DNA of 64,000 nucleotides from Synechococcus sp. JA-3-3Ab (lineage in GTDB: Bacteria > Cyanobacteriota > Cyanobacteriia > Thermostichales > Thermostichaceae): the NCBI RefSeq assembly GCF_000013205.1, contig NC_007775.1, positions 682,001 to 746,000 on the forward strand, read 5' to 3'. Every line of letters begins with the position of its first letter. The stretch's first letter is position 1. Positions 1-64,000 of this stretch are shown here, in pieces. A program made the position numbers and the translations under genes. The notes beneath the pieces are model-generated. The model saw only the letters and a program-made list of their open reading frames with translations. It had not been told where the DNA came from and did not search any database.

Positions 1-257
1 TAGAGCTACTGAGTGCCTCAGCTACAGACTTACACGTCTGTTGTGCGGCGGAAACATACATTGCGATAAAGTGCTTGTTTTGGGTTCTGGCCATCTCAGC
101 ACAAAGCTCACCATAGCTTGCCCATCGCTTCGTTTTGAAATAGACTTGTCTCGCATCGTACAGAGCACAGTTGCTTATTAGACTGTTGACACAACTCTAA
201 TAGGGGGACTAGCTCCCTGTTCTTGACTCGAACCTGCTGACAGCCGTACTCCATCAT
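1..257 (-). pseudogene. tnpB fragment, frameshifted, runs off left edge
   Basis: This is the N-terminal part of an IS200/IS605-type TnpB (RNA-guided nuclease of transposons). Reading leftwards from an ATG at 257 or 254 gives MEYGCQQVRVKNRELVPLLE, then a shift near 183-186 into a frame reading NCALYDARQVYFKTKRWASY and on to AQQTCKSVAEAL at the edge. That order (basic beta strand, N-C-x-Y-x-x-R-Q-x-Y-F-K, then A-Q-Q-T) is the usual TnpB N-terminus. The two frames make it a probable pseudogene, though the shift could be programmed or an error. The catalytic RuvC part lies outside the window. The sequence differs clearly from the four tnpB copies further right. Confidence 0.7.
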
Positions 258-535
258 TGTTGATGAGCAGTATGATAACTACAGTCTGACATGAGTAAGC
301 GATAATGCGAGAGGAAAGTCAACGGTACAATCACTACAACCATGCTGTGGGGCTAGCGGTTGTTTATCTCATTTTTTGGCCAAAGAGAAGGAAAAAGGTC
401 TTGGTAGGAGAAGTCAGGAAGAGGTTGTTTGAGCTATGAAACTATATCAACGACCCCCATCATGGGTAAGCGACTAAAGTGGCTAGCGGGCTTTTCCGCC
501 CTGCACTCAAGTGCGGGGCTACCAAGCTATCCTTT
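1..535 (-). mobile_element. IS200/IS605-type element relic, left-end half
   Basis: The sequence between the tnpB start (about 257) and about 535 has no gene and appears to be the upstream end of the element. Read on the minus strand it contains GCCCCGCACTTGAGTGCAG..., a hairpin-like stretch resembling the GCCCCGCACTG hairpins at the left ends of the complete elements at 11246, 17280 and 31721. The outer boundary is set where wecB homology stops, near 535-537. No target duplication can be seen, as expected for this family, but the other side is outside the window. Confidence 0.5.
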
Positions 536-640
536 TGTGTGCAGGTGGGGACCGGCCCGCAGGGCCTGGATCACCGGAGCCAGCTCGATGGCTGCGGGCC
601 GCGTACCCAAGATCACAGAAACCAGGGGAAGGGTGGCCAT
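527..640 (-). pseudogene. wecB-like N-terminal fragment (UDP-GlcNAc 2-epimerase)
   Basis: A 37-codon reading frame starts ATG-GCC-ACC at 640 and reads VSVILGTRPAAIELAPVIQA, matching the conserved N-terminus of non-hydrolysing UDP-N-acetylglucosamine 2-epimerases (V-I-L-G-T-R-P-E-A-I-K-L-A-P-V). Homology ends after about 33 residues, where the element relic begins, and a stop follows at once. The usual Glu of TRPEA is Ala here, consistent with decay. The rest of the gene is not in this window. Confidence 0.65.
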
Positions 641-1490
641 AGGCTCATGGGCAGCGGCACCTGTAGAGGCTGGAAAGAGCTGATCCACTCCGCGCAGCTC
701 ATTGGGGTGAGCCTCTTAAAAACACAGGCAGCATAGGGCAGCGTTTTCCCAAGGTCACAAGCTGCCAGGATGGGGACTCTACTCAGTCAGGCTGCGAGCA
801 GAACCCGGAAGAGGTTGTGCTCTCTTGTTCGCTTACCCCGATCTTAACTCCCCATCTGCTCCGCTGATCGTTCACCGAATATGCCAGAAAAAGGTTGACG
901 GGATCCCCTTCCTTCAACTAGCCTAAAAAGGGCTGAAGAGATCCTCTTCGGGCTGTCCGGGTTGTTCCGGTTCAACTCTTTCGGAGGAAAACGTTCAACA
1001 ACATGGACGCTTCTGGCAGTTGTAGCACCGGCCAGCGGAGATCGCTCTTAGGAGCTCAAGTCCTTGGAGATCTGCGCCTTCCTGGTGCCTTCCATTTTCC
1101 CGCTGACAGCCTCAGTCGTCGCTTGAGAGGATCCCGTTTCGCCAACGCGAAGGGACAGGAGAGCTTTCTCAAATAGCTTCTGGCTTGGGTGGCTCTCTCG
1201 GTCGGCGACGAACAGATGGGCTGAGCAGAGCTCGACCTGAGCATCGGAAAAGGGAAAAGCAGGAGTGCTTCAAAGGGGACTTCCCCTAGCCTTGGGTTTT
1301 GTATTTGTTGTTCGTGGGCCAGGGGGAACCCTTTGGATTCCCTTTTATCGACTTGGGCTTGTGGGCGTCGAGTCGGGCCTAAGACGTTGAGAGGCGTTCA
1401 GCTTCAGGGCTCCCATGAGCCTCGGAGCAGGGGTTGGTCGTTGCCCTCCGGGTCTTTTATCCGGCTGACTCCAACCTTCGGAGGTTTGTT
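641..1490. other. Intergenic stretch, no gene recognised
   Basis: About 850 bases between the wecB fragment and mgtE. Only short frames occur and none shows a recognisable domain. No convincing Mg-sensing leader (M-box) for mgtE could be found by eye. A GGAGG stands well upstream of an ATG at 1003, opening a 57-codon frame, but the spacing is long and the translation resembles nothing known. Confidence 0.5.
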
Positions 1491-2870
1491 ATGCAGCAAA
1501 ACATTCTTCGCGATCTTCTCTCTCCTGCCTCTTTGGAAGCCGCCAAGCGAGCGGCTAACCGCGCCCCTATTGCCGAGCTGGTGCAGCAGTTGATGGAGAT
1601 TTCTCCGCGGCAGCGGGTACTGGCTTTTCGGTTGCTGGAAAAAGACAAGGCCATGGCGGTATTTGAGTATTTGCGGCCTGAAGAACAGGCCGATCTCATC
1701 CGCAGCATGGAAAACCCAGAGGTGATCCGGCTGGTGGAAGCATTACCCCCAGACGAGCGGGTGCGCCTGTTTGAGGAGCTGCCGGCCAAAGTTACCAAGC
1801 GGCTGATCGCCAACCTCAGCCCAGAAGCCCGCGAAGCCGTGAATATCCTGCTGAACTACCCGGAGCGCAGTGCCGGTCGGCTGATGAACCTGCGCTACTT
1901 GGCGGTGCGCGATACCCTCACCGTCGGGGCAGCTTTGGCCAGTGTGCGCGACTCCCAACTGGGGGATGACGAGCTGGATGTGATCTTTGTGGTCGATGAC
2001 CAGCGGTTCTACAAAGGTCTGGTGCGCACCGTGCGGCTGGTGAAGGCGGATCCCGACCTGCCCATTCGGGAGCTGATCGAGGGATCGGATATTGTTGCTC
2101 GGGTTACCGACCGGGATTTGCAAGCAGCCCGTTTGCTCAAGGATTCCGGCTTGCCGGCCATTCCGGTGGTCGACAGTGAAGGACGCTTGGTGGGAGATAT
2201 CACCTTTGAAGATGTCATCAACTTGGTGGAAGAAGAAGCCACCGACGCCGCTCTGGCCCAAGCAGGGGTGGGCAACTTGCTCAGCCGAGACAAGGTTTGG
2301 AGCGAGCGCCTGGTTAAAGGCTCCCGTTGGTATGCCGTCCGCCTGCGCATCACGTTTTTAATCATCACCTTGATTGGCGGCATGGTGGTGGGGGGAGTGA
2401 TCGAAACCTTTGAGGAAGTGTTGCAATCAGTAACGGCAGCGGCTATTTTCATCCCCTTGGTCATGGATATGGGCGGTAATGTCGGCACCCAATCTACGAC
2501 CATCTTTGCCCGTGGCTTGGCTTGGGGCCACATCAACGTGCGGCAGTTTCTCCCCTATTTGCTGCGGGAAGCCAGCATTGGTGGCATTATCGGTGTGCTC
2601 CTGGGGGCCACGGCTGGGGTGATTGCCTACTTCTGGCAGGGGGCACCGAATGGGATCCCACAATTGGGTCTAGCGGTGGGCTTGGCTCTGGCCATTGTCC
2701 TCACTTTGGGGGCTATCTTGGGCGCCATTTTGCCCTGGGTGATGTTAAAGCTGGGCTTTGACCACGCTCCCGGAGCAGACCCTTTCATCACTACCATCAA
2801 AGATTTCACCGGCCTCTGGGTGTATTTCACCTTGGTAGCTTGGCTGGTCGGCGTTGAAGTCGAGTTCTGA
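1491..2870 (+). CDS. mgtE: Magnesium transporter MgtE
   Basis: 459-residue MgtE-family Mg2+ channel of the cytoplasmic membrane. The N-terminal helical domain (about 1-130) carries repeats such as EYLRPEEQADLI and LPPDERVRLFEELP. A CBS pair follows (about 130-260, with VVDSEGRLVGDITFEDVINL), then five membrane helices from about residue 290. The pore region includes GGNVGTQS, and GADPFITTIKDFTGLWVYF near the end matches the conserved D-P-x-x-T-x-x-x-D family signature. The ATG at 1491 follows GGAGG at correct spacing; an upstream in-frame GTG at 1434 has no such site. In this family the N and CBS domains sense cytoplasmic Mg2+ and gate the pore. It stands alone, with an MgtC-type gene shortly downstream. 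Confidence 0.95.
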   Translation: MQQNILRDLLSPASLEAAKRAANRAPIAELVQQLMEISPRQRVLAFRLLEKDKAMAVFEYLRPEEQADLIRSMENPEVIRLVEALPPDERVRLFEELPAKVTKRLIANLSPEAREAVNILLNYPERSAGRLMNLRYLAVRDTLTVGAALASVRDSQLGDDELDVIFVVDDQRFYKGLVRTVRLVKADPDLPIRELIEGSDIVARVTDRDLQAARLLKDSGLPAIPVVDSEGRLVGDITFEDVINLVEEEATDAALAQAGVGNLLSRDKVWSERLVKGSRWYAVRLRITFLIITLIGGMVVGGVIETFEEVLQSVTAAAIFIPLVMDMGGNVGTQSTTIFARGLAWGHINVRQFLPYLLREASIGGIIGVLLGATAGVIAYFWQGAPNGIPQLGLAVGLALAIVLTLGAILGAILPWVMLKLGFDHAPGADPFITTIKDFTGLWVYFTLVAWLVGVEVEF

Positions 2871-2973
2871 GGCTGCTCTCTTCGCCTTGCAGTCCAACTT
2901 TGGCTCCCAGGCTACCCCCGGCCTGGGGGAGCTGGATTCAGATTGAATCCGATTATTCGTTCAGGAGGTGTGC

Positions 2974-3172
2974 CATGACTTTGAAAGCTCCTTCCACCAC
3001 AGCTCAGTTCCGGTTGCTGCTGCAGCGCTACGCCCATCGAGTCAGCATAACCTGCGCTTTAGAAACGGGTGGTAAGCTGGCCCCAGAAGTGGCCTTTGCT
3101 CAACTGGAAACCCTCTGGCAGGCTCTGGAACAGGAGGCCAAAGCCCTGGGGATCCCAGATGTGGCCGGCTAG
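2974..3172 (+). CDS. Small hypothetical protein, 65 aa
   Basis: Starts at ATG 2974 behind a strong AGGAGGTG site. It encodes MTLKAPSTTAQFRLLLQRYA and continues to a mostly helical, charged end with no cysteine cluster, signal or membrane segment. Codon use resembles the neighbours. It lies 34 bp before the MgtC-type gene on the same strand, so the two may be co-transcribed. No family recognised. Confidence 0.6.
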
Positions 3173-3206
3173 CCCTCACTCCTCCACGGCAACTGGAGCA
3201 TGCCCT

Positions 3207-3908
3207 ATGACCTGGATTGACTTCACCTTCCGCCTAACGGTTGCCTTTATCTTGGGATCCCTTATCGGGCTGGAGCGCCAGTGGCGGCAGCGCATGGCCG
3301 GCCTGCGCACCAACACCTTGGTGGCCACTGGCGCAGCCTTGTTTGTCATGCTCTCAGTGCTCACCCCTGATGAAAGCAGTCCAACTCGCATTGCCGCCCA
3401 GGTGGTGTCGGGGATTGGCTTTTTGGCCGGGGGCGTGATCCTCAAAGAGGGGGCCAGCGTGCGCGGCTTGAACACCGCTGCCACCATCTGGTGTGCAGCA
3501 GCCGTAGGGGCTTTTGCCGGATCAGGGTACATTCCCCAAGCCACCATTGGGGCAGGAGCCGTGTTGATCGCCAACATTCTGCTGCGCCCCCTGGGCTACC
3601 GCATCAACCAACAGCCCCTCAAAGGCACGGAGCTGGAACTGGTCTATGAGTGTTCATTTATCTGCAAAAGCCATGCGGAAGCCCACCTGCGCGCCCTGCT
3701 GCTGCAGGGCATAGCGCCCACCCATCTCAAATTGCGAGCCCTCTACAGCGAAGACCTGGAGGACAAGCCCGATCTGGTCAAAGTCGAAGCAGAGCTAGTC
3801 ACCCAAACCCGCGATGACCAGGCCCTGGAACTTGTCGTCAGCCGCCTCAGCCTGGAGCCAGGAGTGATTACTGCCAGATGGCGAATTATCGAACAGGAAT
3901 TTGGATAA
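3207..3908 (+). CDS. MgtC/SapB family membrane protein
   Basis: 233 residues. The N-terminal half is the MgtC/SapB membrane domain: FRLTVAFILGSLIGLERQWR, GLRTNTLVATGAALFVML, RIAAQVVSGIGFLAGGVILK and GLNTAATIWCAAAVGAFAGS are near-textbook family motifs. The remainder (about 140-233) is a soluble ACT-like tail. MgtC-type proteins modulate ion or ATP homeostasis rather than transporting Mg2+; the role here is unknown. The start is ATG 3207 in MTWIDFTFRLTVAF; upstream in-frame sequence has no membrane character. Proximity to mgtE suggests a cation-homeostasis cluster. Confidence 0.9.
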   Translation: MTWIDFTFRLTVAFILGSLIGLERQWRQRMAGLRTNTLVATGAALFVMLSVLTPDESSPTRIAAQVVSGIGFLAGGVILKEGASVRGLNTAATIWCAAAVGAFAGSGYIPQATIGAGAVLIANILLRPLGYRINQQPLKGTELELVYECSFICKSHAEAHLRALLLQGIAPTHLKLRALYSEDLEDKPDLVKVEAELVTQTRDDQALELVVSRLSLEPGVITARWRIIEQEFG

Positions 3909-4138
3909 TCCGAACTTTTTTTCCGACTTCATGGGAGTTCTGCAGCCAAAAGGCAGAATGTGCCCAGCTCAACAAAGAGCGGACCTTCGCGCCATGAAGC
4001 GAGAGGAGATTTTGCAGTCCAAGCGGGAGCAGCTCCTACGGGTATGGTTGTTTCAAACCCGATTAAGACGCTCCTCCAGTGCTCGGCTCCACTGACGCAA
4101 CGAGCTGTTTCATTGCTCTTTGAAATAACTACAGTTGT

Positions 4139-4762
4139 TTATCCTAACAATTCCCAACTGGTTACCAACGCAAACAGCAGAAACAAGCCGCCCCCCACCC
4201 AATGCACGGCCCGTTCAGAGATGTGGGCTGCTAAGAAGCGACCGCCCACCACCGCCAACCCCACCATCAGCCCATGGCCGAGGGTGGCCCCTGCCCAGAC
4301 ACTCAATCCCGGGTGGGTGGCTGCCAAGGAAACGGTGGCAATCTGGGTTTTGTCCCCGAACTCGGCCAAGGCGGTCAGGCTAAAGGCCTCCCACACAACA
4401 GCCCAAGCCCCGCCGCGGCCAGCGCCTTTTGCTTCGGCTTGCTCCACCAGCCTGAGGGCTTCTTCCTCTTCTTCCTTCTCCTGCTGGGGAGTCATTTGGT
4501 AAGCTTGCCAGAGCATTCTTAGCCCAAAAGCCGCGAAAACTCCAGCCGATAGCACTCGCACGCCCAGGGGTGGCAGCAGCTCAAAAAGCACTTTCCCGGC
4601 CACCACAGCCAGCAAGGTCATCGCGGCCAAAGCCAGCCACGTTCCCAAGAAGACCCAGCGGCGTGGGTGCCGCATAGCCAGAATCAGGGGGGTAAAAAAG
4701 GTCTTATCCCCAAACTCAGCTACCGTAACCAACAGCAAACTTGACGCAAAACCAGCCCACAT
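4139..4762 (-). CDS. UPF0016/GDT1-family manganese exporter, copy 1
   Basis: 207-residue membrane protein with two copies of the family signature E-x-G-D-K-(T/S): LVTVAEFGDKTFFTPLILA near residue 15 and SLTALAEFGDKTQIATVSLA near 135. Each starts a three-helix half, joined by an acidic, charged loop (QQEKEEEEEALRLVEQAEAK). The cyanobacterial member Mnx exports Mn2+ from the cytoplasm to the thylakoid lumen or periplasm, so a similar role is inferred. The start at 4762 aligns with copy 2. A yybP-ykoY-type manganese riboswitch lies in the leader. Copy 2 at 31715 is nearly identical apart from its C-terminal end. Confidence 0.9.
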   Translation of the reverse strand: MWAGFASSLLLVTVAEFGDKTFFTPLILAMRHPRRWVFLGTWLALAAMTLLAVVAGKVLFELLPPLGVRVLSAGVFAAFGLRMLWQAYQMTPQQEKEEEEEALRLVEQAEAKGAGRGGAWAVVWEAFSLTALAEFGDKTQIATVSLAATHPGLSVWAGATLGHGLMVGLAVVGGRFLAAHISERAVHWVGGGLFLLFALVTSWELLG

Positions 4763-4861
4763 CGTTTAGCCTCCAACCTCTCTTGTGTGTGGAATCGGTT
4801 CACACCTGGAGGCGAAGGCTGGGAAAGTCAGACGGACTCACCAAGCTCACCTCCGCGTGAA

Positions 4862-4980
4862 CTCAGTGAAAGTCTCGTCACCAAAGCAGCCTGCCGGGCT
4901 TGCTTTGTCTCTTGCACCGGGCTGTTTTTAGCCAGTATGTCGATGCAGAGGGCGGTAAGCCGCCTGACTACTCCCTTTCC
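4862..4980 (-). promoter_or_regulatory. yybP-ykoY-type Mn2+ riboswitch, copy 1
   Basis: Read on the minus strand, the exporter leader begins AAAGGGAGTAGTCAGGCGG, resembling the conserved GGGGAGUAG loop of yybP-ykoY RNAs. It passes through CAAGCCCGGCAGGCTGC and ends ACGAGACTTTCAC, resembling the second conserved loop (GAGACC-U). Paired arms are visible, for example GGCGGCTTACCGCC. Known members bind Mn2+ and switch on Mn exporters, which fits the gene about 100 bp downstream. The core is unchanged in copy 2. Boundaries are approximate and no covariance search was run. Confidence 0.8.
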
Positions 4981-5173
4981 GTCTGAATGGTAGCATGCTG
5001 AGCTCCCAGTGGGAGTCATTCATTCAAGCATTCAAGAAAAGCTCTCCAATGGGATCCCCCAAGACTTGCTGTGCCTTGGCCGATATCAGTGCCGCGCATC
5101 GCTTACCAGAGGATTGTGAAGGAGCGGCAGGCTATTATGATCACGGTTGAGGAGAAAATCAGGGGAAAACCAC

Positions 5174-5296
5174 GTGGATGCAAAGTTAGTCTTGGTGGGG
5201 GTTGCTCTTGTCCTCTCTCTGGCAAGTTTCTACTTCGGCACCCGCAACGGCTTTTACGACACCGACAAGTATCACGGCAATGGCTCTGCTCATTAG
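5174..5296 (+). CDS. 40-aa single-helix membrane protein, copy 1
   Basis: A GTG at 5174 preceded by AGGGGAA opens a 40-codon frame: MDAKLVLVGVALVLSLASF, then YFGTRNGFYDTDKYHGNGSA and a final His. One membrane helix is followed by a short polar tail rich in Tyr, Asp, Gly and His. The sequence is almost unchanged in copy 2 (one substitution), including the GTG start and spacing, so it is clearly selected as protein. It resembles small photosystem-associated cyanobacterial proteins ending in YHGNGSAH (possibly the Psb35 type), but that name is tentative. Confidence 0.75.
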   Translation: MDAKLVLVGVALVLSLASFYFGTRNGFYDTDKYHGNGSAH

Positions 5297-5318
5297 AGCC
5301 GGGCGCTGGTGATTTTTT

Positions 5319-5720
5319 ATGGATCCCTTGCCCAGAAGGGCTTCCCTCCAGAATACAGGCAACGTCGGCGAGGGCTGGGTGCGGCAATATCTCTGTCAGC
5401 AGGGCTGGCAGATCCTGGCCCAGCGGTGGCGCTGCCCTTGGGGCGAGCTGGATCTGGTTGCCCACAAAGCTGATGTGCTGATTTTCGTAGAGGTGAAAAC
5501 CCGTAGCCCCGGTAGCTGGGATCGAGGCGGGCTTTTGGCGGTTGGGATCCCCAAGCAGCGACGCTTGATCCGGGCTGCCCAGGCCTTCTTGAGCCAGCAT
5601 CCCCACCTCTCCGAGTTGTCCTGCCGTTTTGATGTTGCGCTGATAGAACGTCGGGCCTCTGGGGAAGGGGTAAGCTATGCTTTGGTTGACTACCTGCAAG
5701 CGGCTTTTGAGATTTGTTGA
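5319..5720 (+). CDS. UPF0102 (YraN-like) nuclease-fold protein, copy 1
   Basis: 133 residues with the UPF0102 pattern: G-x-x-x-V-R-Q-Y-L near 20, then [20 protein letters not shown] and VEVKTR, which form the PD-(D/E)XK-like core (Glu, Asp, E-x-K). The C-terminal part has [17 protein letters not shown] and CRFDVALI. The family is related to Holliday-junction resolvases, but its cellular role is unsettled. The ATG at 5319 is used; copy 2 at the same place has TTG. It lies 22 bp after the 40-aa gene and is probably co-transcribed. Confidence 0.85.
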
Positions 5721-6019
5721 AGCAAGCTTATCCGAGATGCTGTGGGAGCTTATGGCCGTTTCAGGTTAGGTGAGATGCCTGGGCTGCTGAGACAAGCCCT
5801 CTAGCCCCGCGCATTATTGCTCCGCAACGCTATTGCTCCACAACCCTGACGCAGTGTCCTAGAGTGTCCTAGTTTGAATCAAAATAACTATAAAGCTGGG
5901 CCAGCCTCTCCGACTCATCTGAATACGAAGAACAGATGGAGCTTTCTGGGGTCATTCATCATCCTCACTAAGATCCGGCCTGGGGATCCCTTCATTGGCT
6001 CATGATTTTGGGAAACAGC

Positions 6020-6256
6020 ATGAAAGCGCATGAGTTCTGGGCTCGTACCGACAGCCAAGGTCAACTGATTTTGCCCATGCGGGCGCAGGAGCAATTGCCC
6101 AAAGATCGAGTTGTGCGGGTGCTGGTGTTGGTAGATGAGCAGGAGCTGGCTCCAGCAGAGGTAGCGGATCCTTCACAGGAGCAGTTGCCCACTGCCTCGC
6201 CAGATGAGGAGCATCTTTGGTATGGAGCTCCCACCGTTCCCTACGATGGCATTTAG
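6020..6256 (+). CDS. Hypothetical AbrB/antitoxin-like small protein
   Basis: 78 residues from ATG 6020 (an alternative ATG lies at 6002). MKAHEFWARTDSQGQLILP, then AQEQLPKDRVVRVLVLVDE, resembles the swapped-hairpin beta fold of small cyanobacterial AbrB/VapB-like proteins. The tail is acidic and Pro-rich, ending WYGAPTVPYDGI. No toxin gene is adjacent on the same strand. The end overlaps the convergent NYN gene by 4 bp. Fold assignment is weak. Confidence 0.55.
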   Translation: MKAHEFWARTDSQGQLILPMRAQEQLPKDRVVRVLVLVDEQELAPAEVADPSQEQLPTASPDEEHLWYGAPTVPYDGI

Positions 6257-6795
6257 CGCATGGGATCTTGGCCGGACAGCCGCCAGCGGTTTAGGCGCGA
6301 GAGGGTATCTGCATCCAAGTAGGCATCAATGCCCCGCTTGCTCGATAGCCGTTTTGGTTGGACGCGCCGGATCTGCTGCTGGGCCTGCTGCACTTCATCC
6401 CACAGTTGTTCTGCCGAGACCCATTCGGCGTTGTAGCCGCCAATCACCAACTGCTGGACACGATCGGAGGTAGCCACCCGTACCCGACACCCATCCCTCT
6501 GCAACTGGGCACACAGCCGTTCAATACAACTGTCGGCGGTCTCGCCATAAGAGGTATACAGGATCTCGATACCCGAAGGGGAGCGCTCTTGCCGGGCTGG
6601 GGTGGGTTGGGCGTAGGCATCGTACACCACGGTCGCCTGGTAGCCCCGGAAGGCCACATAGTTGGCCAAAGATTCCACCAAGCGCAGACGGGCCAATTCC
6701 ATCAGGGAGCGACGCGCCAACTGGCTCAGGGTGGGCCAAGCTCCGATGATGTTGTAGCCATCAACCAAGAGGAAGGTGGGAGAGGAGGCTTGCAT
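6253..6795 (-). CDS. NYN-domain (YacP-like) PIN-fold RNase
   Basis: 180 residues opening with TFLLVDGYNIIGAW, the N-Y-N/YacP signature whose Asp begins the PIN-like metal site. Further acidic motifs are VVYDAYAQ, SYGETADSCIERL and VRVATSDRVQQ. The end is basic (RRVQPKRLSSKRG). Bacillus YacP (Rae1) is a ribosome-associated endonuclease; cyanobacterial members are usually called NYN-domain proteins, and an RNA-processing role is inferred. ATG at 6795. Confidence 0.85.
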   Translation of the reverse strand: MQASSPTFLLVDGYNIIGAWPTLSQLARRSLMELARLRLVESLANYVAFRGYQATVVYDAYAQPTPARQERSPSGIEILYTSYGETADSCIERLCAQLQRDGCRVRVATSDRVQQLVIGGYNAEWVSAEQLWDEVQQAQQQIRRVQPKRLSSKRGIDAYLDADTLSRLNRWRLSGQDPMR

Positions 6796-6929
6796 GGATG
6801 GCGGTGGATCCCTTGTCCGGGATCACACTTCTTAATCTTAATCTTTATCTTATTTTTAATCTTAGTACCCAGCCTTAAAGGTTACCCCACTACTCCGAAT
6901 GCTCCGATACTTTCCCGGTTGTGAGCAGA

Positions 6930-7640
6930 TCACGGTCTGCGCTGAATCCAATAGGTGGTGAACAGTTCGCCACTGGCCTGTTTCTGAATTTTGCCCCCCA
7001 AGGCTGCGATGCGCCGCTCCCACTCCGTTAGGGGGGTGAAAATCGGTTCGGTGCCTTTGAATAGCTCGATGAGGCCCCATTGTTCCGCCCACACCGAGTC
7101 GGGATTGACCACTTCAATAATCACAGGTGCAGCCGGTCGCAACACTCGCATCAACTCTGCCCAAACCGCGTCGAAGTACTCAATCGGGTAGTAGTACAAA
7201 AATCCGGTGGCAATGGCCAGATCAAATTGCTCCGACTCGTAGTTTTCCAAATGGTGGGCGGATCCCTGTTGCATTGACTTGAACAGCTTGGAGTTAAGCT
7301 GGGGTGCCCGCGAGCGAATAAAGCGCACAATCTCACCGCTCAGCTCATGGCCGTAAAAGTAGGCTTGCCAATCGTTCCAGGGATAGGTCAGGAAGCTTAC
7401 CCCACAGCCCAAATCCAAACAGGCTTCCCGTTTTTTGGGGGCACGCAGTTGCCAAAAGGGGATCCCGAGGCGCTCTTGCAGGTGATCCCGCTGCTGGGCT
7501 TGCCAAAAAGGCAGTTGCTCCAGGTCTGGGGGAAGTTGCCAACCTGGCCGACCCAGTTGAATTTCCAGCTCCCGATTGAAGCGAGCAGCTACGGCAGCAA
7601 GGTAGGGATCCCAGCGTTCCCCAGTTTGTGGTAACTCCAT
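6930..7640 (-). CDS. Class I SAM-dependent methyltransferase
   Basis: 236 residues. Motif I of the Rossmann-like SAM site is ACLDLGCGVSFLTYPW near residue 70. Motif II/III correspond to SEQFDLAIATGFLYYYPIEY, and LMRVLRPAAPVIIEVVNPDS matches the common post-motif strand. There is no signal peptide or membrane helix. The substrate cannot be deduced; it lies between the NYN gene and a sugar-nucleotide transferase, all on the minus strand. Confidence 0.8.
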   Translation of the reverse strand: MELPQTGERWDPYLAAVAARFNRELEIQLGRPGWQLPPDLEQLPFWQAQQRDHLQERLGIPFWQLRAPKKREACLDLGCGVSFLTYPWNDWQAYFYGHELSGEIVRFIRSRAPQLNSKLFKSMQQGSAHHLENYESEQFDLAIATGFLYYYPIEYFDAVWAELMRVLRPAAPVIIEVVNPDSVWAEQWGLIELFKGTEPIFTPLTEWERRIAALGGKIQKQASGELFTTYWIQRRP

Positions 7641-7689
7641 CTGTTGATGGCTTTGTCGTGGATGGTTGTGGACTTAACTTGCACTTAAC

Positions 7690-8649
7690 CTACACTACCA
7701 GGACTCTCGGCCCGTAGGCTCCCGGCTGCAGGGATCCATTTACCCAGCTGTGGCTGCCGAGGATGGTGCCTGCTGGAATCTGAGCTTGGGATCCCAGCCG
7801 GGTGTGGGCGCCAATGTAGCAGGGGGCGTGCAGTTGAGCGCTGGGATGGATCTCAGCCGTTTTGTGCACCCATATCCCCGGCGCCTGTTGCTGCACATCT
7901 TCCAGGGGAAAATCCGTCATTCGACCCAGGAGAATGTCCAGTTGGCCGTGGTAGTAGCTGGCCGGCGTGCCCAGATCCCGCCAGTAGCCTGCGTGGAGAT
8001 AAGCTTGCAGCCGGTGCCCTTGCCTGAGCAAATCGGGGAAGACACGCCGCTCAAAGCTGAGGGGATCCCCACTGGGGTAGTCTTTAAAAATGGCCGGATC
8101 CAAGACATAGGTGCCGGCGTTGATCGTGTCGGTGGTGAGGGTGAGGGCTTCTGCAGGGGTGGGTTTTTCCCGAAAAGATTGGATCTGGCCCCCTTCCCCA
8201 ACTTCCACCAGGCCATAGGCGGTGATATCTTCCACGCGGGCGAGGGTGAGGGTGGCAATGGCCTTGCTCTGCACATGACATTGCATCAACGCCTGCAAAT
8301 CCAGATCCGTGAGGATGTCTGCATTGAAAACCACCAAGGGATCCCCGGTGAAATAGGGCTGAGCCAGCACCAAAGCTCCTGCCGTATCCAAAGGCGTCTC
8401 TTCAGGAATGTAGCGGAGCTTCACCCCCAAAGCAGAGCCATCTCCCAGAGCAGCCTCAATTTGTTGGCCCAGATAACCCACGCTGAGCAAAATATCTGTC
8501 AGGCCGGCTCGGCGGCAGCGCCCGATCAGCCACTCCAAAAAGGGCACATCCAAAAGGGGCAACAAAGGCTTAGGCTGCAAAAAGGTAAAGGGCCGTAAGC
8601 GAGTTCCTTTTCCACCCGCCAAGATTACCGCCTGTATATTCCCTCTCAA
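7690..8649 (-). CDS. Sugar-phosphate nucleotidyltransferase (RfbA/ManC-like)
   Basis: 319 residues. The N-terminal nucleotidyltransferase domain opens IQAVILAGGKGTRLRPFT and continues with PKPLLPLLDVPFLEWLI, the substrate-binding signature; FNADILTDLDL and FREKP follow. From about 245 there is a left-handed beta-helix tail (IHPSAQLHAPCYIGAHTRLG). Such enzymes make NDP-sugars for glycans or lipopolysaccharide; whether the product is GDP-mannose or dTDP/UDP-glucose cannot be told. The start is TTG at 8649, supported by GGAGGG seven bases upstream; no ATG fits. Confidence 0.85.
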   Translation of the reverse strand: MRGNIQAVILAGGKGTRLRPFTFLQPKPLLPLLDVPFLEWLIGRCRRAGLTDILLSVGYLGQQIEAALGDGSALGVKLRYIPEETPLDTAGALVLAQPYFTGDPLVVFNADILTDLDLQALMQCHVQSKAIATLTLARVEDITAYGLVEVGEGGQIQSFREKPTPAEALTLTTDTINAGTYVLDPAIFKDYPSGDPLSFERRVFPDLLRQGHRLQAYLHAGYWRDLGTPASYYHGQLDILLGRMTDFPLEDVQQQAPGIWVHKTAEIHPSAQLHAPCYIGAHTRLGSQAQIPAGTILGSHSWVNGSLQPGAYGPRVLVV

Positions 8650-9105
8650 CCCTACCCTCCTTCAAGATATTGACATCCTCTCCGCCCAGTTGCTACTCGA
8701 TATGGGCTGGGATCCCTTGGGTCGAGCCAAATGTTTCTTGCTACACATTCGGCTAACCAGACCGAGCACTATTTTGACTTCATGAGCATTGTCAATGTCA
8801 ATTTTCCGCTGCTCACAGACGGGCACGGCTGACCCATCACAAATCTTGGTCGTGAGTCTCAGCGGAGACATTCTATCGGGATTCTTGCCATCGGGATTCT
8901 TGGGCTCAATCCTGAGATGGTTGGAGAAGGTTTGCTTTTTTTAGAGCCTTTTTGGAGAATTGCGACCCGCTTGCCCCAGTCGGGAATAGCCACCCAAAGC
9001 GGCAGTGTCAGGTGATACTACCTTGCAACGGGAATTGTGACAGCCTTGGATAGCTTGGATGGATTCCAATGGGTTTGCCCTTCACCTTCATCTGAGGTTT
9101 TGCCG
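8650..9105. other. Intergenic stretch, no gene supported
   Basis: About 450 bases between divergent genes. A 69-codon minus-strand frame (8662-8871) has no recognisable domain. The string TGACATCCTCTCCGCC near 8673 resembles right-end sequences of some IS200/IS605 elements, so this may be an old transposon scar, but nothing more can be shown. Confidence 0.35.
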
Positions 9106-9969
9106 ATGTCTGTTTCTCGACGCCGATCCCTACAAGCCCTCTTCTTGACCCTGGCCGGATGCTGGGCTCTGGGCACACACCAGGGATCCCTGCTGGCCCA
9201 AGGTAGCGATTTGTTGGCTCAAGTTCAAGAGCGGGGGGTACTCCGGGTTTCCACCGACTCCAATTACCGTCCTCAGAGCTACCTCAATCCCGACGGCAGT
9301 TGGGAAGGATTTGACGTGGATGTGGCGCGCGAGATCGCCAAGCGCTTGGGGGTAAAGGCTGAGTTTCTGGATATCAACTTCGATGTCATCACCGCCGGAT
9401 CTTGGAATGGCCGCTGGGATGTCAATGTCGGCTCCATGACCGTAACTGCCGAACGCCAGAAAGCTCTGCTGTTTACCATTCCCTACTACTACACCCCCGC
9501 CAGCTTCGTGGTCCACCAAGCCTCGACCCTGACCGATATCGCCGCTTTGGAAGGAAAGCGAGTTGGGGTGGGCACCGCCACCACCTACCAAGCTTACCTG
9601 GAGGGCAACCTCACCCTGGAAGGAGAGACCATCCAAGTTCCAGCCCCGCGGGTGGACATTCGCATCTACGACACCGATAGCCTGGCTCTGCAGGATTTGG
9701 CACTGGGGGATGGCACCCGCCTGGATGCAGTCTTGACGGCTTTGCCGACGGCTGAAAACGCCATTCGGGAAGGACTGCCCCTGAAAACTCTGGGGGATCC
9801 GGTCTACTATGAAGCCTTGGCTGTGGCCTTGGATCGCTCCAGCCCTGCCCCTTCCGAGAGCTTACAAGCCAAAATCAACGAAATTTTAGAATCCATGCAT
9901 GCGGACGGCACGCTAACAGCCCTCTCGAAGCGGTATTACGGCATTGATCTGACGAAAAAAGCTGAGTGA
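9106..9969 (+). CDS. Amino-acid ABC transporter, substrate-binding protein
   Basis: 287 residues from ATG 9106, behind GAGG. A Sec-type signal (SRRRSLQALFLTLAGCWALG) leads into a family 3 solute receptor: VLRVSTDSNYRPQSYLNPDG, EGFDVDVAREIAKRLGVKAE, then MTVTAERQKALLFTIPYYYT, all typical of polar amino-acid receptors of the HisJ/GlnH type. The C-terminus has KRYYGIDLTKK. It delivers an amino acid to the permease that follows; the ligand is not predictable. A 23-codon upstream extension to 9037 is unlikely because it would bury the signal. Confidence 0.88.
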   Translation: MSVSRRRSLQALFLTLAGCWALGTHQGSLLAQGSDLLAQVQERGVLRVSTDSNYRPQSYLNPDGSWEGFDVDVAREIAKRLGVKAEFLDINFDVITAGSWNGRWDVNVGSMTVTAERQKALLFTIPYYYTPASFVVHQASTLTDIAALEGKRVGVGTATTYQAYLEGNLTLEGETIQVPAPRVDIRIYDTDSLALQDLALGDGTRLDAVLTALPTAENAIREGLPLKTLGDPVYYEALAVALDRSSPAPSESLQAKINEILESMHADGTLTALSKRYYGIDLTKKAE

Positions 9970-10787
9970 GCAAAGACTCTATCCCACTGGAGCAGCCCAT
10001 TTACCCACCGCCCCGGATTCGAAAAGGGATCCCGTTCCCGGTGGCCCAGGGGTTGTGGTTGGTTTTGTGGCTGCTGTTGTTGGTGTTCACCTTCAGCGGG
10101 GTACAGTTGGAGTTGGCCGGGATCCCCATCCGTACCTTGCGTCTCAACGGCAACTTTGTGCGCGAGTGGTGGTGGTTCATCTCGCAAGGGGTGGGCACTA
10201 CTTTTCAACTGTCCTTGGTCTCCATCCTCTGTGCCACCACCTTGGCCTTTTTGTCGGCACTGGCGGGCCTCTCCCAAATTGCCCCTCTAAGCAGCCTCTC
10301 CGCTCTCTATGTCTCGTTGATGCGGGGCACACCTCTATTCCTGCAGTTTTTGTTTATCTACCAGGCTTTGCCGCAACTGGGCCTGGTGTTCGGCTCGTTC
10401 ACTTCGGCAGTGCTGGCCTTGAGCCTGAACTATGGCGCCTACATGAGCGAGATCTTCCGGGCCGGAATCCAAGCCATTCCCATTGGGCAGCGGGAAGCTG
10501 CCTATGCCCTGGGGCTTAAGCCCTGGCAAACCCTGTGGTGCATCATTTTGCCGCAAGCTTTCCGAATTGTCCTACCCGACATTGGCAATCAATTCATCGC
10601 CATGCAGAAAGACACTGCCCTGGCCAGTGCCATTGCTTTGCAGGAGTTGATGGGCCGGGCTCGACAGGCAGGTTTGCCGCGCCAACATTTTTTTGAGGCT
10701 TTGGTGGTGGCAGCGCTGTGGTACTGGCTGCTGACGTTGATCTTGTCATTTTTCCAGGGACGCTTGGAACGGTACCTGGCCCGCTAG
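9966..10787 (+). CDS. Amino-acid ABC transporter permease
   Basis: 273 residues; GTG start at 9966 overlaps the receptor's stop as GTGA, so translation is coupled. HisM/GlnP-type permease with several helices, including LSSLSALYVSLMRGTPLFLQ and the EAA loop EAAYALGLKPWQTLWCIILP that contacts the ATPase. The C-terminus is YWLLTLILSFFQGRLERYL. No ATP-binding subunit lies next to it, so it must share one encoded elsewhere or the operon has been cut: downstream sequence is transposon debris. Confidence 0.88.
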   Translation: MSKDSIPLEQPIYPPPRIRKGIPFPVAQGLWLVLWLLLLVFTFSGVQLELAGIPIRTLRLNGNFVREWWWFISQGVGTTFQLSLVSILCATTLAFLSALAGLSQIAPLSSLSALYVSLMRGTPLFLQFLFIYQALPQLGLVFGSFTSAVLALSLNYGAYMSEIFRAGIQAIPIGQREAAYALGLKPWQTLWCIILPQAFRIVLPDIGNQFIAMQKDTALASAIALQELMGRARQAGLPRQHFFEALVVAALWYWLLTLILSFFQGRLERYLAR

Positions 10788-10829
10788 AGGAGCCTGACTC
10801 TAATCCGGCCATTACTTTGGTGTCTGCTT

Positions 10830-11120
10830 GCATACGTTTGTGGTTGCCCACAAAGACCGGCTGTGCCGTTCGCGATAGCAGGGGGCTCCAAAAACAGCCA
10901 GAAAGCTGGGGGACATCATCCTGCACTGACCTGCCGCAGTGGGTGAAAGAGGATCCCTGCCACCTCAAGCGGAACGCCATTCAAGAGGCAGGGTTGGCCT
11001 TTCGAGAGAGCAAAGACCCGAAGTTTCGCAGCGTCAGATCAGAGCTTTGCGGGATACTGCCATTCTGTTTGGCAACGAGCAGGATGCAATCGCTGCAGCC
11101 CTGGGCAACAGTGTATGGCT
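10830..11120 (+). pseudogene. Decayed tnpB fragment of the IS607-type family
   Basis: In mixed frames this stretch reads QWVKEDPCHLKRNAIQEA, LAFRESKDPKFRSVR, then after a shift RALRDTAILFG. These match two distant parts of the IS607-type TnpB at 49379-50560 (GWVKDAPCHIKQNAVVEAWL, FRRSKDARFRSVR, and near its end LRALRDTAFLFG). It is therefore an internally deleted, frameshifted remnant with the centre of the gene missing. It lies between the permease gene and a complete tnpB element. Confidence 0.7.
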
Positions 11121-11245
11121 TCGCCATGCAAGCCATAGCCATTCCAAACTGGATTGGGACACTCCCCAAGCGTTCCGCGCTGCTTCCGCGACCACTCCCA
11201 GGGGAAGAGGGAAGTTAGGAAGCGATGCAACTTAAAGCTGTTCGT

Positions 11246-12539
11246 CAGCTAGAAATCGCAGGAGCCCCGCACTGTACCCGTAGGGTCAGTGTCGGGAGGA
11301 ATGCGGAAGTTATGATAGAACCATGACCCAAGTCCTGACTGTAGCTTGCAAACTCAAGGTGTCCCAGTCGCAAGCCGCCAAATTGGACGCGACAATGGAT
11401 GCCTTTGTGCAGGCGTTGAACTGGGTCAACCAAAACACACCAGAAAAAGTAGTCAACGCAGTCAAACTCCAATCCCTTTGCTATTACCAGATTCGCGCTC
11501 GGTTTGGCTTGTCCAGTAATCTGGCCCAGCAGGTCTGCAGACGGGTGGCAGGCGCTCGCAAAGTGGCGAGACAGCGCAACCGTCCGGTTAAAGAGTTCAA
11601 GCGTAGGTTCGTTACCTACGATGCACGTATCTTCTCGTTTCGCGAGAAAGACTGGACAGTGTCGCTTGCCACGGTTGATGGAAGAGAACGCTTTGAGCTA
11701 GCCATTGGCAACTACCAGAGGGGAATGCTGGCTGGCTCTAACCCCAAATCGGCCACCCTAGTCCAGCGGAAGGACGGCTCCTACTCCATCCAGATTTGTG
11801 TCGAGGCAGAGCCCCCCAAGCAACAGAACACCGACAAGGTGATTGGTGTTGACCTGGGACGGCGAGACATTGCACATACCTCCGAAGGAGACAACTGGAA
11901 TGGACAGCAGCTGAACAAAGTCCGAGATCACTACTGTCGGTTAAGAGCGTCTCTTCAGCGCAAGGCCAGTAAGGGCACCCGCAGTTGCAGGCGGCGATGC
12001 CGTCAACTGCTGCAACGGCTGTCTGGCAAAGAGAGACGCTTTCAAGCTTGGGTGAACCACAGTATCGCCAAGCGCATCGTTAAAACAGCAAAATCTCTTT
12101 CTGCCTGCATTGGGATTGAGGACTTGAGCGGCATCCGGGGGCGTACCAACCGGCAGCCCCGCAGTCGTGAGGAGCGGCGGCGTAGCAATAGCTGGGCGTT
12201 CTACCAGCTGCGGCGGTTTATCGAATACAAGGCTGTGAGGGCGGGTGTCAAAGTGGTAGTTGTCCCTGCGGCCTATACCTCGCAGATCTGCCACAAGTGC
12301 CCGCATATTCATCCCGACTCCGCTCAATCCTATCGCAAGGGTAAGCAGTTCAAATGCGGGCACTGCGGTTGGGAAGGGGATGCGGATTTTAACGGTGCGA
12401 AGGTGATTGCGCTTTTGGGGGCTGCCGTAAACCAGCCTAGAGGTTCGGGCCTGTTTTGTTCTCTGGTGGAGCAGAGCAGGCTCAGGGCTACTGAAAGCCC
12501 GCTCCGTACCGCTTTAGCGGTCGGAGTCGGGTAGTTTAC
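11246..12539 (+). mobile_element. IS200/IS605-type tnpB-only element, copy A
   Basis: Boundaries come from comparison with copies B and C. The left end begins CAG-CTAGAAATCGCAGGAG, followed by a hairpin-rich stretch (GCCCCGCACTGTACCC, TAGGGTCAGTG); the right end finishes CGGGTAGTTTAC. The shared CAG may be the retained target. No tnpA (Y1 transposase) is present, so the element is of the IS1341 type and depends on another transposase. There is no target duplication. Confidence 0.8.
11323..12534 (+). CDS. tnpB: TnpB, RNA-guided nuclease, copy A
   Basis: 403 residues beginning MTQVLTVACKLKVSQSQAAK. RuvC-type residues are visible: Asp in VIGVDLGRRDIAHTS, Glu in IGIEDLSGIRG and Asp in GWEGDADFNGAKVIA. 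A zinc site is formed by CHKC...CGHC (TSQICHKCPHIHP, FKCGHCGWEG). TnpB nucleases cut DNA with a guide RNA made from the element's right end and its flank, helping retain the element; that activity is inferred. The reading frame is intact, including the C-terminal extension PRGSGLFCSLVEQSRLRATE lost in copy B. Confidence 0.92.
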   Translation: MTQVLTVACKLKVSQSQAAKLDATMDAFVQALNWVNQNTPEKVVNAVKLQSLCYYQIRARFGLSSNLAQQVCRRVAGARKVARQRNRPVKEFKRRFVTYDARIFSFREKDWTVSLATVDGRERFELAIGNYQRGMLAGSNPKSATLVQRKDGSYSIQICVEAEPPKQQNTDKVIGVDLGRRDIAHTSEGDNWNGQQLNKVRDHYCRLRASLQRKASKGTRSCRRRCRQLLQRLSGKERRFQAWVNHSIAKRIVKTAKSLSACIGIEDLSGIRGRTNRQPRSREERRRSNSWAFYQLRRFIEYKAVRAGVKVVVVPAAYTSQICHKCPHIHPDSAQSYRKGKQFKCGHCGWEGDADFNGAKVIALLGAAVNQPRGSGLFCSLVEQSRLRATESPLRTALAVGVG

Positions 12540-12686
12540 AGCAGAAAGTGGTAAGCCTACGGCACCGCACCGCTGCTGATAACGAGCTATACTCAGCTGC
12601 TGCTGGAGAGGCTGCTGGGGCCGGCCATAATGGGAAAACGCCATCCTGGCTGTGGCGGAATCCTTTGCGAGAGCTTGCCTGCATCC

Positions 12687-14402
12687 ATGCTGGAACACGA
12701 CATTGTCATCATCGGGGGAGGGCTGGCCGGTTGCCGAGCGGCTTTGGAGGTTATGCGACGGGATCCCAGCCTCGACCTGGCCTTGGTGTCCAAAACCCAT
12801 CCCATTCGCAGCCACTCGGTAGCAGCCCAAGGGGGCATTGCCGCCGCCTTACAAAATGTTGATCCGCAAGATTCCTGGGAGGCTCATGCCTTCGATACCG
12901 TCAAGGGATCCGATTACCTAGCGGATCAAGATGCGGTGGAGATTCTAGCCCGGGAAGCCCCTGAGGTGATCATTGACCTGGAACACCTGGGGGTCTTGTT
13001 CTCCCGCCTGCCGGATGGCCGCATTGCCCAGCGGGCCTTTGGGGGACACAGCCACCCGCGCACCTGCTATGCCGCCGACAAAACTGGACAAGCCATTTTA
13101 CACGAGTTGGTGAGCAACCTCAAGCGCTTTGGGGTCAAACTCTACAGCGAATGGTATGTGCTGGATCTGATCCTGGCAGAAAACCAAGTCCAGGGCGTGG
13201 TGATGTTGGAGCAGGCCAGCGGACGGCTGGAAGTGCTGCGGGCCAAGGCGGTTATGTTGGCTACAGGCGGCTATGGGCGCATCTACAACTCCACGTCCAA
13301 CGACTTTGCTTCCACCGGCGATGGCATGGCAATGGTGGCGCGGGCCGGCCTGCCTCTGCAGGATATGGAGTTTGTGCAGTTTCATCCCACGGGCCTGTAT
13401 CCGGTGGGGGTGTTGATCTCAGAGGCAGTGCGTGGAGAGGGGGCCTATCTGATCAATGGGAAGGGGGAGCGCTTCATGGCCGCCTATGCCCCCAGCCAGA
13501 TGGAATTGGCCCCACGGGATATCACGTCGCGGGCAATTGTCACGGAGGTGCGGGCCGGGCGCGGTATTGACGGCAAAGATTTTGTCTACTTGGATCTGCG
13601 GCATCTGGGGGCAGAAAAGATCCACACTCGGCTGCCCTTCTGTTGGGAGGAGGCCCATCGCCACTTGGGCATCGATGCGGTTGTCGATCCCATTCCAGTG
13701 CGACCGACGGTGCACTACTGCATGGGTGGGATCCCGGTGACGGTGGATGGGCAGGTGTTGCGGGATGTCCAAACCCGTGTGGAAGGGCTGTTCGCTGCCG
13801 GTGAAACGGCCTGTGTTTCGGTGCATGGGGCTAATCGGCTGGGCAGCAACTCTCTCCTGGAGTGCGTTGTTTTCGGGCGGCGCACAGGGGCAGCCATGGT
13901 AGAAGCCGTCAGAGGTCGAGCCTTGCCGAAAGTGGACGAGGGATCCCTACTCAAACAGGCCGCCGGGCGGATTGCCGGGCTCCTGGAACGATCAGGGAAG
14001 AGCCGCATTGATCAGGTGCGGCGGCAATTTCAAGATTGCATGACCGAGCATTGTGGGGTCTACCGCACCGAATCGGTTCTCCAAGAGGGGATCCAAAAAT
14101 GGCAGCAGATCCGCCAGCGTTACGAGCAGGATTTGCGCTTGGACGATCGGGGCAAGGTGTGGAACACCGAGCTGATCGAAGCGCTGGAGCTGGACAACCT
14201 CATGACGGTGGGGGCCTTGATCCTCGCCAGCGCCCTAGAACGGCGGGAAAGCCGTGGCTCCCACGCGCGGGAAGATTACCCCCAACGGGATGACCAACGG
14301 TTTTTACAACACACCTTGGCTGCCTTTCGCGAGGGATCCCCGCAGATCAGCTATCGCCCCGTGGTGATCACCCGGTTTCCCCCTCAGGAGCGAAAATACT
14401 AA
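12687..14402 (+). CDS. sdhA: Succinate dehydrogenase / fumarate reductase flavoprotein subunit
   Basis: 571 residues from ATG 12687. FAD-binding motif DIVIIGGGLAGCRAALEVMR, the flavin-linking region THPIRSHSVAAQGGIAAAL (His), FVQFHPTGLYPVGVL, and HGANRLGSNSLLECVVFGRR match SdhA/FrdA. The C-terminal helical domain ends with REDYPQRDDQ. It oxidises succinate to fumarate and passes electrons through an iron-sulfur subunit to plastoquinone in cyanobacterial membranes. sdhB is not adjacent, as is common in cyanobacteria. An upstream in-frame ATG (12630) adds 19 residues with no family similarity. Confidence 0.93.
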   Translation: MLEHDIVIIGGGLAGCRAALEVMRRDPSLDLALVSKTHPIRSHSVAAQGGIAAALQNVDPQDSWEAHAFDTVKGSDYLADQDAVEILAREAPEVIIDLEHLGVLFSRLPDGRIAQRAFGGHSHPRTCYAADKTGQAILHELVSNLKRFGVKLYSEWYVLDLILAENQVQGVVMLEQASGRLEVLRAKAVMLATGGYGRIYNSTSNDFASTGDGMAMVARAGLPLQDMEFVQFHPTGLYPVGVLISEAVRGEGAYLINGKGERFMAAYAPSQMELAPRDITSRAIVTEVRAGRGIDGKDFVYLDLRHLGAEKIHTRLPFCWEEAHRHLGIDAVVDPIPVRPTVHYCMGGIPVTVDGQVLRDVQTRVEGLFAAGETACVSVHGANRLGSNSLLECVVFGRRTGAAMVEAVRGRALPKVDEGSLLKQAAGRIAGLLERSGKSRIDQVRRQFQDCMTEHCGVYRTESVLQEGIQKWQQIRQRYEQDLRLDDRGKVWNTELIEALELDNLMTVGALILASALERRESRGSHAREDYPQRDDQRFLQHTLAAFREGSPQISYRPVVITRFPPQERKY

Positions 14403-14541
14403 CTTTCCAGAGGCCTCCCAGGCCGATTAGGATTGCTCTATCGTTCCCGTTAGCAGGATGGAGCCCCTTTCAAAATTATCCAATATCTAGGGATTCTATC
14501 TTCGCCAGCTTGAAATCTCGTCTACTGCCGGAGGGCCAGCC

Positions 14542-15939
14542 ATGCAAGAAACCCTGGAGAAAGCAGCCGTCGCCCTGCAAGCGGAGCTGAATCTGGAGCC
14601 TTTTTGGATGCCCTTTACGGCCAATCGGCAATTTAAAGCCAACCCGCGCCTGTTGGTGGCCGCCCGAGACATGTATTACACCAGCCACGATGGCCGCCAA
14701 ATCCTAGATGGGACTGCCGGGCTGTGGTGTGTGAATGCCGGCCACTGTCGTCCCCCGATTGTGGAAGCGATCCAACAGCAGGTGGCCCAACTGGACTACG
14801 CCCCAGCTTTTCAGATGGGCCATCCCAAAGCCTTTCAACTGGCAGAGCAGCTCATCCAGCTCACTCCTGCCGGACTGGATCACGTTTTTTTCACCAACTC
14901 TGGCTCTGAGGCGGTGGATACGGCCCTGAAAATGGCCATCGCCTACCATCGCTTACGCGGACAGGGATCCCGGCAGCGGCTGATTGGCCGGGAACGGGGC
15001 TACCACGGCGTTGGCTTTGGGGGCATCTCGGTCGGGGGCATCTCCAACAACCGCAAGTTTTTCGGCAGCCTCATTCCCGGAGTGGATCACCTGCCCCACA
15101 CCCACAACCTGGAGCAAAACGCCTTTAGCCGCGGCCTGCCCCGCTGGGGATCCCACTTGGCAGAAGACTTGGAGCGGATCGTCGCTCTCCACGATGCCAG
15201 CACGATTGCAGCGGTGATCGTAGAGCCGGTTGCCGGTTCAACGGGGGTGTTGCTGCCGCCGGTGGGCTATTTGGAAAAGCTGCGGGCCATTTGCGACAAA
15301 TACGGCATTCTGCTCATCTTCGATGAGGTGATCACCGGCTTTGGGCGTCTGGGATCCCCTTTTGCGGCCAATTACTTTGGGGTGGTGCCGGATCTGATTT
15401 GCTGTGCCAAGGGCCTCACCAATGGCACCATCCCGATGGGCGCAGTGATCGTCAAGCAAGAGATCTACAGCGCCTTCATGGAGGCTGCTGGTTCCGCTGA
15501 TGACCTGCACCGTCCAGGGGACAACAGCAGGACGCTGTCCTGGAGCCCCATCGAGTTTTTCCACGGCTACACCTACTCCGGCCACCCAGTTGCCAGTGCC
15601 GCCGGCTTGGCTACCCTGAACCTGTATCGAGAAGAAGGCTTGTTCGAGCGGGCTGCCAACCTCGCTCCCCTCTGGGAGGAGGCTCTCCATTCCCTACGGG
15701 GCTTGCCTCATGTCATCGATGTGCGCAACCTCGGCTTGGTGGGGGCAATTGAATTGGAAGGGATCCCTGGCCGACCGACAGCGCGGGCTTTTGAAGCTTT
15801 TTTGCGCTGCTACGAACGTGGGGTATTGATTCGCACTACAGGTGATACCATTGCCCTTTCCCCGCCTTTGATCATCGAGGAAGCCCATATTGAACACCTG
15901 ATCGCCACCCTGAAGCGAGTTCTTCAAGAGCTACCTTAG
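14542..15939 (+). CDS. Class III (omega) aminotransferase
   Basis: 465 residues. Fold-type I PLP enzyme of the class III family: WMPFTANRQFK near the N-terminus, HVFFTNSGSEAVDTALKMA, LLIFDEVITGFGRLG with the PLP-contacting Asp, and CCAKGLTNGTIPMGAVIVK with the Schiff-base Lys. FFHGYTYSGHPVASAAGLAT completes the active site. The closest match in memory is beta-alanine:pyruvate or related omega-aminotransferases; the amino donor is not certain. The stop at 15937-15939 lies two bases from the right end of tnpB element B, which therefore inserted just outside the gene. Confidence 0.88.
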   Translation: MQETLEKAAVALQAELNLEPFWMPFTANRQFKANPRLLVAARDMYYTSHDGRQILDGTAGLWCVNAGHCRPPIVEAIQQQVAQLDYAPAFQMGHPKAFQLAEQLIQLTPAGLDHVFFTNSGSEAVDTALKMAIAYHRLRGQGSRQRLIGRERGYHGVGFGGISVGGISNNRKFFGSLIPGVDHLPHTHNLEQNAFSRGLPRWGSHLAEDLERIVALHDASTIAAVIVEPVAGSTGVLLPPVGYLEKLRAICDKYGILLIFDEVITGFGRLGSPFAANYFGVVPDLICCAKGLTNGTIPMGAVIVKQEIYSAFMEAAGSADDLHRPGDNSRTLSWSPIEFFHGYTYSGHPVASAAGLATLNLYREEGLFERAANLAPLWEEALHSLRGLPHVIDVRNLGLVGAIELEGIPGRPTARAFEAFLRCYERGVLIRTTGDTIALSPPLIIEEAHIEHLIATLKRVLQELP

Positions 15940-16034
15940 TCGTAAACTACCCGACTCCGACCGCTAAGCGGTACGGAGCGGGCTTTCAGTAGCCCTGAGC
16001 CTGCTCTGCTCTACCAGAGAACAAAACAGGCCCG

Positions 16035-16057
16035 TTCGCGAAGCGAGCCGTAGGCTT
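16035..16057. repeat. 23-bp short dispersed repeat inserted in element B
   Basis: Against element C, element B has 23 extra bases (TTCGCGAAGCGAGCCGTAGG and three more) between GCCCG and AACCTCTAGG. The sequence resembles cyanobacterial short dispersed repeats built on TTCGCGAAGCG-like palindromes. On the tnpB strand it creates a TAA that shortens the protein by roughly 20-30 residues. Confidence 0.75.
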
Positions 16058-17204
16058 AACCTCTAGGCTGGTTTACGACAGCCCCCAAAAGCGCAATCAC
16101 ATTCGCACCATTCAAATCCGCATCCCCTTCCCATCCACAGTGCCCACACTTGAACGACTTGCCACTGCGGTAAGATTGCGCAGGATCGGGATGGATGTGT
16201 AAACACTTGTGACAGGTCTGCGACGTGTAGGCAGGCGGAACAAGAATCAGAGAAACCCCTGCAGCCCTCGCCTTGTATTCCAGAAATTGACGTAGTTGGT
16301 AGAACGCCCAACTGTTGGCCCTGCGCCGCTCGGCTTTGCTGCGCGGCTGTTGATTGACTCTTTTCCGGATCCCTGTCAGGTCTTCCAGGGCAATAGCGCT
16401 GTTTGTCGCCTTTGCCCTAGAGACAATAGCTTTGGAGATGCGATGATTGACCCACGTTTTTGCTACGCAACGCTGACGCGACTGAAAGCGTCTCTCCTTG
16501 CCAGACAGCCGTTGCAGCAGTTGACGGCATCTGCGCCGCGAGCTGCGTGTGCCCTCACTGGCTTTGCGTTGGAGTACCGCCTTCAACCGCGAGTGATGGT
16601 CTCGGACTTTGTTCAACTGCTGTCCATTCCAATTGCCCCCTTCTGACGTATGGGCAATATCCGTCCTTCCCAAGTCCACCCCCAGCACTCTACCCGTGCG
16701 TTGCGGTGGGGATGGCTCCGCTTCCACACAGATCTGAATAGAGTAGGAGCCGTCTTTACGCTTGACCAGAGTGGCAGATTTGGGATTGGAGCCTGCCAAC
16801 TGTTCTCTCTGGTAGCGGCCAATCGCCAGCTCAAAGCGCTCTCGACCCCCAACGGTGGTCAGCGACACCGTCCAGTCTTTCTCGCGGAACGAAAAGATAC
16901 GGGCATCGTAGGTCGCAAAGCCTCTCTTGAACGCTTTGACGGGGCGGTTTTTCTGTTGGGCAACTTTACGGGCGCCGGCCAGCCGTCTGCAGACCTGCTG
17001 AGCCAAGTTACTGGATAAGCCGAACCGGGCACGGATTTCGCGGTAGCACAGAGACTGGAGCTTAACGGCGTTGGCGACTTTCTCCGGCGTGTTCTGGTTG
17101 ACCCAATTCAAGGCTTGGCCAAAAGCCTCCAAAGTCGCGTCCAATTTGGCGGCTTGTGACTGGGACGCCTTGAGCTTGCAGGATACGGTCAGGACTTGGG
17201 TCAT
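16056..17204 (-). CDS. tnpB: TnpB, RNA-guided nuclease, copy B (C-terminally shortened)
   Basis: 382 residues from ATG 17204 (MTQVLTVSCKLKASQSQAAK). The catalytic positions seen in copy A remain (VLGVDLGRTDIAHTS, IALEDLTGIRKRV, GWEGDADLNGANVIA), as does the CHKC...CGHC zinc site. Two differences are caused by short insertions: SRQRCVAKT replaces one Ala before WVNHRISK, and a stop after QPRG removes the C-terminal tail present in A and C. The catalytic core is intact, so activity is possible but uncertain. Confidence 0.88.
   Translation of the reverse strand: MTQVLTVSCKLKASQSQAAKLDATLEAFGQALNWVNQNTPEKVANAVKLQSLCYREIRARFGLSSNLAQQVCRRLAGARKVAQQKNRPVKAFKRGFATYDARIFSFREKDWTVSLTTVGGRERFELAIGRYQREQLAGSNPKSATLVKRKDGSYSIQICVEAEPSPPQRTGRVLGVDLGRTDIAHTSEGGNWNGQQLNKVRDHHSRLKAVLQRKASEGTRSSRRRCRQLLQRLSGKERRFQSRQRCVAKTWVNHRISKAIVSRAKATNSAIALEDLTGIRKRVNQQPRSKAERRRANSWAFYQLRQFLEYKARAAGVSLILVPPAYTSQTCHKCLHIHPDPAQSYRSGKSFKCGHCGWEGDADLNGANVIALLGAVVNQPRG
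16457..16481. repeat. 25-bp short dispersed repeat inserted in tnpB copy B
   Basis: Element C reads CCCACG-C-CTGAAAG where element B reads CCCACG, 25 bases including GCTACGCAACGCTGACGCG, then CTGAAAG. The net gain is 24 bp, so the frame is kept and eight residues are added just before Trp-Val-Asn-His. Related strings (CTACGCAACGCTG, CTACGCGATGCTGACGCG) occur near 20706 and 49448. Confidence 0.75.
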
Positions 17205-17489
17205 GGTTCTATTGTAACCTCGCATTCCTCCCGGCACTGACCCTACGGGTACAGTGCGGGGCTCCTGCGATTTCTAGCTGACAGGCAACTTGGTAACTTG
17301 GAAAACCCTTCCCACCCTCTGATCGGGTTGGGGTTATTTCGAGTTGCAGTGCAACTGTTTGCCAATTCTGGGATCCCCTCTCCTCATAATGGGCAAGGGG
17401 CTGGGAGTGCTTGCCTGTAGCAGTGCTAGAGGAATGCCTCAGACTTAGACTTGTTCGGAATCACCTAACGATGGGCTTGCCAAGTTGGA

Positions 17490-17639
17490 CTAGCGAAGGG
17501 CGCTCAGAAGCACAACATCCATAACCAGCAGCGCCCCAGCAAAGGCCAGCAGGCTGCGCACGATCTGGCGCTCTTGCTTAGAACGATGGGATCCACCCAC
17601 ACGAAGCCATTTCAGAGATTGGGGAAGGCGGTACAGCAT
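17490..17639 (-). CDS. 49-aa single-helix protein, copy 1
   Basis: ATG at 17639 opens MLYRLPQSLKWLRVGGSHRS, then KQERQIVRSLLAFAGALLVM and a short hydrophobic end with Arg before the stop. A basic N-terminus is followed by one membrane helix. The copy at 39907-40056 differs at only six of 49 residues while many third codon positions differ, so it is a real gene. Function unknown. Confidence 0.7.
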   Translation of the reverse strand: MLYRLPQSLKWLRVGGSHRSKQERQIVRSLLAFAGALLVMDVVLLSALR

Positions 17640-17773
17640 AGGAGATTCGGCGGAACCCTAGGGTGATCATGCCCTATTTTGTGGGGTTTGGATTCCCCAC
17701 GCTGGGGGGGAGAAACGGCTAGCCCTGAGGGGCAATTCCCTCTAGAGTGAGGGTTAGTCCATTGCCCCTGTCT

Positions 17774-19018
17774 ATGACCACTCCCTTGACCCAAGCCGAA
17801 ACCGTTTTGCAAAGGTGCTGGGATCATTGGCAATCTCTGGCCAGCCGTCGGGATTTACAACCGGAGTTCAGGGCTCTATCCACTTTGCGCAAGCGCCTCA
17901 CCGCGCGGCTGTTTTCCATTGCGGTGTTTGGGCTGGTCAACCGTGGCAAGTCGGCCGTCCTGAACGCCCTAACCGGCGAGGAGCGATTGAAGGTGGGCCC
18001 CCTCAATGGGGTCACTCAGCAGCCCCAATCCCTGCTGTGGCAGCCGGAGCCAGGGATCCCTTGGCGAGTGAAGCTGGTGGATACTCCGGGTTTGAACGAA
18101 GTGGAAGGAGAAGCCCGCGAACAGTTGGCCTGGGATGTGGCCCGCTCGGCGGATTTGATCGTGTTTGTCATCGCCACCGACCTGACCCAGTTGGAATACC
18201 AAGCTCTCTCGGAGCTGCGCACTCTATACAAGCCCATCCTGCTGGTGTTGAACAAATGCGATCTCTACTCCGAAGCGGAGTTGCAGGCCATTTGTGCCCA
18301 GATCAGCCGCCACCTGGGCTGGGTATCGCCACAGGAGATTTTGACCGTGGCCGCCTGCCCAAAACCCCTGAAAGTCCGCACCCACTGGCCGGATGGCCGC
18401 ATTACTTTGGAATGGGAACGGCCTGCACCCCAAATTGAAGCCTTGCGGGGGCGAATTCTGCAGATTTTGCAAACCGAGGCGGGATCCCTTCTGGCTTTGA
18501 ATGTGTTGAAGCGGCTGGATCGGGTTCAGGCTCAGATTTTGGAAAAACAGTGGCAGCATCATGCCCGCTTTGTGGAGCAATGGGGCCAAGCTGTCGCCCT
18601 CGGCAAGGGGATTGTGGTGGGCTTGGCTCCGCTGGGGTTGGATTTGCTGTTGGCCCCACTGCTGGATGGCCTTTGGCTGTTGGGCTTGGGAGTGCGGCTT
18701 CACCTACCCCGGACGGCCTTGTGGAGGGGGCTAGTCTCCTTTCGCGAGGGGCTGTGGCGACCGCTGCTGCTCAATGGGGCTCTGCTGCTGCTGGCGGAAG
18801 GGGTGAGTTCCTGGCTGTGGGGAGACTGGGGCAACGGCCTTTTGCCGGGTCTGGTGGCGGGGGTCAGCCTGTATCGCCTGGGATCCCTGGCGCCACAGGT
18901 GCTCAGCCGGTTTGCAGCCCGAGCGTTCGGCCTGGAAGCGGGCCTTCGTGCCTTGATCGGACGGGAAAGGTTGGCTATGACAGACTGCACAGCCTCTCTG
19001 CCAAGCTCCCTGGCCTAG
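17774..19018 (+). CDS. Membrane-associated Era/dynamin-like GTPase, copy 1
   Basis: 414 residues. G1 is [17 protein letters not shown] (G-x-x-N-x-G-K-S), G3 is [15 protein letters not shown] and G4 is [12 protein letters not shown], making an Era/YihA-type G domain over about 40-210. The second half has hydrophobic helices ([40 protein letters not shown]), so it is probably membrane-bound. ATG 17774 ([11 protein letters not shown]) aligns with copy 2. Its stop overlaps the convergent lipA stop through a shared CTAG. Role unknown. Confidence 0.85.
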
Positions 19019-19869
19019 TTCTCAACCATTTCGGCAGCGTGGTAGGAGCTGCGCACCAATGGCCCTGAGCGCACCTGGCGAAACCCCATCTGGCGGGCTA
19101 TCTGGCCCAGCTCGGCAAACTCTTCCGGAGTCCAGTAGCGTTCCACAGGGCGATGGGCCAAGGAAGGTTGTAGGTATTGCCCCAGAGTCAGACGATTGCA
19201 TCCCACCGCCAGCAGATCCCGGAAAGTTTCCAGCACTTCTGCGCGGGTCTCCCCATGCCCCAGCATCAGCCCAGACTTGGTGGGTAATCCAGGATTCAGC
19301 TCCTTGACCGTTCGCAAAACCCGCAAGGACAAGTCGTAGCCGGAGCTGCGCCGTACTGCCTGGGAGAGGCGTCGCACCGTTTCGATGTTGTGGTTGTAGC
19401 AAACAGGCTGGGCAGCCACCACACGGGCAATGCATTCGCGATCCCCGCGAAAGTCGGGGGTAAGCACCTCGATCTGGGTGCCGGGGCAGCGCCGCCGAAT
19501 TGCCTCCATGACCTCCACAAAGCGACCGGATCCCTGGTCGGGCAGATCGTCGCGGGCCACCGAGGTGAGTACCACATAGCTGAGCCCCAGCAGCTCAACC
19601 GCCTCGGCCACTTTCTCCGGCTCTGCGGGATCCAACGGTGCGGGCCGTCCACTGGCCACCTGGCAAAAAGAGCAGGCGCGGGTACAGATCCCTCCCATCA
19701 GCAGAAATGTAGCGGTTTTTTGGCTGTAGCACTCGGCTCGATTTGGACAGCGCCCCTCCTCACAAATGGTGTGCAGGCCCCGCTGCTTGATCACCTGCTG
19801 CACCGCTGAAGTCTCGCTGGCTTTGCCGATGGAACGCTTGACCCAACTGGGAAGAGGGCTAACCGACAT
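19015..19869 (-). CDS. lipA: Lipoyl synthase, copy 1
   Basis: 284 residues starting [18 protein letters not shown] at 19869. Radical-SAM enzyme that inserts two sulfurs into protein-bound octanoate to make lipoyl cofactors for 2-oxoacid dehydrogenases and the glycine cleavage H-protein. The auxiliary cluster cysteines are in [20 protein letters not shown] (C-x4-C-x5-C). The radical-SAM C-x3-C-x2-C is [14 protein letters not shown]. The C-terminal RSSYHAAEM carries the conserved R-S-S-Y motif whose Ser ligates the auxiliary cluster. An in-frame extension to 20049 has no similarity to the family. Both copies look functional. Confidence 0.93.
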
Positions 19870-20090
19870 AGGGAGAACCGTTGCGTTAACTGGGTATCGG
19901 CAACAAGACTGCGCCCCTCTACAGCCGAAGGATGCAGCGCCTGCTCTGCCATTCTGACATGATGAAGCTCTGGGTTCCGAAAAGGGGAGGCCGAAGTCTT
20001 TGGGTCGACGGACTTCTCGGCTCGCACCAGCGGGACAAAGTCCTCCCAAAGCTCAGCCCTGTTCAGGGTTGCATGGGTCTTTCGGGGAGA

Positions 20091-20585
20091 TTAAGCCACC
20101 TGGGGTGTGGTCAGCATTTGGTTGACGATGCGCTGCACAATCTGAAAGCCGGTCACCGCCTGCCAACCCAAGATCGCCAGGATCACCACGTTTAATAGGA
20201 CATGCACATTACGCGCCCAGACCTTTTGCCCGTCTTTCATCAGCGGTGCTAGAGCCGCAGAGCTGGCCACCAAGGCCACAATGCCCAACCCAGCCAGCAG
20301 GTGAGGCCCAACAAACAGCTTGCCGTTGTTCAGGTAGGTAACCCCCATGCCGCCCAGGGCTCCGAACACCATCAACACCAAGAACAGGGATCCGGCGAGG
20401 AAATGCCGCTGACCAAACTTCCCTTTGATCAGCTCCTTGCGTTCTTCTGCCGAGGCAGTGCGCACCCGTCGCGCTTGCAGACCCAGGTAAAGGGCATACA
20501 GGGCCAGCGCAAACGCCAAAATCATCAGCACAGGATGAAAGAAAGGCAAGGCCAGTTCTAGCCAGCGAGGAAGTTGAATGCTCAT
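20091..20585 (-). CDS. DUF4079 membrane protein, copy 1
   Basis: 164 residues with four predicted helices: LELALPFFHPVLMILAFALA, FLAGSLFLVLMVFGALGGMG, VGPHLLAGLGIVALVASSAA and HVLLNVVILAILGWQAVTGF. Four His residues lie in or next to helices (in FFHP, QRHF, GPHL and NVHV), a layout like small b-type cytochromes of the cyt b561/DUF4079 group. It is found mainly in cyanobacteria and its function is unknown. It precedes lipA on the same strand in both copies. Confidence 0.85.
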   Translation of the reverse strand: MSIQLPRWLELALPFFHPVLMILAFALALYALYLGLQARRVRTASAEERKELIKGKFGQRHFLAGSLFLVLMVFGALGGMGVTYLNNGKLFVGPHLLAGLGIVALVASSAALAPLMKDGQKVWARNVHVLLNVVILAILGWQAVTGFQIVQRIVNQMLTTPQVA

Positions 20586-20739
20586 AGAGATCGCAGGATG
20601 GAAGAGGAAGACGCCCCCAAATTAACATGAGTTAACCTGATGCGCGGCAGTCTCCAGTCTCAGCGCAGCGGACTGGCACCCTATGGCAGGGTAACCCCCT
20701 GCGTCACTTTGTGGCTACGCAACGCTGCCGCGGCCCAGC

Positions 20740-21045
20740 TTTATCCCAGTCGCCAGCAAGAAAAACTCTTGCACCACTGGGGGCGGATGTGCTGAGCCCT
20801 CTACAGCGCGGCGGTGGCAGATCGCAAAACCAGCTACCAAAAGCTGGGCAGGTCTGTCAGCTACTTCGACACCGCTGACGGGAATAAGCAACTGAGCTCG
20901 CTGAAGCGTCAGAAGCGGCTAGCCGCGGTTCAGGCTATCGCGAAAGTCCGCCGGCCAGTTGAAGGCTCGCTTCTGCAGAAAGCTGCCAGCTCCCAAAGGT
21001 TCTAAAGGCCGGCAAACCCATCCAGCTGGCTCGGAGGAGAGATGG
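20740..21045 (+). pseudogene. tnpB N-terminal remnant, third family
   Basis: From about 20740 one frame reads YPSRQQEKLLHHWGRMC, a stop, then ALYSAAVADRKTSYQKLGRS and VSYFDTADGNKQLSSLKRQ. This is the N-terminal pattern of another TnpB family (Y-P-x-x-x-Q, ALYNAAL-x-x-R-x-x-Y, S-V-S-Y-F-D). The in-frame stop near 20793 and loss of similarity after about 21000 show it is dead. It resembles neither the A-D copies nor the IS607-type TnpB. Confidence 0.6.
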
Positions 21046-21050
21046 GCGTG

Positions 21051-21287
21051 TCAGGACAGGGATCCCACCGGCGCGAGATATTTTCCGTCTATGAGAAAGA
21101 TGCCATTGGCAAACTGCACACTGTAGGTGCCCAACAGCCGCCGCTGCAGGATCACCCCTTGTTCGTGCAAGCGGATCAAATGGGCCGGGCGCAACATCGG
21201 CATTGGGTCAGCCGTTTTTAGGTAAGGAGGCATCTCCACCACTTGAACCGTTGCCCCCACCGGCAGTAAACCCTGGGCTTCAGACAT
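21051..21287 (-). CDS. sipA: SipA (NblS-interacting protein), DUF3148
   Basis: 78 residues. LKTADPMPMLRPAHLIRL is the hallmark of the DUF3148/SipA family, preceded by VGATVQVVEMPPY and followed by YSVQFANGIFLIDGKYL. In Synechococcus PCC 7942 SipA is a small SH3-like protein that binds the histidine kinase NblS (Hik33), which governs high-light and stress genes. The start is ATG at 21287. It is a single gene. Confidence 0.88.
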   Translation of the reverse strand: MSEAQGLLPVGATVQVVEMPPYLKTADPMPMLRPAHLIRLHEQGVILQRRLLGTYSVQFANGIFLIDGKYLAPVGSLS

Positions 21288-21795
21288 AACGGGAGTCCAT
21301 GTGGCAAGTGTCTCTAGCTTAGCTGAACGTAAGACGATGTATGCCCAAAACCGAACCCGAGCAGGATGACAGCATTAGGGCAGATCCCAGAGGAGCCGAA
21401 CAGATTGGATCCCCGAAGAATTGTTGTAAGATTTTTATCAAGCACGAGGATTCAACGAGATAAAAAGGTAACATCTTGCAAGGTGAGTTGGTTTTTCCCA
21501 CAAAGAAAAAGCAGTCGGCCTTTCGGGGTGCTGCCAACTGATCGCCAATTTGCTACCATACCATGAACTCTTGGTACCCATTTTTTGTGTCCTTGGATAC
21601 ATAAACCTCATTTGCTGAGGCAATTTAGGGGTTTTCTTGCCGTGGAGCTGTGGGCACAGGGCTTGGTAAGCTCACCTGTGGCCTATTTGCCAGCCGGATC
21701 TTTGCCGAAACTCTGTAGGAGTGTTAAGAATAGTTACGTTAGTTTACTATCTTCTCAGTTTCATATTTGTCCTTCTTCAGCGCTGCGAAACGACC
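21288..21795. other. Intergenic stretch, nothing recognised
   Basis: About 500 bases between divergent genes. Frames are short and without recognisable domains; part is A+T-rich (around 21420-21480). Promoters for both sipA and the DUF2949 gene must lie here, but no site could be assigned. Confidence 0.5.
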
Positions 21796-22017
21796 ATGCT
21801 AGATCCCATTCCCCCCCCAGCCCTTGAGGAATATCTATTGGAAACGGGCATTATCGACCGTTCTCAACTGAGCCTGGCCAAGAAGCTGCAGCATCGCCAG
21901 CAAGGGCCGTTGCTGATGATCCTTTTGGAGTTGAGTTTCATCGATCTGGAGCAGCTCAGCCGCCTTTTGGATTTGGGCCGCACCTACCCTTTTGACCATG
22001 CTGCAAACGCTGGATAG
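21796..22017 (+). CDS. DUF2949 small protein
   Basis: 73 residues from ATG 21796. PPPALEEYLLETGIIDRSQL, HRQQGPLLMILLELSFIDLE and QLSRLLDLG match the cyanobacterial DUF2949 pattern, a short helical protein reminiscent of the N-terminal domain of type II secretion ATPases (GspE-like). Function unknown. Its end overlaps the mazG start by about 20 bp, implying coupling. Confidence 0.65.
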   Translation: MLDPIPPPALEEYLLETGIIDRSQLSLAKKLQHRQQGPLLMILLELSFIDLEQLSRLLDLGRTYPFDHAANAG

Positions 22018-23359
22018 TCTTCAGCCCGACTGGCAACAGGCTCTGGCTCGGTGGTTCGCTGCTGAGCAGGGATCCCTGCTGCTGAAAAGCTGTGGGGGCC
22101 AGGATCTGGCGAAGCTGCGCAGTGTTTTGCAACAGATCTGTTCTCCTGTCCAGTCTGTTACGTTGCTAACAGAAGACTTGGAGGTGGTGGCCGGCCCATT
22201 GACGCTCCAAAGCTGGGATCCTCAAGCGACGGGCCATTTTGCCCACCTTTATCTGGAGCGTTCCGCCTCTAGCTCACACATGAGTCGTTTGGCGGCTGTT
22301 GTTGCTCGGTTGCGCGCTCCCGACGGGTGTCCTTGGGATCGGGCCCAAACTCCAGAGTCTCTTACCCCCTACATTCTTGAAGAAGCGTATGAGACGGTAG
22401 CTGCCATTCGAGCCGGGGATCCGGCAGCAATTGCCGAAGAGCTGGGGGATTTGTTGTTGCAGGTGGTGTTGCAGTCTCAGATCTTTGCCGAGCAGAACCA
22501 CTTTGATCTGGAAGCTGTGGCTGCGGGAATTGCCGATAAGCTCATCCGCCGTCACCCCTATGTGTTTGGGGATGCTGTGATGGCAGATCTTCCGGAGTTG
22601 CACCGCTCTTGGGAACAGATCAAGCAAAGGGAGCGACCGGATCAAAGCCTTGGCCAAAAACTGCTGCACTATGCCCAAAGTTTGCCTCCCCTAATGGCTG
22701 CCCTGAAAATTTCCTGCAAAGTGGTGGGGGCAGGGTTTGAGTGGCCAACGGTGGAGGGGATCTGGGCCAAGATCCGCGAGGAAGAAGCCGAGCTGCGTCG
22801 AGAATTGGAGAGGGATCCCCCCGATCCAACTCGGCAGGAAGCCGAACTGGGGGATCTGCTTTTTGCCCTGGTCAACTTGGGCCGTTGGTATGGTTTGGAT
22901 GCTGCCCAAGCTGATACATTTACGCTGAACACTGCTGAACATCACTGTTCAACTATGCAGCGATAGCATTCTGTTTGTTTCCAACCAGAATGGCGGTATC
23001 CCGCAAAGCTTTGAGTAGAATACCCAAAGCGCAGTTTCCGTGTCGTCTTACTACCAATTTTCTGCTTTGCTTTGGCTACCATGTTGGCAGACTCGAAAGT
23101 AAACAGAAAGATCAACTGGTAGTAATCCGTACTGAACATATTATACATTATTTTCAGTATAGTTGAGCTTATTATTGACTAGAGTCATGCTCTAACCCAA
23201 ACCAACCTGCGCTTTGCTCGCCGTTTTTTGCGCATGGAAGAGCTGGCTCAGGAACCAGCGGGATCCCTGCCCGGCGATGGCATAAGCTCCCTTCTGAAAG
23301 GGCGCAGTCTCCAGGAGCTGGAAGTCCTCTGGCAACAGGCCAAGCAAGAATATCCCTAG
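21998..23359 (+). pseudogene. mazG: mazG, NTP pyrophosphohydrolase, interrupted near its 3' end
   Basis: ATG 21998 opens a frame with an unassigned N-terminal part of about 90 residues, then the MazG domain: LRAPDGCPWDRAQTPESLTP, EEAYETVAAI, EELGDLLLQVVLQS with metal-binding E-x-x-E...E-x-x-D, and a second half (EEEAELRREL, EAELGDLLFALVNLG). At 22912 a 279-bp element interrupts the gene, so translation now ends ADTFTLNTAEHHC... at 22966. After 23191 the missing end continues in frame: LTQTNLRFARRFLRMEELAQ to a stop at 23359. The joined gene would be 360 codons. The current protein keeps both catalytic halves but lacks 55 residues including the conserved N-x-R-F-x-R-R-F helix. Confidence 0.88.
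22913..23191. mobile_element. 279-bp MITE-like deletion derivative of the IS607-type element
   Basis: Its ends match those of the complete element at 49371-51181: CTGATACATTTACGCTGAAC at one side and TTGACTAGAGTCATGCT at the other. Inside it keeps the tnpB 3' end (AAAGGCGGTATCCCGCAAAG-like), a short piece from mid-tnpB (GCCTTGGCAACCAT-like, GACTCGAAAGT) and the terminal region TACATTATTTTCAGTATAGT. The serine recombinase gene and most of tnpB are gone. GCT lies on both sides in mazG, perhaps a target remnant. Confidence 0.8.
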
Positions 23360-23466
23360 TTTCGATATGGGGTTGAGCTGGCGCTGGCTTTGAGGGGGTA
23401 TCCGCCCACACAGTCTTGGGGCAAGTTCTCTTTGTAGGGTAGGAGCTGTTCTGAGCACCTGTCTCT

Positions 23467-24513
23467 ATGTCGGCTATGTCTCCAGTTTCTTCCTTTGAGC
23501 AAGCTGGGATCCCTTGTCTGGATTTGACCCCCTTTCGGGAGGGCACGGATCCGCTAGGGGTTGCAAAGGCTTTTGGGGCAGCCTTGGAGGAGGTGGGGTT
23601 TGTGGTGATCACAGGGCATGGGATCCCGGAGGCCATCATACAAACAGCCTACGAGAGAGCGAGGGCTTTCTTCGACCTGCCGCTGGAACAAAAAATGGAG
23701 GTGGTGACTCCGGATCGCGTCAAAAACCAGGGATACCTGCCGATTGGCATCGAAAGTGTAGCCGCTACCCGTGGGGCAGAGGTTCCCTACGATCTCTGTG
23801 AGGCGCTGGTGTTCAATGACCTGTTTCGGGAAGATCCACAACGGCCCCAAGCAGGGGTGGATCCGGATTCGGGCAACCTTTGGCCCACCCATCCAGCAGG
23901 ACTGCGGGCTGCTCTTCTGGCTTATGATGCGGCTCTGCTTCAGCTCACCCAAACCTTGATGCGCATGGGCGCGTTGGCTTTGGATCTGCCGGAAACCTAT
24001 TTTCTGCCTTTTATGGAGGGGAAAGGGGGAGTGCTGCGGGCTGTGCATTATCCTGAACAGGAGGTGGAGCCCATCCCGGGACAGCTACGCTATGGGGCTC
24101 ACTCCGACTACGGTGGCTTCACGATTCTGCGACAGGATGGGGCGCCGGGAGGGCTGCAGGTGTACTCCAAAGCAGGAGAGTGGATTGATGTGCAGGCTGT
24201 TCCCAACGCCTTTGTCATCAACGTTGGCGATCTGCTATCCCGTTGGACCAATGACCGTTGGCGCTCCACGTTGCACCGCGTGGTCAATCCACCCCGATCG
24301 GCTTTCGGTTCCAGTCGCCGCCTGTCTTTGGTTTACTTTACAGCTCCTCGGGACGATGCTTGGATCGAATGCCTGCCCACATGCCAGAATGCAGCAAATC
24401 CCCCTCGCTATGCTCCTGTACAGGCTGGGGAGTACATCCGCTCTAAGCTGGAGGTTTCGATGATTGGGAAGGCAGGGCAAAGCTCTCGGAGATCTCAAAC
24501 TCGGGATCCCTGA
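23467..24513 (+). CDS. Isopenicillin N synthase-like 2-oxoglutarate/Fe(II) oxygenase
   Basis: 348 residues. The N-terminal DIOX_N-like region has GFVVITGHGIPEAIIQTAYE. The catalytic double-stranded beta-helix carries the iron ligands His and Asp in LRYGAHSDYGGFTIL and a His in STLHRVVNPP. R-x-S in RRLSLVYF would bind the 2-oxoglutarate carboxylate. Such proteins hydroxylate or desaturate small molecules; the substrate is unknown. ATG 23467 is used. The last 20 residues are charged and vary from the family. Confidence 0.87.
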   Translation: MSAMSPVSSFEQAGIPCLDLTPFREGTDPLGVAKAFGAALEEVGFVVITGHGIPEAIIQTAYERARAFFDLPLEQKMEVVTPDRVKNQGYLPIGIESVAATRGAEVPYDLCEALVFNDLFREDPQRPQAGVDPDSGNLWPTHPAGLRAALLAYDAALLQLTQTLMRMGALALDLPETYFLPFMEGKGGVLRAVHYPEQEVEPIPGQLRYGAHSDYGGFTILRQDGAPGGLQVYSKAGEWIDVQAVPNAFVINVGDLLSRWTNDRWRSTLHRVVNPPRSAFGSSRRLSLVYFTAPRDDAWIECLPTCQNAANPPRYAPVQAGEYIRSKLEVSMIGKAGQSSRRSQTRDP

Positions 24514-24634
24514 AGTCTAGAGATCTCGGGCAGACGATGCAACCGCTTCTTGGCTTTGATCTGGGAGCAGTTTGGGTTGCCTGATCTCGGTGCTCCTTTG
24601 CCTGTGATAAAACTCCTTGCCCGTCATTTGGCCT

Positions 24635-25576
24635 GTGCAAATTCAGATCCGCCATCTCATCGAATATCGCTACAGTCGTCCAGTCCAACTGGAGCCCCAC
24701 ACGGTGCGATTGCGACCGCGCTGCGACGGGATCCAAACTCTCCTGGCTTTTGAGTTGCAGGTGGATCCGCAGCCGGTGGGCCAATCGGCGCTGGTGGACC
24801 TGGAGGGCAACGCGGCGGTTCGGCTCTGGTTTGGGGATCCCACCGAGCACTTGCGCATCCAAACTCAGGCCACGGTGCTCACCCTGCGGCAGAATCCCTT
24901 CGACTACCTGCTCTGCGATTGGGCCACCCATCTCCCCATCGACTATCCCAGCACGCTGGCAGCCCAATTACAGCCTTATCTGACGGCTCAGGCGGATCCC
25001 GGCATCCAGGCCTTGGCCTGGGAGCTATGGGATCACGTGCAGGGGGAAACGACAGCTTTTCTGCCGGCGCTGAACCAGCGCATCTATTCAGAATGCCGCC
25101 ACATCTTGCGGGAAAAGGGGGATCCCTGGCCTGCCGGCTTGACCTGGCATCGCAAAACCGGAGCCTGCCGCGATTTGGCCCTGGTGTTCATGGAGGTCTG
25201 CCGTACGGTAGGCTTGGCCGCGCGCTTTGTCAGTGGCTACCAGGTCAGCCCCTCACGGCCTTCGGGGGAGAGCATGGGCGGAGAACCCCCAGAGCCTGGG
25301 CGCCGTCATCTGCACGCTTGGGCGGAGGTGTACTTGCCGGGGGCCGGTTGGCGGGGCTTTGATCCCACCCAGGGGTTGGCCGTGGCCGATGGTCATGTGG
25401 CTTTGGCGGCCAGCGCTTACCCCAGAGATGCCGCTCCCATTTACGGCCATTGGCTGGGCAAGGGCGTTCACAGCAGTATGAGCTACACCATCCACATCCA
25501 GGCGGGATCTTCTGCGCAAAGCCAAGCCCAGGTTGCTGCAGACAGCCTTAGCACTTCACCAAAAGTGCGGAGCTGA
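24635..25576 (+). CDS. Transglutaminase-like cysteine protease-fold protein
   Basis: About 313 residues from GTG 24635 (TTG 24617 is the alternative; neither has a good ribosome site). The N-terminal beta domain begins VQIQIRHLIEYRYSRPVQLE and SLAPHTVRLRPR-like sequence. The transglutaminase core has the nucleophile in TGACRDLALVFMEVCRTVGL, the His in HLHAWAEVYLPGAGWRGFDP and the following Asp. This is the common bacterial transglutaminase/protease-like family, often near peptide-modifying genes; the substrate is unknown. No signal peptide. Confidence 0.85.
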   Translation: MQIQIRHLIEYRYSRPVQLEPHTVRLRPRCDGIQTLLAFELQVDPQPVGQSALVDLEGNAAVRLWFGDPTEHLRIQTQATVLTLRQNPFDYLLCDWATHLPIDYPSTLAAQLQPYLTAQADPGIQALAWELWDHVQGETTAFLPALNQRIYSECRHILREKGDPWPAGLTWHRKTGACRDLALVFMEVCRTVGLAARFVSGYQVSPSRPSGESMGGEPPEPGRRHLHAWAEVYLPGAGWRGFDPTQGLAVADGHVALAASAYPRDAAPIYGHWLGKGVHSSMSYTIHIQAGSSAQSQAQVAADSLSTSPKVRS

Positions 25577-25668
25577 AGCCGTAGAGCTTCAACTTGGCCG
25601 GATCCCAAAGCGAAAATTTGAGATAGCATAGCCTAGCCAAGATCTAGAGAATCTGCCGAGGGATCCCG

Positions 25669-26175
25669 TTGACCCAGTCTATTGATGTCCCCACCAGCGT
25701 TGATACGTTTTTGCAGGAGTTGGCCGCCATTCAGCAAGTTGGGCCGAAGCGAGTGGCCATCCTGGGCAGCCGTCATGTGCCCATTACCCATCAGTATTTG
25801 ATCGAGACCCTCAGTTATGCCCTGGCCCTTACCGGCAATCAGATCCTCACCTCTGGGGCCATTGGCACCAACTTGGCCGTCATTCGGGGGGCGATGCGGG
25901 CGGACATGAAGTCCTTGACGGTGATCTTGCCCCAGAGTTTGGAGCGACAGCCGGCAGAGTCGCGGGCCAGCCTGGAGCAGGTGCTGCATCTGGTGGAGCA
26001 TCCCGAAAACGACCATCTTCCCCTGGCGGAGGCCAGCCGCCTGTGCAACCTGGAGATCATCGGCAAGTGCCAGCAGTTGATCTGCTTTGTCTTCCACGAC
26101 AGCGTCACGCTGCTGGATGCCTGCAAGCATGCTGAGGAACAACACAAGTTGGTCACTCTCTTCTATTTCGACTGA
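25669..26175 (+). CDS. SLOG/DprA-like Rossmann protein
   Basis: 168 residues from a TTG at 25669; no ATG suits. RVAILGSRHVPITHQYLIET, then LALTGNQILTSGAIGTNLAV and IRGAMRAD, follow the SLOG/DprA-Rossmann pattern (G-S-R..., S-G-A-x-G-x-N...) of nucleotide-binding proteins. A second half has QLICFVFHDSVTLLDACKHA. Known SLOG proteins bind nucleotides or ssDNA; the cyanobacterial family is uncharacterised. Single gene, convergent with the next. Confidence 0.65.
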   Translation: MTQSIDVPTSVDTFLQELAAIQQVGPKRVAILGSRHVPITHQYLIETLSYALALTGNQILTSGAIGTNLAVIRGAMRADMKSLTVILPQSLERQPAESRASLEQVLHLVEHPENDHLPLAEASRLCNLEIIGKCQQLICFVFHDSVTLLDACKHAEEQHKLVTLFYFD

Positions 26176-26184
26176 TTTGCCCTT

Positions 26185-28944
26185 CTACTTTCTTCCTCGG
26201 TATTGAGCTTGCAGCAGGGGGAAGTGTTCTTGTAGCCAGGCTTCAGCTTCTGCCGGGGTGGTGAGTTCACCGTTCAGGGTGAGGCAACGCAGTTGCTCCA
26301 AAATGGCTTGGAAGGGGCGACCTGGCTTATAACCCAGACGACGCAGATCGTGGCCGTTGAGCAGCGGCTTCACCCAGTACCACTCCTGCAAATAGCGCCA
26401 GATCAGCCGCCGGGCCGGCTTGGGGGCGATCCCGGCCACCAAAATCACTGCTGGGATCCGCAGCCCCTGCAGCAGTTGCACCACCTGGGCCGGAGAGAGG
26501 GTGCTGGGATCCAGTTGGGCCAACAGGGTTTGGTAATAGGAGGAATGGCTGAGGCGTTCGATGCCTGCTTGGGTGAGGTGGAGTTGGCTGGCCACCTGGG
26601 GGGCTTGGGGTAGGGTGAGGAGGAGAGCCTCTAGGCGCAGTTGCCAGATCTCCTGGGATCCCAGCTCAGGATAGCGGCGGCGAAAGTGATAGGCCCAGCG
26701 GCCCACCCGTTGCAACCGCTGACACAGGGAGGGATCCCACTCCAGGTCGGGGTGAATACAGCGCAAAGCTCCCCATTCTGCCAGCCGCTCAAAGGCTTGG
26801 GGCCAATCGCGGGATCCGAGAATGTAGGCCAGCTCCTGCTTGAGGCGATCCCCGCCGACGGCATCGTGCAGACCACTGGCCACGGCAGCGCGGATCCATT
26901 TTTCTGTGGTCGAGTCCAGGGCGAAGCCCAAGCGCACCGCAAAGCGCACCGCCCGATAAATGCGGGTGGGATCCTCGATGAAGCTGTTGGGGTGTAATGC
27001 CCGGATGATCCCCTGTTGCAGATCTGCTTGTCCGCCGAAAAAATCCAGCACCTGTCCTCGCTGGGGGCCGTTGAGGCGCAAGGCCAAGGCGTTGATGGAA
27101 AAATCCCGCCGATAGAGGTCTTGCTGGATGGATCCCATGGCCACTTCGGGGGGAGAGGCCGGGTAGGGATAAAACTCCGTGCGGGCGCTGGCGATATCCA
27201 CACAAAAGCCGCCTGGCCAGATCAAGGCCGCCGTTTGGAATTTGCCGTGGATCTCCAGCCGCGCTTCCGGGAAGCGCTGTTTGAGCGCTTGTCCCAAAAT
27301 CAAGCCCCAGCCCGGGGGATCCGTCCCATCCAGGGCCGGAGAGTAGGGCCCATCCACCACCAAGTCCAGATCCAGCCGCTCCAGGTTGGGCGAGGGCTGC
27401 CGTCCCCACCGGTGCAGCAGCAGATCCCGCACCGTTCCCCCCACCAGATACAACCTCAGGCCCTTCTCATCGGCGATGTGGGCGGCCTGCTCCAGCAACT
27501 GTCGATGCCGCTCCGACAGGGCCGCGAAGGTGAGATCCAAAGGGCAGGAAAGGGTGGGCAAAGCCAACTGGGGTGAGAGGGCCGGCAACTCGTGTAGGTG
27601 CCGCAACACATCGGTGCGAGTTACAATGCCCACCAACTGTCCATCCTGGAGAACCGGCAGGCGGCCAATATCCCACTGCACCATCAACCGCTGAATCTCC
27701 GCCAAGGGGGTGTCGGGGGAGAGGGTTTTCACGTCGGTGGTCATGTAGCCCTTGACGGGGGCATGGCCAAATCCGTGGTGCAGGGCGATATCGATATCCC
27801 GCCGCGAGATCACCCCCACCAGGCGACCTTGAGCGTCCACCACCACCAGGCCGGAATGGCCGTAGCGCAGCAGCACCCGCTGGGCCTCGTCGATGGTGAT
27901 CTCCGGTCGGATGGTGCGCACCGGAGCCGACATCAAATCTTTGGCCGTCACCGGGGGCGGGATCCGCTCTTGGACAGCCTGCCTGAGGGCCGCCATGACT
28001 TGGGCCGGGTCGGGCAAAGGCTGCTCTGGGCTGGCTTTTAACGTGGCTGCTGCAGCACAATCGTGTCCACCGCCGCCGTAGAGGGCCATCACCCTGCCCA
28101 ACTGGGCAAACTCCTGCCGCGCCCGCCCGATCAGGCTGAGCCGCTCCCCCTGCCGCGCCACCAAGAGCAGCACATCCACTCCCGTCAGATCCATCAGCCG
28201 CATCACCAGGCTGGCCAAGCCGGGCACAAACTCCGGCAGCTCCAGCAGCCATTCTCCCAGGCGATACTCCCCCACCTGCTGCACCTGCATCTGGGCCAAC
28301 CCCTGGCTGAGCAGCTCGCGCATCTCTGGGGTGAGGCCATCCCCCAAAAAGCGCCGCAACAAGACCAGGTTCACCCCCTGATCCAACAGCCAGCTCAGGG
28401 CAGCAGCATCGCGGGCGGTGGTCTCCGGGAAGGTCAGGGATCCCGTATCCATGTGAATGCCCAAAGCCAGCGCCAGCCGCTCAAAAGGGCTGAGAGGGAT
28501 CCCAGCAGCCTGCAGCCGCTCCACCAGCAAGGTACAGGTGGCCCCCACGGCCTCGATATGACAGTTCACCTGCTGCTGCGGCCAAAAGCCATCCGGTGGG
28601 GTTTCCGGATCCCTGAGGTGATGGTCGAAAATCTCGATTTGGGTGCCGGGGACGCTCAACCAAGCGGCAGCTTTTCCCAAGCGATCCGGATCGTGACAAT
28701 CCACAACAATCCACCGCTGCACCTGTCCCGGATCCACAGAGCGCAGCTCGATGAGGGGAAATTCATCTCGGTACAAGGCCAAAAACTCCTGCACCCCCGG
28801 CAGGGATCCCCCGGTCAAGGCGATGCGGGCACCCGGATACAGGCAGGCCGCTCCCACCGCCGCCCCCAGGGTGTCGAAATCCGCCGATTGATGGCACAGG
28901 ATCAGATCCATTGCGGCAAGAGTTGTCGTATTCCGCTCTTCCAT
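26185..28944 (-). CDS. DHH-CBS-poly(A) polymerase/tRNA nucleotidyltransferase fusion
   Basis: 919 residues with three modules. The DHH/DHHA1 phosphoesterase (about 10-320) has LCHQSADFDTLGAAVGAACL, IVVDCHDPDRLG, IEIFDHHLRDPE and GGGGHDCAAAAT. A CBS pair (about 335-460) has GLVVVDAQGRLVGVISRRDI and DIGRLPVLQDGQLVGIVTRT. The class II nucleotidyltransferase (about 495-919) has LYLVGGTVRDLLLH, LDLDLVVDG with the catalytic D-x-D, RDFSINALAL and RAVRFAVRLGF. In cyanobacteria this fusion is thought to act in tRNA 3'-end (CCA or A) addition; the DHH part may be a nuclease. An in-frame ATG 11 codons in (28911) begins MDLILCHQSAD and may be the true start. Confidence 0.9.
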   Translation of the reverse strand: MEERNTTTLAAMDLILCHQSADFDTLGAAVGAACLYPGARIALTGGSLPGVQEFLALYRDEFPLIELRSVDPGQVQRWIVVDCHDPDRLGKAAAWLSVPGTQIEIFDHHLRDPETPPDGFWPQQQVNCHIEAVGATCTLLVERLQAAGIPLSPFERLALALGIHMDTGSLTFPETTARDAAALSWLLDQGVNLVLLRRFLGDGLTPEMRELLSQGLAQMQVQQVGEYRLGEWLLELPEFVPGLASLVMRLMDLTGVDVLLLVARQGERLSLIGRARQEFAQLGRVMALYGGGGHDCAAAATLKASPEQPLPDPAQVMAALRQAVQERIPPPVTAKDLMSAPVRTIRPEITIDEAQRVLLRYGHSGLVVVDAQGRLVGVISRRDIDIALHHGFGHAPVKGYMTTDVKTLSPDTPLAEIQRLMVQWDIGRLPVLQDGQLVGIVTRTDVLRHLHELPALSPQLALPTLSCPLDLTFAALSERHRQLLEQAAHIADEKGLRLYLVGGTVRDLLLHRWGRQPSPNLERLDLDLVVDGPYSPALDGTDPPGWGLILGQALKQRFPEARLEIHGKFQTAALIWPGGFCVDIASARTEFYPYPASPPEVAMGSIQQDLYRRDFSINALALRLNGPQRGQVLDFFGGQADLQQGIIRALHPNSFIEDPTRIYRAVRFAVRLGFALDSTTEKWIRAAVASGLHDAVGGDRLKQELAYILGSRDWPQAFERLAEWGALRCIHPDLEWDPSLCQRLQRVGRWAYHFRRRYPELGSQEIWQLRLEALLLTLPQAPQVASQLHLTQAGIERLSHSSYYQTLLAQLDPSTLSPAQVVQLLQGLRIPAVILVAGIAPKPARRLIWRYLQEWYWVKPLLNGHDLRRLGYKPGRPFQAILEQLRCLTLNGELTTPAEAEAWLQEHFPLLQAQYRGRK

Positions 28945-29146
28945 CCTGGCCTAAGCCGGGATCCCTCTTGTTGGAGTCGGACAAGAAGAAATGAAGGGCT
29001 GCTCAACTCCGAGGGGCAAGTGAAAACCTCGAAGCTAAGTTTCAGGACGGGTGTCCGGGTTTTTATCAAAAAATTGGGTCATAACCCCGTCCTACCGCTG
29101 CGCAGAAGCAATCCAGTAGAGTGGGGAGGATGCCAGCAAGGAGCCT

Positions 29147-29695
29147 TCACAGGGTCGTCAGCTCCTTTTCTTTTTCTGCCAGCAGCTCATCGATCTTCTT
29201 AATGTAGCGGTCAGTTAGTTTCTGGATGGCATCCTGCAAGCTTTTGGACTCATCTTCAGACAGCTCGCCATTTTTCTCTCGCTTGCGCACCGAGTCAATG
29301 CCATCCCGCCGGATGTTGCGGATCGAGACTCGCCCCTCTTCGGCCAGCTTGGCCACCTGTTTGCTCAGCTCTTTGCGCCGCTCTTCTGTCAGGGGGGGAA
29401 TGGTGAGCCGCACCACCTTGCCGTCGTTGCTGGGGGTTAGACCTAGGTCAGAGGCGACAATGGCCCGCTCAATGGCCGCCAGGGTCGAGGGATCAAAAGG
29501 CTGGATCAAGAGAGTGCTGGAGTCTGGCGTGGTGAGGCTGGCCAGGGCCTTGAGGGGAGTGGGCACGCCGTAGTACTCCACCTGAATGCGATCCAGCAGG
29601 CTGGAATTGGCCCGCCCGGTGCGCACCGTATTAAAGGAGCGCTGTGTGGCTTGCACAGCTTTGTTCATCAACTCCTCAATCTCAGCTAGCTCCAC
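29147..29695 (-). CDS. frr: Ribosome recycling factor
   Basis: 182 residues from GTG 29695. [20 protein letters not shown] and [20 protein letters not shown] are the domain I/II signature; [20 protein letters not shown] and [20 protein letters not shown] form the long helical bundle end. It splits post-termination ribosomes together with EF-G. In many bacteria pyrH precedes frr; here the upstream region (to 29934) holds no gene. Confidence 0.95.
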
Positions 29696-29933
29696 GGGGT
29701 TTTCCTCGCTTTCAAAACAGTTTCCAGACAGTCAGGCTTGGGCAGCCAACCTGGCCCCTCTACGGTGAGCCTGACCTCAATTCTACCGCCTTGTCTTAGG
29801 ATCCCGTTCCTCAGAGCTGCACCTGCAGTCGGCGAATTTCTCGCCAGATGCCCCCCAGTGGGATAGTACGAGCTCAAAGCTTTTCTTAGACTGGTCTGGA
29901 CTTTACTGCACAATACAGGCACGACGAAGTTTT

Positions 29934-30473
29934 ATGCCCTCTCGTCAAGTTTGTTCTTCAACGGCCCTAGCCTGGCTGATCGGCAGCTTGAGTCTCTTGG
30001 GTTTTGGAGCGGCTGCGGCAGCCTTAGAGCTGCAGATTGTGTCCCCCAATGCTTATAAAGTGCCCTACCTGGGAATTGATGGTGTTTTCACTCTGGATAC
30101 GTCCCTGGAACAATCGGCCAACGATCCGCGCAATCCAAAGCGGGTGAAGTTCGAGAAGATGGAGTTCTTCTCCTTCTACGCCGATCTGGAGGGGAAAAAG
30201 CCCCTGGCGGAAAATTGTCGCTACGCCTATCGGGGGGCTGCGCCGGATCCCTTCTACTACCCTGAGCGCTCCTTAAGTTCCATCTGGGATTTGTTTCAGT
30301 TGCGGCCTGGAGCAGACGCCAGTTGCGAGACCTTCACCTATGTGATTCTGCGGGCACCCCACGGGGATCCGGTGCACATGCACCTGCGCTACGGAGGCCG
30401 CAACAGCAGCTTCCAGGAACTTGTAAACTACCCGGCTCCGACCGCTAAGCGGTACGGAGCGGGCTTTCAGTAG
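29934..30473 (+). pseudogene. Exported hypothetical protein, 3' end cut by IS copy C
   Basis: ATG 29934 opens a Sec signal (LAWLIGSLSLLGFGAAAAAL) and a secreted domain: LQIVSPNAYKVPYLGIDGVF, EFFSFYADLEGKKPLAENCR, SIWDLFQLRPGADASCETF. The frame runs into element C at about 30423 (FQEL-VNYPAPTAKR...), so the last 17 or so codons and the stop belong to the element. The displaced 3' end is not found beyond the element, where exporter copy 2 begins. The family is not recognised; two Cys may form a disulfide. Confidence 0.7.
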
Positions 30474-31721
30474 CCCTGAGCCTGTTCTGCTCTACCAGAG
30501 AACAAAACAAGCCCGAACCTCTAGGCTGGTTTACAGCAGCCCCCAAAAGCGCAATCACATTCGCACCATTCAAATCCGCATCCCCTTCCCATCCACAGTG
30601 CCCACACTTGAACGACTTGCCACTGCGGTAGGATTGCGCAGGATCGGGATGAATGTGCAAACACCGGTGGCAGGTCTGCGACGTGTAGGCAGGCGGAACA
30701 AGAATCAGAGCAACCCCCGCACGCAGAGCCTTGTACTCCAAAAATTGACGGAGTTGATAAAACGCCCAACTATTTGCCCGCCTACGCTCTGTCTTGCTGC
30801 GGGGCTGTTGATTGACCCTTTCCCGAATCCCTGTCAAGTCTTCCAGAGCAAGAGCGCTGTTTGTCGCCTTTGCCCTAGAGACAATAGCTTTGGAGATGCG
30901 ATGATTGACCCACGCCTGAAAGCGTCTTTCCTTGCCAGACAGCCGTTGCAACAGTTGACGGCATCTGCGCCGCGAACTGCGGGTGCCCTTACTGGCTTTG
31001 CGTTGGAGTACCGCCCTCAGCTTGGAGTAGTGGTCGCGGACTCGGTTCAACTGCTGTCCATTCCAATTGTCCCCCTCTGACGTATGGGCGATATCCGTCC
31101 TGCCCAAGTCCACCCCGATCACCCTGTCAGTATCTTGTTGCTTGGGCGGGTTTTTCTCTACGCAAATCTGGATGTAGTAGGAGCCGTCCTTCCGCTGGAC
31201 TAGGGTGGCCGATTTGGGGTTAGAGCCAGCCAGCATCCCACGCTGGTAGTTGCCAATGGCTAGCTCAAAGCGTTCTCTCCCTTCAACCGTGGTCAGCGAC
31301 ACCGTCCAGTCTTTCTCGCGGAATGAAAAGATACGTGCGTCGTAGGTAACGAACCTACGCTTGAACTCTTTAACTGGACGGTTGCGCTGTCTTGCCACTT
31401 TGCGAGCGCCTGCCACCCGTCTGCACACCTGTTGAGCCAAGTTACTGGACAAGCCGAACCGGGCTCGAATCTCGTAGTAGCAAAGGGATTGCAGTTTGAC
31501 CGCGTTGACGATCTTCTCCGGCGTGTTCTGGTTGACCCAGTTCAGTGCCTGCACAAAGGCATCCATCGTCGCGTCCAATTTGGCGGCTTGCGACGGGGAC
31601 ACCTTGAGCTTATAGGATATGGTCAGGACTTGACTCATAAGTTCATTGTACTTCATCAAAGCGCATTCCTCCCGGCACTGACCCTACGGGTACAGTGCGG
31701 GGCTCCTGCGATTTCTAGCTG
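30423..31721 (-). mobile_element. IS200/IS605-type tnpB-only element, copy C
   Basis: The right end GTAAACTACCCGGCTCC starts at 30423 and the left end ...CGATTTCTAGCTG finishes at 31721. It has the same termini and length class as copies A and B, without their transposase. On one side it truncates the gene at 29934; on the other it touches the last codons of exporter copy 2. It therefore sits exactly on the border of the duplicated block A. Confidence 0.8.
30445..31638 (-). CDS. tnpB: TnpB, RNA-guided nuclease, copy C
   Basis: 397 residues from ATG 31638 (MSQVLTISYKLKVSPSQAAK). It is very close to copies A and B. Catalytic positions lie in VIGVDLGRTDIAHTS, LALEDLTGIRERV and GWEGDADLNGANVIA, with the zinc site CHRC...CGHC. 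RRFQAWVNHRISKAIV is the uninterrupted form of the site that carries extra DNA in copies B and D. The frame is intact and the C-terminal tail (SGLFCSLVEQNRLRATESPL) is present. Confidence 0.92.
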   Translation of the reverse strand: MSQVLTISYKLKVSPSQAAKLDATMDAFVQALNWVNQNTPEKIVNAVKLQSLCYYEIRARFGLSSNLAQQVCRRVAGARKVARQRNRPVKEFKRRFVTYDARIFSFREKDWTVSLTTVEGRERFELAIGNYQRGMLAGSNPKSATLVQRKDGSYYIQICVEKNPPKQQDTDRVIGVDLGRTDIAHTSEGDNWNGQQLNRVRDHYSKLRAVLQRKASKGTRSSRRRCRQLLQRLSGKERRFQAWVNHRISKAIVSRAKATNSALALEDLTGIRERVNQQPRSKTERRRANSWAFYQLRQFLEYKALRAGVALILVPPAYTSQTCHRCLHIHPDPAQSYRSGKSFKCGHCGWEGDADLNGANVIALLGAAVNQPRGSGLFCSLVEQNRLRATESPLRTA

Positions 31722-32350
31722 ATCCCGGATCCCAGCAGCTCCCAACCGGTCAGCAACGCAAACACCAGAAATAAGCCGCCCCCCACCCAATGCACGGCGC
31801 GTTCAGAGATGTGAGCTGCTAAAAAACGACCTCCCACCACCGCCAGCCCCACCGTCAGCCCATGGCCGAGGGTAGCCCCTGCCCAGACGCTCAATCCCGG
31901 GTGGGTGGCCGCCAAGGAGACGGTGGCAATCTGGGTTTTATCCCCGAACTCGGCCAAGGCTGTCAAGCTAAAGGCTTCCCACACAATGGCCCAAGCACCG
32001 CCGCGGCCCGCCCCTTTTTCTTCTGCCTGCTCCACCAGCCTGAGGGCTTCTTCCTCTTCTTCTTTTTCCTGCTGGGGAGTCATCTTGTAAGCTTGCCAGA
32101 GCATTCTCAGCCCAAAAGCCGCGAAAACCCCAGCCGACAACACTCGCACGCCCAGGGGTGGCAGCAGCTTGAAAAGCACCTTCCCGGCCACCACTGCCAG
32201 CAAGGTCATCACGGCCAAAGCCAGCCACGTCCCCAAGAAAACCCAGCGGCGCGGGTGTCGCATAGCCAGAATCAGGGGGGTAAAAAAGGTTTTATCCCCA
32301 AACTCCGCTACCGTAACCAACAGCAAACTTGACGCAAAACCGGCCCACAT
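31715..32350 (-). CDS. UPF0016/GDT1-family manganese exporter, copy 2
   Basis: 211 residues with both E-F-G-D-K-T signatures (TVAEFGDKTFFTPLILAMRH and ALAEFGDKTQIATVSLAATH). It differs from copy 1 at about ten positions. The last residues SGIS and the stop lie at the IS copy C border: GGATCCGGGATCAGC-TAG, where TAG is the CTAG at the element's left end. Copy 1 instead ends WELLG followed by TAA. The riboswitch leader is retained at about 32450-32568, so both genes should respond to Mn2+. Confidence 0.9.
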   Translation of the reverse strand: MWAGFASSLLLVTVAEFGDKTFFTPLILAMRHPRRWVFLGTWLALAVMTLLAVVAGKVLFKLLPPLGVRVLSAGVFAAFGLRMLWQAYKMTPQQEKEEEEEALRLVEQAEEKGAGRGGAWAIVWEAFSLTALAEFGDKTQIATVSLAATHPGLSVWAGATLGHGLTVGLAVVGGRFLAAHISERAVHWVGGGLFLVFALLTGWELLGSGIS

Positions 32351-32449
32351 CGTTTAGCCTCCAACCTCTCTTGTGTGCAGAATCGGTTCACACCTAGAGG
32401 TGAAGGCTGGGAAAGTCAGACGGACTCACCAAGCTCACCTCTGCGTGAA

Positions 32450-32568
32450 CTCAGTGAAAGTCTCGTCACCAAAGCAGCCTGCCGGGCTTGCTTTGTCTCT
32501 TGCACCGGGCTGTTTTTAGCCAGTATGTCGATGCAGAGGGCGGTAAGCCGCCTGACTACTCCCTTTCT
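32450..32568 (-). promoter_or_regulatory. yybP-ykoY-type Mn2+ riboswitch, copy 2
   Basis: The core from AAAGGGAGTAGTCAGGCGG to ACGAGACTTTCAC is the same as in copy 1; over about 150 bases only one internal difference was seen, just outside the core. It stands about 100 bp before exporter copy 2. Confidence 0.8.
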
Positions 32569-32736
32569 AGCCTGAATGGTAGCATGCTCAGCTCATCCAG
32601 GAAAGCTCTCCGTTCGCGCCCGTAGGCCTTTGGGATCCCTGCCTTGCCGATGTTGATGCTGCTTCCCACAAGAGGGCTATGCAGGAGAGACAGGCTATCA
32701 TGGTTACGGTTCAGGAGGAAATCAGGAGAAGGCCAC

Positions 32737-32859
32737 GTGGATGCAAAGCTAGTCTTGGTGGGGGTTGCTTTTGCCCTCTCTTTGGCAAGTTTTTACTTCG
32801 GCACCCGCAACGGCTTTTACGACACCGATAAATATCACGGCAACGGCTCTGCCCACTAG
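32737..32859 (+). CDS. 40-aa single-helix membrane protein, copy 2
   Basis: GTG 32737 follows AGGAGA at good spacing. The protein MDAKLVLVGVAFALSLASF plus YFGTRNGFYDTDKYHGNGSA differs from copy 1 only inside the helix (VALVLS to VAFALS). An in-frame ATG at 32644 would add 31 residues, but copy 1 has no equivalent, so the short form is preferred. Function unknown; see the copy at 5174. Confidence 0.75.
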   Translation: MDAKLVLVGVAFALSLASFYFGTRNGFYDTDKYHGNGSAH

Positions 32860-33288
32860 GGCCAAGGGGGGAGCGATTCTGAATAGTTCCTTCGAGGAGT
32901 TTGTATCTAGGTAGGCTGGGGATCCCTTGCCCAAGCGAACTTCTCTCCAAAACATGGGCGAGGCTGGCGAAGCTTGTGTGCGGCAGTACCTGGAGGAGCA
33001 AGGCTGGCAGATCCTGGCGCAACAGTGGCGCTGTCGTTGGGGAGAGCTGGATCTGGTGGCCTCTAGGGCAGGGGAGTTGATTTTTGTGGAAGTGAAAACC
33101 CGCAGTGGCCAGGGCTGGGATCAAAAGGGGCTTTTGGCGGTTGGGATCCAAAAGCAGCAGCGCCTAATCCGGGCCGCCCAAGCTTTCTTGAGCCAGCACC
33201 CTGATCTTGCTGAACTAGCTTGTCGCTTTGATGTCGCGCTGGTGGAACAGCGACCGGGCAAGGAAGGGGTGAGCTACGCTTTGGCAGA

Positions 33289-35159
<1,871 letters not shown>

Positions 35160-35299
35160 AGAGAGCCCCTCACCTCCGCGGTGGCAAACCTGGCCCACCT
35201 GCGCCGTCGTGCCAGCAGGCAAGCGGCTTGACACCTCCCCCCCAGCAGGCTAGCCGGTTGACCAGCACCCCGGATGGACAAATTGCCTGGCGGTAGAGT

Positions 35300-36511
35300 T
35301 CAAGCACCACTGCCGCGGTGCACCTGCGCCCAAGTGCGGGTAGGCAGGCCCCAGATGTAGATGAAGCCTTCGGCAGCCCGGTGGTCGAATTGATCCCCTT
35401 CCCCGTAGGTGGCCAGCTCCGCGTTGTAGAGGGAGTAAGGGGAGCGGCGGCCCACGCAGACCGCCTGGCCCTTGTGCAGGCGCATCCGCACCACGCCGGT
35501 AACGCTTTTTTGGGTGGTGCGGATGAAGGCGTCCAGGGCCTCCCGCAGCGGCGAGTACCAGAGGCCGTTGTAGACCAACTGGCTGTAGGTGGTCTCGATG
35601 CCGTACTTGTAGTGGAGGACCTCGCGAGTGAGGGTGAGGCTCTCCAGCTCGCGGTGGGCCTGGATCAACACCGTTAGGGCCGGGCACTCGTAGATCTCGC
35701 GCGACTTGATCCCCACCAGCCGATCCTCGATCATGTCGATGCGACCGACACCGTGGCTGCCGGCCAAGGCGTTGAGCCGCTCGAAGAGGGCTCTGGGGCC
35801 GAGGCGCTGCCCGTCCAGCTCCACCGGGATCCCCTCTTCAAAGGCGATCTCCACGTAGGCGGGCTCGTCGGGGGTTTGAGCAATAGAGCGGGTGAGGGCG
35901 TAGACTTCCTCCGGCGGCTCTTGGTCGGCGTCCTCCAGGATCCCGGCTTCGACGCTGCGGCCCAGGATGTTGAGGTCGATGCTGTAGGGGCTGGATTTTT
36001 GTACTGGCATAGGGATGCCGTAGCGCTCGCCGTAGGCGATGGTCTCCTCGCGGGTCATGCCCCACTCGCGCGCCGGGGCCAGCACCTTGAGCTTGGGGTT
36101 CAAGGCGGCGATGGCCAGGTCGAAGCGGACTTGGTCATTGCCCTTGCCGGTGCAGCCGTGGGCCACGGCGTCGGCGCCCACCTCTTCGGCCACCTCCACC
36201 AACAGCTGGGCGATCAGGGGCCGGGCCAGGGCAGTGGAGAGAGGGTAGCGCTGCTCGTAGAGGGCATTGGCCTGGATAGCGGGGAAGGCGTAGTCGGCAA
36301 TCAGGGTCTGGACGGCCTCCCGCACCAGGGATTGCTCGGCCCCGGCCCTCAGGGCCTTGGCTTGAATGGCCTCCAGCTCCGCCCCCTGACCCAAGTCCAC
36401 CGCCAGGGTGACCACCGATTCCACCCCCCACTCGTGCTTGAGATAGGGGATGCAGACGGAAGTATCGACGCCCCCCGAATAGGCCAATACCACTTTCTTT
36501 GCCCGTCCCAT
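35300..36511 (-). CDS. argG: Argininosuccinate synthase
   Basis: 403 residues. [20 protein letters not shown] is the ATP-pyrophosphatase P-loop; [20 protein letters not shown] and [20 protein letters not shown] are family signatures, with [10 protein letters not shown] and [20 protein letters not shown] further on. It joins citrulline and aspartate in arginine biosynthesis. Length and start are normal. Confidence 0.96.
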
Positions 36512-36674
36512 GCTGCTGCGGATCCCTGTTCAAAAGAAGTTGCTAGCCCATTATGCCCTGTGGCTTGGATCTTGAGGCGGGGGGTGGCAGCGGACGAAGG
36601 GGAGACATCACGGTATCGGGGCGCGCCAAGGGATCCCTCCTCGGCCAGGCTTACGGAGGGAGGAAGAACGCCTT

Positions 36675-37031
36675 GTGCGCAAGGACGGTTTCCACCCTCG
36701 ACCCAAGCCCAGAGGGCAGGCAGCAAGGCCGAAAAGGCAACAGCAATCGAGCTACCGGAAAAAAGCTAAAAGGGATCCACGGTTACCGAAAAGCGCCACA
36801 AAGCCCCTCCTGATCAAGGCTCCAACTGCTTACCCTGAAATTGGGGATGGCTTCTTGCAAGACTGGTTGGAAGACTGCTACTGGAATTGGGATCCGCAGC
36901 GTTACCCAAGTCGCAAAGCCCATCATCTGGCCCGCTGCCAATGGCAAATCCATTTCTACCAGCATCTGATGCAGATAGGGCTCCCACTCCCGGAGTCCAC
37001 ACGCGCCCGTGCCGCGACAGAAGTTTTTTAA
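36675..37031 (+). CDS. Hypothetical protein with basic N-terminus
   Basis: 118 residues from GTG 36675. The first 45 residues are basic and low in complexity (RPKRQQQSSYRKKAKRDPRL). The rest is a compact aromatic-rich segment: GFLQDWLEDCYWNWDPQRYP, HLARCQWQIHFYQHLMQIGL. The second part looks like a conserved small domain, but no family is recognised, and the true start may be internal. It lies 46 bp before the DUF4079 gene of block B copy 2. Confidence 0.5.
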   Translation: MRKDGFHPRPKPRGQAARPKRQQQSSYRKKAKRDPRLPKSATKPLLIKAPTAYPEIGDGFLQDWLEDCYWNWDPQRYPSRKAHHLARCQWQIHFYQHLMQIGLPLPESTRARAATEVF

Positions 37032-37077
37032 ATTTGTGTTAATTTAGGGGCAGCCTCCTCTTCGTTGCGCAATCCCT

Positions 37078-37575
37078 ATGAACAGCATTCAACTTCCCCA
37101 ATGGCTGAAGCTGGCTTTGCCCTTCTTTCACCCTGTGCTGATGATTTTCGCCTTTGCCCTAGCTCTCTACGCTCTTTACCTGGGCCTGCAGGTGCGACGG
37201 CTGCGCACTGCTTCTGCACAAGAGCGCAAAGAACTCGTCAAGGGTAAGTTTGGCCAGCGGCACTTTCTTGCGGGATCCCTGTTCTTGCTGTTGATGGTGT
37301 TCGGGGCCCTGGGCGGCATGGGGGTGACCTACCTCAACAACGGCAAGCTGTTTGTTGGCCCCCACTTGCTGGCGGGATTGGGCATTGTGGCCTTGGTGGC
37401 TAGCTCTGCGGCTTTGGCGCCCCTGATGAAGGATGGCCAAAAGGCCTGGGCTCGCAATGTCCACCTCCTGCTGAATTTGGTGATTTTGGGGATCCTGGGC
37501 TGGCAGGCGGCGACTGGCTTTCAAATTGTGCAGCGCATCGTCAACCAGATGCTAACCTCTCCTCAGGTGGCCTAG
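37078..37575 (+). CDS. DUF4079 membrane protein, copy 2
   Basis: 165 residues, four helices: LKLALPFFHPVLMIFAFALA, FLAGSLFLLLMVFGALGGMG, VGPHLLAGLGIVALVASSAA, HLLLNLVILGILGWQAATGF. The His positions of copy 1 are kept. Overall about 90% identical to copy 1. It lies 78 bp before lipA copy 2 and is probably co-transcribed with it. Confidence 0.85.
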   Translation: MNSIQLPQWLKLALPFFHPVLMIFAFALALYALYLGLQVRRLRTASAQERKELVKGKFGQRHFLAGSLFLLLMVFGALGGMGVTYLNNGKLFVGPHLLAGLGIVALVASSAALAPLMKDGQKAWARNVHLLLNLVILGILGWQAATGFQIVQRIVNQMLTSPQVA

Positions 37576-37653
37576 CCCTTTTCCGGCCAAGGGCGATCGA
37601 TCTGGAAGGCGTCCATGCCACAATGGACGCTATCTCTTCTTTCTCGTCCTCCC

Positions 37654-38526
37654 ATGCCTGTTAGCTCTCTTCCCAGTTGGGTCAAGCGCTCTATCGGCAA
37701 GGCCAGCGATATCTCGGCAGTGCAGCAGGTGATCAAGCAGCGGGGCCTGCACACCATCTGCGAAGAGGGGCGCTGTCCCAATCGGGCCGAATGCTACAGC
37801 CAAAAGACTGCCACCTTCCTGCTGATGGGCGGGATCTGTACCCGCGCCTGTTCCTTTTGTCAGGTGGCTAGCGGGCGGCCCGCGCCGTTGGATCCGCAGG
37901 AGCCGGAAAAGGTGGCTGAGGCCGTTGAGCTGCTGGGGCTCCGCTATGTGGTGCTCACCTCGGTAGCTCGCGACGACCTGCCCGACCAGGGATCCGGCCG
38001 CTTCGTGGAGGTGATGGAAGCGATTCGGCGGCGCTGCCCTGGGATCCAGATCGAGGTGCTCACCCCCGATTTTCGCGGGGAGCGCGACTGCATTGCCCGT
38101 GTGGTGGCGGCCCGACCGACCTGCTACAACCACAACATCGAAACGGTGCGCCGGCTGTCGCAGGCGGTGCGGCGCAGCTCTGGCTACGACCTGTCGTTGC
38201 GGGTTTTGCGAACGGTGAAGGAGCTGGATCCCGGCCTGCCCACCAAGTCCGGCCTGATGCTGGGGCACGGCGAGACCCGCGCAGAAGTGCTGGAAACCTT
38301 TCGAGATCTGCTGGCGGTAGGCTGTGACCGGCTCACCCTGGGGCAGTATCTGCAGCCTTCCCTGGCCCATCGCCCGGTGCAGCGCTACTGGACGCCGGAG
38401 GAGTTTGTCGAGCTGGGCCAGATTGCCCTCCAGATGGGGTTTCGCCAGGTGCGCTCTGGGCCCCTGGTGCGCAGCTCCTACCACGCCGCCGAAATGGCTC
38501 AGGATGGCCGGGAAGAGGAACCCTAG
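37654..38526 (+). CDS. lipA: Lipoyl synthase, copy 2
   Basis: 290 residues from ATG 37654 ([20 protein letters not shown]). It keeps the auxiliary cluster cysteines ([18 protein letters not shown]), the radical-SAM motif ([14 protein letters not shown]) and the C-terminal RSSYHAAEM. About 20 substitutions separate it from copy 1, mostly outside catalytic motifs, and the tail has extra residues (QDGREEEP). Having two close lipA genes is unusual; both seem functional. Its stop shares CTAG with the convergent GTPase gene. Confidence 0.93.
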
Positions 38527-39737
38527 GCCTTTTCAGCCAGCTCTTGGCTGCTGATGAGATCCCGCAAGAGGGCCCCTAGGCCGAACCCCTCTGGGGCAAA
38601 CCGGAGCAACACCCGTGGCGCCAGGGATCCCAAGCGGTACAAACTCGCCCCCGCCACCAGACCCGGCAAGAGGCTGTTGCTCCAGCCTCCCCACAGCCAA
38701 GAGCTCACCCCCTCGGCCAAAAGCAGCAGCGCCCCATTGAGCAGCAGCAGTCGCCACAGCCCCTCCTGGGCGGATCCCAGCGCCTCCCGTAAGGATCCCC
38801 AGGGCAGGCGCAGCCGCATTCCCAGGCCCAACAGCCACAGCCCATCCAGTAGCGGCGCCAACAGCAGATCTAGCCCCAGTGGCGCCAAGCCCACCGCGAT
38901 CCCCTTGCCGAGGGCGCAGGCCGTGCCCCATTGCTCGACAAAGCGGGCGTGGTGCTGCCACTGCTTTTGCCAGAGCTGGGCCTGGAGGTGCTCCAGCCGC
39001 TTCAGCACATTGAGGGCCAAGAGGGATCCCGCCTCTGCCTGCAAAATTTCCACAATGCGCCCTCGCAGGGCCTCGATCTGGGGTGCGGGCCGCTCCCATT
39101 CCAAGGTGATGCGGCCATCTGGCCAGTGGGTGCGCACCTTAGTGGGCTTGGGACGGGCGGCCACCGTCAAGATCTCCTGCGGCAACACCCAGCCCAAGTG
39201 GCGGCTGATCTGGGCGCGAATGGCCTGCAACTCGGCTTCCGAATAGAGATCGCACTTGTTCAACACCAGCAGGATGGGCTTGTGCAGGGTGCGCAGCTCC
39301 AACAGAGCCTGGTACTCCAACTGGGTCAGGTCTGCGGCGATGACAAACAGGATCAAGTCGGCGGCGCGGGCCACCTCCCAGGCCAACTGTTCGCGGGCTT
39401 CTCCGTTGATCTCGTTCAAGCCGGGCGTATCGATGAACCGTACCTGCCAAGGGATCCCCGGCCCCGGCTGCCACAGCAGCGATTGCGGCTGTTGCGTCAC
39501 CCCGTTGAGGGGCCCTACCTCCAAGCGGGCCTCGCCGGTCAGGGCGTTCAAGACAGCCGACTTGCCGCGGTTGACCAGACCAAACACCGCAATGGAAAAC
39601 ACCCGAGTGACAAGACGCTTGCGCAGAGTGGATAAAGCTTTGAACTCCGGCTGCAGATCCTGACGGCTGGCCAGAGCTTGCCAGTGATCCCAGCAACGCT
39701 GAAAAACGGTTTCGGCTTGAGTTAGAGGAGTGGTCAT
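38523..39737 (-). CDS. Membrane-associated Era/dynamin-like GTPase, copy 2
   Basis: 404 residues from ATG 39737 ([20 protein letters not shown]). G1 [18 protein letters not shown]3 [17 protein letters not shown] and G4 [14 protein letters not shown] are all kept. Hydrophobic helices in the second half match copy 1 ([20 protein letters not shown]). The C-terminus differs in the last 15 or so residues. Upstream in-frame codons to 39860 lack similarity to copy 1 protein and are excluded. Confidence 0.85.
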
Positions 39738-39906
39738 CGACAACAAAAATGGCCTAACCCCCACTCTAAAAGGAATTGGTCCCCATAGCCACGCTGGTAT
39801 TCCCCCCCAGCGTGGGGAAGTCCGCCGGGATCCGAAGCTCACAGAATGGGGCATGATCACCTTGGGGCATTGGCGCTCCTAAGTTAGGATCCCATCGACT
39901 GTTGCT

Positions 39907-40056
39907 ATGCTGTACCGCCTCCCCAACTCTCTCCGCTGGCTCCGCCTTGGCGGATCCCATCGCTCCAAACAAGAGCGTCAAATTGTGCGCAGCCTGCTGG
40001 CCTTTGCAGGTGCCCTCCTGGTCGTGGATATCGTGCTCCTGAGCGCCCTTTACTAG
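39907..40056 (+). CDS. 49-aa single-helix protein, copy 2
   Basis: MLYRLPNSLRWLRLGGSHRS, then KQERQIVRSLLAFAGALLVV and a hydrophobic end with Tyr before TAG. Basic N-terminus plus one membrane helix. Divergent from the GTPase gene, as in copy 1. No known family. Confidence 0.7.
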   Translation: MLYRLPNSLRWLRLGGSHRSKQERQIVRSLLAFAGALLVVDIVLLSALY

Positions 40057-40155
40057 TCCGATGGCATTTCCACGCTTGTCGGGAAAAAGCGCTATCATGG
40101 AGATCCATTGGTCAAGCTCCGTTGATGGCTCTGTAACTCCTACGAGGCAGGTCGG

Positions 40156-40287
40156 ATGGATTGGGTAGAAAAAGTTCTCGAAAAGATCCGCGAATGGGTG
40201 GAACGTGTGATTGATACTCTTCTGGGAAGTCCTCAGCCCCAACCTGCTCCCATTCCCGTAGAAAATGGATCCCATCGTCGTCGTTAA
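40156..40287 (+). CDS. 43-aa amphipathic small protein
   Basis: ATG 40156 follows [26 protein letters not shown] forms an amphipathic helix, followed by a Pro/Gln-rich linker ([15 protein letters not shown]) and a basic end (SHRRR). The stop at 40287 overlaps the aroQ start by 23 bp. Such overlap and clear helix periodicity favour a real gene, but no family is recognised. Confidence 0.55.
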
Positions 40288-40768
40288 TCCGACTGCCATT
40301 GCTTCCGCTGGCGAGCTCCTAAGCCTTCTGGTTCTGCACGGCCCCAACCTCAACTTGCTGGGGGTGCGAGAAGTAGGCATCTACGGCTCGGTGTCCTTAG
40401 AACAGATCGATCGGGCGCTCCACCAGCAGGCAGAAGTTCTTGGGGCAAAGCTGGAGATCCTGCAGTCTAACCATGAGGGGGTGTTGGTCGATGCCATTCA
40501 CCGGGCTCGCCAGCAGCACTCCGGCATCCTCATCAACCCTGGCGCCTACACCCACACCAGCATCGCTCTGCGGGATGCCATTGCTGCCGTAGGGCTGCCC
40601 ACGGTGGAAGTTCACCTGAGCAATATCTATCGCCGCGAACCTTTCCGGCAACACTCCTACATTGCTGCTGTAGCCATCGGCCAAATCAGTGGATTTGGAG
40701 CCCACAGCTACCTATTGGGCCTACAGGCTCTAGTTCAGCACCTGCGGCTGCAGGCTGCCCAAGCCTAA
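40265..40768 (+). CDS. aroQ: 3-dehydroquinate dehydratase, type II
   Basis: 167 residues. [20 protein letters not shown] contains the N-x-N-x-L-G-x-R active-site loop with the following Tyr; [35 protein letters not shown] and [20 protein letters not shown] supply the catalytic His and Arg. Third step of the shikimate pathway. The N-terminus has about 20 residues before the usual start; a later start is possible but no internal Met precedes the core. Confidence 0.93.
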
Positions 40769-41011
40769 CCGAAGAAGTTTGGCCTTACCTCGACGCTGCC
40801 GAGACAGTCGCTGCTTGGCGATCCTCAACCGCGGGGACTCCCCCACCTGGAAGAGGTAGGCGCTGGTTTTCCCGGTGGAGAACATCCGTCCTCAGCGGCG
40901 TGGGAGAGGGGGGCGGGCGCAACTCAGGGAGCGGTTAACTGGCAAGACCAGTGGGCGGCTTAGAGGGACAGTTGGGAGCCTCAAGCCCGACAACTGCGAG
41001 CTCCTAGGTCT

Positions 41012-41548
41012 CTATCCATGGCTGCGCGGATCCGCCTGATGCGGGAGGACAGGCCTGCCCCGATCCAACTCAGACACCTGTCCGGCATTGGTCAACTGCA
41101 GGGGCTGCCCAGTTGCCAGAGCCAACACATTGCCCCGCAAAATGGCGGCAGGCTGCTCTCCGATGGCAAATCCCAGCACTTCCCCTTGACCATCCAAAAA
41201 GAGAAAGTGAGGGATCCCGTTCACCCGGTAGCGGCTCAACTCCGGCAGCCACTTGGGGTTGTCCACGTTCAGCATGACGAAGTTCACCTGATCGGCAAAT
41301 TCTTTCTTCAGGCTGGCCAGGAGAGGTGCCATCGCTCGGCAGGTGGTGCACCAATCGGCGTAAAACTCCACCAGAGAAGGCTTGCCGTTGGCCTGCGCTT
41401 CCTCCCAGGACACTGCCTCTGCAGCCAAGTCAGCCAAGCTGGTGCCAGCCTGACGAGCTTGATTGGCTAAAAACAAGCCTGCCGCCAGGAGCACGGCCAC
41501 CACGGCAACTAAACTGTTGCGCAACCGTTTTGCCCAGTCTTCCTTCAT
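41012..41548 (-). CDS. Membrane-anchored thioredoxin-like protein (TxlA/HCF164 type)
   Basis: 178 residues from ATG 41548. An N-terminal anchor (LRNSLVAVVAVLLAAGLFLA) precedes a thioredoxin domain with VEFYADWCTTCRAMAPLLAS, where W-C-x-x-C is the redox site, and VNGIPHFLFLDGQGEVLGF with the cis-Pro. TxlA/HCF164 proteins pass reducing power to the thylakoid lumen for cytochrome b6f assembly; the same role is inferred. An upstream extension to 41620 is not supported. Confidence 0.87.
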   Translation of the reverse strand: MKEDWAKRLRNSLVAVVAVLLAAGLFLANQARQAGTSLADLAAEAVSWEEAQANGKPSLVEFYADWCTTCRAMAPLLASLKKEFADQVNFVMLNVDNPKWLPELSRYRVNGIPHFLFLDGQGEVLGFAIGEQPAAILRGNVLALATGQPLQLTNAGQVSELDRGRPVLPHQADPRSHG

Positions 41549-41620
41549 AGCTCCATCACTCCGCCATCTGGTGTTCCGCCTTCCCCGTTCTAACATCCCC
41601 CTCGCTCCGCAGTGGGCCAA

Positions 41621-41924
41621 CTAGGTTCTGGATGGCTGTCTCCCGGGATCCCGGCTGGCGAGGAGGGCAGATGGACGTACTCCCCCTAGCTATAGCTTGC
41701 TCCGGCCCAGCAGTAAGCCTAGGAACTCTTAGTTACTGGTTCCGCAACCGCACTTGCTCCTTCGGGTTGCTCCGCCTCAGCAGCAGTGCCAGTTTCCCTG
41801 GTGGGCTCAGGGCGGTGGGACAACCGTTTTCTGGCTGTGGCAAAACTTGGGATCTAGCCAATAACTTCATAAACTGGAGCAAATGGCTCATCGCCATTGC
41901 TTTGCAGGGACCAGAGCCGCCCTT
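41621..41924. other. Intergenic stretch, no gene
   Basis: About 300 bases between divergent txlA-like and sbcC genes. It holds repeat-like strings such as GCTCCTTCGGGTTGCTCCGC, typical of dispersed repeats in cyanobacteria. No promoter could be assigned. Confidence 0.45.
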
Positions 41925-44900
41925 GTGATCCCAGTTCGCCTGACCTTACACAATTTTCTCTGCTACTCTCAGGCGGTTTTGGATCTGCGCGGGATCCACA
42001 CCGCTTGCATTTGCGGCCCCAACGGGGCGGGCAAATCGGCTTTGCTCGACGCCCTTACCTGGGGCCTCTGGGGACAGAGCCGGGCCAGCAACGACAGCGA
42101 TCTCATCCGCAAGGGGGCCAGCGAAACCTGGGTGGAGGTGGTCTACCGCTCGCGGGGGCAAACCTACCGCGTCCTGCGCAGTCGCCACCTCGCGGGGGAA
42201 GGATCCCTGGAGTGGCAAATTCAAACTGGAGAAAGCGACGGCCAAGCCCGTTGGCGCAGCCTCACCCGCCGCGGCCTGCGTGCCACCCAACAGGCCATCC
42301 AAAATCAGCTCGGCCTCGACTACGATACCTTTGTTCACTCGGCCTACCTGCGGCAGGGGCAGGCCGATGCCTTTACCCTGAAGCGTCCCGGCGAGCGCAA
42401 GCAGATCTTGGCCGACATGCTCAAGCTGGGGCAGTACGATCTGCTGGCGGAGCGTTGCCGCGAACAGGCCCGCAGCGCCAAGCTCAAAGCCGACCTGCTC
42501 CAAGAGCGCCTGCACAAGCTGGATCAACACCAGGTCTCTATCGAGCAGATGCAAGCCGAACTGGAGCAGCTTCAACAGCGGCAAATCCATCTGCAACAGC
42601 TCCTGGCCCAACAGCAGCAGGAATTACAGGCCCTAGAACGCGCCTATGAACATCGCCACACCCTGGAGGAGCGCCACCAGCAGCTTGCCCAGCACCTGAA
42701 CAAGCTCAGCGTCAACCTGCACCACACCGAACAGCAGTGGCGAGCTCAACGACAGCACCTGCTCCAGTTGCAAGAGCTGATTGCCCAAAGCGAGGAGATC
42801 CTGGCGGGCTACGAACGCTATCAAACCCTGATGGCCCAGGATCGCCATCTTCACCACCTCTTCGAGCAACAGCAATACCTGCTCCAAGAACGCCAAAAGC
42901 TGCAGGCCCAACAGGCCGAGCAACAACAGCAGCAACTGCGCAGAATGCAGCGGCTGCAACAGGAATTGGCCGCCTGCCAGGCCCAAGCCCAGGCCGATGC
43001 CCAGGTGCTGGCCGAACGAGAGCGCATCGAAAACGCCCTCCACCACTACCGGCAAGCCCAGGAGCGCCTGCAAAGCTTAAACGAGGCCCAGGCCCAAGCC
43101 GCTGCCCTCCTGGAGCAACAACGGCACTGGGAGGAGGAGATCCGCCGCGAGGGAGAACGTCTGCAAGCCCGCCTCCAGTTCCTCCAGGAGCACCTGCAAA
43201 GCCAGGAAACCCTGGCCCAACAGCAGCAGCACCTGGCCCAGAAAATTGCCGCCAGCGCTGCAGCCCTGGCCGAGCTGGAGCGGCAGCGCCTCTACCAGCA
43301 GCAGGTGTTGGAAAAAATCCAGGAGCGCCGCCTCTTTGTGCAGAAGCTGCAGGAGCGGCAGCGGGTTCTCCAGCACCAGTGGCAACAGGAGGAGGAACGC
43401 TGCCGCCTGCTAGAGGCTCCTTGGGAAGAGTTTCCTGTTGGCGATAGCGGAGCGGAGTCCCTCCACGCCGAGCGCTTGGATCCTGCAGAGCTAGAAGATC
43501 TGGATCGCCCGGATCACTTGGGCCCTTCGGATCCAGACTCTGGCCGGTGCCGTCCCACCCATGCTTTGTCGGGGGCGAAGGCCATTGCCGAGGGAGCTGC
43601 AGAACCGGGATCCGAAGTAACCGCAGACCCCCTCTTCTCAGAGCAGCCTGCCGAGTCCATGCCAGCACCGCCCACCAAAGTGCCGACCGCCCCAATTTGG
43701 GTTTGCCCTCTCTGTGCCCGTCCGCTCAGCCCGTCCTTGAGGGCAGTGGTGCTGAAGAAACACCGCCAGCGGCAAGAGGAAATTGCTGGCGAGCTGTTTG
43801 TAATCCGCGAGCAATTGGCGGTGGCCGACCGGGAGATCGGGCTGCTGCAGGAAGAAGCCCAGCGTCTTGGCCAAGAGTTGGCCACCTGGGACGAGCGCCT
43901 GCACCTTCAGGGGCGCCTGCAACAGCAGTGGGAGGCTGAGCAGGAGCGGCAGCGGCAACTGGAGGCGCGGCGGGCAGAAGCCGCAGAACTGGAGCAGATC
44001 CTCAGCCAAGAAGCTTATGCCCAAGAGGCGCGGCAGCAGCTTGCCCAGATCCAACAGGCCCTGCAGCAGCTGGGCTATGACGAGCGGGAACATGCCTTGC
44101 AACGGGGAGAGGTGGAGCGCTGGCGCTGGGCCCTGGGCCGCTCCCACGAGCTGCGCAAAGCCCAGGAGCGCCGCGCCCGCCTAGGCGAGCAAATCGCCTC
44201 CCTGCAAGCGCAACTGGAGGCCCTGCAACAGGCGGGATCCCCTGACTCGCCGCTGGCAGAACGCCTGGCCCAGATCGAGCAGGCGCTGCACCAGGTCGGC
44301 TACGACGGATCCCTGCACCAGCAGGTAAAAGCAGAACTGGCCCAGGCGCAACTGTGGCCGGCCCGCCTGCAAGCCCTCCAGATGGCCCGCCAGGAGCTGC
44401 CGGAAGCCACAGCCCGCAGCCAGGCCCTGTCCCAACGCCTGCAGGAAAGCCGGCAACACTTTGCCCAGGCTGCCCAAGAGCTGGAAGCGCTGCAGCGACA
44501 ACTGGCCGAGCACCCCGATGTTTCCCCGGCTCATCTAGAAGGGATCCGCCAAGCTCTGCAGGAGAACCGGCAAGAGCTGGATCTGGTGCTTTCTCAAATC
44601 GGGGCGGCCCGACAGCGGCTGCAGCAGGCTCTTGAACAGCAGGCGGAGCGGACGGAGCTGGAGCGACAACTGCAGCAGGCCCGCCGCCAGCAGCAGGTGT
44701 ACCAGGAGCTGGCCAACGCCTACGGCCGCAACGGCATTCCCGCCCTGATCATCGAAAATGTCCTGCCAGAGCTAGAGGCCCAGGCCAACCAGATCCTGGG
44801 CCGCCTCACCCAACACCGCCTCCATCTGCGCTTTGTAACCCAGCGCTCGGGGCGGCGCTCGGAGAAGCTGATCGAGACCCTCGACATCCTCATCGCCGAT

Positions 44901-45215
44901 CCCCGCGGCACCCGTCCCTACGAGACCTACTCTGGGGGAGAGGCTTTCCGCATCAACTTCGCCATCCGCCTGGCTCTTTCCCGCCTGCTTACCCAGCGCT
45001 CGGGATCCGACCTGCAAACGTTGATCATCGACGAGGGGTTTGGATCCCAGGACGCCACCGGGCGGGCCCAGTTGCTGGCGGCCATCAACGCCATTGCCTC
45101 CGACTTTGCCTGCATCCTGGTGATCACCCACATCCCCAGCCTGCAAGAGGCCTTTCCCCACCGCATCGACGTGCAGCCCTCCCCCCAGGGATCCCGCCTC
45201 TTCATTCGCGGCTAG
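41925..45215 (+). CDS. sbcC: SbcC/Rad50-like SMC ATPase
   Basis: About 1096 residues from GTG 41925 (VIPVRLTLHNFLCYSQAVLD). Walker A is CICGPNGAGKSALLDALTWG, a Q-loop region lies at YLRQGQADAFTLKRPGERKQ, the ABC signature is ETYSGGEAFRINFAIRLALS and Walker B is LIIDEGFGSQDATGRAQLL. Between are long Gln/Glu/Leu-rich coiled coils and, near residue 595, a zinc hook (WVCPLCARPLSPSL). The hook is preceded by an acidic, Pro/Ser-rich stretch of about 90 residues that is atypical and includes GCGATAGCGGAGCGGAGTCC, a dispersed-repeat-like string. With SbcD it would process DNA ends and hairpins; sbcD is not nearby. Confidence 0.92.
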   Translation: MIPVRLTLHNFLCYSQAVLDLRGIHTACICGPNGAGKSALLDALTWGLWGQSRASNDSDLIRKGASETWVEVVYRSRGQTYRVLRSRHLAGEGSLEWQIQTGESDGQARWRSLTRRGLRATQQAIQNQLGLDYDTFVHSAYLRQGQADAFTLKRPGERKQILADMLKLGQYDLLAERCREQARSAKLKADLLQERLHKLDQHQVSIEQMQAELEQLQQRQIHLQQLLAQQQQELQALERAYEHRHTLEERHQQLAQHLNKLSVNLHHTEQQWRAQRQHLLQLQELIAQSEEILAGYERYQTLMAQDRHLHHLFEQQQYLLQERQKLQAQQAEQQQQQLRRMQRLQQELAACQAQAQADAQVLAERERIENALHHYRQAQERLQSLNEAQAQAAALLEQQRHWEEEIRREGERLQARLQFLQEHLQSQETLAQQQQHLAQKIAASAAALAELERQRLYQQQVLEKIQERRLFVQKLQERQRVLQHQWQQEEERCRLLEAPWEEFPVGDSGAESLHAERLDPAELEDLDRPDHLGPSDPDSGRCRPTHALSGAKAIAEGAAEPGSEVTADPLFSEQPAESMPAPPTKVPTAPIWVCPLCARPLSPSLRAVVLKKHRQRQEEIAGELFVIREQLAVADREIGLLQEEAQRLGQELATWDERLHLQGRLQQQWEAEQERQRQLEARRAEAAELEQILSQEAYAQEARQQLAQIQQALQQLGYDEREHALQRGEVERWRWALGRSHELRKAQERRARLGEQIASLQAQLEALQQAGSPDSPLAERLAQIEQALHQVGYDGSLHQQVKAELAQAQLWPARLQALQMARQELPEATARSQALSQRLQESRQHFAQAAQELEALQRQLAEHPDVSPAHLEGIRQALQENRQELDLVLSQIGAARQRLQQALEQQAERTELERQLQQARRQQQVYQELANAYGRNGIPALIIENVLPELEAQANQILGRLTQHRLHLRFVTQRSGRRSEKLIETLDILIADPRGTRPYETYSGGEAFRINFAIRLALSRLLTQRSGSDLQTLIIDEGFGSQDATGRAQLLAAINAIASDFACILVITHIPSLQEAFPHRIDVQPSPQGSRLFIRG

Positions 45216-45643
45216 TCATTTGGCTGGTCATTTGAGGATGAGGAGTTGTCGGCCCGGCTTTGCAACCACTGCTGCAGCAGGGGAACTATAGTCTCGCCAA
45301 GCTGGCTCCACTGGCTGGGCTTTTGGGCCGTGGTTAGCAGCTCCACCCGCTCCCCCCGGATCACCAAAAAGCCCACCGGCTCGATGCGCACCCCGCCCCC
45401 CGCTCCGCCAAACAGGCTGGCCGGATCCCGTCCGTTGCTGCGAAAGCCGCTGGCCGTTTTGCCAAAATGGCCCCCTCCTCCCCCAACGCCAAAGTAGAGC
45501 GACACGTAGGGGACAATCGTTGTGTCGCCAATGGTAATCGGCTGGCCAAAGGTCTGTCCCGTCTCCGCCAAAACCTTCAGCTTGCTCAGCACCGCCTCCA
45601 GGACGGCTGCCACCTCGAAATCGGAACTGGAATCGGATCCCAT
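45212..45643 (-). CDS. GerW (YtfJ)-family protein
   Basis: 143 residues. TFGQPITIGDTTIVPYVSLY, FGVGGGGGHFG and GGVRIEPVGFLVIRGERVEL match the GerW/YtfJ family named after a Bacillus spore protein; cyanobacterial homologues exist without sporulation. Basic-acidic tails flank the Gly-rich core. Function in cyanobacteria unknown. Its stop overlaps that of sbcC by sharing CTAG. Confidence 0.82.
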   Translation of the reverse strand: MGSDSSSDFEVAAVLEAVLSKLKVLAETGQTFGQPITIGDTTIVPYVSLYFGVGGGGGHFGKTASGFRSNGRDPASLFGGAGGGVRIEPVGFLVIRGERVELLTTAQKPSQWSQLGETIVPLLQQWLQSRADNSSSSNDQPND

Positions 45644-45782
45644 TGGTGACGTTTGCGCAAACGCTGCAGGCCAGCTCCAGAGGCCACTGGGTGAAGAACC
45701 AGATTGACTGCAGTTGTCTCAGACAAGATTAAGATACCTTGCTGCCTACCCAAGCGCCCCGCGCCGCTGCCCTTACCCCTGG

Positions 45783-45805
45783 CCCCTCTCCCTGAGGGAG
45801 AGGGG
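45783..45805. repeat. Perfect 23-bp palindrome
   Basis: CCCCTCTCCCT-G-AGGGAGAGGGG: two 11-base arms around one base, in the gap between the GerW-family and DUF2973 genes. It could fold as an RNA hairpin in either direction, but no T-run follows, so a plain intrinsic terminator is unlikely. Similar palindromes are widespread in cyanobacterial intergenic DNA. Confidence 0.7.
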
Positions 45806-45935
45806 AGTTGGGGATAGTTCTCGGCGCCAAATGTTTTACTGCAACTTCATCCAGGAAAGGCTGCTCACCCCCACACCTGACTCGGGCCGACACCGAGAAA
45901 GGGGGAGCTCCTGCGCCGCTCTTGAACTCCCTTTT

Positions 45936-46199
45936 TTAGTCCTCGTCGGGAGAGCCAGAGTAGAGATCCTCCAGGCGGCTGCGGGCCTCTTCCAAGCTGG
46001 CCGAGCGAATGACCAGCAAGGGCTCTTCCGTCAGGTTGCCTTCTTCATCCAACAGCTCTGGGTGGGGCACCTGCCGGCGGCCTCGACGTGGCGAGGCCTT
46101 GCGCTCTTCTTTGCTCAGAGTAACCACGTTGGCCACCAGGTTGCGCAGGGCTACAAAGGCAATGGCCACAAAAGCGATGAGGTAGAGGATCTGCAGCAT
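45936..46199 (-). CDS. DUF2973 small membrane protein
   Basis: 87 residues from ATG 46199. MLQILYLIAFVAIAFVALRN is one membrane helix, followed by a charged cytoplasmic tail (SKEERKASPRRGRRQVPHPE, LLDEEGNLTEEPLLVIRS). It matches the cyanobacterial DUF2973 pattern. The ATG overlaps the upstream gene's TGA as TGATG, so the pair is co-translated. Function unknown. Confidence 0.75.
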   Translation of the reverse strand: MLQILYLIAFVAIAFVALRNLVANVVTLSKEERKASPRRGRRQVPHPELLDEEGNLTEEPLLVIRSASLEEARSRLEDLYSGSPDED

Positions 46200-46519
46200 C
46201 ACGGGTCAGATGAGTCGGAGGAGGGGTGAATTTGGCGAAAGCGACGGCCCAGCTCGGCGCACTCCATCAGCAGGCGATGCCATTTTGCCATCAGGGCCGG
46301 GTCAACGCCAACTTCATTATCCGACAACTGATAGAGAGCTTCCGCTGCCTGGAGCTCCGCTTGGGCAGCCAAAACCCGCTCCAGGAGGGCCTGCTGCGCC
46401 TCTGGGCTGATGAATTCTAAAGTTTCTTCTTGCAAAAAGCGACGAGAGCGCTCAAACCAGTAGCGGTAATCTTCCAGCAGGGGCCCCAGAATCTCTCGCA
46501 ACAGCTTGGCTTTGCTCAT
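46199..46519 (-). CDS. DUF2605 protein
   Basis: 106 residues. KLLREILGPLLEDYRYWFER, then LEFISPEAQQALLERVLAA and LMAKWHRLLMECAELGRRFR, agree with DUF2605, which commonly neighbours DUF2973 in cyanobacteria. Soluble, all-helical. Translationally coupled to DUF2973. Confidence 0.75.
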   Translation of the reverse strand: MSKAKLLREILGPLLEDYRYWFERSRRFLQEETLEFISPEAQQALLERVLAAQAELQAAEALYQLSDNEVGVDPALMAKWHRLLMECAELGRRFRQIHPSSDSSDP

Positions 46520-46568
46520 GGATCGGGATCCCTCCGCGTCTGGTTTGCTGAGAGCATCTTAGCCGAAC

Positions 46569-48068
46569 TTAACCTTCCCCCGCCAGGGATCCCTGGGTAG
46601 CCTCCAGGCGGGCTTCCGTCTCCAGCATCAGGGCTTCTAGGTGGGGCACCAGCTCCGGCGCCTGCTCTTGCCAGTAGCCCCGCTGGTGGGCTTCCAGCAG
46701 CCGCTCGCTCATGTCCCGCAGCGCCCAAGGGTTGTGGTTGCGCAAAAACTGCTGCACCCGGGGATCCAGCAAGTAGGCGCGGGCCAGGCCAGCGTACATA
46801 AAGTCCGGCACGGCGTGGGTGGTGACGTCGTAGGCGAAGAGGTAGTCCAGGGTGGCGGCCATCTCGAAGGCGCCTTTGTAGCCGTGGCGCATCACGCCGG
46901 CAATCCACTTGGGGTTGACGACGCGGGCGCGGTAGACGCGGTCGATTTCTTCGGCCAGGGTGCGGATCTTGGGGTTGTGGGGACGGGCGTGATCCCCGAA
47001 GTAGATCTGGGGGTTGCGGCCCTGGAGCGCCCGCACCGCTGCCACCATGCCTCCCTGAAACTGGTAGTAGTCGTCCGAGTCAAGGAGATCGTGCTCGCGG
47101 TTGTCTTGGTTGTGCAGGACAATTTGCAGGCGGGCCAGTTGCCGCCGCAGGGCTGCGGGGGCCGGCTCTCCTTCGCCCTCGGCCCGGTAGGCGTAGCTGC
47201 TCCAGTTGAGGTAGGCGCGGGCCAGATCCGCTTCCGTTTCCCAGTTTTGCGCCTCGATCAGCCCCTGCAGGCCGGCTCCGTAGGCCCCCGGCTTGGAGCC
47301 AAAGATGCGCAGCCGCGCTTGCTTTGCCGCTTCTGAAGGCGGGATCCCTTGCTCCTGCCAGTACTGGGTATCGGCCAGCACCTGGGCCCGCAGGGGGTTG
47401 TCGCTTTCCGGCTCCTCCAGGGCGGCCACGGCCTGCACGGCGCGGTCGAAGAGGGCAATCAGGTTGGGAAAAGCATCGCGAAAGAACCCAGAAATGCGCA
47501 GGGTTACATCCACGCGGGGCCGGCCCAAAACCGCCACGGGCAAAATCTCAATATCCACCACCCGTCCCCCCTCCCAGCGGGGCCTGACTCCCAAGAGCGC
47601 CAGCGCCTCGGCCCAGTCGTCGCCGCCGGTGCGCAGGGTAGAGGTGCCCCAAACGGATAGGCCCAGGTGGCGGGGATATTCCCCCTGCTCTTGCACGTAG
47701 CGCTCCACCAGCCGCTCGGCAGCCAGCGAGCCAACCTGCCAGGCGGTGGGGGTAGGGATGGCGCGGATATCCACCGAGTAGAAGTTGCGCCCGGTGGGCA
47801 ACACCTCCACCCGGCCCCGGGTGGGGGCACCGGAAGGGCCGCTGGGCACATAGCCGCCGTTGAGCCCGTGCAGGAGATGCCTCAGCTCCTGGGGGGTTTG
47901 CTGCAGCCGAGGGAGCAAGTCGGTCTCGATCCAGTGCAGCACTTGTCTGGCCGCCGGCCCCGGCGGCGGATCGTAAGGGATCCCCTGCAGATACTGGGCA
48001 ATCCAGCGGCGGGCCTGGGCCTCCAGGGCGGCTACTGCGTCTCCAAAGCGGCGAAAGCTCTCGCCCAT
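46569..48068 (-). pseudogene. cobN-like C-terminal fragment (cobaltochelatase / Mg-chelatase H)
   Basis: 499 residues. LLHGLNGGYVPSGPSGAPTR, LPTGRNFYSVDIRAIPTPTA and HLGLSVWGTSTLRTGGDDWA, followed by VTLRISGFFRDAFPNLIAL and YFGDHARPHNPKIRTLAEEI, are strong matches to the last 40% of CobN. The family is normally about 1200-1300 residues, so 700 or more N-terminal residues are missing. The fragment starts with an ATG 17 bp after the transaldolase stop, with no trace of the lost part. It may be a dead remnant, or one half of a split subunit whose other half lies elsewhere; the frame itself is intact. Confidence 0.8.
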
Positions 48069-48085
48069 AGGGCTTGCTTGCCTGG

Positions 48086-49264
48086 CTAATTTCTCAGATA
48101 AACGGCTGCCCCCAGTCCGACCAGCATTTCTTCGGGAGTAATTTTGCCATCTTGGTTAGTGTCGAGGGCATCGAAGACGCGATCTGCTCCCATCCACTCC
48201 TCGCGGGTGATGAAGCCATCCCCATCCAGGTCGTAGATGCGGAAGACATCCTGGGCGGCGTGGGTAATCGTTTCCTTGGCGCCCTCCAGCTTCTGCAGCC
48301 GCTCGGTGAGCAGTTTTTCCAGCACCTCCAGCGCCTTGGAGAAGCCCTGGATCCCTTCTTCTAGTTTTTCCGAGGCCATGCGGTTTTCCCGGTGCATCTG
48401 GTCGAAGGTGGCCCGATCCATCACCAGGCGGGGAATATCCATTTTCTTAGCTTTTTCCGGATCCAGCTTGCGCTCCAGGTGGCCCTCGGTGTTTTGCAGC
48501 TCCGCCAACAAAGCCGGCGAGATGGTTAGGAGATCGCAGCCGGCCAGCTCGATGATCTCGCCAATGTTGCGAAAGCTGGCCCCCATCACTTCCGTTGGGT
48601 AATCGTATTTGCGCAGATAGTTGTAGATCTGGGTTACCGACTGCACGCCTGGATCTTCGGCGGGCGGGTAGCTCTCCCGGCCTGTGTGTTTTTTGTACCA
48701 ATCCAGGATGCGGCCCACAAAGGGCGAGATGAGGGTTACCCCCGCTTCGGCGCAGGCAATGGCCTGGTGCAGGCCAAACATCAAAGTCAGGTTGCAGTGG
48801 ATCCCTTCTTTTTCCAGGATCTCGGCGGCGCGGATCCCTTCCCAAGTAGCCGCAATCTTAATGAGCACCCGCTTGGGATCCGCCCCTGCCGCCTTGTAGA
48901 GCTCGATGAGATGGCGGGCCTTGGCCACGGTGGCTGCTGTGTCGTAGGAGAGCCGGGCGTCCACCTCCGTCGAAACCCGACCGGGGATGATGGACAAAAT
49001 GCGCACGCCAAAGGCCACCGCCAGTTGGTCGATGGCGTGGGCCACCACGGCTTTGGTGTCGGCTTTGGATCCCAGGTCTTGGCGGGCCTTGAGCAAGGTC
49101 TCATCGACAATGCCCTGGTACTGGGGCATTTGGGCGGCTGCTGTAATCAAAGAGGGATTGGTGGTGGCATCCTGCGGCTTAAAGGTCTCGATGGCGTTGA
49201 TATCCCCCGTGTCGGCCACCACCACCGTCATCTCTCGCAACTGCTCCAGCAAGCTCCTGCTCAT
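48086..49264 (-). CDS. tal: Transaldolase with C-terminal EF-hand pair
   Basis: 392 residues from ATG 49264, behind GGAGGGGAG. The TalB-type barrel has [40 protein letters not shown] with the Schiff-base Lys, [20 protein letters not shown] and [20 protein letters not shown]. After about 330 two EF-hand loops follow: [13 protein letters not shown] and [13 protein letters not shown], each with the acidic x, y and z positions and Glu at position 12. It interconverts sugar phosphates in the pentose phosphate pathway. Calcium control through the EF-hands is inferred; the fusion is known in some cyanobacteria. Confidence 0.93.
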
Positions 49265-49378
49265 ACTCCCCTCCTTAGATATCGCGCTTCTGCGACCTAG
49301 CCCCAGTGTCGCCCACCTAGGCAAGGGATCCCGGTAGATGTGAGATTGTCTTAATTGTCTAGCCGGCTACTGATACAT

Positions 49379-50560
49379 TTACGCTGAACACTGCTGAGCA
49401 TTACTGCTCAGCGGTGAAGCGATAGCATTCTGTCCGTTTCCGTTGTCACTACGCGATGCTGACGCGACCGCGCTACTCGGACGGAGTCCAAACAGAAAGG
49501 CGGTATCCCGCAAAGCCCTGAGCATAACACCCAGAGCGCCTTGCCAATCTCGTGGTAGCCTATGGTTGCACTTTGGGCATCTAAACACCTTTGCACCACC
49601 CAACTTGGTGTGGATGTGCCCGCACTTAGTACAGGTTTTGCTGGTGTACGCTTCCGATACTTCCACGACAACCACGTTTTTCTTCTTGGCTTGAAACTTC
49701 AGGAACTGCTTGAACCGATAGTGCGCCCAGGTGAGCATCGCCCTTGCTGTCTTGCTACCAAACTTCCTCCCTGCCTTGGCAACCATCTTGGCTGACTCGA
49801 AAGTGGGGAGGAATATCAATCGGTAGTTATCCGTTAGGAACGCCGCTACCTTGCGATGGCACTCGTCCACCAAGTTCCTGATTCTCTCCCGCAGACGAAA
49901 CGCCGCTTGCCGCATTCGCCTACGCTTGGGTCTCGGTGCTTTACTCAGCCTAGATTGCAGATCGTCTAGGTGGTAGCACAGCCGAACGATCCTGCCAAAG
50001 TCTCCCTTGGCGATATCTACAAAGCCCGCCCCATCAAACCCTGTAAGGAAGCTTCTTACTCCAGGATCAAGTGCGATCACCCCCTTTGCTAACGAACACT
50101 GCTCGTTCACGGGCTCAGGGAAGATGGCATACCATCTGTCTTTCACCCGCATTAGCTCAGTTCCACGTGCCCATTCTCTGGGCATCTCCTCGGATGCACG
50201 GAACGCCAAACCTCGGGTGAGTTTCGGATACCACGTCCCATTGCGAAAGTTGCCGGCGTTGAATTGCAGCGTATGCGACCTGTCCCGCACACTGCGAAAC
50301 CTCGCGTCTTTGCTTCGGCGAAACGCCAACCACGCCTCGACGACCGCGTTCTGCTTGATGTGGCAGGGGGCGTCCTTCACCCACCCGGGCAGGTCGGAGC
50401 GCAGGATGATGTCCCGCAGCTTTCTGGCCGTTCTTGGAGCACCATGCTGGCGCTGATAGGCAATCGCTTGGTTGTAGCAGTACCGGCACGCCGCTTGCCA
50501 CCGCTTCCAAACTTTAGCCAGCGCTGGCTCCGGATAAATCCGTATCTTTCTCGATTGCAG
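49379..50560 (-). CDS. tnpB: TnpB of IS607-type element
   Basis: About 390 residues. RKIRIYPEPALAKVWKRWQA starts the N-terminal domain; GVIALDPGVRSFLTGFDGAG holds the first RuvC Asp, VVVVEVSEAYTSKTCTKCG the Glu region and first Zn pair, and FRCPKCNHRLPRDWQGAL the second Zn pair and last Asp. The start is unresolved: the frame stays open far into tnpA, no ATG or GTG lies at the expected place, and a CTG at 50560 is only a guess. The C-terminus (SSAVASASRSDNGNG) covers a dispersed-repeat-like DNA string, so it may be altered. Confidence 0.82.
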   Translation of the reverse strand: MQSRKIRIYPEPALAKVWKRWQAACRYCYNQAIAYQRQHGAPRTARKLRDIILRSDLPGWVKDAPCHIKQNAVVEAWLAFRRSKDARFRSVRDRSHTLQFNAGNFRNGTWYPKLTRGLAFRASEEMPREWARGTELMRVKDRWYAIFPEPVNEQCSLAKGVIALDPGVRSFLTGFDGAGFVDIAKGDFGRIVRLCYHLDDLQSRLSKAPRPKRRRMRQAAFRLRERIRNLVDECHRKVAAFLTDNYRLIFLPTFESAKMVAKAGRKFGSKTARAMLTWAHYRFKQFLKFQAKKKNVVVVEVSEAYTSKTCTKCGHIHTKLGGAKVFRCPKCNHRLPRDWQGALGVMLRALRDTAFLFGLRPSSAVASASRSDNGNGQNAIASPLSSNAQQCSA

Positions 50561-51107
50561 CCCGGTATTTTCTGAGTCCGTAGAGCCGACTGCTGAAGCA
50601 GTGCAGGATGGTGAGGATATCCTCAACCAGTTCCTGTTGGGGAGAAAGGTGATCGTCATCGAGAACCAAGATTTCGCACCCGTATTGACGGCAGTACCAC
50701 TCAACGAACTCAAATCCAAACCGGCAGAGTCGATCCCGGTGAGCGACCACAATTGTTCCGACATCTCCCGCACGAACTCGTTCCAATAAGGCAAGGAACT
50801 TTGGTCTTTTGAAGTCGAGACTGCTGCCAATCTCTCCGACCACCTCGGCTCCAGGGTAGAGGTTAACCAGTCTTGCAATCTGTCTTTCCAAGTCTGGTTT
50901 CTGCCCTCGACTGCTAACTCGGGCGTACAAAACGACTCGTTTGTCCTTCTTGGGTGCTCTGATGTAGCTGTCGAGGTCATACCTTCTCGCCCTACCGGAT
51001 GGTGTACGTACTGCATGGATCCAGCCTTTCTGTTCCCATCGCCTCAAGGTGTGGAGACACACCCCAAAATAATCCGCCGCTTCTCTCGGTTTTACATACC
51101 TAGCCAT
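50514..51107 (-). CDS. tnpA: IS607-family serine recombinase TnpA
   Basis: 197 residues. A MerR-like DNA-binding domain comes first (VKPREAADYFGVCLHTLRRW, EQKGWIHAVRTPSGRARRYD), then the resolvase domain VVLYARVSSRGQKPDLERQI with the catalytic Ser, FLALLERVRAGDVGTIVVAH and DRLCRFGFEFVEWYC. This reversed order of HTH and catalytic domains is the mark of IS607 transposases. The enzyme should move this element and its short derivatives. Frame intact. Confidence 0.92.
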   Translation of the reverse strand: MARYVKPREAADYFGVCLHTLRRWEQKGWIHAVRTPSGRARRYDLDSYIRAPKKDKRVVLYARVSSRGQKPDLERQIARLVNLYPGAEVVGEIGSSLDFKRPKFLALLERVRAGDVGTIVVAHRDRLCRFGFEFVEWYCRQYGCEILVLDDDHLSPQQELVEDILTILHCFSSRLYGLRKYRAAIEKDTDLSGASAG

Positions 51108-51181
51108 ACCAAGCAGCCATACTGAACATACTGTACATTATTTTCAGTATAGTCCAGCGTATCATTGACTAGAGTCATGCT

Positions 51182-51709
51182 TCCACAGATGTGGGGACAA
51201 CGTACAGCAGGAGAACTACCAGGGGGCTCATAGATTGGTTCACCCCCACGGGTGTGGGGACAACGGACGGATCCCTTGCCGGGTCAGGGCCCTCCCTTCG
51301 GTTCACCCCCACGGGTGTGGGGACAACTGAAGTCCTGCCGTCCCGCGGGCCGGGCCGACTTCGGTTCACCCCCACGGGTGTGGGGACAACGTACGCTCCC
51401 ACGATCTCCAAGCCTGCCGCCTTCGCGGTTCACCCCCACGGGTGTGGGGACAACTCCAGTGCCACCGCTATTGCGGGGACTAGCCAGGTCGGTTCACCCC
51501 CACGGGTGTGGGGACAACGACTCTTTGTCCGTCACTCCAACGTAGAGGATTACGGTTCACCCCCACGGGTGTGGGGACAACGCTATTCGGTGGGCTTCCC
51601 GCTCAAGTTGTGCTTCCGGTTCACCCCCACGGGTGTGGGGACAACCCGGTGAACTCCCGCAGCTTGGGCGCCCACTTGTTCGGTTCACCCCCACGGGTGT
51701 GGGGACAAC
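51182..51709 (-). CRISPR. Type I-E CRISPR array, 8 full repeats plus one damaged
   Basis: The 28-base core GGTTCACCCCCACGGG-TGTGGGGACAAC, usually preceded by C (29 bases in all), begins at 51237, 51300, 51363, 51427, 51491, 51554, 51618 and 51682. A ninth, damaged repeat (TCCACAGATGTGGGGACAAC) ends at 51201. Spacers between cores are 35-36 bases. On the minus strand the repeat ends GTGAACCG, resembling the 8-base 5' handle of I-E crRNAs (ATAAACCG in E. coli), so transcription should run from the cas2 side leftwards. The damaged repeat would then be the leader-distal one. Only 19 bases separate the first repeat from the cas2 stop. Confidence 0.97.
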
Positions 51710-51728
51710 CCTTCCATTTTTGCCGATT

Positions 51729-52001
51729 TTAGTAGGTTTTGACCAGCAGCACCCCTTCTATGTCTACTAGCTGCCGCGAGGGATCCCCGATGCTCCTGGC
51801 CGAGAATCCCTGCTCTGAGTTGGTGGAATAGACCATCAGTGCAGAGCCGTCGCCGATTTTGCTGGTCACCCGTGCCCACAGTTCTTCTCGAACCAGGGCT
51901 GAGACGCGACCGACAAAGACCCCCGCCTTGATCTCAAACAGCCAGCGACTTAGGTCTCCTCTCAAACTTGCGGGGACATTCTCTAAGATAAAGACCACCA
52001 T
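51729..52001 (-). CDS. cas2: Cas2e
   Basis: 90 residues. MVVFILENVPASLRGDLSRW, EIKAGVFVGRVSALVREELW and MVYSTNSEQGFSARS follow the type I-E Cas2 pattern. With Cas1 it forms the spacer-integration complex. Its ATG overlaps the cas1 stop by one base. The stop lies 19 bases from the first CRISPR repeat. Confidence 0.95.
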   Translation of the reverse strand: MVVFILENVPASLRGDLSRWLFEIKAGVFVGRVSALVREELWARVTSKIGDGSALMVYSTNSEQGFSARSIGDPSRQLVDIEGVLLVKTY

Positions 52002-52948
52002 CAGACCGACATTTCCTCATCCAACTCTTCTCCGTAGCTCACTCCCCCCTCAACAGCTCCCTTCTCGTTATCCCAAAGAGATCCTACAGGGCTTGACTCC
52101 TCCTGTGTGGCTCTGAAGCCGAGGATGGCATCAACATCGTCTATGATTCTCTGCATCAACCGATGCTCTACAAACTTTTCTCGACACAGTTGCCTAGTTC
52201 TCGACTCAAAGTTTGGCATCAACTCAGCGGCAGCCTTGAAGGCAACAGGGATGGTGATCTCTGTCTTGTAGAGATCGGCAACGTCATAAACAAAAGATAA
52301 GGGCTTGCCGATGTGAATAAACCCCAACGCAGTTGAATAGCCTACGGCATTGAGCGCTGCCTGGCAAACAGCGTAGAGGCAAGTATTGGCAACAGAAAGA
52401 GCACGATTAACGGGATCAGCACACTCCCATTCCTTGAGCTTGTAGGAGCGTCCCTTCCAATTTACCCCTGTTTCTTTACTAAGGCGGCTGTAAACAGTTC
52501 GCACTCGCACCCCCTCCAGTCCGCGAATCTGCTCAAGGGTTAGCCCTTCTTTGAGAGGTTCGGGAAAGCGAAATGAATACATACGCCGAACCACTTCCAT
52601 GTGCTGGACGGGATCTGCCCATAGTTTGGCCTGGTGATAAAGCCTTTCCACGCTGCTGGAAGGATGGGATCCACTGGCATAGAAGCGTAGCCCATCTTCG
52701 CCAACCCACTGGACCGAGCAGAGCCCATCGGCCAAGTTCTTGATGGCAGCGTGAGTAATTGCTGTCCCAGGGCCTAGCATTAAAGTGGTCAAGCTGGCAC
52801 AAGGGATTATATATCTGCCATCTTCTTGCAAAACGGCAATAGCTTTCGCATCTTGCTCAATTCGGCACCGTTCTACATAGACAAAGCTTATGCTATCTCG
52901 AACCTTCGGGATAGATCGTAAACTTTTCGTAGTTGTCTTTGCGATCAT
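52001..52948 (-). CDS. cas1: Cas1e integrase
   Basis: 315 residues from ATG 52948, behind GGGAGTG. ISFVYVERCRIEQDAKAIAV, LMLGPGTAITHAAIKNLADG and GFIHIGKPLSFVYDVADLYK (active-site His and Asp) match Cas1e. It integrates new spacers as a Cas1-Cas2 complex. An in-frame extension to 53020 overlaps cas6e and is not needed. Confidence 0.95.
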   Translation of the reverse strand: MIAKTTTKSLRSIPKVRDSISFVYVERCRIEQDAKAIAVLQEDGRYIIPCASLTTLMLGPGTAITHAAIKNLADGLCSVQWVGEDGLRFYASGSHPSSSVERLYHQAKLWADPVQHMEVVRRMYSFRFPEPLKEGLTLEQIRGLEGVRVRTVYSRLSKETGVNWKGRSYKLKEWECADPVNRALSVANTCLYAVCQAALNAVGYSTALGFIHIGKPLSFVYDVADLYKTEITIPVAFKAAAELMPNFESRTRQLCREKFVEHRLMQRIIDDVDAILGFRATQEESSPVGSLWDNEKGAVEGGVSYGEELDEEMSV

Positions 52949-52974
52949 AAGACACTCCCCCTTAAAAGGCAAAA

Positions 52975-53607
52975 CTAGCGTGGAAAGTAACTGATCTTGC
53001 TGAGCGATAGAAGTCCACATCCGTAGGAGCGTCCTCGCCCAATTCCTTGTTGTACTGCTTTAACAAAAGCTTCAGAATCAGTTACCCGCAATATGCCCTG
53101 GAACAAAACGGTGTGGATACGAACTGGCCCGGAGAGCCCCTTTTTGATCCCAAATATTTGCGGCGATGGGATCCCTTCTGCAGCCAACACCTCAAACCCA
53201 TGCTGAAAGCCCTGGCGGCGGAGCCATTCCAGTTGATCCTCAGAGCGAAAAAAGCCAACAATCTTGCGGGTCTTCTTATCTCGCTTGCTGGGATTTGCTC
53301 GGAGTCGGAACTGAAAGCATCTTCCCTTACTTAGAACTTCTGGCCTCAGGTCGAAGATTTTGACTTCTGGATCCCTTTGGACATAACCCTGTGGCAAGCG
53401 AGACCAATCCGGCTGAATGACCGATTGCACCAGGATGGTGCAGCCATCAGGTTCTTGACGGTAAAGAATATGCCAATCGGAGCGAGGGGTTTTGGTAGGT
53501 TGATCGGGAAAACCATGCATAATTCGCTGGTGCAAAGCGTGAGCATTACTGAGCTCTCGCTGCACCAGAAGCTGTCGCTCGTTTAGAATTAGCCGGGAAA
53601 GATACAT
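52975..53607 (-). CDS. cas6e: Cas6e crRNA endonuclease (CasE)
   Basis: 210 residues. LSRLILNERQLLVQRELSNA, ALHQRIMHGFPDQP with the catalytic His region, and GIGRGRSYGCGLLSLSKI, the Gly-rich loop at the C-terminus, match CasE. It cleaves precursor crRNA within each repeat and stays in Cascade. It overlaps cas5e by 19 bp. Confidence 0.95.
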   Translation of the reverse strand: MYLSRLILNERQLLVQRELSNAHALHQRIMHGFPDQPTKTPRSDWHILYRQEPDGCTILVQSVIQPDWSRLPQGYVQRDPEVKIFDLRPEVLSKGRCFQFRLRANPSKRDKKTRKIVGFFRSEDQLEWLRRQGFQHGFEVLAAEGIPSPQIFGIKKGLSGPVRIHTVLFQGILRVTDSEAFVKAVQQGIGRGRSYGCGLLSLSKISYFPR

Positions 53608-54212
53608 ATCGCCTCCGGGAGTTCATGGTATTCCGTCTCCACAGCCCGGCAACCGAAGCGCCGCGGCTGCCAGCTCAAAGGCACATCTTGGCGCACATCC
53701 AGACTCTCAGAGACCTCCAAAACAAAGCGGAGTTGGGAGGGACGCTTCCCGCGTCTAGAACACTCATAAGGGTGCTGACGCAAAGCTTCCAGCAAAGGCT
53801 GCTCCACAAGCCCCACTCGCAAAGGGCGGCTGGGAATAAAGCTTTTCCGTCCCAGAAACACTTGCCAGTAAGGTTTTTGCAGAGCTTGATCCAAAGTTCT
53901 CAGCAAATTAGGATCCCCTTCCAATCCCACCAGGTAATCCCCATCTGCTACGTAGTAGCGATTGCTGATCGTCTCTTTTATTTGTACTGTGTGGAAATCC
54001 TTACAAAGGATCCCTTCCTTGTTTACTCGCACCCCCATTTTCAGGGCAGCCAGATCATCAACAGGTTCCCAGCGAGGGCGACCCAGTGCCGCACAGAGGA
54101 TCCCGATCACCGCCGACTTTGTAGGCTCACGACGGCTATCGCGATAATCAAACTGGCTGTGGTCGCCCCAGCTCATCATCGGAGCCCGCAATCGCATGAG
54201 AAGCGTAGTCAT
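53589..54212 (-). CDS. cas5e: Cas5e (CasD)
   Basis: 207 residues. TLLMRLRAPMMSWGDHSQFD, RDSRREPTKSAVIGILCAAL and FHTVQIKETISNRYYVADGD are Cas5e signatures, followed by PFLGRKSF-like sequence and a beta-rich C-terminus. It binds the crRNA 5' handle in Cascade. It lies 3 bp after cas7e. Confidence 0.95.
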   Translation of the reverse strand: MTTLLMRLRAPMMSWGDHSQFDYRDSRREPTKSAVIGILCAALGRPRWEPVDDLAALKMGVRVNKEGILCKDFHTVQIKETISNRYYVADGDYLVGLEGDPNLLRTLDQALQKPYWQVFLGRKSFIPSRPLRVGLVEQPLLEALRQHPYECSRRGKRPSQLRFVLEVSESLDVRQDVPLSWQPRRFGCRAVETEYHELPEAICIFPG

Positions 54213-54215
54213 GAT

Positions 54216-55358
54216 CTAAGCTCCTTGGCCGTTGCTGGCCACGCCAAAGGCTTTGAGAGCACTTTTTAAGAGCTCTTCTACAGAATCTTTCTTGCTAGAC
54301 TTGAGTACATTGAGTCTCGCAGCCAGCCTATCAAGGACAACAACGCCTTTATACTGCACGTCAGCTTCTCCATACATCTTGACCAGTGATCCCCAATACT
54401 CATCTAAAGCTTTAACGGCATTTTCCAGTAGGCTAAATCCTCCACTGGGAGCAACCGGATTTTCAAAGGCATCCACTAAGGAAATAGGCTGCCCTTCCCG
54501 AACTACTGCCATCACCAATGCTGGCCGAGTGTGAGCGGCAAATCCGTTTTGATGTCCACTGGGCACAGCATGAATGAAAGCCGTAGCAAAAGCCTTGATG
54601 ATGGATCCTAGATGTTCAGTTCCGCCTAGGTTTTCAACCAACTGTTTCTTGTCGAGAACAGCAAAGCGGTAGTATGTAGAGCTGTTGTACCCCGTCTCGC
54701 CCATGTGATCGGCTCCGGTGTCCTCACTACTGCCCAGGTCGTCTACGGCTGTAAAGAAGTCGAACTCTTGTTGTAGGGCATTGATACTAATTGCATGGGC
54801 TACCTGAACAGCAGCATCGACATTGACTGTGGGTAGCGAGGCCATCATCCGACCAAACAAAGCTACATCACCGGGTTTTCCTGTATCAACCAAAGCTTTT
54901 TCGATCGCCTTGGCTATTTTTTGGGGAAGTTTGGGCTTTTCCTCTCGCAATCCGGATTCAATGGCAGACCAGTTTTTGATTAAGATTTCGGCAATTGCAT
55001 CAAGTTCCGTCTTCCCCAAAAATACAATGGTGGTGGCTTCATTTTTATCATTAAACTTGAGCTTAAGCCCTTGCTCTAAGGCAAGCCGAGCGGCCATTCC
55101 AGCTTGCTCATCAGGGATCCCTGCCTTCACAAGCTTAGATTTCAACTCAGGGAGCCAGTTGCGAGAGCGAGCGGCAAAGTGAGCCGGGTCTAGCTCAGCA
55201 TATTGGTGATAGTATTTTCGCACTGCCCGCTTCTGGCACTGGCTAGAGATTCGCGCTCGTGGACGACCGCCGAATATCGTAGATTTAGGCATGCCATTTT
55301 CATCGCGGTTTAGGTTGGCAGGAGGGAAACTTTGAATCAAATGAATTTCCAGTCGCAT
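54216..55358 (-). CDS. cas7e: Cas7e (CasC), Cascade backbone
   Basis: 380 residues from ATG 55358, behind AGAGGAG. RLEIHLIQSFPPANLNRDEN, STIFGGRPRARISSQCQKRA and DLGSSEDTGADHMGETGYNS are typical of CasC, which forms the six-subunit filament along the crRNA. The longer frame to 55394 lies upstream of the ribosome site. Confidence 0.95.
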   Translation of the reverse strand: MRLEIHLIQSFPPANLNRDENGMPKSTIFGGRPRARISSQCQKRAVRKYYHQYAELDPAHFAARSRNWLPELKSKLVKAGIPDEQAGMAARLALEQGLKLKFNDKNEATTIVFLGKTELDAIAEILIKNWSAIESGLREEKPKLPQKIAKAIEKALVDTGKPGDVALFGRMMASLPTVNVDAAVQVAHAISINALQQEFDFFTAVDDLGSSEDTGADHMGETGYNSSTYYRFAVLDKKQLVENLGGTEHLGSIIKAFATAFIHAVPSGHQNGFAAHTRPALVMAVVREGQPISLVDAFENPVAPSGGFSLLENAVKALDEYWGSLVKMYGEADVQYKGVVVLDRLAARLNVLKSSKKDSVEELLKSALKAFGVASNGQGA

Positions 55359-55424
55359 GGCTGTTTCTCCTCTAAGGGTATAGTGTCGGAACAAGTTTGT
55401 TAGCTCAAACAGGGGTAAGTGCTC

Positions 55425-56024
55425 TCAGCCTACATCCTCTCTGAGATCATCGGAAACCTCAGAACTTACATCATCAGTTTCTTCTGCCTTTGCAGATCCA
55501 GAGGAAGATACCTGCCAAAAAGTTTTAGCCCATCTATCCTGGACAACTTGATCGGGATGGTTCCATAAGCAAAGGTCAGCAATCAACTGAGGGTAGTAAA
55601 CAGAAATTTTTCTATCCTTCTTACTTTTCATTTGCTTTACCAAAGCTATGATTGGATATTCGGTGTAGTCAAGATCGGTCTCTAGAAGAGCTCTAAACCT
55701 TCGTTCTGGGCCTTTAGATTCGGTGCTGTCTTGCAATTCCCGACAGCTTTTCGCAAAGTTACTGACCTCTGGTTCCATATCTTGGTCATGGTAAACGGAG
55801 AGACACGCCACAAAGATCCAAATATCCTGTTCTTGTTCGGGGATCCCTTGTAAATAGGGCAGTACAAAGGGGTAAATTTTTCGTAAGTGGTGGTGCTCGC
55901 CGGAAAGTGCTCGCTTGAAGGCAGCTTTGGCGCCGGTGTCGTTTTTGAGGCGATCCTTGATTTCTTGTAAGAACTTTTTTGCCCGTTCCAGTCGATTATG
56001 GGAAGAGATTTGAGTTGTAGACAT
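55425..56024 (-). CDS. cse2: Cse2 (CasB, Cas11) small subunit
   Basis: 199 residues, helical. AKFKRALSGEHHHLRKIYPF-like sequence (AAFKRALSGEHHHLRKIYP), PEQEQDIWIFVACLSVYHDQ and RRFRALLETDLDYTEYPIIA are CasB features. It is a dimer in Cascade that stabilises the displaced strand. The acidic C-terminal tail (EETDDVSSEVSDDLREDVG) is longer than usual. Confidence 0.92.
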   Translation of the reverse strand: MSTTQISSHNRLERAKKFLQEIKDRLKNDTGAKAAFKRALSGEHHHLRKIYPFVLPYLQGIPEQEQDIWIFVACLSVYHDQDMEPEVSNFAKSCRELQDSTESKGPERRFRALLETDLDYTEYPIIALVKQMKSKKDRKISVYYPQLIADLCLWNHPDQVVQDRWAKTFWQVSSSGSAKAEETDDVSSEVSDDLREDVG

Positions 56025-56035
56025 AACTTGGCCTC

Positions 56036-57610
56036 CTATTGGACAACAGCTTGCTCCTTCTTCTGCTTTTTCTTAGCTGCTTTTTGTTTTTGAGCTTTCT
56101 TTTCCCTTGGATCCGCACGAAGCTCTGCTAGTTTTCTCTCCAGCGTGCGCAAGGCAGCCGCTCTGGCCTGATAGTTGCGAATAGACTCAATGGACTCGGT
56201 GAAGGCTCGCCGAGCGGCATCTTGCACAGTCTTAGTCCAGGCAGGTAGAGTGGTAAGTCCATAGTAGATAATTCCATCAGCTCCAGGTTGGTTATCTTGG
56301 GGTAAATCATGAAGTAGCATTGAGAAAGCGTGGTCTAGAATTGCCCAGTAGCGAGACTCTCCGTCTAAAGCTTTGGATAGCTTCTCAGTCTCTCCGTTTT
56401 TAAGAACCTCTGCTAGAGAAAAGTAGGGGCTACCTTTAGAAGATCGAAAGATTTGTTGATGGTTCTCGGCAATTCCAATAGCGCTTTTTAAACTCTGCGC
56501 CAACTCCGAATCTGTAACAAACTGCATTGGAACTGAAAATCGAGCCGAGCTCCATCCTAAAGGTTTAGCCTGGTCGGCGCTCATACCCAACACTTCAAAC
56601 ACAACCAAATTATTGACCAATTCTTCTGACTTGAGCTCAGCTAGCCAGTCCACAATCCGAGGACGGGTTTGCTTGCTAGCCGTCAGGAGAAAGCTGTCCG
56701 CATCCCGCCACAACTGTCTGTGTAAAGATAGACGCACTGGTTTATCTTCTTTATAGGCAACGCTACATTCCCACTGCCGGGCCTCTACACCGTTGGGTAG
56801 GGAGTTGCCCATAGTAATAGCCAATTGCTGCACTCGCCCAGCTTCTGAAAACAGCCGCAGCCGCCGCCAGGGAAAGGTTAAATAGTGGATGTATCCCGCA
56901 GGGATCTCTTTTTTCGGTTGGCCAGTGTAGCCAACTTTGGTTTCCCAGGTGGGTACATCTTCTCCAGCTACTACACTGGGCATCTCATCCTCTGGGCTAT
57001 ACCGCATCAAGTTCAGCATCAGCGTCTCTTTTAAGGTTCTCCCTTTCAAAAGGACATTGGCAACATTCATAGTCGGAGTGTTTACAGCAGAGTGATTGCC
57101 GCTGTCTTGCCCAACATAAAATGCCCTTAGGCTAGTGATGTCAACTCCCTGTAGACGCACCAATAGTCGAGCAGCTTCCGGTAAGGAGATGCTGTAGCCG
57201 CTCCATTCGTGTTCATGAAAGAATACTTCAGAGGTGCTCATGGTATGGATGGAGTGGACAGGCACAGCTTTTTCTATAGGTAGAGCTGGATCCTGCATGA
57301 AGGGGTGAGTGGGATGGAATAGGTCAAAACAATCTTGCCTATCCTGCAAGTACTTAATAACTCGCTTTCCATTGTCTTGAAAGATTTCCTTCCAGTGATC
57401 CGTATCTTTTGGTCCAAGATAGGCTCGGTGCATTATTGCCAGTAGAAAACGGTAGAGAGCTAAAGTAGTAGGCGGATTATCTCCTCGCATCTCTTTCAGG
57501 CTTTCCCACTCTCTAAATAACTCAACTAAAGACAACTCTTGGATTCGAAAATCGGGATCGAGTACAGGGATCCACTTTTCTTTGGTGAGATTAAAGGACT
57601 GAGTTTCCAT
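56036..57610 (-). CDS. cas8e: Cse1 (CasA, Cas8e) large subunit
   Basis: 524 residues. FNLTKEKWIPVLDPDFRIQE, LYRFLLAIMHRAYLGPKD and FLLTASKQTRPRIVDWLAEL agree with Cse1, which recognises the PAM and recruits Cas3. The C-terminal 30 residues are Lys/Gln-rich (REKKAQKQKAAKKKQKKEQA), perhaps aiding DNA binding. It lies 16 bp after cas3. Confidence 0.93.
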   Translation of the reverse strand: METQSFNLTKEKWIPVLDPDFRIQELSLVELFREWESLKEMRGDNPPTTLALYRFLLAIMHRAYLGPKDTDHWKEIFQDNGKRVIKYLQDRQDCFDLFHPTHPFMQDPALPIEKAVPVHSIHTMSTSEVFFHEHEWSGYSISLPEAARLLVRLQGVDITSLRAFYVGQDSGNHSAVNTPTMNVANVLLKGRTLKETLMLNLMRYSPEDEMPSVVAGEDVPTWETKVGYTGQPKKEIPAGYIHYLTFPWRRLRLFSEAGRVQQLAITMGNSLPNGVEARQWECSVAYKEDKPVRLSLHRQLWRDADSFLLTASKQTRPRIVDWLAELKSEELVNNLVVFEVLGMSADQAKPLGWSSARFSVPMQFVTDSELAQSLKSAIGIAENHQQIFRSSKGSPYFSLAEVLKNGETEKLSKALDGESRYWAILDHAFSMLLHDLPQDNQPGADGIIYYGLTTLPAWTKTVQDAARRAFTESIESIRNYQARAAALRTLERKLAELRADPREKKAQKQKAAKKKQKKEQAVVQ

Positions 57611-57626
57611 GAGCTCCTCCCTAACG

Positions 57627-60308
57627 TTAGCTGTTCATCTTCTCGATGGTGATCCCTAGGTTAGGATCCAACCGCAGTCGCCATTTGCCAACTTGAGCCC
57701 AGCCTTCGGCGTTCAAGACAACGTAGCGACAGTTACGCAGCAAAGCAGATGTCCAAGTTTTGGGGTTTTCCCGCCTCAGCAGCTCCTTTACAAGCTCCTG
57801 GCGGGAAGCAATGCGAACACTGTGGGCCAGTAGCCTACGAATCATCGGCAGGCTGGGCTCAGTTTCTAGATCCACTGGATCGTGAGAGCCGGGAAAGACT
57901 AAACCGGTCTTCCCTTGTTGCAAGAAAATTGTCGCCACCGAAGGCTGCCCAAGTCTGGTAACGGCAGCGATAGTGCTTTCGTCATCCTCTTTTTTTAGGT
58001 AGGTAAACTGTTCGGGCCTCACATCAGCATTTGGCGGTGGGATCTTTACTTCATTAGCTCGAGATCTTTTAGCATCCTCTTCTTCAACTTTGTACTTTTC
58101 CAAAGACTCTCGCCAATCTTGAGCATGAACGGTTTCCAATGCTTCGGGGATAGGCATCTCCAAGTCATATACCGATTCGATTAGGTCGTCGATTTCTTCA
58201 GGCAGTTGCACGTTGCAACGCTCTCTTAGAGCCAGCCAACTGCGTAGGAGAATGTGCCGATCGTAGATAGAGCTGCTCTCCCGAAAATTAGCCTTGCCCT
58301 CCTCGGCTAGCTCTGGTTCCACTATCCACAAGTAGGGAGCAGATAGCTCAGGTGGTCGCTTGTCCCGCGGATGGCGGTGGAGCCGCCCAGAGCGCTGTAG
58401 GAGAAGATCAATGGGAGCGGGATCGCTGATCATTAAGTCAAAATCCACATCCAAGCTTTGCTCAATGACCTGGGTTGCCACCAAAACAAAACGAGAGGGA
58501 CGGAGATGTCCATTTTTGCCGAATCTCTCCAGGCATTGCTTCTCAATCTGCTCTCGATCTTTGAATAAAAAGCGCCCGTGAAACAGGCCCAATTCTTCCG
58601 GCGGAAAATACTTCTGGAGATGCTGAAACACCCACTGGGCGCGATCTACCGTTGAGCAGATAACAGCAACGCACCCGCCCCCTTTGGAAAGCACTTGCGA
58701 GAGTTCTGCGGGCCACTGGTCATCCCTGACCCAGCGGATCCCCAATTGACGGCGCACATGCTCGGAAGGAGCAAAAGACTGAGCTAGGGCCGCTCCAGAA
58801 GCTAGGGCTGTGATGCGAGGGTAAGGGGCATTAGGTGAGTCGGGCGGGGGCTGTCCACAGCCTCTGGCATAGGCAGCCAGCAATCGTTGGCGGGTACCGG
58901 CGGGCAAGGTGGCCGAGAGGGCGATCACGGGGGATCCCAAAACGGCTGCCCACTCCAAAAATCGCTCCAGGAGAGTGCTGGTGTAGAGGTCGTAGGCGTG
59001 GATCTCGTCCAGGATGATGATGCGGCCTGCCAGACCAAACAGGCGGACAAACTGGTGGCGGGCCCGTACTGCTCCCATCAGAGCCTGATCAGGGGTGCCC
59101 ACCCCGTAAGGGCTGAGCAGCGTCCGCTTGCGGGCAGTGTGCCACTCGCTGGCAAAAACGCCTTTGCCCTCCTGGTCATAAACCTGATCCAGGCGACAGA
59201 CGGTGTCCAGGTAATCTTCTTTGAGAGCTGCTGCCCCATGGCTGAGGGTTAGGTTTACGATGGCATCGGGATAGCGCTTTTGCAAAAATGACTTGACGCG
59301 CTCGAACATGGCGTTGCTGGTTGCCTGGGTAGGCAGGCCGATGTAAAAGCCACCGGCTCCGGCTTGATGCTGCAGGTGGTCGGCCAGGTAGAGCGCAGCT
59401 TCGGTTTTGCCCTCTCCCATGGCGGCCTCGACAATGACCAAGCAGGGTGGAGCCAGCCTGTCCTTCAGGTTAATGGCTGCCAATTGCAGCGGTCGCGGCT
59501 CGCTGATGAAGTCAAAGAGAGCCTGAAAAGTAAGAGGGCTGTCTGTGGGGGGCGCAATCCAACCCTGGGCTTTCAGGGCTTGTTGGGCCTTTTCGGCTAT
59601 TCCTTGAGCGTAGGTCTCGAAGGGCTCGTCGTTGGCGTAGGGAAAACTCTCCGTATTCGAGGCAATCCAGTCGGCAACGGTTGCCAGGCCGGCCAAGATC
59701 ATGGCGGCGGAATTGCTGCAGCGGCCAGGGATCCCCTCCCTCTTCAGCCCAACAAAATCTTGTAGTTGCTGGAAGATCTCTCGACGAAATGGGATCCACT
59801 CCCCTCGACCGACATCGTCGGGGGAGAGACTTTGAATATCCTGAAGTCCCGGGAAAAAGCCATGATGACCGCCGACAATAGCTGACAATTTTTGGGCCAG
59901 TTTCTTGGGCAGCCCCAGCTCTTCCAGAAAGCCGGGCAAGGTTGCGGCGGTAACCGTTCCATGAGGGGCTGCTTGGCCAGTGTTGGGATAGCTGCGCCAC
60001 AGGCCGTAGAGACGGGATCCCACCAGCGCTTTTCCCACCTCGCTCACTTGAAATTGAAAGGCAGGACTGACTTTGCCTAGGTCGTGACACCCTGCCATGA
60101 ACCCGCAAAAGCGAGCTAAGGGATCCCCTTCCAGCCCCAATCCTACTGAGAGCTGCTGACGAGCAAGGGGGCTAAGGTAGGTTTGCACGATCTCCATGGC
60201 CACAGCTGCCGTATCGGCTAGGTGGCAGAGGACGGGATGGTACAGAGGTCGGCCATCTTCTCGCAACTGTCCCTGTCCGGTCTTGGCCCAAAATCGGGAC
60301 TTGCTCAT
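57627..60308 (-). CDS. cas3: Cas3 helicase-nuclease
   Basis: 893 residues. The HD nuclease lies at the N-terminus (LYHPVLCHLADTAAV, FMAGCHDLGKVSPAFQ at about 71-86). The SF2 helicase follows with IVEAAMGEGKTEAALYLADH (Walker A), RIIILDEIHAYDLYTSTLLE (DEIH), ALSATLPAGTRQRLL and VIEQSLDVDFDLMISDPAPI plus LLQRSGRLHRHPRD (motif VI). It shreds DNA bound by Cascade. All catalytic motifs are present. It starts two bases after the WYL regulator stop, so the two are one transcript in the ancestral arrangement. Confidence 0.96.
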   Translation of the reverse strand: MSKSRFWAKTGQGQLREDGRPLYHPVLCHLADTAAVAMEIVQTYLSPLARQQLSVGLGLEGDPLARFCGFMAGCHDLGKVSPAFQFQVSEVGKALVGSRLYGLWRSYPNTGQAAPHGTVTAATLPGFLEELGLPKKLAQKLSAIVGGHHGFFPGLQDIQSLSPDDVGRGEWIPFRREIFQQLQDFVGLKREGIPGRCSNSAAMILAGLATVADWIASNTESFPYANDEPFETYAQGIAEKAQQALKAQGWIAPPTDSPLTFQALFDFISEPRPLQLAAINLKDRLAPPCLVIVEAAMGEGKTEAALYLADHLQHQAGAGGFYIGLPTQATSNAMFERVKSFLQKRYPDAIVNLTLSHGAAALKEDYLDTVCRLDQVYDQEGKGVFASEWHTARKRTLLSPYGVGTPDQALMGAVRARHQFVRLFGLAGRIIILDEIHAYDLYTSTLLERFLEWAAVLGSPVIALSATLPAGTRQRLLAAYARGCGQPPPDSPNAPYPRITALASGAALAQSFAPSEHVRRQLGIRWVRDDQWPAELSQVLSKGGGCVAVICSTVDRAQWVFQHLQKYFPPEELGLFHGRFLFKDREQIEKQCLERFGKNGHLRPSRFVLVATQVIEQSLDVDFDLMISDPAPIDLLLQRSGRLHRHPRDKRPPELSAPYLWIVEPELAEEGKANFRESSSIYDRHILLRSWLALRERCNVQLPEEIDDLIESVYDLEMPIPEALETVHAQDWRESLEKYKVEEEDAKRSRANEVKIPPPNADVRPEQFTYLKKEDDESTIAAVTRLGQPSVATIFLQQGKTGLVFPGSHDPVDLETEPSLPMIRRLLAHSVRIASRQELVKELLRRENPKTWTSALLRNCRYVVLNAEGWAQVGKWRLRLDPNLGITIEKMNS

Positions 60309-60310
60309 CG

Positions 60311-61194
60311 CTAGGGCTCCTCGTCAACGTACTGCCGGCTCATCTCGCAGATCTCTTGCCGCATCATGTCCACCAAATCCGGAGGCTCCAGCACTCTGGC
60401 TCCTCTGCCGTAGCCCAGCACCCAGCGCTTTACATCATTCATCCCCCGCACGGTTATGCGCAGAATCAGGGATCCGTCTGGGTTTTCTTCAATGACCTGG
60501 GTCGGATGCCAGCGCCGCTCCCGAATGAAGGGTGCCGTTTGGGCGTCAAACCAAATTCTTACCTGGCGAGGGATCCCGCCCGCCTCATGCTGAAAAATCA
60601 TCGCCAGATGGGCTTTGGGATCGAAAGTCGGGTCGATCTCAAAAGTTTCCGGCAGGGTTTTGAGAGCCAGGATCCGATCTACCCGGAACCAGCGCACTTC
60701 TTGTCTTTTGTGGCACCAGCCAATCACGTAGGGATTGGTGCCGCGGTAGATGTGCAAGAGATAGGGATCCAACTCCCGTTCCGACACTTGATCGCCTCGG
60801 CTGGCGGTGCGATAGCGCATCCACACTCGTCTTTTCTCCCGACAGGCATCCTCCAACCGCTGCCAAATCTCCCAATCCAGATGGGTTTCTGCCCCTGCCC
60901 GAAAGATGAGCCGCTCATCGGCTAGCTGCTGGAGATCCAGCCACTCCTGCTCTGGAAGCCGTTGCGCCAACCGCCCAATTGCCGAGCGCAACTGCGGGGC
61001 ATAGGCCGATCCGGCGTAGGCTTCCAGCATTCTCGCTCCCAAAGTCAGGGCAAACAGCTCCCCCTTAGTGAGGGGTATCGTCGGCAAGCGCCATTCCCGA
61101 TCAGTGTAGTGATACCCTTTTTCACGGCTGACTTTGATGGGGGCTTGAAAGCGATCCTTCAAGAAACTAATATCCGCTCGAACCGTTCGTTCAC
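60311..61194 (-). pseudogene. WYL-family regulator, 3' part, split by tnpB element D
   Basis: 294 codons of a wHTH-WYL transcription regulator. GERTVRADISFLKDRFQAPI is the end of the winged helix; EKRRVWMRYRTASRGDQVSE, YLLHIYRGTNPYVIGWCHKR and EVRWFRVDRILALKTLPETF belong to the WYL ligand-sensing domain, followed by a WCX-type C-terminus. The first 32 codons and one base lie beyond the element, at 63125-63221. An ATG at 61222 inside the element's left end keeps this part open in frame, giving a 303-aa product lacking the first helices of the HTH. As first gene of the cas operon it was probably its regulator. Confidence 0.92.
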
Positions 61195-61291
61195 CTATTT
61201 TCGGGCTGGAGGCCCGCACCATAGCCGCAGGCTTGGTGCCGGGAGGAAAGCCCGCCTGCTAGTCAAAGCCTGGATGAGCTACAATAAGCCC

Positions 61292-63103
61292 ATGAGCCAG
61301 ATTATCTCTGTACGTTGCAAGCTGATAGTCCCACAAGAGTTGCGTCAAGAAATTGACCGCACTTTGCAGGGCTTTGCGAATGCTTGCAACCAGATTCTCG
61401 ACACCGCCAAACAAAAGAACTGCTGGAACACCGCCAAGCTGCACCACTTGGTCTATCGGCCGGTAAGGGCAGCAACGGGGCTGAAAGCCAACCACGTCTG
61501 TCAGGCGCTCCGCCGTGTGATTAGCAACGCCAAGGCGGTGAAGCAAGTCCACAAGTTTCGCCCCACCAGTCTGACTTTGGACGCTCGTACTTTTAAGTAC
61601 CGAGAGTCCAACCAAGCCGTGGGCGTGACCCTGATGAGCGGACGGGTTTGGCTCAAGCTCAAGATTGGCGGTTATCAAATCGCTTTGCTGCGGGGGCAAA
61701 CACCCACCAGTGCTACTCTGTCCAAGACTAAGCAAGGGGAGTACTACATCAACATTGCGGTTGAGTTGGATACTCCCCCGACTGGCAAAACTCCAAAGGT
61801 AATCGGAGTTGACTTGGGCAGGCGGGATATCGCCACCGCTAGCAACGGACGCTCTTGGAGTGGAGAACACATCCAGGCCGTCCGTGACCGGTTCAGCCGT
61901 GTACGCGCCAAGGTTCAATCCAAACGCACTCGCAGCTCTAGGAGGCTGTTGAGAAGGCTCTCTGGGAGAGAACGGCGCTACGCCGCTTGATAATACAAAT
62001 GGTAAAATTTTAATACCAACATTATTAAACCTGTAATGAGTAGTAAAAAGAGGTTTTCTCAGGAAGAAGACAACATTCTTAGGCAGAAATACGCATCGGC
62101 TACTAAAGCCGAGTTGATGTCTCTTCTCCCTGAAAGGAAGTCTTGGGAATCGATCCGAATGAGAGCTTTTAAGCTGGGACTCAAGAGAAGTAAAGAAGCT
62201 CGTTCCTATGAGATGGGTAAACCGTTGGAAGGTAACTTTACGGATCATCTTACCGAGGCTGAAAAAGGATATATCGCTGGTTTGATAGACGGTGAAGGTT
62301 CTATAACGCTTTCTCGAAGGGTTAGTGGTAGGGTTAATCCTGTGTATTCTATTCATATATCTATTTGCAATACAAGCCCCAAGCTTATTGAATGGCTGAA
62401 CGGGAAGTTTCCGGGAAAAGCATACACTTATCCCCGCAACAAAAGCAGGCTGGGTAGCAAGCCGGTTTATGCTTGGGTCGTCGCAGGAAATAGACAGTGT
62501 ATCCAGTTCCTCAAAGAAATAGTGAATTACCTTGTTATAAAACGCCCGCAAGCTGAACTCCTCATAGGAGGGTACGTGCATTTGGAACCAAAGGAAAGGG
62601 AAGAACTTTGGATGAAACTTAAACAACTCAAAAAAGAACTTTAACGGCTGAACCATAACATCAGCAAAACCTTGGTCAGGGATGCCCAGGCTATTGGTGC
62701 GGCACTGGCTTTTGAGGACTTGACAGACATCCGAGAGCGCTTGAATCAGAAACCTCGGAGTAAAGCTGAGCGCCGCAGAACCAATAACTGGGCGTTCTAC
62801 CAACTCAGGATGTTTGTGACCTACAAGGCTGCCATTGCTGGAGTGCCTGTGGTGCTGGTGCCGCCTGCCTACACGTCGCAGACCTGCCACAAATGCCTGC
62901 ACATCCACCCTGAGCAGGGTAAGTCCTACCGCAGCGGCAAGTTGTTCAAGTGTGGACACTGCGGGTGGGAAGGGGATGCTGACTATAACGCTGCTCAAGT
63001 AATCTCTCTCCTTGGGGCGACTGTAAACTCGCCTGAAATTCCGAAACTTAGCTGTCCTCTGGGTCAGCTAGGGATTGGGATAAAGCCCGCACCCTGCGCA
63101 TAG
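61292..63103 (+). pseudogene. tnpB: tnpB copy D, interrupted by a 657-bp insert
   Basis: The first part (MSQIISVRCKLIVPQELRQE to SGRERRYAA, with VIGVDLGRRDIATAS) ends in TGA at 61988-61990. The second part resumes at about 62646: WLNHNISKTLVRDAQAIGAA, FEDLTDIRERLNQ, and zinc and RuvC motifs TSQTCHKCLHIHP, FKCGHCGWEGDADYNAA. Removing 657 bases (61989-62645 or 61990-62646) fuses GCT-T to GG-CTG and gives R-Y-A-A-W-L-N-H, aligning with R-F-Q-A-W-V-N-H in copy C. All catalytic residues are present across the two parts. It is more divergent than copies A-C. Whether it is spliced, works in two pieces or is dead is unknown. Confidence 0.88.
62036..62644 (+). CDS. LAGLIDADG homing endonuclease with N-terminal HTH
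   Basis: 202 residues. Residues 6-55 (RFSQEEDNILRQKYASATKA, WESIRMRAFKLGLKRSKEAR) form a Myb/SANT-like helix-turn-helix. One LAGLIDADG motif follows at about 80-88 (YIAGLIDGEGSITLSRR), so the enzyme would act as a homodimer of the I-CreI kind. KLIEWLNGKFPGKAYTYPRN and IVNYLVIKRPQAELLIGGYV fit the rest of the fold. The DNA is clearly richer in A+T than its surroundings, with a different codon bias, pointing to transfer. It fills nearly all of the 657-bp insert in tnpB copy D. Confidence 0.93.
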   Translation: MSSKKRFSQEEDNILRQKYASATKAELMSLLPERKSWESIRMRAFKLGLKRSKEARSYEMGKPLEGNFTDHLTEAEKGYIAGLIDGEGSITLSRRVSGRVNPVYSIHISICNTSPKLIEWLNGKFPGKAYTYPRNKSRLGSKPVYAWVVAGNRQCIQFLKEIVNYLVIKRPQAELLIGGYVHLEPKEREELWMKLKQLKKEL

Positions 63104-63124
63104 CGCGGGTGTCGGGTAGTTTAC

Positions 63125-63221
63125 TTACCTCCAAAGCCTCAGCCAGCGAAGCGGCTGTCTTTCGCTGTCCGGAGCGCAGCAGCATATCTAGCTTCAGGAT
63201 CCGCTCTATCTGACGTAGCAT
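63125..63221 (-). pseudogene. WYL-family regulator, 5' part
   Basis: From ATG 63221: MLRQIERILKLDMLLRSGQR, then KTAASLAEALEV and the first base of a Ser codon. These are the first helices of the winged HTH of a WYL regulator. Joined to 61194 the gene reads E-V-S-E-R-T-V-R-A-D and totals 327 codons including the stop, the usual size. The native promoter would lie right of 63221. Confidence 0.9.
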
Positions 63222-63385
63222 TGCTTACCTTGGCCAGGATGAGCGCATTCTAAACAACTCACCTGGCAAAAATACTTCCGACTTCTCTAAAGATTTGCTG
63301 AAGGCTGAAACTTCTTGGGGACGGGGATCAGCATGAACCCCAATTGGACAGGCTAGACAGAGCGGAGAGCGACCTCTGAGGCTGC

Positions 63386-64000
63386 CTAGCCGGCCTGGCT
63401 GCGCAACTGCCGTAGCAGCCGCTCGAACTCTTCCGGCAGAGGGGCGGTAACCTGCAGCGGCTGGCCGGTGCGCGGGTGGACAAAGGAGAGCTTCCAGGCA
63501 TGCAGAGCTTGGCCGCTGAGTTTGACGGGGCTGGTTTTGCTCTGGGTGTAGAGGGGATCCCCGACAATGGGCAGGCGCAGGTGGGCGGCGTGCACCCGAA
63601 TTTGATGGGTGCGCCCGGTCTCCAGCTCAAACTGCATCAGGGTGTAGTTGCCCAGGCGCTCCAGCACCTGCCAGTGGGTTACCGCTGCTCGCCCTTGGCC
63701 GGGGGGCACAACCGCCATCTTCTGGCGATCCACCGGGTGGCGGCCAATGGGGGCAGAGATGGTACCTTGGCTTTGGGCTGGCCGGCCAAACACCACCCCT
63801 AGGTAGATGCGCCGAGCGGTCTTGGCTTGAATCTGAGCCTGCAGGTGCTGGTGGGCCTGATCGTGTTTGGCGATCACCAGGGCGCCGGTGGTGTCCTTGT
63901 CGAGGCGATGGACGATCCCCGGACGCTGCTCGCCGTTGATCCCAGAAAGGCGAGGACAGTGGGCCAGCAGCGCATGCACTAGGGTGCCGCTGGCATGTCC
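63386..64000 (-). CDS. RluA-family pseudouridine synthase, 5' end outside window
   Basis: The frame stays open to the right edge (…GTLVHALLAHCPRLSGING). PGIVHRLDKDTTGALVIAKH is the RluA/RluD catalytic motif (H-R-L-D with the Asp nucleophile), and QFELETGRTHQIRVHAAHLR plus LPIVGDPLYTQ follow. C-terminal end PEEFERLLRQLRSQ. It converts uridines in rRNA or tRNA; large-subunit specificity (RluD) is likely but the N-terminal S4 domain cannot be seen. Confidence 0.92.
   Translation of the reverse strand, partial: GHASGTLVHALLAHCPRLSGINGEQRPGIVHRLDKDTTGALVIAKHDQAHQHLQAQIQAKTARRIYLGVVFGRPAQSQGTISAPIGRHPVDRQKMAVVPPGQGRAAVTHWQVLERLGNYTLMQFELETGRTHQIRVHAAHLRLPIVGDPLYTQSKTSPVKLSGQALHAWKLSFVHPRTGQPLQVTAPLPEEFERLLRQLRSQAG

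Follow-up and report, generated by a model that had tools for sequence, protein, structure and literature searches.

Insertion of a tnpB-only IS200/IS605-type element into the WYL regulator gene heading a type I-E cas operon in Synechococcus sp. JA-3-3Ab: most likely the recent loss of a cas autoregulator through natural knockout

Results

The cas operon and the CRISPR array

The genome of the hot-spring cyanobacterium Synechococcus sp. JA-3-3Ab consists of 2,932,766 bases in one contig, and the stretch of 64,000 nucleotides that was analysed (hereafter the window, to which all coordinates refer unless another locus is named) corresponds to its positions 682001-746000. We report that the window carries a minus-strand operon with the order WYL regulator gene, cas3, cse1, cse2, cas7, cas5, cas6, cas1 and cas2, followed by a CRISPR array. 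Specifically, cas3 (57627-60308, minus strand) begins 2 nt downstream of the WYL stop codon and has its own GAGGAG ribosome site, cas8e/cse1, cse2, cas7e, cas5e, cas6e, cas1 and cas2 occupy positions 51729-57610 on the same strand with all frames open, and the array (51183-51722) has nine repeat copies with a spacing of 63-64 nt. Matches to TIGR02547, TIGR01869, TIGR01868 and TIGR01907 and to the Cas3 and Cse2 models, together with the array, assign the system to type I-E; cas1 and cas2 were named by position and relatives (cas1 by matches in relatives), not by profile search. The link between the WYL regulator and the cas operon made in the initial annotation agrees with this, and in six relatives, too, a WYL gene leads the type I-E cas genes. 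The WYL-cas3 junction in relatives is tight or overlapping (ATGA), and translational coupling may therefore have weakened here.

Two further observations concern operons of this kind and their surroundings. In another genome of the genus (G002; locus L059, 7420-11008) the WYL gene is read in two frames and cas3 in three, reflecting either long-read errors or a decaying operon. Moreover, the translations of the ORFs beside the array (49379-51107) read as a serine recombinase with a MerR-type HTH and a TnpB lookalike, and these ORFs look like an IS607-type element adjoining the array.

Insertion of element D into the WYL gene

The WYL gene is interrupted by a mobile element, element D (61195-63124, plus strand), a tnpB element of the IS200/IS605 type without tnpA, inserted 3' of TTCAC with no target duplication, and its insertion into this gene is certain. 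Joining the flanks (61194 to 63125) restores a 326-aa WYL ORF, which includes the N-terminal HTH and is collinear with the intact 328-aa protein of a relative (L003) except for the C-terminal tail. The limits of the element were fixed in two independent ways, i.e. by joining the flanks and by the ends of seven sister copies in a genome of the same genus (G004). The insertion point is codon 33 of the WYL gene, with a clean, footprint-free junction, and the severed 5' part (63125-63221, minus strand) comprises 32 codons plus 1 nt from the native ATG at 63221. Fusion of the native N-terminal fragment through the element was rejected, as the frame meets a stop codon at 63048, within the element, after 57 aa, and splicing of the WYL gene via a group I intron or another known RNA in the element was rejected as Rfam gave no match even at E 1. 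No second copy of the same WYL family is present in the genome, where the sole other WYL match is weak; the plasmid search gave two weak matches only.

The fixed left-end target (TCAC precedes all eight copies), the end hairpin and the lack of a target duplication are features of the IS200/IS605 type. The C-terminal RuvC/zinc-finger domain of TnpB was detected in the C-terminal piece (PF07282, E 3e-22), and one of the sister copies (L076) has an uninterrupted tnpB frame of 397 codons. A genome-wide search gave no Y1_Tnp match (the Y1 transposase TnpA) inside element D; tnpB-only elements are a known form. Element D is present as a single copy in its own genome, which has 19 Y1 transposase matches, and the genome with the sister copies has two.

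The tnpB gene of element D is split (61982-62645) by an insert of ~660 bp with a 202-aa LAGLIDADG-type ORF (62036-62644), for which Pfam LAGLIDADG_3 scored below the cut-off and I-MsoI was a weak PDB match (E 6e-5). The insert is absent from all seven sister tnpB copies and no intron RNA was detected in it using Rfam. If the TnpB guide corresponds to the right-end flank (63125 onward) and TCAC (61190-61194) to the adjacent motif, the intact WYL allele would be its target; the split in the tnpB of element D itself stands against such targeting.

The truncated regulator

Downstream of the junction a 303-aa ORF (60311-61222, minus strand) is open, whose codons 1-9 (MVRASSPKI) come from the element. 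Codon 10 combines one element base with GT of the target, and the remainder corresponds to WYL residues 34-326. The reading frame proposed from an ATG at 61222 through nine element codons into the WYL gene is thus present as described. The ORF keeps HTH helix 3, the wing and the WYL and WCX domains and has lost helices 1-2 of the winged HTH. Pfam HTH_11, which covers residues 12-61 of intact L003, is absent from the 303-aa ORF; the WYL (PF13280, E 9e-21) and WCX (PF25583, E 8e-22) domains were found in it and are both also present in L003. In the predicted structure of L003 (mean pLDDT 72, HTH 83-92) the helices span residues 2-16, 23-30 and 34-48 and the wing strands residues 52-55 and 59-62, and the cut at residue 33 separates helix 2 from helix 3. 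The truncated ORF was modelled with its first ten residues disordered, and the pLDDT of the helix 3 region drops from about 85-90 to 60-77 when helices 1-2 are missing, both models being of moderate quality. The Pfam search and the L003 model therefore agree with the earlier description, in which the first HTH helices were lost and the recognition helix region and the ligand domain kept. DNA binding is not expected from a winged HTH without helices 1-2, and the proposed loss of DNA-binding control is supported as the likely consequence of the beheading. It is more likely that the product of the 303-aa ORF is a beheaded, inactive regulator than a restarted protein.

The remnant has neither a stop codon nor a frameshift that would point to decay. 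Its dN/dS relative to L003 (NG86) is 0.05, the lowest among the operon genes measured, and the lineage-specific amino-acid changes number seven in the window remnant and six in L003. Neither measure showed relaxed selection on the remnant. The lack of decay and the low dN/dS mean that either the insertion is recent relative to the split from L003 or the remnant is still constrained or used.

The in-frame ATG in the element

The left end of element D (61195-61262, plus strand) forms a hairpin, and the complement of the ATG (61220-61222) lies within its stem. The predicted anti-SD energy is -1.5 kcal/mol for ATG 61222, compared with -3.9 for the native start, -6.5 for an internal ATG at 61030 and -7.9 for cas3 (all in kcal/mol), in line with the earlier remark that no good ribosome site precedes ATG 61222. 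The internal ATG (61028-61030, minus strand; codon 65 of the 303-aa ORF, with GGGAG upstream) would be a stronger predicted initiation site than 61222, and its product of 239 aa would be without any HTH.

Comparison with the sister copies provides some insight into how the ATG came to be in frame. The tip of the left end, CTATTTT, is 1 nt shorter than the CAAATTTT found in all seven sister copies, which also share the right-end base and the left-end start position, and the same short tip was found neither elsewhere in the genus nor in viral contigs. The shorter tip is what places ATG 61222 in the WYL frame. Translation of this ATG frame in six of the seven sister copies gives MVRASSPKIW and a stop at the junction, where a TGA is formed with the target complement GTGA; L081, the seventh copy, has a 1-nt deletion at the left end that shifts the frame. 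The element as such consequently does not donate a start codon. A start codon is present in one of the three phases that lead out of the element end, which gives a prior of about 1/3 for an in-frame start; hence such a start is not improbable and would be coincidental unless there was selection for the tip change. The initial claim that the element supplies a start codon accordingly holds for the reading frame but not for a working start, given the hairpin, the lack of a ribosome site and the stops in the sister frames. The in-frame ATG is probably coincidental, helped by the 1-nt shorter tip, and the predicted features of the site suggest that translation from it is probably little or none.

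A conserved dyad at the native promoter

Upstream of the native WYL start, a gapless block of ~40 nt common to 18 loci consists of an operator-like dyad (AAGTCGGAAGTATTTTTGCCAGGTG; 63260-63284, minus strand) followed by a conserved -10-like hexamer of the native promoter, TAGAAT (63247-63252, minus strand). The dyad, arranged around AAGTCGGAAG...TTTTTGCCGGGTG with its centre about 32 nt upstream of the inferred transcription start, lies over the -35 region beside the -10 and is conserved before this WYL family in 17 relatives, which include cas operons of types I-E and I-MYXAN. The block alignment omits the three distant WYL loci L072, L073 and L075, as they do not align there. Across the 18 loci the mean information per column is 1.0-1.35 bits in the block and 0.1-0.4 bits in the flanks. 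Complementary positions amount to 60% in the dyad register, 41% in the next best and 32% in the best unrelated register, and a formal pair count gave 73% in the dyad register and at most 54% when slid. Covariation in the dyad is modest to weak, with the observed values reached in 39-40 of 500 shuffles, so most of the dyad signal is conservation.

In each of four genomes of the genus, the motif occurs without mismatch once per genome and always at this operon; other matches in the genome have two mismatches and occur at about the rate of a reversed-pattern control or slightly above, giving no further operator sites. The I-MYXAN operons are also headed by the same WYL family and carry the motif. 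The conserved dyad at this operon and the shared WYL family at I-MYXAN operons provide good evidence that this family would act as an autoregulator of cas operons irrespective of their effector type. In the window alone, base 63264 breaks a C:G pair (columns 13 and 29) that is kept in all 17 relatives, and this single change is suggestive of lost constraint, nothing further.

The same WYL family (78% identity) and the same upstream dyad are also present at another locus (L004, 6513-9504), beside a umuC-like gene, with no cas gene recognised downstream within that contig.

Transcription signals within the element

One weak terminator-like site was predicted on the minus strand of the element, where the chance mean for the region is 3.5, and two promoter-like sites were predicted on both strands together compared with 1.4 expected by chance. 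The earlier suggestion that a promoter in the element drives the cas operon therefore finds no support, as these sites are not above chance. Rho is absent from the genome (best match 39 bits, cut-off 509), and untranslated antisense RNA should thus not cause Rho-dependent polarity. The absence of Rho and the lack of terminators above chance make read-through from the native promoter into cas3 plausible. A literature search found no transcript data for this operon.

Discussion

Our data suggest the following sequence of events. A tnpB-only IS200/IS605-type element hit codon 33 of what would be a WYL autoregulator heading a type I-E cas operon and, with helices 1-2 lost, the WYL protein would no longer bind its predicted operator, the dyad covering the -35 region of the promoter shared by WYL and the cas genes. 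The native promoter is untouched, and transcription from it probably still reads through the element into the cas genes; cas3 has a ribosome site of its own. The operon would then probably be freed from ligand-responsive control, with constitutive expression if the WYL protein is a repressor, which we favour, and low expression if it is an activator. The position of the dyad over the -35 region favours repression, and we regard derepression as the likelier outcome of loss of the WYL protein alone, with reduced expression less likely but well worth considering. Taken as a whole, i.e. a regulator knocked out by the element, a coincidental start, read-through into the cas genes and loss of ligand-responsive control, we consider this explanation likely, and a cas autoregulator has most likely been knocked out here by a recent natural insertion.

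Other explanations were weighed against this one. The insertion might be polar and silence the cas operon, in which case it would be an IS knockout of CRISPR immunity and not of the regulator. Inactivation of cas loci by IS elements has been documented (PMC10359306), cas3 is now separated from its promoter by 1.9 kb of antisense element, and the only recognisable promoter is the 40-nt conserved block; however, every cas frame is still open, and with no Rho and no excess of terminators we consider silencing unlikely. A promoter inside the element that drives both the remnant and the cas operon appears less likely again: one minus-strand sigma-70-like match (62019-61990, 9 of 12) lies in the A+T-rich insert, but the number of such sites is that given above, close to chance expectation.

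It is also conceivable, albeit rather improbable, that the 303-aa or the 239-aa product is translated and serves as a WYL-WCX ligand binder without proper DNA binding, e.g. a decoy or partner, with the tip change kept for that reason. The frame is open, the purifying signal is strong, the tip that brings the ATG in frame is shorter than that of every sister and the internal ATG at 61030 has a good ribosome site. Nevertheless, most of the divergence from L003 predates the insertion and the purifying signal does not necessarily apply to the truncated form, ATG 61222 is buried and lacks an SD, there is no second copy of the WYL family in the genome, and the 1-nt end deletion in L081 shows that such indels arise without a gene behind them. 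That the shortening of the tip was itself selected because it re-opened translation of the WYL-WCX remnant, and so converted a repressor into a ligand sink with a defective HTH or a leader for translational coupling to cas3, would be very unlikely. The smallest chance is given to a reversible switch in which a Y1 transposase acting in trans excises the element precisely, so that some cells of the population regain an intact WYL gene. The ends are of the IS200/IS605 type, the junction is footprint-free and the genome has Y1 transposases elsewhere, but the element is without tnpA, the genomic Y1 transposases might not act on these ends, and element D is a single copy with an altered left tip.

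If this explanation holds, the strain is a naturally occurring regulator knockout in a type I-E system with open effector genes, and the role of cas-associated WYL proteins in cyanobacteria becomes directly testable, with one promoter, one predicted site and both intact and broken forms of the regulator. Data on expression or immunity obtained with this strain may then not be representative of the regulated state.

Known WYL regulators both repress and activate: Sll7009 and BrxR are repressors, and PafBC and DriD activators (PMC4012209, PMC9122601, PMC6789036). Sll7009 of Synechocystis 6803, a reported negative regulator of a type I-D system (PMC4012209, PMC9122601), provides the Synechocystis precedent invoked in the initial annotation, albeit for a different subtype; likened by description, it is an HTH-WYL regulator tied to a cyanobacterial cas operon, whereas the system here is type I-E and its WYL gene is interrupted. 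BrxR, a repressor of BREX with HTH-WYL(-C-terminal) architecture, binds an inverted repeat close to the promoter of its own gene (PMC9122601), and PDB 7t8k was one of the profile matches. In Acinetobacter, an early stop codon in brxR left restriction and expression largely unchanged (PMC9122589), which calls for caution in assuming a strong effect of WYL loss here. The best PDB sequence matches include PafC and a DeoR-family WYL regulator. PafC and DriD share the HTH-WYL-WCX architecture but activate DNA damage genes, and a repressor function can therefore not be assumed. Transposon interruption of CRISPR-Cas loci has been described for cas genes (PMC10359306), and the main text of that report mentions neither a regulator, WYL nor IS200/IS605. 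A 'Type III / Ecoli subtype' CRISPR locus of Syn OS-A, described as flanked by transposons (PMC2612747), is very probably this very locus; a text search of that paper for a regulator gave no match, and the passages found in it do not mention the interruption of the WYL gene. Knockouts by IS elements in CRISPR loci are already known (PMC10359306) and the present case is not new in kind; the addition made here is a predicted operator, one pair of which is broken by a single base in the strain that lost the regulator.
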